Below, piece by piece: positions 1 to 34,474 of a stretch of 34,474 nucleotides of DNA (within the stretch, counting starts at the first letter, position 1; every line of letters starts with the position of its first letter). Made by a program: the position numbers and the translations under genes. This stretch comes from Chloroflexota bacterium (GTDB lineage Bacteria > Chloroflexota > UBA11872). The notes beneath the pieces are model-generated. The model had not been told where the DNA came from and did no database searches. It saw only the letters and a list, made by a program, of their open reading frames with translations. The stretch spans positions 364 to 34,837 of the forward strand of contig JAPPKM010000046.1 of NCBI GenBank assembly GCA_028874315.1, given 5' to 3'.

Positions 1-115
1 AAACAACCGGGGCCTCTTTTTTCCTCAAAAAAAAAAAACCCTTAATTCCCCCACCCACAATTCGCCCCCCATATTATTGGGGGGGGGGCCCCACCCCCCC
101 CCCCCGAATGCCTGT
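1..115. other. Low-quality contig edge with homopolymer runs
   Basis: Runs of A (12), G (about 10) and C (about 13) with skewed composition, unlike the rest of the window; no ORF crosses it. Confidence 0.75.
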
Positions 116-145
116 GCGCCGTTCTGGCGCCAATAAGCGAACCGA

Positions 146-1651
146 CTAGGCCGTTCGCCCCCAGCGCTCGATGCGCTTGTTCAGCAAGTCCACGTCCTGC
201 CGCAGGATGCGGTCGCCTTCGTTCACGGCGCTCTCGATGGCCTCTTCAACCGACGCCTCGCCGGTCATGGCCAAGTGGGCGCGGCCGCGCCAGGCCAACC
301 ACTCGCGCTGGTTCGGGTGATAACCCTGCCAGGTGCGGAACTCGCCACGAACAAACGAGACCAGGAGGTCCTGCCGCTCCGGCGGCGCCGCCAGGTTCTC
401 CGGCGACTCCAGTGCGTCCCAACGACAGGGAAGGAACCCGCGGTCGGTCGCTGCGCGCGCCTGCATCTTGGGCCCGGCCATCCAGACCAGGAAGTCCACG
501 ACCGGCTCAACCACGCCTTGTCGTCGCGCCGAGTCGATGACGTAGTGCCCCTGGTTGGTGCGATGCACGGCCACGGTGCCGGTCACGTCACCCTTCGGCT
601 GCGGCGCCAGCGCCCAGCGGAAGCGGTCGCCGATGCTGATCACGGCGTTGCCCTTGGCGTCGCCACGTCGCAATTCGGCCCCAATCTTTCCGGCCGAGAA
701 GGCGTCGCCGAACTCACCCGCCAACTCGCGCTGCGCGTCCGTCGCCGGCGAGACGCCGTGCCTGTGGATGAGGTCTACCGCGAACTGGAAGCCCCTGTCC
801 CCACCGTTGTCGAAGTGCTCGGTGTGGGTGCCGTCCGACGAAATGAACTGCTTGGCGCCGAAACCCCAGCTAATCGGCGTCCAGTAGTGGATGTCGCCAC
901 CGCCACCGATCCGGGTTCCGTAGATTTCATTGTCCGGGTCAGTCGCCTGCTTGGCGGCGTCCAGCCACTCGTTGCTGTACGTCCAGTCCGCCGACGGCTC
1001 GGGCACGCCGTACTGGTCGTAGAGGTCGATGTTGTAGTAGTGGCCACTGACGTTGCCCTGGTACGGCAGGCCGAAAGCGTGACCCTGGAACGAGTCCACG
1101 AACGGCCAGGTCGTGTCGTAGTTGATCGTGTAGGAGTCCGGCTCGTAGATGAGGTCGGCCCCATCGAAGTCCGGATGGCGGTCCAACACGTCGTTGATCT
1201 GGACGAACGAGTCTTGATGGGATCCAAAGAATCCCCAACTCAACAACGCCGTGGCCGGGGCGCTGCCCGCCGCAATGCGGATGCCGAATGAGTCGTCAAA
1301 GCCCCCGCCCTGCGGTGTGAACTTGATCTTGATGTCGGGCCGTTCCGCCTGGAAGTTGGCCAGCGCCCAGGTGGTGGACTTACCACGGACACCCGAGACG
1401 TGGTCGCTGACGAACTCGAACTCCACCGTCTTCGGCTGAGGCGCCGCCATCGCCTGCGTGACGACCTTCTGGACGACGACCTCGACTTCCTTGGTCACCT
1501 CTTTGATGACGGTCTCTTCAACCACCTGCGTCACGATCTTCTCGACAACCTGCGTTTCACCACAGGCAGCCAGCGTGGCCGCGCCAGCGACGCCAACTCC
1601 AAGCGCCGAACTCGCCTTGAGAAATCGCCGTCGTGTCAGATCTCGAGCCAT
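146..1651 (-). CDS. Extracellular solute-binding protein (sugar-type ABC transporter), Tat-exported lipoprotein
   Basis: ORF 146..1687; likely start MARDLTRRRFLKASSALGVGVAGAATLAACGE (twin-Arg motif plus lipobox LAAC), then a Val/charged spacer and an SBP-like body. Confidence 0.85.
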   Translation of the reverse strand: MARDLTRRRFLKASSALGVGVAGAATLAACGETQVVEKIVTQVVEETVIKEVTKEVEVVVQKVVTQAMAAPQPKTVEFEFVSDHVSGVRGKSTTWALANFQAERPDIKIKFTPQGGGFDDSFGIRIAAGSAPATALLSWGFFGSHQDSFVQINDVLDRHPDFDGADLIYEPDSYTINYDTTWPFVDSFQGHAFGLPYQGNVSGHYYNIDLYDQYGVPEPSADWTYSNEWLDAAKQATDPDNEIYGTRIGGGGDIHYWTPISWGFGAKQFISSDGTHTEHFDNGGDRGFQFAVDLIHRHGVSPATDAQRELAGEFGDAFSAGKIGAELRRGDAKGNAVISIGDRFRWALAPQPKGDVTGTVAVHRTNQGHYVIDSARRQGVVEPVVDFLVWMAGPKMQARAATDRGFLPCRWDALESPENLAAPPERQDLLVSFVRGEFRTWQGYHPNQREWLAWRGRAHLAMTGEASVEEAIESAVNEGDRILRQDVDLLNKRIERWGRTA

Positions 1652-1841
1652 CTGCCTCATCCTTCCCTCGGTACGCCAACCCGCCAAGGCGGGATCAACG
1701 CCGCAGTCTATACCAATGCGGCATCTCCGCCCACCCTCGCCCCGACCAGCGGCGGCGAGAACTGAGAACGGCCACCCTCGGTGAGCCGAAGCTCCCTGAG
1801 AGTTTGCCGGGCAGCGCCGGCCGGCGAGAAATCATCCGGCA

Positions 1842-2780
1842 TCAGGACGCCGCCGGTAGCTGTTTTCGGGCTTGCTCATCAAGATAGGGCTCGACGGCGG
1901 CGCGCACGTTCGGCGCAATCTCGCCAACATCGGAAATGCCAACGATGCACGTCGAAACCTCGGGATGACCCAGCACGTACTTGATTGCGGTGTCGGTTAG
2001 GGGCTCGTCGCGCATGTCGGCCAGAGCCTCCAGCCGCTCAGCCACGGCCGCATCGGCCGCGACCCGTTCCGGATCATGAAAGTGCCGCCAGTCACCGGCA
2101 TACAACGCGCGGCGCTGCTCCGGAGTCAGAATCAGGTTTCCGCTAGCAAACGGACTTCGCGCCAGGACTCCGGCGCCCGCGGCTGCGGCGGCGGGGAATA
2201 GCTCGCGCGCGGCTTGCGGGCTGGCCGCGTTGAAGGGCGTCTCGACTACCTGCGCACCCCAGCGCCTCACGGCTTCGGCCGCAACCGCCGGACTCGAAGA
2301 TACGCCCCAGGCGCGGACTTCGCCACGGTCCTGAAGGCGTCGAAGCTCGGCAAACGGTTCCTCCTGCATCACAGCTTCCATCGGCGGGTCGTGGAGCAGG
2401 TAGACGTCGATGTAGTCGGTCTGAAGGCGCTGTCGCGAGAGCTCGCAGGCCCGCCGGATCGAGGTTGCTCGGTAGTCCTGCGGCTGCTCGTCAAGCAGCA
2501 TCTGAGCGCCATCGACGCCGGGCAGGTACCCCGTCTTTGTGATGAAGGTGACCTCGTCGCGTCGATCGCGCAGGGCATGACCCAGGATGACCTCGCTGCG
2601 GCCGTTGCCGTAGGCCTCAGCTGTGTCGAATGCCGTGATTCCGGCGTCGGCCACAGCCCGCACCAGGTCCACCGCCTCAGGCGCGGGCATCGGTCCCCAG
2701 GCTAGACCTCCGATTTCCCAGCACCCCATCGTCAATGCGCTGACGTGCATGCCTGTCGTACCGAGCGGACGGTTAGTCAT
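1842..2780 (-). CDS. Aldo/keto reductase
   Basis: N-term RPLGTTGMHVSALTMGCWEIGG, GITAFDTAEAYGNGRSEVILGHAL, and TDYIDVYLLHDPP are typical of the AKR family. Confidence 0.9.
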   Translation of the reverse strand: MTNRPLGTTGMHVSALTMGCWEIGGLAWGPMPAPEAVDLVRAVADAGITAFDTAEAYGNGRSEVILGHALRDRRDEVTFITKTGYLPGVDGAQMLLDEQPQDYRATSIRRACELSRQRLQTDYIDVYLLHDPPMEAVMQEEPFAELRRLQDRGEVRAWGVSSSPAVAAEAVRRWGAQVVETPFNAASPQAARELFPAAAAAGAGVLARSPFASGNLILTPEQRRALYAGDWRHFHDPERVAADAAVAERLEALADMRDEPLTDTAIKYVLGHPEVSTCIVGISDVGEIAPNVRAAVEPYLDEQARKQLPAAS

Positions 2781-2798
2781 GACGAGCTCCCTTCACAT

Positions 2799-3587
2799 TC
2801 ATGCGACGAAGCGCTCCACCCAGCGTATGAGGTCATTGGCGACGGACTGCCAACCAGACTCGAGGTTCAGCATATGTCCGCGACCGTGGTAGAAGGTCGG
2901 TATCACGCGATAGCGAGCGGCCAGTCGGCGGGTAACCCAAGGGACGATCACAGGATCCTCGTCTCCTGCACCGACAAAGACCGGGCATCGGATCTCGGAC
3001 GCCCTGACGATCGGAGGCCAGAATGCGATTTGCCTGGCAAGGCGGCGGGGTTCGGGAATCCGGCGGGCGGTTAATTCAGCCCGCTGTTCCGGAGTGACAC
3101 GCTCGAGAAAGGCGTCATCAGCGAACGGGTACATCGGACCGGAGTCGAAAGGGCGCCCAAAGAAGCCGCGAATGCCTGGTATGAGTAAGGAGAGCCGCGG
3201 GATGACGGGAATCCCAAACGGCGGAGCGCTCGACAGCAGGACCAGGCCAGACGGATCGGTCGATGCGGCAGCAATCTGGGCGAGGAGGCCGCCCATGCTT
3301 TGCCCTACGAGCACCGGGCCGTCCAGCTCGCGCACCACCGTCGCCACGTCCTCGGCGTAGTCGCGAAGGCCCAGACCTTCGAGCTGCCGAGGATCGGATT
3401 CCGGCTGGTGATGCCTTAGCCATACGGCATAGGTCTCGTAGCCTTGCGACGCCAGAAAGGCACCGAATTCATTCCAGACGTGCGCGCCAACCCATATTCC
3501 GTGAACGGCCAAGAGCGTCTGTGGCGCCTTGAGATCAGTCGTCGGCCAGTGAAGCGCCTGGAGCGGACCAATCTTGACGGTGCGCAT
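2799..3587 (-). CDS. Alpha/beta hydrolase
   Basis: VHGIWVGAHVWNEF, nucleophile elbow VGQSMGG, C-terminal His in YHGRGHMLNLE. Likely start MRTVKIGPLQ (3587); the ORF extension to 3830 lies antisense to livG. Confidence 0.85.
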   Translation of the reverse strand: MRTVKIGPLQALHWPTTDLKAPQTLLAVHGIWVGAHVWNEFGAFLASQGYETYAVWLRHHQPESDPRQLEGLGLRDYAEDVATVVRELDGPVLVGQSMGGLLAQIAAASTDPSGLVLLSSAPPFGIPVIPRLSLLIPGIRGFFGRPFDSGPMYPFADDAFLERVTPEQRAELTARRIPEPRRLARQIAFWPPIVRASEIRCPVFVGAGDEDPVIVPWVTRRLAARYRVIPTFYHGRGHMLNLESGWQSVANDLIRWVERFVA

Positions 3588-3651
3588 CTGATATATGGTA
3601 CGCAGCGCTCCAGTGCTGTAGCCCGTCGCCCCGGCGCATGCCTCGCCGCGG

Positions 3652-4467
3652 TTGCTGGGCAATGAAGGCAAGAGCGAATTGACCAAATCGCCGCCAATCC
3701 TTCGCGTACACGACGTCACCAAGGACTTTGGCGGCGTGAGGGCGGTGGATCGCTGCAGTCTGACTGTCATGCGCGGAACGATCACGGGACTGATCGGACC
3801 GAATGGAGCAGGGAAAACTACGCTCTTCAATCTCGTGGCAGGTGCGCTTGCACCGACCGGCGGAGAAATCTTCTTTGACGGGCGGCAAATTTCCGGCCTG
3901 CGACCGCATCAGACGTTCGCGCGTGGCCTGATGCGGACCTTTCAGATTCCCAGGGAACTGCGCCGCATGACGGTCTTGGAGAATCTGATGCTCGTGCCTG
4001 CGCGGCAGTCCGGCGAGCGTCTCTGGGCAACCTGGCTCACACCTTGGAAGGTCGCGCGTGAGGAGCATCGGATTCAGGCCCAAGCGCTCGAGGTTCTGGA
4101 ACTCGTCAACCTGGCGCATCTGGTAAATGAGCTGGCCGGAAATCTCTCGGGAGGACAGAAGAAGCTGTTGGAACTGGCGCGGACCCTGATGGCCAAGCCC
4201 AAGATGGTGCTTCTTGACGAGCCGGGCGCTGGAATCAACCGAACGCTGCTCAGGGATCTTTCCGCCAACATCGTGCGGGCAAGCGTCGAGCGAGACGTGA
4301 CCTTCTTCATAATCGAACACGACATGCGCTTCGTCATGACGATGTGCGACCCGGTAATCGTGATGGCCAATGGATCCGTGATTGCGGAGGGTCCACCACC
4401 AGAAGTCCAGCGCGATCCGGAGGTCTTGGAGGCTTACCTGGGCGGTCGACCCGATGGCCCTGCTTGA
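3652..4467 (+). CDS. livG: Branched-chain amino acid-type ABC transporter ATP-binding protein (LivG-like)
   Basis: Walker A GPNGAGKTTLFN, signature LSGGQKKLLELAR, Walker B VLLDEPGAG; TTG start. Confidence 0.9.
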   Translation: MLGNEGKSELTKSPPILRVHDVTKDFGGVRAVDRCSLTVMRGTITGLIGPNGAGKTTLFNLVAGALAPTGGEIFFDGRQISGLRPHQTFARGLMRTFQIPRELRRMTVLENLMLVPARQSGERLWATWLTPWKVAREEHRIQAQALEVLELVNLAHLVNELAGNLSGGQKKLLELARTLMAKPKMVLLDEPGAGINRTLLRDLSANIVRASVERDVTFFIIEHDMRFVMTMCDPVIVMANGSVIAEGPPPEVQRDPEVLEAYLGGRPDGPA

Positions 4468-5158
4468 GGTATCGAAAGTCGTAGCCGGATACGGCGAAAC
4501 CGAAATCCTTCACGAAGTTTCGATCGCAGTGAACACCGGTGAAGTGGTGACGATCATCGGCCCTAACGGCTGCGGCAAATCAACGCTCATGAAGGCTATC
4601 GTCGGTCTGGTGAGGGTTCGATCCGGCTCCGTGCTCTTTCGCGGCATGGATATCTCGGGCCACGATCCCGAGCAGACTGTGCGTGGCGGGCTGTGCTATG
4701 TGCCGCAGTCGGACAACGTCTTTCCGTCCATGACGATCCGCGAGAACCTGGAAATGGGCGCCTTCGTGCGGCGTGACGACTATCGCGACCGGATTCACGA
4801 GATGTTTCAGCTCTTTCCAGACCTCAAGCCCAGCGCGGGACGAAGAGCTGGCAGTCTCTCGGGTGGTCAGCGCCAGATGCTGGCGATTGCCCGCGCGCTC
4901 ATGCTGGATCCGGTGCTTCTGCTATTGGATGAACCGTCGGCCGGTCTTGCGCCCGCCCTGGTTCAGTCCGTCTTCGAACGCATCAGGGACATCAACGCAA
5001 CAGGTGTATCGATTCTGCTGGTGGAGCAGAATGCCCGGGAGTCATTGCGAATGTCCGACCGGGGTTACGTGCTATCCGGCGGATCCAATCAACTCGAGGA
5101 CAGTGGCCCGGCGCTACTGGGCAACCCCGAGGTGGGACGCCTGTATCTCGGCGGATAG
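4454..5158 (+). CDS. livF: Branched-chain amino acid-type ABC transporter ATP-binding protein (LivF-like)
   Basis: Walker A GPNGCGKSTLMK, signature LSGGQRQMLAIAR, LLLDEPSAGLAP; ATG at 4454 overlaps the livG end by 14 nt. Confidence 0.9.
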   Translation: MALLEVSKVVAGYGETEILHEVSIAVNTGEVVTIIGPNGCGKSTLMKAIVGLVRVRSGSVLFRGMDISGHDPEQTVRGGLCYVPQSDNVFPSMTIRENLEMGAFVRRDDYRDRIHEMFQLFPDLKPSAGRRAGSLSGGQRQMLAIARALMLDPVLLLLDEPSAGLAPALVQSVFERIRDINATGVSILLVEQNARESLRMSDRGYVLSGGSNQLEDSGPALLGNPEVGRLYLGG

Positions 5159-5168
5159 GACAAAACTC

Positions 5169-6224
5169 TTGCGCAGCGTGTTCTCCCAATCACAGCAATC
5201 GGCGGGTAACCTGCGCAGCCCCCTGCGTCGACTCGGCCCGGCGCTGTCGGCCGGCCGAGTATCCGTCCTAGTCGTTGCCGGAATGGTGGTTGCCGGCTTC
5301 CTGCCATTCATGAAGCTGGGGCTTGTCGTGAATGGGCTCATATTTGGATCGGTGATCGCACTCGGAGCCATTGGGCTGACCCTGGTCTACGGGATCTTGA
5401 AGCTCGGCAACTTCGCGCACGGCGATTACATGGCTTTTGGAGCCTACGTCGCCTTCTTCGTCGTCGACGGTGTATTACCACGAGTCGGCATTGAAGGTGC
5501 CGGTCTTGGACCCTTTACATTCGGTATTCCAGTCCTGATCGCGATGCCACTTGCGGCCCTGGTGGTCGCGCTGGGTGCCATCGCTCTCGATGGCCTGATC
5601 TACCGCCGTCTGCGGGACCGAGGCGCTGGCACGGCAATTCTCATGATGGCCTCGCTCGGCGTAGCAATTGCCATTCGTGGATTGATCCAACTGATCTGGA
5701 CCGGCGACACACAGCACTACCCGAGGGATTCTCGACAGGTCTATCACCTGCCAATGGACGTTCGCATTCCTCCGGACGGCATCTTTGTCGCTGTCGTCGC
5801 AGTTGTCCTGGTATTCGGACTCTACGTGCTGCTCACCCACACGAAGATGGGCAAGGCCATGCGGGCTACGTCGGACAATCCTTCCCTGGCGCTGGTGTCC
5901 GGAATCAACACCCGGCACGTTGTCTGGTGGACATGGGGAATAGGTGGGGCGATGGCCGCGGTCGCTGGAGTCCTCCTGGCTGTCGTGCAGGCACAACTGC
6001 TGCCGATCATGGGATGGAAGTTCCTGATACCCCTGTTCGCCGCCGTGATTCTGGGCGGAATCGGCAACCCGTACGGCGCACTGGTCGGCGCCCTGATCGT
6101 AGGCGTCAGCATGGAAGTGTCCACGCAGTGGATCAATCCCAGCTACAAGCCGGCCGTCGCCTTTGCCATTATGATTGGCGTGCTGCTGGCGAGGCCTCGC
6201 GGCATCTTTGGCGACACACAGTAG
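5169..6224 (+). CDS. livH: Branched-chain amino acid-type ABC transporter permease (LivH-like)
   Basis: GLIFGSVIALGAIGLTLVYGILKLGNFAHGDYMAFGAY is the LivH signature. In-frame start is TTG 5169 or GTG 5178; upstream part of ORF 4773..6224 overlaps livF out of frame. Confidence 0.9.
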   Translation: MRSVFSQSQQSAGNLRSPLRRLGPALSAGRVSVLVVAGMVVAGFLPFMKLGLVVNGLIFGSVIALGAIGLTLVYGILKLGNFAHGDYMAFGAYVAFFVVDGVLPRVGIEGAGLGPFTFGIPVLIAMPLAALVVALGAIALDGLIYRRLRDRGAGTAILMMASLGVAIAIRGLIQLIWTGDTQHYPRDSRQVYHLPMDVRIPPDGIFVAVVAVVLVFGLYVLLTHTKMGKAMRATSDNPSLALVSGINTRHVVWWTWGIGGAMAAVAGVLLAVVQAQLLPIMGWKFLIPLFAAVILGGIGNPYGALVGALIVGVSMEVSTQWINPSYKPAVAFAIMIGVLLARPRGIFGDTQ

Positions 6225-6236
6225 TGGATAGCTAGC

Positions 6237-7253
6237 GTGGACCTCAGCGGGATTCTCGACTACCTGGTCGGCTTCGCCATCATGGCAATGATCTATGCGA
6301 TTTTTGCGTTGGGACTAAACGTTCACTGGGGATTCACCGGCCTATTCAATATCGGGATCGCCGGCTTCTTTGCGCTTGGGGCCTACACGGCCGCTCTCCT
6401 GACCTCGCCGCCGCCAGACCCAGAGCAGTTCGAGGACTTCATCTTCGGCGGCAACCTTGCCCAGCATGGCCTCCTGAACTTCGGCATCGATCTCTGGTTC
6501 GTCGTTGGAATCGCGGCGGCCGCCGCCGTGTGTGGAATCGTCGCGTTGATCATAGGCACGATCACGTTGCGGCTGAACGACGATTACCTATCGATCGCGA
6601 CGCTCGGCATTGCCGAAAGTGTCCGATTCTTTTTTCTGAACGAGAAGTGGGCCGCGAATGGTTCGAAAGGGCTCTACCGAATCCCCAAATTCATGGGCGA
6701 TCTCGTGGCCCCCGAGAACTACGATTATCTGTATTTGGTCGTTGTGCTAATTGTCTTGGCGCTTCTCTTCGCGGCCGTGCAACGTGCGGTCAGATCGCCC
6801 TGGGGCCGAGTCTTGCGAGCCATCCGCGAAGATGAGACAGCAACGGCCGCGGCCGGAAAGAATATTTTCCACTTCAAGCTTCAGGCATTCGTCTTCGGTT
6901 CCATGGTCATGGGGATTGGTGGAGCGCTCTTCGCACACCATGTTCGTTTTCTATCGCCACTAACCTTTGATCCTCTTCTTGCGACGTTTGTGATCTGGGC
7001 GATGCTGATGGTTGGAGGCTCCGGCAACAATGTCGGAGCGGTGCTTGGAGCCTTTGTGGTGTGGGGCGTCTGGGCAGGAACCCAGTTTCTGCCCGGCGTC
7101 TTCGCCGATCCGAGCTTTCGGCTGTGCATGATCGGCGTTCTGATCGTTGCCATCATGTTGCTCCGGCCAGGCGGCCTGGTGGGCGAATGGCGGCGAATGG
7201 TCGTGCGTACCACAGCTCCGCCGGCGACCAGAGATCCGACTGGATTCGACTAG
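6237..7253 (+). CDS. livM: Branched-chain amino acid-type ABC transporter permease (LivM-like)
   Basis: MIYAIFALGLNVHWGFTGLFNIGIAGFFALGAYTAALL and IGTITLRLNDDYLSIATLGIAE motifs; adjacent to livH. Confidence 0.92.
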   Translation: MDLSGILDYLVGFAIMAMIYAIFALGLNVHWGFTGLFNIGIAGFFALGAYTAALLTSPPPDPEQFEDFIFGGNLAQHGLLNFGIDLWFVVGIAAAAAVCGIVALIIGTITLRLNDDYLSIATLGIAESVRFFFLNEKWAANGSKGLYRIPKFMGDLVAPENYDYLYLVVVLIVLALLFAAVQRAVRSPWGRVLRAIREDETATAAAGKNIFHFKLQAFVFGSMVMGIGGALFAHHVRFLSPLTFDPLLATFVIWAMLMVGGSGNNVGAVLGAFVVWGVWAGTQFLPGVFADPSFRLCMIGVLIVAIMLLRPGGLVGEWRRMVVRTTAPPATRDPTGFD

Positions 7254-7350
7254 CCGGGTCAGACCCACACCAGGCGGAACGCCGCCAGGTTGCGGCCCGA
7301 GAGCCAAACTTCAGTCGCGCCGATCGCCTGGAACAGGTTGTTCGTCACAG

Positions 7351-7383
7351 ACAAAGGGGCGGCTCGATGAGCCGCCCCTTTGT
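7351..7383. terminator. Perfect 15-bp inverted repeat between convergent livM and livK; putative bidirectional terminator
   Basis: acaaaggggcggctc-gat-gagccgcccctttgt; no long poly-T tract apart from the TTT within the stem arm. Confidence 0.7.
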
Positions 7384-7403
7384 TGCCTTCAAGGCAAGGT
7401 GCG

Positions 7404-8819
7404 CTAGGGAAGTTCGAACCTTCCCGTGGACTTCACCGCGTCGCCTTCAACCGTCCATATCTCGATGGGTCCGGACACGTCGCCGTGCTCGTCAAAGTCC
7501 ACGGGACCGGAGGCGCCCTCGTAGTTGATGTCCATGCCGCTTGCGATTAGGGCCAAGGCCTTCTGAATGCCGGCAGCGCCAGGGCCAACCACTTCACCTG
7601 GTGGATTGGCCACATCGCGCAGCGCGTCGCGGATGGCTACGGAGTCGGTCGTCGTACCGGCCCTGGCCGCGGCAAGCGCGATCAGGACCACGGCGTCGTA
7701 GGTTTCAGCCAGGTACGGCTCCTGAGGCGCTTCCACGCCGAACGTCAGGGTGTAGGCGTTGTAGAAGGCCTGGCGATCGGGGCTGTCAGGAGCTCCGGGT
7801 GCGGTGCCGAGGGTACCGTCGAGTTTGCCACCGCCGATGGCATTGACCATGTCATCGGACTTCACGCCGTCCACGAAGAGGAAGGTGCTGGCGTAGTCAC
7901 CTTCGAGGGCCTCGCGGAGGTAGATCTCGGCCTGTCCGGGATAGCTCATGGTGACCAGAACGTCTGGGTTGCCTTCCGTGGCCTTTTCGAGTTCGGAAGT
8001 GAACGTGGGCTGACTGTCCTCGTGGGGAACCGAAGCCGTGACTGTCCCACCGAGTTCCGTGAACGTCTGGGTGAATCGCTCGGCCAAACCCTGGCCGTAG
8101 GCGTTGTTGATGTACATGATCCCGGCGCTCTTGTAGCCCTGTTCCCATGCCAATCGGCCCAACACAACGCCTTGCGCCGCGTCGGACACGGTCGTGCGGA
8201 ACAGGAAGTCATCGTCTTCCAACGCCGTGATGCTCGGCGCCGTGGACGAATGCGAGATCTGCAGTGTCTGATTCGGAGCCGTGACCGACGTCGCCACCGG
8301 AATCGTGACTCCGCTGGCGAGCGCGCCGACGATGGCCGCCACGTTTTCAACATCCACCAGCGCGCGGGCCGAATCGACACCCTGTACAGGGTTCACGCCG
8401 GTGTCGCGGTTGATGATTACTACCGAACCACCCTGGATTCCACCAGCGCGGTTGACGTGGCTGGCAGCGAGATCAGCCGCGTTGCCGTGCGAAACGCCGA
8501 AGTATGACAGCGAACCAGTGAGGGCGTTGAGGTGCCCGATGATCAGCGGTGGCAGCGTCTGCGCTTCCTGCATGACCTCGACGGTGACCTGCCGGACAAC
8601 CTCGACTGGTTTTTCGACCTCGACAACACGAACGACTTCCTGGACCACCGGCCTTTCGACCTCGACGGTGACCAGTTTCTCGACTTCGACCGTGACCTGT
8701 CGCTCAACCTCGACGGTCCTGACAACCTCGCTGGGAGCGCTTTCGCTCTCGCCGCATGCCGCCAAGACGAAGGCAAACACGGCGGTCAGCGCGATCGCGA
8801 TTTTGAAACCTCTAAACAT
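7404..8819 (-). CDS. livK: Branched-chain amino acid-type ABC transporter substrate-binding lipoprotein (LivK-like)
   Basis: Lipoprotein signal MFRGFKIAIALTAVFAFVLAACGE, Val/charged spacer, then PLIIGHLNALTGSLSYFG...VNRAGGIQGG...YINNAYGQGLAERF typical of type I periplasmic binding proteins. Confidence 0.9.
   Translation of the reverse strand: MFRGFKIAIALTAVFAFVLAACGESESAPSEVVRTVEVERQVTVEVEKLVTVEVERPVVQEVVRVVEVEKPVEVVRQVTVEVMQEAQTLPPLIIGHLNALTGSLSYFGVSHGNAADLAASHVNRAGGIQGGSVVIINRDTGVNPVQGVDSARALVDVENVAAIVGALASGVTIPVATSVTAPNQTLQISHSSTAPSITALEDDDFLFRTTVSDAAQGVVLGRLAWEQGYKSAGIMYINNAYGQGLAERFTQTFTELGGTVTASVPHEDSQPTFTSELEKATEGNPDVLVTMSYPGQAEIYLREALEGDYASTFLFVDGVKSDDMVNAIGGGKLDGTLGTAPGAPDSPDRQAFYNAYTLTFGVEAPQEPYLAETYDAVVLIALAAARAGTTTDSVAIRDALRDVANPPGEVVGPGAAGIQKALALIASGMDINYEGASGPVDFDEHGDVSGPIEIWTVEGDAVKSTGRFELP
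8574..8730. repeat. Imperfect short tandem repeats encoding a Val/Glu/Lys/Arg spacer in LivK
   Basis: Recurring 'gacctcgacggtgac'-like units; on the - strand they encode VVRTVEVERQVTVEVEKLVTVEVERPVVQEVVRVVEVEKPVEVVRQVTVEV. Confidence 0.6.
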
Positions 8820-8930
8820 CAATCTGCCCTTTCCATGGCCAATTCGTCCGTGTAAGTGGCTAAGAGCGCCGGACATTCGCATCCGGCCAAGCCAAATCTA
8901 CTACGCAGGTGAGGTCTAGCCGCGTCGCAA

Positions 8931-10025
8931 TCATGCGCGCGCCGAGACTGCCGTGGCGGCGTCCGCAGCCGCGGCCAGGACGTCCGTCGCCTCGTCAATA
9001 TCCGCGTCGCTGACCTGATGGTGCGTGACCAGGCGGAACATGTCGCCACGGGCGCCGCCGACACCTACACCGCGCTTGGCGGCCTCCTCAACGAAGACCT
9101 CCAGATTGAGGACGTCCGGATTCCACGTCACGAAGATCAGGTTGGTGTACACAGGTGAAATCAGACGCAGACCGGGCAAGTCGTCGATCACGTCGCCTAG
9201 CTGTTTCGCGCGACGGTGATCGTCGGCTAGACGACCGGGTCCTTCACGCAGGGCAATCAGACCTGCCGCCGCCATGACCCCGGCCTGCCGCATACCGCCG
9301 CCGACAAGCTGGCGGGTACGTCGAGCGCGCTCGACGAGGTCACCCGACCCAACGACCATTGAGCCGAAGGGCGCCCCGAGCCCTTTGGACAAACAGAACT
9401 GCACGGTATCGGCGCCGTCGGCCAGAGCCGAGACCGGAACATCGAGTGCCGCGGCGGCATTGAAGATACGCGCCCCGTCAATGTGCAGCCGCAGACCGTG
9501 CTGCATAGCCAGCGACGAGAGTTCTTGCATGACCGCGGGACCCCAGGCCACACCGCCTCGCCGGTTGTGCGTGTTCTCGGTCCAAATGACCGCCGGATTG
9601 AGCGAGTGCGTGGTCAGGGGACCGAGATGAGGCTCGACGTCTTCAGGTGTAAGCCAGCCGGGCGTCTGGATCGGAATGACGCTGCACCCGGCCAATGCGG
9701 CAAAGCCACCGGCTTCGGCCAGGGTTACATGCGATTCGGGATCAACCAGCAGTGTGTCGCCGCGGCGCGAGAGCGTAAGCAGGCTGACCAGGTTGCCCAT
9801 GGTGCCGCTGGTCACGAACAAGGCGGCTTCCTTGCCGAGGATCTCGGCGGCGAGACCTTCCAGCTCGCGGACGGTCGGGTCCTCGCCGCCCAGGTCGTCG
9901 CCCACCACGGCTCGGGCCATGGCCTCGCGCATCTCCTCGGTGGGTGTGGTCTGCGTGTCGCTGCGAAGTTCGATGCGAAACGGCGGCACGATGGCCTCCG
10001 GCCGAGACTGGCGAATAACGGCCAT
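8931..10025 (-). CDS. Threonine aldolase family protein (PLP-dependent beta-eliminating lyase)
   Basis: ELRSDTQTTPTEEMREAMARAVVGDDLGGEDPTVRELE; LFVTSGTMGNLV; LHIDGARIFNAA; CLSKGLGAPFGSMVVG. Confidence 0.93.
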   Translation of the reverse strand: MAVIRQSRPEAIVPPFRIELRSDTQTTPTEEMREAMARAVVGDDLGGEDPTVRELEGLAAEILGKEAALFVTSGTMGNLVSLLTLSRRGDTLLVDPESHVTLAEAGGFAALAGCSVIPIQTPGWLTPEDVEPHLGPLTTHSLNPAVIWTENTHNRRGGVAWGPAVMQELSSLAMQHGLRLHIDGARIFNAAAALDVPVSALADGADTVQFCLSKGLGAPFGSMVVGSGDLVERARRTRQLVGGGMRQAGVMAAAGLIALREGPGRLADDHRRAKQLGDVIDDLPGLRLISPVYTNLIFVTWNPDVLNLEVFVEEAAKRGVGVGGARGDMFRLVTHHQVSDADIDEATDVLAAAADAATAVSARA

Positions 10026-10109
10026 TCTAGTGGCACAGCCCCAGGCCATGGTGAAGTGGCGATGATCGGCCCGATTGACCACCAGACAGGTGCATGCCAC
10101 CATCAGCTT

Positions 10110-10381
10110 GAGGCCGTGCTAGGTGGGGAACTAGCGGTGCCCTCACGCCGCAATCCGCTACAGCGGGCTGAATCCCCGCCTGAGGGCCGACCGTAACGTG
10201 TCTGCCGCCGACGCTCGGTAGTGAACGCCGGGCCTCGTGCGACGAAGGCCTTCCAACCCCGTCAGGTCCGAGAGGAAGCAGCGGTACGAAGCCCCCTTCG
10301 GGCGCCGCGAGTCCACCTGGCCGGAGCCGCGGCCCGACGGTAAGGCGTTGTTGGACGGTTCGACGGCGGGTGCGCGGCCTC
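10110..10381 (+). ncRNA. ffs: Signal recognition particle RNA, large bacterial type with Alu domain
   Basis: 5' Alu-domain signature gccgtgctaggtggggaactagcggtgccctcacgccgcaatccgctacagcgggctgaatccccgcc; domain IV gtcaggtcc-gaga-ggaagcagcggta (10261-10286); terminal helix gaggccgtgc / gcgcggcctc; located just upstream of dnaX. Confidence 0.92.
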
Positions 10382-10391
10382 TATCTCTATC

Positions 10392-12068
10392 ATGACGCAC
10401 ACGTCAGGCTGGGAGGCTCCCGTGGCCGCGTCGCGTCCGCCGTCGTTTCAGGCCCTGTACAACCGCTACCGCCCGCAGCGGTTCGATGCGTTGATTGGCC
10501 AGGAGCACGTGGTTCGGACCCTCCAGAACGCCCTGGTCCACAACCGGCTCAGTCACGCCTACTTGTTCTCGGGCGAGCGGGGCACCGGCAAGACCACTGC
10601 CGCTCGGTTGTTGGCCAAGGCGGTCAACTGTCTGGAAGGCATCCAGGCAGAAACGTGCGGGCGCTGTGATCACTGCCAAGCCATAGCCAACGGCTCTTTT
10701 CTGGATCTGATCGAAATGGACGCGGCATCCCACCGCGGAATCGATGACATCCGAGAGATTCGCGAACTTACGCAGTTCGCGCCGGGAGCGGGACGTTATC
10801 GGGTCTACATCATCGACGAGGTCCACCAGCTGTCAGCGCCGGCAAAAGACGCGCTGTTGAAGACGCTGGAGGAACCCCCACCACAGACACTTTTCGTGCT
10901 GGCGACGACGGAGCCGCACCGGGTGCCGGCCACTATCCGGTCGCGCACGCAGCATCTGACTTTTCGTCGCATCGGCATACTTGAACTCATTGCGCAACTT
11001 CGCGCAATTGCCGAGGCCGAGCGCGCAGCAATCGAAGAAGCCGCGCTGCATACGCTGGCTCGGAATGCCGGCGGCAGTTCGCGCGACGCCGTGAGCCTCC
11101 TGGACCAGGCCCTGGCCTACAGCGATAACAACGCCACGGCCGACGCTGTCAATTCCATGCTGGGCCTGACCGGGCGCGACGCGGTGATTGAATTGCTTGG
11201 CCACCTGGTGGACGGCGACGCCGCGGCCGGGCTGCAAGCGATCGCACGCGCCATCGAGGCCGGCACGAGTCCCAACACCCTACGCCAACAGATGATCGAC
11301 ATTCTGCGCGACATCCTGATTCTGAAGTCTCTGCCCGAAACGACCGCCGTGGGTCACCTGACGGAGGACGAGGCTTTCGAATTGACGCGGCGAACCGAAC
11401 ACTCGACCTTGCGCGACATCGTGCGCACCCTGGAGGTGTTTGCAGAACCTGACCCGCCATCGCGGACCGGCGTGGACGCCACGCTAGAACTCGAGCTGGC
11501 ATTTGCGCGCGCGGTTCTCGCAATTTCCGAATCTCTCGACGTCACGACCGCAGCTTCACCTGCAAATGAGACACGCGGCGCGGTGCGCCAAGAGCCAGCG
11601 CGGCCAGCCGCGGACGCGTCGCGTGCCTCCAGGGAGCCGCAGCCAGAGCCGTCACCGGCATCCCCCGCGCAGCACACGAAGGTAGCGGACGGAGAACTTT
11701 CCGCAGCCACAATTGCCGCCCACAAGGACGACTGGGTGTCTCTGATTCGCCAGGAGTCTCGTGAGATTGCCCCCTACGTCGGCGAAGCGGAGGTTCTGGA
11801 CTTTGCCGACGGAACCGTGACGCTTGGCTATCGCAGCCGGTTTCTGTTCGACCGCGTGCAGCAGCCGGACGCCCAGCGCCGAGTCGCGCGGGCGCTATCG
11901 CAAGTGTTCGGCCGTCCGATTCAGATTCGTAACGATCAACGGAGCGCGTCGGCGCCAAATCGACGCCCTTCATCCGAGTCTTCGGTCGACGATGATCCAG
12001 TCGTACGAGTCGCGATGCGCGAGTATGGGGCCACGCCCCTTTCAGGCAAGCCCGCAACAGGAGGTTGA
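10392..12068 (+). CDS. dnaX: DNA polymerase III subunit gamma/tau
   Basis: YNRYRPQRFDALIGQEHVVRTLQNAL...HAYLFSGERGTGKTTAARLLAKAVNC; zinc-binding CGRCDHCQ; EVHQLSAPAKDALLKTLEEPPPQTLFVLATTEPHRVPATIRSR. Confidence 0.97.
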   Translation: MTHTSGWEAPVAASRPPSFQALYNRYRPQRFDALIGQEHVVRTLQNALVHNRLSHAYLFSGERGTGKTTAARLLAKAVNCLEGIQAETCGRCDHCQAIANGSFLDLIEMDAASHRGIDDIREIRELTQFAPGAGRYRVYIIDEVHQLSAPAKDALLKTLEEPPPQTLFVLATTEPHRVPATIRSRTQHLTFRRIGILELIAQLRAIAEAERAAIEEAALHTLARNAGGSSRDAVSLLDQALAYSDNNATADAVNSMLGLTGRDAVIELLGHLVDGDAAAGLQAIARAIEAGTSPNTLRQQMIDILRDILILKSLPETTAVGHLTEDEAFELTRRTEHSTLRDIVRTLEVFAEPDPPSRTGVDATLELELAFARAVLAISESLDVTTAASPANETRGAVRQEPARPAADASRASREPQPEPSPASPAQHTKVADGELSAATIAAHKDDWVSLIRQESREIAPYVGEAEVLDFADGTVTLGYRSRFLFDRVQQPDAQRRVARALSQVFGRPIQIRNDQRSASAPNRRPSSESSVDDDPVVRVAMREYGATPLSGKPATGG

Positions 12069-12071
12069 TTC

Positions 12072-12368
12072 GTGTCGATGAAGATGTTCCGGCAATTTCA
12101 AAAGCAAATGGAGAAAGTCCAGGACGAACTCAAGGCCATGACCGTCGAGGCCAAGTCCGGCGGCGGTGCCATCACCGTGGTGGCCACCGGGGACCAGCGC
12201 GTTGTCTCGATCGACATTGACCCGTCGGTCGTCGATCCCGAGGACACCGAGTTCCTGGCCGAGATGGTGCTGGTTGCGGTGAACGATGCGATGGAGCAGT
12301 CGCAGGAGTTGGCCAAGAGCAAGCTTGGCGGGCTAACCGGCGGTCTGAAAATCCCAGGCCTCGGCTAA
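12072..12368 (+). CDS. YbaB/EbfC family nucleoid-associated protein
   Basis: FRQFQKQMEKVQDELKAMTVEAKSGGGAITVVATGDQRVVSIDIDPSVVDPEDTEFLAEMVLVAVNDAMEQSQELAK; between dnaX and recR. Confidence 0.93.
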   Translation: MSMKMFRQFQKQMEKVQDELKAMTVEAKSGGGAITVVATGDQRVVSIDIDPSVVDPEDTEFLAEMVLVAVNDAMEQSQELAKSKLGGLTGGLKIPGLG

Positions 12369-12371
12369 GGC

Positions 12372-12974
12372 GTGGCGGACCCGCTCCCGCGCGCGGTCAC
12401 GCGGCTCATTGAGGAATTGGCGCGTCTCCCGACTATCGGGCCCAAAACGGCGCAGCGTCTGGCCTTCTTTCTCTTGCGGGGGTCGTCTGGACAGGCACGG
12501 ACGCTGGGGACAGCCGTCGCGTCGCTGCATGAGGGCATTCAGACGTGCGAGCGTTGCCGGAACTTCGCGGACGTCAATCCGTGTGCCATCTGCCAAGACC
12601 CGACTCGCAACACAGCGCTGATCTGTGTGGTGGAGGACCCGCTGGACCTGGTAGCCATTGAAAACTCCGGAGGGTTCAACGGGCTGTATCACGTTCTGCA
12701 CGGCACGATATCGCCGCTTGACGGGATTGGGCCGGACGATCTGACGATCGACCTCTTGGTCCGGCGCGCCGGGCGCGACGGAATCGGAGAGATTGTGGTG
12801 GCCACCAACGCAACGATCGAGGGCGACGCCACAGCCATGGAGATTCGGCTGCGGCTCAGCGACCTTGGAGTCCGGGTCACCCGACTCGCGCGCGGACTCG
12901 CCACCGGTGGAGACATCGAGTACGTTGACGCCGCAACCATCGCGCAGGCGTTGGAGGGTCGTCGTGAGATCTGA
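12372..12974 (+). CDS. recR: Recombination protein RecR
   Basis: LIEELARLPTIGPKTAQRLAFFLL (HhH), C4 zinc motif CERCRNFADVNPCAIC, Toprim ICVVEDPLDLVAIE. Confidence 0.96.
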   Translation: MADPLPRAVTRLIEELARLPTIGPKTAQRLAFFLLRGSSGQARTLGTAVASLHEGIQTCERCRNFADVNPCAICQDPTRNTALICVVEDPLDLVAIENSGGFNGLYHVLHGTISPLDGIGPDDLTIDLLVRRAGRDGIGEIVVATNATIEGDATAMEIRLRLSDLGVRVTRLARGLATGGDIEYVDAATIAQALEGRREI

Positions 12975-13692
12975 TCTTCAGGTCCAGCCAGACGCCGCGC
13001 CCGGCGGCCAATCAACGCGCTTGCGCTGGCTGGGTCACGCGACATTCCTGATCTCAAGCCCCGGCGGCGTGCAGTTGCTACTGGATCCGTTCAACGCCGA
13101 TCTCGGGTATCCGGTGCCCGAACTGCCATCGATCGACCTGATCGGAGTCAGCCACGAGCACGCCGACCACAACAACGTGGCACTCGCTCCGGGAGCGCCA
13201 AAGGTGGTGCGAGGCATTTCAGAGACCGGCTGGCATCCGGGCACCGTTTCGGTGGGGGACGTGACCCTCACCATGATCGGCGGCGCCTATCACGACGAGG
13301 TGCAGGGTCAACAGCGCGGGCGTACGGCGTTTATGTCTATTGAGATCGGCGGGCTTCGCCTGCTGCACCTCGGCGACCTTGGACACCGGCTCGACACCAA
13401 TCTGCTGGCTCAATGTCGCGGACATCAGGTGTTGCTAATCCCGGTCGGAGGTTTCTTCACGATCGATGGCGAGACGGCAGCCGCCACGATGGATGAGATT
13501 GGTCCAGCCCTGACCATACCGATGCACTATCGGACCGCGCGCCTCCCGGGACACCCGACGGCACCGCTCGCTGAGACCGGCTTCCTTGTTGGCCGCGAAG
13601 TGCGCCGCGTTGAGGACACGGAAATCGCATTGCGACCCGATGCCCTGCCGGCGCGGCCTGAGGTGGTCGTGCCGGCCGTCCCGGGCGGCTAG
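12964..13692 (+). CDS. MBL-fold metal-dependent hydrolase (UlaG-like)
   Basis: LRWLGHATFLISSPGGVQLLLDPFN; SHEHADHNN; LLHLGDLGHRLD; IPMHYRT. GTG start at 12964 overlaps recR by 11 nt. Confidence 0.88.
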   Translation: MRSDLQVQPDAAPGGQSTRLRWLGHATFLISSPGGVQLLLDPFNADLGYPVPELPSIDLIGVSHEHADHNNVALAPGAPKVVRGISETGWHPGTVSVGDVTLTMIGGAYHDEVQGQQRGRTAFMSIEIGGLRLLHLGDLGHRLDTNLLAQCRGHQVLLIPVGGFFTIDGETAAATMDEIGPALTIPMHYRTARLPGHPTAPLAETGFLVGREVRRVEDTEIALRPDALPARPEVVVPAVPGG

Positions 13693-14243
13693 CTGCCGGG
13701 TCGACGCGGCGGCGGGCAGGTCACCTCAGCGTCCTTGGTCATATCGTCGAAGTGGGCTTCGCGGACGTTGCCGACCTCAACCGACGTAAGCCTGGCGGAT
13801 ACCCGCACTGGTTCCTGGACGAGACAACGCAGCGCCGACTCCCAGCGAAGCGTGACGCCGGCTCGCAGCCGCTCCGGCACCCAGGTGAGAGTCTTTATTT
13901 CGGGCGCTCTTCCACCAACCTCGCGCCCACCGGCGTTGGTAATTTTCGCACGAGTCGTGGGGCTGTAGTCCCGATCCGAACCGGCGTTCTCGGGCAGGGT
14001 CAGGCTGGTCTCCACCAGCACGTCCGTCAGTCCGATGTTCGTTACCAGCAGAATCACGTCCGTGCGGCTGGGACCGATTTCTTCGGTCTGAATCTCAAAA
14101 CGGAGTTCCGGCGCTGGGGTCGGGGTAGCAAGCGGCTCGGCCGTCGCCTCGCAGGCCGCTGCCACCAAGCCGACCGCCAGAGTGAGCAAGCCAGCCGTGG
14201 CTGGCCGCAGCCACCGGTTTCCCAATATCGCTCGTGCATTCAT
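13689..14243 (-). CDS. Hypothetical lipoprotein, about 184 aa
   Basis: N-terminal signal ending in a lipobox-like LVAAAC followed by a Pro/Thr-rich linker; no family recognised. Confidence 0.65.
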   Translation of the reverse strand: MNARAILGNRWLRPATAGLLTLAVGLVAAACEATAEPLATPTPAPELRFEIQTEEIGPSRTDVILLVTNIGLTDVLVETSLTLPENAGSDRDYSPTTRAKITNAGGREVGGRAPEIKTLTWVPERLRAGVTLRWESALRCLVQEPVRVSARLTSVEVGNVREAHFDDMTKDAEVTCPPPRRPGS

Positions 14244-14400
14244 GACATAGAGCTTAGTGCAGAATGCGCCGCGATCGGGACATATCGTTAGACGCCCGCA
14301 ATAAGCGAGGTCACGTCAGATCGAACGCCCTCTGAGGATCACGCTCCTCTTCCTGCGGCTGGGACTGACCGCCTTCGGTGGTCCGGCGGCGCATATCGCG

Positions 14401-15456
14401 ATGATGCGACACGAGTTCGTGACCAGGCGCAAGTGGCTGACCGATCGGCGGTTTCTCGATCTGCTGGGCGTGACGAACCTGATTCCCGGCCCGAACTCAA
14501 CCGAGATGGCCATTCACCTGGGCCGAGAACGTGCAGGCCGGTGGGGTCTCGTGGGCGCCGGAGTTGCTTTCATTGCGCCGGCTGCGGTGATGGTCTCTGC
14601 GCTGGCGTGGATTTATGTCGAGTTCGGCTCAACGCCGGCGGTTACTTGGGTGCTGTACGGGGTCAAGCCGGTCGTAATCGCCATCGTCGCGCACGCAATC
14701 TGGGGTCTGGGACACGTGGTCGTGCGGCGCTGGCAAACAGCGCTGGTGGCTACGGCGGTGATTGCGCTTGGACTGCTCGGCGTCAATGAATTGCTGCTCC
14801 TGTTCGGCGGCGGCGCGGTCGGCGCCATGCTGCAGCGGCCGCAGTGGTTGACCGGACGCTTATCGGGCGTATTTCTCGCACCGCTGGCCAGCGTCAATCT
14901 TGCCGCCGCGGCCCCGGCCACATTCAGTCTCGTGGGGATGGGCTTGCTATTTCTGAAGATCGGCGCAGTGCTCTACGGCAGCGGCTATGTCCTCCTGGCG
15001 TTCCTCCGCGCCGATTTCGTGGAGCGGCTGGGCTGGCTGACCGAGACACAACTCCTGGACGCCGTGGCCATTGGGCAGGTCACCCCCGGGCCCGTATTCA
15101 CCACGGCGACGTTTATCGGATTCCTTTTGGCCGGTATTCCCGGCGCCGTCGTGGCCACAGTGGCAATCTTTCTGCCCTCATTCGTCTTCGTGGCCGCCAT
15201 TCACGCGCAGGTCAAGCGGCTGCGAGAGTCAAAAGTCACCGCGCCGATTTTGGACGCGGTCAACGCCTCCGCCGTCGGTCTCATGACCGTCGTGACCGTG
15301 TTCCTCGGCCAGTCGGCCCTGGTCGACGTTCCGACAATCCTGGCGGCGCTAGCGGCACTGGCCGTTCTTATCTTCACCAGAATCAACTCACTCTGGCTCA
15401 TTCTGGCCGGAGCGGCCATGGGCGCGATCATGCAGGGACTTGGTCTCGCGACGTAG
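14401..15456 (+). CDS. chrA: Chromate transporter family (ChrA-like), two CHR domains; N-terminus probably extends upstream to about 14320
   Basis: FLDLLGVTNLIPGPNSTEMAIHLG and LLDAVAIGQVTPGPVFTTATFIGFLLAGIPGA; in-frame upstream codons read ITLLFLRLGLTAFGGPAAHIA, the normal ChrA N-terminus. Confidence 0.9.
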   Translation: MMRHEFVTRRKWLTDRRFLDLLGVTNLIPGPNSTEMAIHLGRERAGRWGLVGAGVAFIAPAAVMVSALAWIYVEFGSTPAVTWVLYGVKPVVIAIVAHAIWGLGHVVVRRWQTALVATAVIALGLLGVNELLLLFGGGAVGAMLQRPQWLTGRLSGVFLAPLASVNLAAAAPATFSLVGMGLLFLKIGAVLYGSGYVLLAFLRADFVERLGWLTETQLLDAVAIGQVTPGPVFTTATFIGFLLAGIPGAVVATVAIFLPSFVFVAAIHAQVKRLRESKVTAPILDAVNASAVGLMTVVTVFLGQSALVDVPTILAALAALAVLIFTRINSLWLILAGAAMGAIMQGLGLAT

Positions 15457-15642
15457 CCCGGATCCTGGTTCGAGACCCAACCGTCGAATGCAAGACGCCG
15501 TCATTCGCCTGTCGTAGCCCTTTGATTCAGCAGCTCGACGGCGGTGCGTCTAGGCGAGGATCGCGCTAACCGCGCATACTGACGCAAGATGTAGGGGGCG
15601 CCCGGGAGCCGTCCGAGCGCCGAAGCGGGCGGTGGAGGCTCC

Positions 15643-16926
15643 GTGGCACGCACACCGTCCGAACCCGGACCTTCGGTCAGCCTGCAGCGGCCGTCAATCG
15701 TCATTCTGCTGGGCATTTTGCTGGTGGCCGCCATGGTCACGACGTCACCCATCGCGTACTGGCTGCTCTACGCGCTTGGCGGACTGGTAATCCTGTCGTA
15801 TTTGTGGACGCGAAACGCGGCCCGCTCGCTGCAATTGCGCCGGCGCCTCCGAGGGCATCAGATCACCGTCGGCGACCAGGTGCAAGAGGATTTTGAGCTT
15901 GTTAACACCAGCCGCCTGCCAATCCTGCTGGTGGAAGTGGACGATCACTCGGAATTGCCCGGCTACCAAGCGTCGGTTGCAGAAAGCCTGGGACCGCGGC
16001 AGCGCAAGCGTTGGATTTCACGCGGCCTCGCCGGACGTCGCGGGCTCTACGGCCTCGGACCGACGGATCTGCGAGTCGGCGACCCATTTGGGATCTTCGC
16101 CTCGGAGCGGCGAATCGACGTTCGGAACACGATCGTGGTCTATCCACCTATATCGATCATGGCCGATGTGGAGATCCCCGCCGGGTCGATGGTGGGTACG
16201 TCACGTTCGTCAATACGAACGCACCAGGTCACCTCCGACGCCGGAGGAATCCGGGAGTTTCAGCCTGGCGACCCGCTAAAGCGAATTCACTGGCTCTCCA
16301 GCGCACGTCGCTCGCAGCTGCTGGTCAAGGAGTTTGACTTGGAGCCCACGGCCAACCTATGGATCGCCCTGGATCTGGATCGGAACGTTCAAGCCGGCCA
16401 CGGCGATGAGTCCACCGAGGAGTACGGAGTAAAGATCGTATCGTCGCTGGCCCATCAGTTCGTGCGCGACAACAAGGCGGTGGGGTTCGTTGCACTCAGC
16501 CGTCAGGGGCGTCACCTGATCGAGCCCCAAAAGGGGCTCAAGCAGTTGTGGCGCATTTTGGAGACGCTGGCGGTGGTGCAGGCGAGCGGCACGGCACCAT
16601 TTCACGAGTTTTTGTCCGCCAGCGCGGCAGGACTGGGACGCGGCACGAGCCTGGTAGCCATCACGCCCTCCGCCGATCCGAGATGGGTCACCAGCCTCAC
16701 CCAGCTTGGCCACCGCGCAATTTATCCGCTGGCCGTCGCGATCGACGCCTCCACGTTCGGGCCGGGGGATTCAAACGCTGGTCTCAGCCAGGTAGCCGGT
16801 GCCGCGGGCATTGGCTTCGTGAGCGTTGATCAAGGGATGCGTTTCGAGATGATTCGCGCCGATGGGCGCAACCTCGCTGAGTTTGAACGCAGTCAGCGGC
16901 GACCCGTCACGCTGGCGCCGGCATGA
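15643..16926 (+). CDS. DUF58 domain-containing membrane protein
   Basis: Two N-terminal TM segments; GGIREFQPGDPLKRIHWLSSARRSQLLVKEFDLEPT is the DUF58 signature. Confidence 0.9.
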   Translation: MARTPSEPGPSVSLQRPSIVILLGILLVAAMVTTSPIAYWLLYALGGLVILSYLWTRNAARSLQLRRRLRGHQITVGDQVQEDFELVNTSRLPILLVEVDDHSELPGYQASVAESLGPRQRKRWISRGLAGRRGLYGLGPTDLRVGDPFGIFASERRIDVRNTIVVYPPISIMADVEIPAGSMVGTSRSSIRTHQVTSDAGGIREFQPGDPLKRIHWLSSARRSQLLVKEFDLEPTANLWIALDLDRNVQAGHGDESTEEYGVKIVSSLAHQFVRDNKAVGFVALSRQGRHLIEPQKGLKQLWRILETLAVVQASGTAPFHEFLSASAAGLGRGTSLVAITPSADPRWVTSLTQLGHRAIYPLAVAIDASTFGPGDSNAGLSQVAGAAGIGFVSVDQGMRFEMIRADGRNLAEFERSQRRPVTLAPA

Positions 16927-19343
16927 CCGCAGCCGTTGCCAGCCGCCCACGTCCGCTGGCGCGTGCTTTGCAGCTCCCGCGCACCGCATGGCTGCCGCTA
17001 ACCCTGGTTGGGACGGCCACGCTGGCGCCAATTGTCAGCATTCACGCCGTTGGTTGGGCCCCCGGTACCGAGGTCCTGCTGTCGGTAGCCCTGGTGGCCA
17101 TCCTTGTCGGATTCGCGCTGTCGCGCAGCCGTCTGGCCTCGCGCTGGATTCTTCTCATCGGACTGGTCAGCGACTTGGCCGTGGCCTACGTGGTGGCTTC
17201 CGAGGCCTTTCCGGGTCCTCTCGACGCCGTGCGCAACTTTGTGCTCCTGTTTGGGGAGACCGTGGAGTGGGTCCAGCTTCGTCAGGCTGGGAATCTGGTA
17301 CGCGAACAGCCACTGGCAACAGCCGTGGCCGAGAGCGCCGGACTGTTTCAGGATCTGTTTTTCCGGCTCGAATCGTGGTTCCAGGCCGCGTTCGCATTCC
17401 AGGTCAGTCGCGACAACGTGGTCTTTCTCTTTTGGATGACGATGGCTGCCTGGGGCATGGGTTTCACGGCAGCGTGGGCGGCCTTCCGGCTACGCAATGC
17501 GTATTTGGCGGTCGCGCCCGGCACGCTGGCGATTGCGGTCAACATCACGTACATCGGCCCCGACTGGCCACCGTTCGCGATTTTCCTGATTGCCGCTCTC
17601 GCGCTGACCGTGCACACGCGGTTGGCGTCGCTGGAAGCCCGATGGGAGGACACGCGAACGGACTATTCGGAAGAGCTTGGACCGACCGTCCTCATAGCGA
17701 GTGCTCTGCTGATTACCGGTGTGGTATTTCTGGCGTTGGTCCTGCCAAGGGCTGGCGGGAACCCGCTGGCCGAGGCTTTTTGGACGTACATGGGCGACGG
17801 GTGGGGCAATGTGGAAGCCGGCATTCAGCGCGTGTTCGGAGGAGTCACGAATCCTTCCGGCTCAACCCTGGCCGGACGCGAAACGATGGCGCTGACGGGA
17901 CCGGAACCGTTTGCGCGCAAGGAGACGCTCATCATCGAGAGCACCGTCCCGTCGTACTGGAGAGGACAGACGTTTGATACCTACACGGGTCAGGGCTGGC
18001 GCAGCACGATGCGGCTGCTCGAAGGGCGCAGGGCCAACGAACCACTAACGGATAGCCTGAATCTCAAGTCGCGACTCGCGTCCCGCTCGAATATTGAGAT
18101 CCTGGATTCGAACTCCGCGGTGCTGTTTGCGCCGGGCGACGCCCTGCGGCTCAATCGCCCGTATCAGATACAGGTCGTTGAACGTGATGTGGCAATCGAC
18201 GACTACGCGTCGATCCGCGCCACACGTCGCGTGGGACAACGGCTCGTCTACTCGGTGGACTCGACGTTGGCCGCAGCTACCACCCAGCAGTTGCGCACCG
18301 CCCCGACCACCTATCCCGCGTGGACCGAGCGCTACATCGAGCTTCCTCAACTCCCACCACGTGTTCTGGAGTTCGCCGCGCGCCTGGCCGAAACCGGTGA
18401 CTCGGCCATCGATAGGGCGCGTGCCGCGGAGTTTTTCATGCGTCGCTTTCCGTTCGCGCAGGACACGGAGCCACTGCCCGCGGATCGCGACGCGACCGAC
18501 TACTTTTTGTTTGATCTTCGCCGTGGTCACTCGACACTCATCGCGTCCACCATGGCCGTGTTAGTCAGAGCCATGGGGATTCCGGCGCGCGTGGCCGCAG
18601 GCTACGCCCAGGGCGTCTTTGATCCTGTCACCCAGCGACACATTGTTAACCCCACCGACGCGCACACATGGGTGGAGGTGTATTTCCCGACATACGGCTG
18701 GGTGCTCTTCGAACCTTCAGGTTTCCGAGCACCGGAGGTGCGCGGCGGGGCCGCGGACGGCGCGGAAGGGGATAGTGCAATTAACCCGGACGCCGCGGAC
18801 CTTTCGATGGTTGACGAGTTTCTCGATGAACTGGATGAGTTGGATTCTGCGAACTTCCAGCCGCTGGAGCCGGCTGACGACCTGAATCCCGTTCGGAACT
18901 TTCTGTCAAACCTGGGTGGTGCGATTCTCGCCCTGATCGTTATTGGAGCAACGCTGGTAGTGCTGGCCGCACTCTTCTTGCTCGGCTCGATCGTCCGCGA
19001 CCTGTTGCAAAGTCCGCGCGCAGCGGTCAGTCGGCGCTATGAGCGAATGGTCAAGTGGGCCAATCGTGCTGGGTACAATGCGCCCCACGGGTTTACGCCT
19101 GCGGAGTTCGGCCGCCAACTGGCTGCCGAGCTGTTCCCGACACCGGCCTCGGTCCCCCCAACGCATCTCCCGACTCCGCCCGAGGTTGTTACGGAAACAT
19201 ATGTTCGAGCTACCTACGGACGGCGGCAAATCTCACGGTCGGAGCGACGAATGGTTGACAAGGCCTGGCGACGCATACGCGTCCGTCTTGCCGTTCGCAT
19301 GATTGGTCGGCCCTTGCGTCGGCTGGCACCGACCCGAGCCTGA
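16923..19343 (+). CDS. TgpA-like transglutaminase-domain membrane protein (catalytic Cys position appears to be Ser)
   Basis: Multiple N-terminal TM helices, extracellular domain with GHSTLIASTMAVLVRAMGIPARVAAGYAQG and DAHTWVEVYFPTYGWVLFEPSG, C-terminal TM plus DUF4129-like tail. ATGA overlap with DUF58 gene. Confidence 0.9.
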   Translation: MTAAVASRPRPLARALQLPRTAWLPLTLVGTATLAPIVSIHAVGWAPGTEVLLSVALVAILVGFALSRSRLASRWILLIGLVSDLAVAYVVASEAFPGPLDAVRNFVLLFGETVEWVQLRQAGNLVREQPLATAVAESAGLFQDLFFRLESWFQAAFAFQVSRDNVVFLFWMTMAAWGMGFTAAWAAFRLRNAYLAVAPGTLAIAVNITYIGPDWPPFAIFLIAALALTVHTRLASLEARWEDTRTDYSEELGPTVLIASALLITGVVFLALVLPRAGGNPLAEAFWTYMGDGWGNVEAGIQRVFGGVTNPSGSTLAGRETMALTGPEPFARKETLIIESTVPSYWRGQTFDTYTGQGWRSTMRLLEGRRANEPLTDSLNLKSRLASRSNIEILDSNSAVLFAPGDALRLNRPYQIQVVERDVAIDDYASIRATRRVGQRLVYSVDSTLAAATTQQLRTAPTTYPAWTERYIELPQLPPRVLEFAARLAETGDSAIDRARAAEFFMRRFPFAQDTEPLPADRDATDYFLFDLRRGHSTLIASTMAVLVRAMGIPARVAAGYAQGVFDPVTQRHIVNPTDAHTWVEVYFPTYGWVLFEPSGFRAPEVRGGAADGAEGDSAINPDAADLSMVDEFLDELDELDSANFQPLEPADDLNPVRNFLSNLGGAILALIVIGATLVVLAALFLLGSIVRDLLQSPRAAVSRRYERMVKWANRAGYNAPHGFTPAEFGRQLAAELFPTPASVPPTHLPTPPEVVTETYVRATYGRRQISRSERRMVDKAWRRIRVRLAVRMIGRPLRRLAPTRA

Positions 19344-19346
19344 CCA

Positions 19347-19631
19347 ATGGACCTCGCAGGCGTGCGCGATATTGCGGTAGTGGTGCTAGCGGCAGTGGCG
19401 TTGGTTGCGACACTGATTCTCCTCATAACGGGAATGCTGGTTTGGCGGCTGCTCGCCGCGATCCGGACCGATGTCACACCCATCATTCATTCGGCTCGGG
19501 AGACGGTGGATACCGTCAGAGACACCACCGAACTGGTGAGCGACGTGGTGAAGGACGGCACGAGTTCAACTTCGGGAGCCCTCAAGAAGTTCCGTCGCGT
19601 TTTGCAGATGGCGCTGCGCTGGTGGAGATGA
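19347..19631 (+). CDS. Small membrane protein, DUF948-like
   Basis: One TM helix followed by amphipathic IIHSARETVDTVRDTTELVSDVVKDGTSSTSGALKKF; tightly packed in operon. Confidence 0.7.
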   Translation: MDLAGVRDIAVVVLAAVALVATLILLITGMLVWRLLAAIRTDVTPIIHSARETVDTVRDTTELVSDVVKDGTSSTSGALKKFRRVLQMALRWWR

Positions 19632-19880
19632 GTGGAATCGCACATGGCCTGGATCATCGTAGGCGCAGCCGCCGGGTTTTTTGTGGGCGGAGCGATAGGA
19701 ACCATTGTCGCGCCGCAGCGGGCGCAGAAGATCATGGACACGCTGCCGGAACGGTTGAGCGCCATCCGCAGCGCGGCCGAGCAGGCCGCCCGCGAGGCTG
19801 AAGCGACGGTGCGCCGCCGCTCCCAGCGTTCGCGCGGGCGCCGTCGCCGACGCAGCCGGGGACGTCGCGGTCGGGGCTAA
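19632..19880 (+). CDS. Small YtxH-like membrane protein with Arg-rich tail
   Basis: MAWIIVGAAAGFFVGGAIGTIVAPQRAQKIMDTLPERL; C-term RRRSQRSRGRRRRRSRGRRGRG; GTG 19632 or ATG 19644 start. Confidence 0.7.
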   Translation: MESHMAWIIVGAAAGFFVGGAIGTIVAPQRAQKIMDTLPERLSAIRSAAEQAAREAEATVRRRSQRSRGRRRRRSRGRRGRG

Positions 19881-20194
19881 TGGAAATCGCGCGCGACATC
19901 GCGATCATCGTCCTGGTCGTTCAAGGGCTGATCATTGGGCTGGCAGCCTTCGTGGCCGGAGTTCTTGGGGCCATCGCCATCGTGGAAGCCACCGTGAACG
20001 TACGGCGCGGACTGCGGCGGACCGCCGCGAAGATGGAGCGGACAAACAAGCGTGTGGACTCGATTGTCGAGACGCGAGTTCTGCCACCAATCATCCAGTA
20101 CCACCGTGGGCGGGCAGCGGCGCGATCCACGCTGGAGCAGGCACGGCGCGCGCTGGACGATCTGAAACGGACAGCCGGGGTCGGCGGAGGCTAG
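19880..20194 (+). CDS. Small membrane protein, hypothetical
   Basis: TAATG overlap with preceding gene; one TM helix plus basic helical tail. Confidence 0.65.
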   Translation: MEIARDIAIIVLVVQGLIIGLAAFVAGVLGAIAIVEATVNVRRGLRRTAAKMERTNKRVDSIVETRVLPPIIQYHRGRAAARSTLEQARRALDDLKRTAGVGGG

Positions 20195-20218
20195 ACGGCA
20201 AGCAGCCGAGGGCGTTGC

Positions 20219-20851
20219 TTACACGCTGTTGAGTTCATCCCGCAATGCTCTGAGCTGTCGGTAGCAGCAGACGAGGTCTTCAAACGAGTAGCGTGTATTC
20301 AAACCGCTGGGACTCGGAACAAGAAACACCACCGAGGATTCCAGCGCGCGGGCCTGCCGGCCCGGCCATGGGCGCGGCGGTCCAGAGAGGCCCTCGCCAT
20401 ATCTCAGGTAGTTGCGATAGCCGCCGATACCCTGAAAGCAGACGAGGCGGGGCTGGAAGCGCCTGATCTTCTCCTTGAGGACCGGCGCCCAGCGGCGGTA
20501 GTCGGCGGTGCGAAGGTCCCTGGCCGTCGGGGTCGGGCGCTTCACGACGTCCGTGAGTCCGATACCGAATTCCAAAACGCGGGCGTCGGTCCTTGGCCCC
20601 AAGGGCTCGCCGAACAGGCCGGCCTGGTTGGCGGCCTTCCAGAACCGGTTGCCTGGACGGGCGTAGTAGTGGCCAGCCCGAACGGAGTACGCGCCGGGAT
20701 TGATTCCGACGAGCACGATATCGAGTCCGGGCTCTAGGTAGTCAGGCAGCGTGGTCGCAGATCTCCCGCATTCGCCGGCCGAGCTTTGGCTGGTCGTTTG
20801 CGGCACCAAGGCGAAACTCCGCACACTTTTCGCAGATCGACATTGAACCAA
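20219..20851 (-). CDS. mug: Mug-type mismatch-specific uracil/thymine-DNA glycosylase; exact N-terminus uncertain
   Basis: DYLEPGLDIVLVGINPGAYSVRAGHYYARPGNRFWKAANQAGL and VFLVPSPSGLN; residues before DYLEPG do not look like the family. Confidence 0.85.
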   Translation of the reverse strand: MVQCRSAKSVRSFALVPQTTSQSSAGECGRSATTLPDYLEPGLDIVLVGINPGAYSVRAGHYYARPGNRFWKAANQAGLFGEPLGPRTDARVLEFGIGLTDVVKRPTPTARDLRTADYRRWAPVLKEKIRRFQPRLVCFQGIGGYRNYLRYGEGLSGPPRPWPGRQARALESSVVFLVPSPSGLNTRYSFEDLVCCYRQLRALRDELNSV

Positions 20852-20856
20852 ACGGC

Positions 20857-21459
20857 TTGCAAATCACCGAGGCGTCTCGGGATCGAGTGACAGTCGCCGA
20901 AGCATCGGCAGGCGAAGCGTCCGGCGTGCAGTTGCCGCCGGTTATTTCCGCCGACGACATATCACAGCGCGTTGGTGAGCTTGGCGCGGAAATCTCGGAG
21001 GCTTACGCGGGTCGCGAGCCGGTTTTGGTACTGGTGCTGCACGGGGCGTTTATCTTTGCCGCCGACCTTGCCCGTGCCCTGACGACGGGGCACCGGGTGG
21101 AGTCGCTGGCGCTAGCCTCCTATGACGGTCGCGAGTCAAGCGGCGAGGTGCAGGTCTCGAAGGACCTGGGTTATGACATCACCGGACGAGACGTGCTGAT
21201 CGTGGAGGACATCGTGGATACCGGCCGGACGGCGGCGGCCGCGCTGGCGTTGCTGGAATCCCGCGGGCCGCGTTCGATCGAGGTGGTGACGCTGCTGGAC
21301 AAGCCCTCGCGCCGCGTGATGGACGTCTCGCCGCGCTGGGTCGGGTTCGAGATCGAGAACATATTCGTGGTTGGCTACGGGCTCGACCTGGACGGGCGAT
21401 TTCGGGGGTTGCCGTATATTGCGGACGCAGACGCCATGGATTTGAAGGGCGACGCATAG
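20857..21459 (+). CDS. hpt: Hypoxanthine phosphoribosyltransferase; start may be GTG 20926
   Basis: PVLVLVLHGAFIFAADLARAL, PRPP loop VLIVEDIVDTGRTAAAAL, YGLDLDGRFRGLPYI. Confidence 0.93.
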   Translation: MQITEASRDRVTVAEASAGEASGVQLPPVISADDISQRVGELGAEISEAYAGREPVLVLVLHGAFIFAADLARALTTGHRVESLALASYDGRESSGEVQVSKDLGYDITGRDVLIVEDIVDTGRTAAAALALLESRGPRSIEVVTLLDKPSRRVMDVSPRWVGFEIENIFVVGYGLDLDGRFRGLPYIADADAMDLKGDA

Positions 21460-21463
21460 CCTG

Positions 21464-22240
21464 ATGCCTCTGGTCACCGTCGACGATCGCAGTGTCTCGC
21501 TGGACGTGCGAGGTAGTGGCAGCACCACGGTCCTGTTCATACACGGCGTAGGGCCGGGTGGCGCCGCGTGGGACCTCGTCACCCAGGGGTTAGCCGACAC
21601 GTGCCGCGCGTTTGTGCTCGACTTTCCCGGTTTCGGCCAGAGCGAGCGCGGGGATGCGACAGGTTCCATCGACGACGCGGCAACGCTGGTGCACCGCGTG
21701 TTGCACGCGCAGGGAAACGCCGAGGCAGTGCCGATCGTGGGGCACGCATACGGAGGACTGGTCGCGCTGAACTTCGCGGCTCGATTCCCGAGCCACGTCA
21801 GCCACCTGGCCCTGGTTTCGACGGCGGGATTCGACCGGGACCCGCGTGCAAGCGTGGAGCGCCTGAACGGAATCGAGAACGGTGGCTGGGAAGCCGACGG
21901 GGCCGACGCGTGGCTGCGCGCGGGGCTGATGGAGGACCTGGCGGAGGCGCACTTTGCGGCCATGCGCGACGCGGCGGCCGCCGTGGACGCCGACCTGATC
22001 GCCGGGTGCCTGTCCAGCAGCGCTCGCCGGGTGTTGCTGGAGGAGGCGGCCGAGATCGCGGCACCGACGCTACTGGTGCGCGGCTCGGACGATCCGTTTG
22101 TGAGCGACAGCGACGTTCAGATCCTGGCGGCTCGGCTGGCCGGGGCCGAGGTCTTTACGCTGCCCGATGTGGGCCATTGGCCGAGCCTTGAGGCGCCTGA
22201 CGAATTGCGCGCGGAGTTGGTTCGATTCCTGGGACTCTGA
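21464..22240 (+). CDS. Alpha/beta hydrolase
   Basis: VLFIHGVGPGGAAWDLV, VGHAYGGLVALNFA, LLVRGSDDPFVSDSD, DVGHWPSLEAPDEL. The elbow reads GHAYGG (Ala in the usual nucleophile position). Confidence 0.88.
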   Translation: MPLVTVDDRSVSLDVRGSGSTTVLFIHGVGPGGAAWDLVTQGLADTCRAFVLDFPGFGQSERGDATGSIDDAATLVHRVLHAQGNAEAVPIVGHAYGGLVALNFAARFPSHVSHLALVSTAGFDRDPRASVERLNGIENGGWEADGADAWLRAGLMEDLAEAHFAAMRDAAAAVDADLIAGCLSSSARRVLLEEAAEIAAPTLLVRGSDDPFVSDSDVQILAARLAGAEVFTLPDVGHWPSLEAPDELRAELVRFLGL

Positions 22241-22300
22241 CCGCGGACAGCTAGTGCTAGCCTTCGCGCTGACGCGCGCACCACACGACGGACACTGGGC

Positions 22301-23125
22301 ATGAAATTCGTTCGTTACGCCACCGAATCCGGGACAGCCCTTGGCTCTCTGAAGGAGTCGGGCGCCGTTTACGCCGTCAGCGGCGACATGTTCGGCGAGT
22401 ACGAGGTCGGGGCGCAGGTCGGCACCGTTGACGACCTGGAGCTGCTAGCGCCGGTGGATCCCGGCAACGTGATCGCCGTCGGGGCCAACTACCTGGCGCA
22501 CATCCTGGAAGGCCACGACGAGGACGCCATTCCGAAGTTCCCGATGCTGTTCATGAAGCCCAACTCGGCCATCACCGGACCCGGAGCGCCAATCGTGCTG
22601 CCGGACCCGGCGAAGTTCACCCAGTCGATGAATGACCCGGACTTGCAGAAGGATCCGTTCGGCGAGGTGCACTACGAGGCCGAACTGGTGGCGGTGATCG
22701 GGAAGACCTGCCGAAACGTCTCGGAGGACGAGGCGCTGGACTACGTGCTGGGCTATAGCTGCGGCAACGACGTCAGCGCGCGCGGCCTGCAGGTCAAGGA
22801 GATGGCCACCGGTGTCCTGCTGATGAGCAAGGGGATGGACACGTTTGCGCCGCTCGGCCCGTGCATCGCCACCGATCTCGACCCATCCAACCTCGAGATC
22901 ATGGCCCGGCTCAACGGCGAAGTGAAGCAGCACAGCAACACCAACGACCTGCTGTTCAACGTGGCGGCCCTTGTTGCCTACACCTCGCAGGGTGTGACCC
23001 TCAATCCCGGCGACTGCATCTACACGGGTACGTGCGCCGGGCCGTCAGCACTCTCGCCAGGCGATGTGATTGAGATTGAGGTCGAAGGCGTGGGCGTGCT
23101 GAGCAACCCGGTGGTGGCCGCCTAG
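22301..23125 (+). CDS. Fumarylacetoacetate hydrolase (FAH) family protein
   Basis: VIAVGANYLAHILE, PMLFMKPNSAITGPGAPIVLP, EVHYEAELVAVIGKTCRNVSEDEALDYVLGYSCGNDVSAR. Confidence 0.92.
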   Translation: MKFVRYATESGTALGSLKESGAVYAVSGDMFGEYEVGAQVGTVDDLELLAPVDPGNVIAVGANYLAHILEGHDEDAIPKFPMLFMKPNSAITGPGAPIVLPDPAKFTQSMNDPDLQKDPFGEVHYEAELVAVIGKTCRNVSEDEALDYVLGYSCGNDVSARGLQVKEMATGVLLMSKGMDTFAPLGPCIATDLDPSNLEIMARLNGEVKQHSNTNDLLFNVAALVAYTSQGVTLNPGDCIYTGTCAGPSALSPGDVIEIEVEGVGVLSNPVVAA

Positions 23126-23146
23126 CGGGCCATCGGTGCTAGCGGC

Positions 23147-24412
23147 ATGATCCGCAGATTCGACCTGCCATACGGCGAAGAGACGCTTGCCGTCGGCACG
23201 GCCAGCGTTGACGTGACTGGGGTCTACACGCCCCGACCGACGCCGCCGGCGCGCAACCCCCGGGGGCTGATTCGAGAGGCGCTGGACAACCCGATCGGGT
23301 CCGAAACGCTACGCGAAGCGGCGCGGGGGAAGGCGAGCGCTCTCGTGCTGATCGACGATATTACGCGGGAGACGCCAGCGGACTTGCTACTGCCGCCGAT
23401 CCTGGACGACCTGAAGTCGGCGGGGATCGCGGCGGACGACATCCTGGTAATGATCGCTCTGGGCACGCACCGGCCAATGACGGACGCCGAGGTCCGGCGC
23501 AAGGTCGGTGACGAGGTGCTGGGGCGGGTGCGGGTGACGCAACACGATCACCGTACGGCGCCCCTGCGCGACCTGGGCGTGACGCCGAGCGGGACGCCGA
23601 TCGAGGTCAACGAGCACCTGTTCGAGGCCGACATCGTGATTGGGACCGGCGCGGTGGTGCCGCACCACATTGCGGGGTTCTCGGCGGGCGCCAAGATCGT
23701 GCAGCCGGGAGTATCGGGGGCCGCCACCACGGCCGCCACGCACATGTTCAGCGCCAAGGCACGGACGCCGTTGCTGGGTCAAGTCGACACGCCGGTACGC
23801 GCCGAGATGGAGCTGATTGCCGAGCGTTGCGGTATGCAGCACGTATTGAACGTGACGCTCAATGCCGACGGGCGGATCGTGACGGCTCGCTTTGGCGCCA
23901 CGCGGCCTACGTATCGACGGGCCGTCGAAGACGCCCGGCGCATTTACGGCGTTCGCGCACCCGCCGGGCTGGACGCGGTGGTGGCGGGATCGCATCCGTG
24001 CGACATCGAGTTCTGGCAGGCCCACAAGAGCCTGTATCCCGCGATGCTGATGGTGCGGCCGGGCGGGACCATCATCGTGGTGACGCCGTGCCCGGAAGGC
24101 GTGGCCGTGACGCATCCCGACATGCTGGACTACACGGCGCAGCCGGCGGACGAGTTGTTGCGACGCTACGAGCGCAACGAGATCGACGACCGCGTGGCCG
24201 CATCGCTGGCCGTGGCCTGGGCCAGGGTCCGGGAATACGCGCGCGTGGTGCTGGTATCGGACGGCATCGCGCCACACGAGGCAGAGGCGCTTGGGTTCGA
24301 TACGGCGCCGGATGTGGAGACCGCGCTTTCGGCCCTGGCACGGACAAGCGGCACCGCACCGCAGGTTGGGGTCTTGACGCACGCACCGGACACGCTGCCG
24401 CTGGTGGCCTGA
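23147..24412 (+). CDS. Nickel-dependent lactate racemase family (LarA homolog)
   Basis: ALVLIDDITRETPADLLLPPILDDL, IALGTHRPMTDAEVRRKVG, VVPHHIAGFSAGAKIVQPGVSGAATTAATH (LarA N-terminal domain and cofactor-Lys region). Confidence 0.9.
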   Translation: MIRRFDLPYGEETLAVGTASVDVTGVYTPRPTPPARNPRGLIREALDNPIGSETLREAARGKASALVLIDDITRETPADLLLPPILDDLKSAGIAADDILVMIALGTHRPMTDAEVRRKVGDEVLGRVRVTQHDHRTAPLRDLGVTPSGTPIEVNEHLFEADIVIGTGAVVPHHIAGFSAGAKIVQPGVSGAATTAATHMFSAKARTPLLGQVDTPVRAEMELIAERCGMQHVLNVTLNADGRIVTARFGATRPTYRRAVEDARRIYGVRAPAGLDAVVAGSHPCDIEFWQAHKSLYPAMLMVRPGGTIIVVTPCPEGVAVTHPDMLDYTAQPADELLRRYERNEIDDRVAASLAVAWARVREYARVVLVSDGIAPHEAEALGFDTAPDVETALSALARTSGTAPQVGVLTHAPDTLPLVA

Positions 24413-24415
24413 GGT

Positions 24416-25645
24416 ATGGACCGTTGGGCCGTCATCGCCGACGACCTGACGGGGGCGCTGGATACCGCGCTGCAATTTCGGAAGGCCGGCCTGCAGACCA
24501 TGGTTTCGACTCGTGCCCGCGTCTGGCCATCGCACGGATCGGTGGTTGCCTTGAGCACCGAATCCAGACACGTTTCGGCCGCCAATGCCGCCGCGAGTGT
24601 GAAGGCCGCGTTTCACGCGCTGCCATGCGGAACGTCGGCGCGGATTTACAAGAAGACCGACTCGCTGCTGCGCGGGAACATTGGGGCCGAGTTGCGAGCG
24701 CTGTTCGAGGCCACCGGCTCGGGCCCGCTGGTGTTTGCGCCTGCCTATCCGACCGGCGGCCGGACGACGGTGGATGGGATTCATCGGCTGGAGGGTGTGC
24801 CTGTCGCCGACGCCACGCCGGGGCGAGACCCGGTAACTCCGATTCGGGAATCGCACATTCCGACCCTCTTGAGGAACAGCGCTGGGCTGAAGACGGAGCA
24901 TGTGCCGCTCGACGTCGTCCGGGGAGATCCAGACGGCTTGGTCGACGTGCTTACGAGGGCACAGGGGACCGGCGTTGATGTCGTGGTGCCGGACGTGGAG
25001 ACGGACGGCGACCTGCGGGCCATCGCGTGGGCCCTGCGCTCGTCCGCTGCCGGGCGCATCAGCGCGGGATCGGCCGGGCTTGCCGAGTATTTGGCGCAAC
25101 CCGATCAGAGCCCACTCCGACCTGTGGGCCTGGAGCGATCGGCATTCGTGGCAGCCGTGGTAGGCACACCCAGCGCCCATACCAAGGTGCAGGTCGAGCG
25201 CGCGCTCAGCAGGGGCTTTGCACGGCGCATGCGAATTCGAAGTGGAGCGGACATCGAAGCCGCCGTTCGAGAGACGCGCCTGTATAGGTCGAATGACCGG
25301 TTGACGGTTTTCGATACGACGATTGAGGGAACGGCGCCGCGACCCAAGGAACGCCGACGCCACCTAGGGTACGTGGTCGAGCTTTGCAGAGCCATCGCGG
25401 ACGCCGCGGATCAGCCGGGCTTGATTCTCACGGGTGGGGATACCGCACGCGCCGCGTTGGATGCGCTGGAGGTGGACGCCATCGAGGTCCTGGGGGAGAT
25501 CGAGTGGGGCGTGCCCGGCGGGCATGCGCTGCGCGGTACACGCCGGGTGGCGTCTGTCGTGACCAAGGGCGGGACCATGGGAGGTCCGGACGCGCTGACG
25601 ACCGCCTTCAGGCGCCTATGCTCCACGGTGAGCCAGGCAGCATGA
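24416..25645 (+). CDS. Four-carbon acid sugar kinase family protein (DUF1537)
   Basis: WAVIADDLTGALDTALQFRKAGLQTMV, RIYKKTDSLLRGNIGAELRALFE, LVFAPAYPTGGRTTVDG, LILTGGDTARAAL, VTKGGTMGGPDAL. Confidence 0.92.
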   Translation: MDRWAVIADDLTGALDTALQFRKAGLQTMVSTRARVWPSHGSVVALSTESRHVSAANAAASVKAAFHALPCGTSARIYKKTDSLLRGNIGAELRALFEATGSGPLVFAPAYPTGGRTTVDGIHRLEGVPVADATPGRDPVTPIRESHIPTLLRNSAGLKTEHVPLDVVRGDPDGLVDVLTRAQGTGVDVVVPDVETDGDLRAIAWALRSSAAGRISAGSAGLAEYLAQPDQSPLRPVGLERSAFVAAVVGTPSAHTKVQVERALSRGFARRMRIRSGADIEAAVRETRLYRSNDRLTVFDTTIEGTAPRPKERRRHLGYVVELCRAIADAADQPGLILTGGDTARAALDALEVDAIEVLGEIEWGVPGGHALRGTRRVASVVTKGGTMGGPDALTTAFRRLCSTVSQAA

Positions 25646-25697
25646 CGTTACGGCTTTCAAACGAGCGCCCAATGCCGCACCACAGGTATCCGAGATC

Positions 25698-26720
25698 GTG
25701 ACCTCCGCCGATCAGCGGCCGCTGATTGCCGTCACTATGGGCGATCCGGCGGGTGTCGGACCCGAGATCACGGCGAAGGCCCTGGCGAATCCGAACATCC
25801 AGGCTGCCTGTCGCGCCGTTGTCGTCGGTGATTTTCGGACGATGGAACGGGCTGCCTGCGCAGTGGGCCTCGACGTCGCCGCCGTGGACCTGGACGCATT
25901 GGACCGGGGGATTGATGAGATCCAGGTCTACGACCCCTGGCGACGCGATCTGAACGAGGTGCCCGTGGGGATGGTCGACGCCAGGGCCGGCGCGGCCGCG
26001 GCGGAGGCGGTCATCGTGGCCACAAAGCTTGCGCTCGACGGCCGGGTGGCGGCGATTGTCACGGCGCCGCTCAACAAGGCGGCCATCAATGCCGCCGGAT
26101 ACAACTACGCGGGACATACCGAGCTACTGGCCGACCTGACCGACTCACCTGGCGCGCGCATGTTGCTGGTGGCGCCGGGGCTGCGGGTGATTCACAACAG
26201 CACGCACGTTTCCCTGCGCGATGCCATTGAGCGAGTGACGCGGGAAAACGTGCGTCACGTAATTGTTCTGCTGGATGAGACGCTGCGGATGATGGCCATC
26301 CCGGAGCCACGGATCGCCGTTTGCGGGCTCAATCCGCACGCGGGGGAAGGCGGTCTGTTCGGACACGAGGATGAAACGTTTATTCGGCCGGCCATCGAAG
26401 ACGCGCGCAACGACGGCCTGGACGTGACGGGGCCCGAGCCGGGCGACACTGTCTTCAACCGGGCGCGAAACGGGGCGTTCGACGGGGTGGTGGCGATGTA
26501 TCACGACCAGGGGCACGTGGCCGTGAAGGTGGCCGGGTTCTTTGACGGAATCAACGTGTCCGTGGGTCTGCCCATCATTCGTACCAGCGTGGATCACGGC
26601 ACGGCCTTCGACATTGCCGGGCAAGGCGTGGCGCGGGCGGATAGTATGGAGATGGCCATCGAGATCGCCGCCACGATGGCCGTCAACGACGGACGCCCGG
26701 CGGCCCCGGAGACTGCCTGA
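25698..26720 (+). CDS. PdxA/PdxA2-family 4-hydroxythreonine-4-phosphate-type dehydrogenase
   Basis: PLIAVTMGDPAGVGPEITAKAL, AIVTAPLNKAAINAAGYNYAGHTELLAD, GLNPHAGEGGLFG, YHDQGHVAVKV, RTSVDHGTAFDIAG. Confidence 0.95.
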   Translation: MTSADQRPLIAVTMGDPAGVGPEITAKALANPNIQAACRAVVVGDFRTMERAACAVGLDVAAVDLDALDRGIDEIQVYDPWRRDLNEVPVGMVDARAGAAAAEAVIVATKLALDGRVAAIVTAPLNKAAINAAGYNYAGHTELLADLTDSPGARMLLVAPGLRVIHNSTHVSLRDAIERVTRENVRHVIVLLDETLRMMAIPEPRIAVCGLNPHAGEGGLFGHEDETFIRPAIEDARNDGLDVTGPEPGDTVFNRARNGAFDGVVAMYHDQGHVAVKVAGFFDGINVSVGLPIIRTSVDHGTAFDIAGQGVARADSMEMAIEIAATMAVNDGRPAAPETA

Positions 26721-26724
26721 CCGA

Positions 26725-26946
26725 ATGAACGCGCCCTTGCAACTCGCCCAGTTGGTGCTTTCCATCATTGTGATTGCCGCGGTTCTGATCCAGTTGCGGA
26801 ACACGGGGATGGGCTCGGCGTTGGGCGGCAGCGACAGCTCGTTCTTTCACGCCCGGCGCGGCGTCGACCGGCTGACCTTCAACTTCACGATAGGCGCGTC
26901 AGCGCTGTTCTTCCTCGTCTCCATCCTGGCCGCCGTTCTCCAGTAG
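26725..26946 (+). CDS. secG: Preprotein translocase subunit SecG
   Basis: LQLAQLVLSIIVIAAVLIQLRNTGMGSALGGSDSSFFHARRGVDRLTFNFTIGASALFFLVSILAAV. Confidence 0.9.
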   Translation: MNAPLQLAQLVLSIIVIAAVLIQLRNTGMGSALGGSDSSFFHARRGVDRLTFNFTIGASALFFLVSILAAVLQ

Positions 26947-27774
26947 CTCGTCCCACACGAGGGACGCCTCGCAGATCAGGGCATACGAACAGCGGCGGCA
27001 GACCTGAGGGTCCTCGGCTCGATTCGGCGCTTGCCAGAAGGGATCAAATCGGGCCGTCTCAATACCAACTACAATTTCAGTTGCTCGGGCCGCAAACTGT
27101 TCCAGATCCTGGCGGCCATACGTCGCGTGCAGCTGCTGGACGAATGGCGGATCTTCGCGAACCAGCACATCAACGCGGACTTGAGGAATGAAGAACGGCG
27201 CCGGCAGGTTGCCGGGACGAATCCGTGTTCCGGCCCTGAAGACTCCGTACCCGATCGCGTAGCACTGTAGTTGGAGATCCCGATCGGGATAGGACTCGGG
27301 GTAAGCCCGCCACGAGGTCTTGTGGTCGATCACCACGCCGTTCCGGTCGATGAGGTCGACGGTGCCCACGAGCTGGACCTGGACACCTGGTATGTCGAAT
27401 CTGAATCGATGCTCAATCAGATGCGGAACGACGCGGGGAGCAACGTCGGTCAGGTAGAGCTCCAAAACCGATTGGCCTGACGCGTAAGCCTCCTCGAACT
27501 CGTCCGCCAAAGGTCCCGATGCAACCGCTGGTGGAAGCCGGGCGTCCCAAACGTCGTCGTAGATCTCGGCGGCCTCATCCAAATCCAGGTCATAGCCGCT
27601 GCGTCGTTTCACCAGAAAGTTGCGCTCCAGGGCGGCGTGGACCGCCTGGCCGACCAACGACGCCGGCGAGTCGGTAGTCGGCACCCGATCCAGGTACCGC
27701 ATCCGATACTGGAGTGGACAGGTGTCGTACGCGCGCAGTTGTGTGGGAGAGATCGACCGAAGTTGCCGTTGCAT
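26899..27774 (-). CDS. PD-(D/E)XK nuclease, AddB/Cas4-like Fe-S type
   Basis: SPTQLRAYDTCPLQYRMRYL, GQAVHAALE, VGTVDLIDRNGVVIDHKTSW, C-terminal CRRCSYALIC (C-x2-C-x5-C); 48-nt convergent overlap with secG. Confidence 0.9.
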   Translation of the reverse strand: MQRQLRSISPTQLRAYDTCPLQYRMRYLDRVPTTDSPASLVGQAVHAALERNFLVKRRSGYDLDLDEAAEIYDDVWDARLPPAVASGPLADEFEEAYASGQSVLELYLTDVAPRVVPHLIEHRFRFDIPGVQVQLVGTVDLIDRNGVVIDHKTSWRAYPESYPDRDLQLQCYAIGYGVFRAGTRIRPGNLPAPFFIPQVRVDVLVREDPPFVQQLHATYGRQDLEQFAARATEIVVGIETARFDPFWQAPNRAEDPQVCRRCSYALICEASLVWDELLENGGQDGDEEEQR

Positions 27775-27875
27775 GCCTTCCCGAATGAAACCCGATGCCA
27801 GCGCAAGCGTAGACGCAGGCGGCGCAGCCTGCCCGGCCATCCGCGGGCATCGCACAACGACCTGTGCGCAACGTG

Positions 27876-28922
27876 ATGGCTGAACGCAAAGTGTCAGACA
27901 CGCTTGATGCCTCCGTTGTGATCGTGACCTGGAACGGGCTACGCCACTTGCGACGTTGCCTGCCGGCGCTGGCGGGTCAGACCGGGGTTGAGTTCGAGAC
28001 CATTGTCGTGGACAACGGCAGCACCGACGGTACCGCGGAGTGGATTGCCGAGGCGTATCCCCGAACCGTTCTGAAACGACTGGAGTCCAATCACGGGTTC
28101 TCCGAGGCCAATAACATCGGCTTCGGCCTGGCTCGGGCGCAGCTCATCGCCACCCTCAACAACGACGCGGTTCCCGATTCCGATTGGCTGTACTCACTGG
28201 TTCGGGCCGCGAATGAGCATCCCGAGATTGGATCGTTCGCCAGTCGGATCGTGCTGGATCGAGATCCCAACATCATCGACTCCGCCGGCGTGGTGACGGA
28301 TGTGCTGGGCATCGCGTGGGACCGACACAACTCGGAATCGGTTGGTGTTGACGCCGCCGGGGAGATCTTTGGCGCCTGCGCGGGAGCCGCGCTGTATCGC
28401 AAGGCGTTGCTGGACGAAACCGGCGGATTCGATCCGTCGTTTTTTGCCTACCTGGAGGACGTGGACCTGGCCTGGCGTGCTCGCTGGCTGGGGTGGACCG
28501 CCCGCTATGTCCCGGATGCGCGAGTGGTGCACGCGCACTCAGCCACGGGCACCGAAGAGTCGGCGTTCAAGACGTTTCACCTAGGGCGCAATAAGGTCTG
28601 GACGATTGCCAAGAATCACCCTACGCGCGCCCTCCTGCTCTACGGACCGCTCCTAGTGGCCTATGACCTGGCGTCGTTGCCAATCACCATGGCCCGACAG
28701 CGGAACCTGGCGGCCTTGCGCGGGCGGCTGGCCGGCCTGCGCTCGCTCGGTCCGATGCTGAGGCAGCGGAAGCAGGTAGCGGCCCGCCGCCGAGTCGCCT
28801 GGGACGACCTGCGGCCCTTTGTCGCCGGTCCGTCGCGGCCGTGGGACGTGTGGCGCCGTCAGCGGCGGCTGCGGCAAGCCGTGGCGGCCGGTGGCTCGCC
28901 AACCACGCCAAACGCTCGCTGA
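27876..28922 (+). CDS. Family 2 glycosyltransferase
   Basis: SVVIVTWNGLRHLRRCLPALAGQTGVEFETIVVDNGSTDGT, NNDAVPDSDWL, GGFDPSFFAYLEDVDLAWRARWLGW. Confidence 0.93.
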   Translation: MAERKVSDTLDASVVIVTWNGLRHLRRCLPALAGQTGVEFETIVVDNGSTDGTAEWIAEAYPRTVLKRLESNHGFSEANNIGFGLARAQLIATLNNDAVPDSDWLYSLVRAANEHPEIGSFASRIVLDRDPNIIDSAGVVTDVLGIAWDRHNSESVGVDAAGEIFGACAGAALYRKALLDETGGFDPSFFAYLEDVDLAWRARWLGWTARYVPDARVVHAHSATGTEESAFKTFHLGRNKVWTIAKNHPTRALLLYGPLLVAYDLASLPITMARQRNLAALRGRLAGLRSLGPMLRQRKQVAARRRVAWDDLRPFVAGPSRPWDVWRRQRRLRQAVAAGGSPTTPNAR

Positions 28923-28936
28923 TAGACTCGCCTCAC

Positions 28937-29013
28937 CGGGGCGTGGCGCAGGCTGGTAGCGCACCTGACTGGGGGTCAGGAGGTCGCCGGTTCAAATCCG
29001 GCCGCCCCGACCA
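28937..29013 (+). tRNA. tRNA-Pro (anticodon GGG), CCA encoded
   Basis: Acceptor CGGGGCG/CGCCCCG, D arm GCGC..GCGC, anticodon stem-loop CCTGA-CTGGGGG-TCAGG, T arm GCCGG-TTCAAAT-CCGGC, discriminator A + CCA. Confidence 0.97.
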
Positions 29014-29074
29014 GCATTCAGATCCGTAGCGTGGCGCTCCGAGCGCGTGCCATCCGAGATAGCTCGATTTTCGC

Positions 29075-30265
29075 CTAGGCGGCTTTGCTCCAGCTTGCGA
29101 TGAAGTCGTCCAGATCGAAATCGTCGGGCGTGTGCTCTTGCGCGTAGCGAGTCGGTTTGCTCGCGAGGCTGGGCACGAAGTGCTCGGTCTCAATCTGGAG
29201 CCTGGCGTCCAAGGGCGCAAAGCGCTCTCCAAGGAGCTTCGTTTCAGCGGCGGTGAATCGCCGGGCCAGCGCCTCGAGGTTGCCGATGCTGAAGGTCTGC
29301 TCGCCGACGGCCGAGGCGCGCTCGCGGTCCGGTAGGTCGGCCAGTTCCGGGCGCTTCAGCAAGCCCATCCTGCGCGCCAGTTTCTCCAGAAGGATTACGC
29401 AGACCATCCGCCCGGTGTCGCCTGGATGCAGCAGGGCAAGAGCCTGCCGGAAGGCTTCCGGATCCTGGTCGAGCATCGCGCGATAAAACGCTTCGATCCG
29501 ATCGTCCTCGCGTTCAGCCAGTTCGAGAAACCGATGGAAGCCCGCTTGTCCCTCCGCCGATAGATGCTTGACGAAACTCGGCTCCCAAAGGAAGCGGGAG
29601 CCGTAGGGGTACAACTGGCCACCGAACGAGGTGTACCTGAGGTGGATGATGCGCCGCAGCCTGGTGCTGTAGTTGCTGGGCCAATGCAGGATGGTGTTGA
29701 TGTACATCACGCCGTCGCCGGCCTTGAGGCTGACCTGGGTACAGTTCGACAGGCGTGCGCGGGGATCCTTCAAGAGCTCCTGGTTCTCCCGCGCCGTGTT
29801 CAGGCGCCGATGACTGCCGGGAACAACCCACAGCACGTCATCGTCGTACAGCGGGATGTTCCACTGCACGGAGCCCGGACCGTTGGCCAGCATGTCCTCC
29901 TGTAAACCCGCCAGGGGAGCATTGTTGGTTGGCCCGTGACTCACATCGCGATGCCACAAGTCCGGCCCGTAGGCGGTCTCCGGGTTGCACAGGAGAATCA
30001 TCTGCTTCAGCCCCACGTCGCGCGTGCCAAGTGCTTGCCGGCTTACTCCGAGCGTGTTCTCGTGGAGACAGAACTCCACCGTGTTGGCCGTCGCTGCATC
30101 GATGACGGTCTGAAACGCAAGGCGCGGCTGCTTGGCCACGTAGGCGAAGGAGCCCGGGTCGTCGCGATCGCGCGCCCAGATGGCCTGCTGCCGGTCGACC
30201 AGCGTTTCGAAGCTGGCGCGCAACTCGTCCAGCCGATCGGGTGGAACGATGTTCTTCAGAATCAC
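29075..30265 (-). CDS. Phytanoyl-CoA dioxygenase (PhyH) family protein; N-terminus probably extends to 30304 with an ATA start
   Basis: PDLWHRDVSHG (HxD), VLWVVPGSHRRLNTAREN, LKAGDGVMYINTILHWPSNYS; in-frame upstream codons encode QIDLEQFLDDGY. Confidence 0.88.
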   Translation of the reverse strand: MILKNIVPPDRLDELRASFETLVDRQQAIWARDRDDPGSFAYVAKQPRLAFQTVIDAATANTVEFCLHENTLGVSRQALGTRDVGLKQMILLCNPETAYGPDLWHRDVSHGPTNNAPLAGLQEDMLANGPGSVQWNIPLYDDDVLWVVPGSHRRLNTARENQELLKDPRARLSNCTQVSLKAGDGVMYINTILHWPSNYSTRLRRIIHLRYTSFGGQLYPYGSRFLWEPSFVKHLSAEGQAGFHRFLELAEREDDRIEAFYRAMLDQDPEAFRQALALLHPGDTGRMVCVILLEKLARRMGLLKRPELADLPDRERASAVGEQTFSIGNLEALARRFTAAETKLLGERFAPLDARLQIETEHFVPSLASKPTRYAQEHTPDDFDLDDFIASWSKAA

Positions 30266-30441
30266 GTAGCCGTCGTCGAGGAATTGCTCGAGATCGATCT
30301 GTATGGGTGGTGCTCCAGCGGCGCGGCCGCGTCAGTCTAGACAGGACGTGCAATCTCAACTAGCCAGGGTGATGACCTACCGCTCGACTACTGGTGCGGC
30401 CACTACATTCGCCGATGGCCGACTGATCAGGCCCCACTCCG

Positions 30442-31608
30442 CTAAGGACTGTAGGTTCGGCCTTTCCAGCCGCCGCCGACCCCACGGTAGTGCCGGCGTG
30501 CCGAGTCCAAGGTCATGGTCACGTAGATGACGGCTGACAGCGGCAACGTGACCGCCCGCAGCAACGAGCCGCCGTACCAGCGTGTCATCGGCAGGTAGCT
30601 GCAGGTCATCAGCGCCCATCCAACGACTCCGGTCGCCAGGGCCGCCGCCGCTGATCCGGTGTCAATTCCAATCACGAGGCTCGCGCCACCCGTTACCACC
30701 GCAGCCGGCGGCGCGGCGAAGGCCAGCAGTAGCGCGACGACTGTGCCCAGGAGTCGTAAGGGCGAGAAGGCGAGTTGGGTGTAGGCCGTGCGCGCGACGA
30801 CGTGCCAGACGCCGGAAAGTCCGGCGTAACCACGCTCGCTGCGCACATCGTGGCCCAACCCCAGCCAGGTGCGTCCTCCCGCCTGCTTGATACGAGCGGC
30901 CAGGGCGCAGTCGTCGATGATCTGGCCACGGATCGAATCCAGGCCACCGATCCGTTCGAGCATCCGCCGGCGTACCAACACGCAGCCACCGGCGGCCGCC
31001 GCCGTTCCGCGATTGGGGTCGTTTGACCAACGGAAGGGGTTGAGCAGTCCAAAGAAGTACACGAAGGCCGGGACCAGCAGTCGCTCGAATGGCGTAACTG
31101 CCCGCAGGTGCGCCATCACCGACGCAAGGTCCAGGTCGCGATGCTCGGCCATGCCTACCAGCCGGCGGAGGAGGTCGGGTGGATGAGCGATGTCAGCGTC
31201 CGTGAGGAGGATGTAGTCGCATTCTTGAGCCAGATTGGAAGTGGCGCCGGTGTGCATGGCCCAGACTTTGCCCGCCCAGCCGTGCGGAAGCGGAGGCGCC
31301 GTGACTACGTTGACATCGCCAGCGTCTGCGCGTGCGCCGAGGCCACGTGCGACGTCCGCCGTGCCGTCGGTGCTGGAGTCATCCACTACGACTATCCGCA
31401 AGCAGCCCGGATAGTCCTGACGAAGCAGCGCCGGCAGCGTTGACGGGAGTAGCCGGGCCTCGTTGCGTGCCGGCACGATGACGGTCACCGATGGCCATCG
31501 CGTTTGCGACGCGCCGGGTGATGACGCCGGCAGTTGCACCTCGGTGCGCCAGAACCATCCGCGACCAACGAGCAACCAGACCCACGCGACGGCAGCGGCA
31601 ACCGCCAA
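30442..31608 (-). CDS. Family 2 glycosyltransferase, hopene-associated HpnB-like
   Basis: PSVTVIVPARNEARLLPSTLPALLRQDYPG, PLPHGWAGKVWAMHTG, LLTDADIAHPPDLLRRLV, GQIIDDCALAARIKQAGGRTWLGL, C-terminal TM helices. Confidence 0.85.
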   Translation of the reverse strand: MAVAAAVAWVWLLVGRGWFWRTEVQLPASSPGASQTRWPSVTVIVPARNEARLLPSTLPALLRQDYPGCLRIVVVDDSSTDGTADVARGLGARADAGDVNVVTAPPLPHGWAGKVWAMHTGATSNLAQECDYILLTDADIAHPPDLLRRLVGMAEHRDLDLASVMAHLRAVTPFERLLVPAFVYFFGLLNPFRWSNDPNRGTAAAAGGCVLVRRRMLERIGGLDSIRGQIIDDCALAARIKQAGGRTWLGLGHDVRSERGYAGLSGVWHVVARTAYTQLAFSPLRLLGTVVALLLAFAAPPAAVVTGGASLVIGIDTGSAAAALATGVVGWALMTCSYLPMTRWYGGSLLRAVTLPLSAVIYVTMTLDSARRHYRGVGGGWKGRTYSP

Positions 31609-31665
31609 TCCCGTGAGGACCTTCAGCCAGATATCGATGTGTGCTCGTCAGTCGACCCGGCGGGG

Positions 31666-34131
31666 TCAGTCCACGCGGGTGATCCAGAAGCGCAGGGCGC
31701 GGTCGTCCCCAACCGTGGCCAGCAGCGCGCCGTCGGGGCTGTACGCGACCGCTCGAATCCAGTCGATGTGGGCATCAATAGCGCGTCCCAGCTTCAGGCT
31801 GCCGGTGGGGTCGCGCAGGAGGGCGCGCTGATATACGCCGATGGCTAGTTCGTCGCCGACCGGCCGGTAGGCCAGCGACGTGATGAGCCCCGCCTCCGGC
31901 TCGATCTCTCGCAGCAGGCTGTTGGATCCACTCGCGAGAATCTTGATCGCCGCGCCGTCCGCCAGCGCCATCTCGGCGACCCGCGGGGCGAAGCGGATGG
32001 CCCGGATCCAGTCATCGAGCCCTGTCAGTCGCAACCGCTCAGCACCGGTTGCCGCATCCAGGAGCAAGACTTCGCGATACGTGCCGACTGCCGCAAGGCC
32101 CGATCCATCCGTTGCCAGCGCCGTGATGGGGCCGGACGCCATCACGGCCCAGTTCTCGGCACCGTTGCTCGGATCCAGCCTGCGGACGACGCCTCGGGCG
32201 TCGCCTGCCAGTAAGTGACCGTCCGCCGCAAAGGTCAAGGCTGTCACGCTATCCGGCACGGCTGGCGCTTCGCTCAGCAGCGCTCCGTGCGCGGCATCCC
32301 ACAGTCGCACCCGGCCGTCGTCTCCGCCGGAGGCCACGATCTGTCCGTCAGGCGAATAGGCCGCAACTCGCGCCGGTCGGTCATGTGCTGCGACGGATGC
32401 CCGGATCGCACCATCGGTTCCGACGATCACGAGCCAGCCGTTATCCAAGGCGGCCGCCACCGACGTACCGAGAGGACTGTAGTCCACGGCATTGCCCGAC
32501 GCGGGCAGGGCGGTTTCGGCGGCTAGTTCCGAGAGCGCCGTCAGCCACACGCCAACGTCTCCGTCCCAACTCCCCGAAAGCAGGATTTCGCCATCCGGGC
32601 TGAAGCTGAGCCCCTGAACGTCAGTCGTGTGGCCGGTGAGGCTGTATAGCCTGGTTGCCGTGGCAACGTCCCACACCCCCACCGTTCCGTCGCTTGAGGA
32701 CGTGGCCACTCGACGCCCGTTCGGGCTGAACGCCACCTGCCACACCGAGTCGCTATGTCCGGCAAGCGTGGCCAGCGCTGATCCGTTCGTTGCGTCCCAC
32801 AGCACAGCTGTGTTGTCGTCGGCGCCAGTAGCTAGGCGCGTGCCGTCGGGACTGATGGCGAGGGACAGCACAGCCCGTGAGTGCTGCTCGATGAACTCGA
32901 GCAGGCGTTCTCCTGTTGCCATGTCCCAGATATCCGCCCTGGCCCAACCGGAGGTAATCAGACCTCCGCCGTCTGGTGTAAAGGCGACGCCATTTGACCA
33001 GGCGTCAATGTCGTCGAACTTGGCGAGATGCTCACCGGTCGCCACATCCCACACATGGGCCGCGGCGTAGGTCGTCGCAGCCACAAGGGTTCCGTCTGGA
33101 CTAAAGGCCACGCTTGTGAACCAACGCTCGTCAGCCTGGAGCACATGGACTTGCTCGCCCGAGCGCGTATCCCAGAGCCGCACGGTGTCATCCTCGGAAG
33201 CGCTGGCGAGGAGCGAGCCATCAGGCGAATAGGCGACTTCGTAGATGCCGTCAAAGTGGCCCAGGAGTTCATGGATCGGCGTCAAGGTCGCCCGATCCCA
33301 GATCACGACGCGGCGGTCGTAGCCGCCGGTAGCGAACGTGGCGCCCGATGGGTCGAAGGCCACGCTGGTCACCAACGGACTGTGGGCTTCCACCAGCGGT
33401 CGAGGAATGCGGGGCGGCGCCAATGGCACCGTGCTTGGCGCCGGAATCATCCCAGCTTGCTTGAAGTGATCACCGGCCGGTGCCAGGCGAACCTGTCCGT
33501 CACTGAGGCGAAGGACGGCTCGCTGGGCCCTGAGGACGCCGCCGTCCGGTGCCGACGCATATCCAAGTGGCAATCCGAATCTGGTCAAGGCATTCGGAGA
33601 GGCTCTCCAGAAGTCCGTGACTTCCGAAGCAGCGGACAGCACTTCCAGGCGAGCCAGTGGGCCGGTGTCTGCGGGCAACAACGTGCTGGGTGGTATGCCT
33701 TTGAAGTCGAGCAGCCACGGATCGTGTCCTGCCGACGACAGCACGTCGTAGATGTTGGCTGGGCGAACTTCGCCATCGGGACCCACCTGAAGCACGGCCC
33801 GTTGAAAGGCCTGGTAGACGAACGGCGCTGCATGCCAGGGCTGCGAAATCGGATAGCCCAGAAGCTCGTGACCCCCAAGGCCCTGAAAGGACGTCCAGAT
33901 TGGAGCGCCGGGCGCGTCCACGACCGAATAACCAAGGCCTCCCCCGCCGCCAGTCTGCGTGTAGAAGAAGCCGTGCTGGAGCGGAAAGCTGGCTGGGCTC
34001 GCCGCAGCGCCGGTCGCTGAAAGGGCGACGAGCACAGCTACCCCGAAGCTCGCGACGGCAACTCGCCACTTGCGGACCGCGACCGAGACACGAGCCGCCG
34101 GCCGCACGCTCAAGAATCGACGGACGATCAC
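31666..34131 (-). CDS. Secreted WD40-repeat protein with about 14 repeats and an N-terminal GYP/LGFP-like region
   Basis: N-terminal signal peptide; LGYPISQPW...YQAFQRAVLQ segments; repeated VAFSPDGxxLAxxxxDxxVxxWD units. Confidence 0.92.
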   Translation of the reverse strand: MIVRRFLSVRPAARVSVAVRKWRVAVASFGVAVLVALSATGAAASPASFPLQHGFFYTQTGGGGGLGYSVVDAPGAPIWTSFQGLGGHELLGYPISQPWHAAPFVYQAFQRAVLQVGPDGEVRPANIYDVLSSAGHDPWLLDFKGIPPSTLLPADTGPLARLEVLSAASEVTDFWRASPNALTRFGLPLGYASAPDGGVLRAQRAVLRLSDGQVRLAPAGDHFKQAGMIPAPSTVPLAPPRIPRPLVEAHSPLVTSVAFDPSGATFATGGYDRRVVIWDRATLTPIHELLGHFDGIYEVAYSPDGSLLASASEDDTVRLWDTRSGEQVHVLQADERWFTSVAFSPDGTLVAATTYAAAHVWDVATGEHLAKFDDIDAWSNGVAFTPDGGGLITSGWARADIWDMATGERLLEFIEQHSRAVLSLAISPDGTRLATGADDNTAVLWDATNGSALATLAGHSDSVWQVAFSPNGRRVATSSSDGTVGVWDVATATRLYSLTGHTTDVQGLSFSPDGEILLSGSWDGDVGVWLTALSELAAETALPASGNAVDYSPLGTSVAAALDNGWLVIVGTDGAIRASVAAHDRPARVAAYSPDGQIVASGGDDGRVRLWDAAHGALLSEAPAVPDSVTALTFAADGHLLAGDARGVVRRLDPSNGAENWAVMASGPITALATDGSGLAAVGTYREVLLLDAATGAERLRLTGLDDWIRAIRFAPRVAEMALADGAAIKILASGSNSLLREIEPEAGLITSLAYRPVGDELAIGVYQRALLRDPTGSLKLGRAIDAHIDWIRAVAYSPDGALLATVGDDRALRFWITRVD

Positions 34132-34175
34132 AGGGACGCGGTCCGAGTTCGGCGGTTCACCGGCAGTACCCAGAC

Positions 34176-34474
34176 CTAGCCGGATCGGATTGCCGCGCGC
34201 AACGCGGCTTCCAGGTGTGGCTGGCGAAAGTCGTAGCCAATGTCGAGCAGTTTCCGCGGGACCATCCGCTGACTGGAAAGCAGCGCCTCGCGCGCGAAGT
34301 CGCCGAGCGCCGCTCGCAGGATTGGCGCCGGTACCGGCAGCATCACGGGCCGGCGCAGAGCCCGCCCCATGGTCTTGACGAATTCGCGGTTGGTCACCGT
34401 CTCAGACGCCGCCACGACTATCGGACCGCTGAGCGTCTCCCGCTGGAGCGCCAGACGGTAGACGCCCACGACGT
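34176..34474 (-). CDS. TIGR01777-family NAD(P)-dependent epimerase, C-terminal part (DUF1731), truncated by window end
   Basis: PVMLPVPAPILRAALGDFAREALLSSQRMVPRKLLDIGYDFRQPHLEAAL. Confidence 0.85.
   Translation of the reverse strand, partial: VVGVYRLALQRETLSGPIVVAASETVTNREFVKTMGRALRRPVMLPVPAPILRAALGDFAREALLSSQRMVPRKLLDIGYDFRQPHLEAALRAAIRSG

Follow-up and report, generated by a model that had tools for sequence, protein, structure and literature searches.

The TgpA-like gene and its surroundings

The window, as the whole analysed stretch of 34,474 nucleotides from a Chloroflexota bacterium is called here, carries a gene whose product has the domain order of TgpA, namely TgpA_N (1.1e-10), Transglut_core (8.6e-18) and DUF4129 (8.6e-7), each above its Pfam cut-off (Table 1). 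PF11992 lies N-terminal to PF01841, a feature of the TgpA family, with both above the curated cut-offs; the peptide RRGHSTLIASTMAVLVRAMGIPARVAAGY is in frame in this orf. NCBIfam gave no family for this protein and none for the DUF58 protein. Hydropathy analysis indicates candidate membrane segments at about AA 22-96, 217-280 and 659-697, and the transglutaminase domain is therefore predicted to lie between membrane segments, as in TgpA. It is the one Transglut_core match in the window's own assembly.

Table 1. Features at the TgpA-like locus, in window coordinates; f1 and f2 are the two families of the order
Feature	Position	Strand	Evidence and remarks
DUF58 protein, 427 AA	15643..16926	+	PF01882 1.9e-16; overlaps TgpA start codon
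TgpA-like protein without Cys, probable pseudo-transglutaminase, 806 AA	16923..19343	+	Pfam domains; zero Cys
Transglutaminase core, AA 484-598	18372..18716	+	PF01841; core helix and strands in AF2 model; closest PDB fold TgpA 6g4h/6g49
Ser537 codon TCG, catalytic Cys position	18531..18533	+	Alignment to 6g49; first core-helix residue in AF2 model
His581 (CAC), equivalent of catalytic His, retained	18663..18665	+	Invariant in 23/23 order rows and 6/6 f4
Glu597 (GAA), acidic-residue equivalent, retained	18711..18713	+	Invariant in order, f4 and all Cys-bearing rows
Small membrane-anchored ORF, 94 AA	19347..19631	+	3 bases past tgpA stop; same-genus matches, DNA-level support only; no family above cut-off
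Small YtxH-like ORF, 78 AA	19644..19880	+	PF12732 0.0019, weak, below cut-off; conserved in f1
Small membrane ORF, 104 AA	19880..20194	+	Conserved in f1 and part of f2; no family

A phmmer search against solved structures found a single entry, the TgpA domain 6g49 (E 7e-20), in an alignment that pairs ...FDLRRGHSTLIAS... of the window protein with ...FDTRSGFCAHYAG... and DAHTW with DAHAW, placing His on His and Ser537 on the catalytic Cys. An AF2 model built from 17 sequences (mean pLDDT 55, pTM 0.61; weak overall, confident in the core) has a core helix at residues 213-226 that starts at residue 213, which is Ser537, with residue 257 (His581) within a strand and residue 273 (Glu597) directly after one; the PDB folds that match it best are TgpA 6g4h and 6g49, with protein 4.2 (7uzs) as a weak match. 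The core helix thus begins with Ser, or with Ala in relatives, in place of the catalytic Cys. A Cys elsewhere in the protein acting as nucleophile, which the earlier note had named as one finding that would overturn its reading, is ruled out, as the entire protein has no Cys.

The DUF58 and tgpA genes overlap by 4 bases (ATGA, 16923-16926), and a DUF58 gene lies directly upstream of tgpA in all 40 TgpA-bearing genomes sampled from the class, which bears out the DUF58-TgpA operon context proposed earlier. A MoxR-type (AAA_3) gene at the TgpA locus was not found among the matches listed for the 41 genomes of the sample, Cys-bearing ones included; its absence is not unique to the Cys-less form and is treated as variable context, not as a defining feature. 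One member of the same order (G021, 1.9 Mb, 93% complete) is without TgpA, DUF58 and a strong MoxR match, and this joint loss, a single case, fits a shared function. Elsewhere in the window are a gene for an 821 AA protein consisting mostly of WD40 repeats (31666-34131, minus strand) and a row of genes (22301-25645, plus strand) resembling those for fumarylacetoacetate hydrolase, a nickel-dependent LarA-type racemase and D-threonate kinase; these last matches fall below the NCBIfam equivalog cut-offs, and a sugar-acid pathway is possible.

Residues at the nucleophile position in the class and phylum

TgpA-like proteins were obtained from 40 of the 41 genomes in the class sample, the 41st having no TgpA. 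The order of the window genome is made up of families f1 (19 genomes, two genera) and f2 (4 genomes), while f4 (6 genomes) and f3 together with f5 (11 genomes) are other families of the class. All 23 TgpA-bearing genomes of the order have Ser or Ala at the site, Ala being the residue in 16; f4 has Ala in all 6, and f3 and f5 have Cys in all 11, in the motif GYCDYFA, giving 29 Ser/Ala and 11 Cys among the 40. The earlier note had read Ser at the catalytic Cys position, which both the structural alignment and this clade-wide check uphold; what is conserved in the order is the lack of Cys, with Ser or Ala instead, rather than Ser as such.

A decaying gene or an assembly artefact can be given almost no weight as an explanation. 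The assemblies are drafts, and the window genome itself is about 87% complete, but the orfs are intact in all 13 genomes of its genus, the codons at the site there are TCG, TCC, TCA or TCT for Ser and GCC for Ala, omega is about 0.05 and the loss extends over the order. The occurrence of four Ser codons and one Ala codon in independently assembled relatives refutes a base-call error, and the base call on which the earlier note depended is genuine.

The proteins of the order are nested, with support of 100, among the TgpA-like proteins of the class, Cys-bearing ones included. The class tree requires 2 changes between Cys and non-Cys as against 5 among Cys, Ser and Ala, and Ser and Ala therefore interchange within the order. 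Holding the order and f4 together relative to the Cys-bearing families lowers the log-likelihood by only 1.07 (AU p 0.42), so a single Cys loss common to both is not rejected, and there may have been one or two losses in the class. Two TgpA-like frames (L014 and L045, UBA6622) are 948 AA, longer than those of their relatives; the similarity to the window protein is interrupted near AA 680, which suggests an insert ahead of the C-terminal part.

It is specifically the TgpA-like protein that has lost its Cys, since small transglutaminases of about 310 AA in the same class keep their Cys (GVCQD) in 10 of 10 examined. That such a second, Cys-bearing enzyme compensates for the loss in the same cells is highly improbable. 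A GVCQDYAH protein of this size is indeed present in many relatives, but it does not have the length of TgpA and is found in Cys-bearing genomes too, and a second transglutaminase match is absent from G003, G008, G011 and G022 as well as from the window's own genome (a weak point at about 87% completeness). No Cys-bearing TgpA that could act as a backup was found in the class genomes, each TgpA-bearing one having a single TgpA of about 800 AA.

A wider set of 99 Chloroflexota TgpA-like proteins was picked by match strength and family spread; as it is non-random, its residue counts (Cys 61, Ala 22, Ser 12 and Phe 4; outside the class, Cys 50, Ser 5 and Phe 4) are not frequencies. At least 5 changes between Cys and non-Cys are needed on the phylum tree, from which the catalytic columns were excluded, and Cys has been lost at least 3 further times in this sample beyond the class. 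Five proteins from other families of the phylum (L078, L082, L109, L110 and L119) have GYS[DE]Y, with Ser for Cys and with His and Glu kept, and lie at three separate places in the tree. Four more (L080, L086, L087 and L092) have Phe for Cys, Phe or Tyr for His and Asn or Ser for the acidic residue. With the entire triad gone, their inactivation is independent and goes deeper; in their sister rows Ser stands for Cys and the site is otherwise intact. On plasmids of other phyla, Cys is kept in 12 of 13 readable matches, one of the 12 being a smaller protein of a different type. An Embleya plasmid (L138, about 401-646) encodes a TgpA-like protein without Cys and His (GTSEQFA ... DALVWPE), an apparent actinomycete pseudoenzyme.

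Constraint on the remaining active site

The median pairwise omega of the Cys-less core is 0.051 in the window's own genus, 0.023 in g2 and 0.021 in f4, as compared with 0.115 and 0.176 for two Cys-bearing sets from f3 and 0.044 for the lone f5 pair; several dS values are near 1, close to saturation, and the absolute omega values are rough. The positions that are at least 80% conserved in the Cys-bearing relatives were compared with the rows of the order. His581, Trp583, Glu585, Trp593, Phe596 and Glu597 show no variation in the order, the first of these, Trp583 and Glu597 showing none across all 29 Cys-less proteins, and Arg549, Pro554, Arg556 and Gly560 are conserved as in the Cys-bearing proteins. 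The His and acidic motifs that the earlier note described as remaining are thus retained without exception. The clear changes near the site are at 537 itself and at the nearby positions 536 and 539, at which most rows have another residue instead of Tyr, along with Tyr511, which is Phe in the order. What has been lost is specifically the nucleophile together with the residues right around it, and the domain is not decaying as a whole. All Chloroflexota forms that retain His, with or without Cys, have Glu as the acidic residue; because the Cys-bearing forms carry it too, the inactivation does not include the exchange of Asp for Glu.

The earlier note had left the choice between a pseudoenzyme and a Ser-based variant; the former is supported and the latter is not. 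That Ser537 serves as nucleophile, in a serine-type transglutaminase or hydrolase with the same His-acid pair, is very improbable, even though the core helix begins with Ser, His and Glu are kept, and Ser stands for Cys at three further places in the phylum tree. Papain-like families with a conserved Ser exist, and Cys-to-Ser mutants of two papain-like enzymes are partly active (PMC10318531); menin, DUF2272 and others resemble the present protein in having Ser for Cys beside the remaining active-site residues, but in those families Ser is conserved, whereas in this order it alternates with Ala. Six same-genus relatives with Ala are 85-87% identical to the window protein over its length, a nucleophilic role is impossible for Ala, and the Ala-only groups show no weaker selection on the core, measured as omega; the equivalents of Tyr536 and Tyr539 have also been lost. 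Ser catalysis is unlikely because Ala serves equally well, and a Ser-based enzyme is rejected by the interchange of the two residues within the order.

Chemistry that does without Cys, with His581 and Glu597 activating water or a metal ion in a different kind of hydrolase, would account for the invariance of His581, Trp583 and Glu597 in the 29 Cys-less proteins, and the four-protein Phe-bearing lineage lost its Cys along with His and the acidic residue, from which it follows that the fold does not require these two. Such chemistry is still unlikely, though less so than a Ser nucleophile: no precedent for it in the transglutaminase-like clan was found in the literature searched, and the aromatic and polar residues beside the Cys position have drifted, unlike those of a rebuilt active site.

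Known systems and a probable role in the envelope

PA2875 of Pseudomonas aeruginosa is a MoxR gene. The TgpA operon of that organism starts at PA2875, and TgpA (PA2873) possesses the complete Cys-His-acid triad; transglutaminase activity has been measured for its isolated domain, and it is reported to be essential (PMC3507681). The window protein is like this TgpA (6g49/6g4h) in its domain order, with TgpA_N and an extracytoplasmic transglutaminase domain, in its upstream DUF58 gene and in its closest solved fold and sequence; it differs in being without any Cys and in having no MoxR gene at its locus. Among eukaryotic proteins, budding yeast Cyk3 has a transglutaminase-like domain without the catalytic Cys, whose His and Asp are required in vivo (PMC4758748). 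Here too the Cys is missing while His and an acidic residue are conserved, but Cyk3 is cytoplasmic, contains an SH3 domain and has chitin synthase as its known partner; the likeness is one of analogy, not of membership. Erythrocyte protein 4.2 (EPB42), Rad4 and FBXO21 are inactive transglutaminase-fold proteins (PMC10318531) that likewise put the fold to non-catalytic use, though they belong to distant families, occur in another context and have neither TgpA_N nor DUF58. The open-access literature searched contained no description of a bacterial TgpA clade without Cys, and it is this clade that is new here; inactive transglutaminase folds in eukaryotes and Ser-for-Cys exchanges in papain-like proteins were already known.

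Throughout the order, Ser or Ala has taken the place of the ancestral catalytic Cys, the remaining domain and the DUF58 pairing have been kept, and the core is under strong purifying selection. With the gene intact and strongly conserved after the loss of Cys, its product probably works without transglutaminase chemistry, and we infer that it serves in the envelope by binding or scaffolding, without catalysis. The best explanation, held with considerable confidence, is that a TgpA-family pseudo-transglutaminase has been retained. The protein would be held in the membrane beside DUF58 with its transglutaminase fold outside, and the fold would bind or regulate a partner in the envelope; the conserved cleft of His, Trp and Glu may serve to contact a ligand or to stabilise the fold, and not for acyl transfer. 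The mode of action can be likened to the control of chitin synthase by Cys-less Cyk3 in yeast, a working analogy because that domain still needs its His and Asp.

A broader reading, which we offer only tentatively and consider doubtful, is that the conserved function of the widespread DUF58-TgpA pair may need no transglutaminase chemistry, the fold alone working in an envelope complex. If this is true, the Cys-less lineages would be natural catalytic knockouts, with Cys loss recurring several times in Chloroflexota. Given whole DUF58-TgpA lineages still under strong selection after loss of the nucleophile, whether activity is the essential function of TgpA becomes testable, and the automatic annotation of such proteins as "transglutaminase" is wrong for a sizeable share of one phylum.
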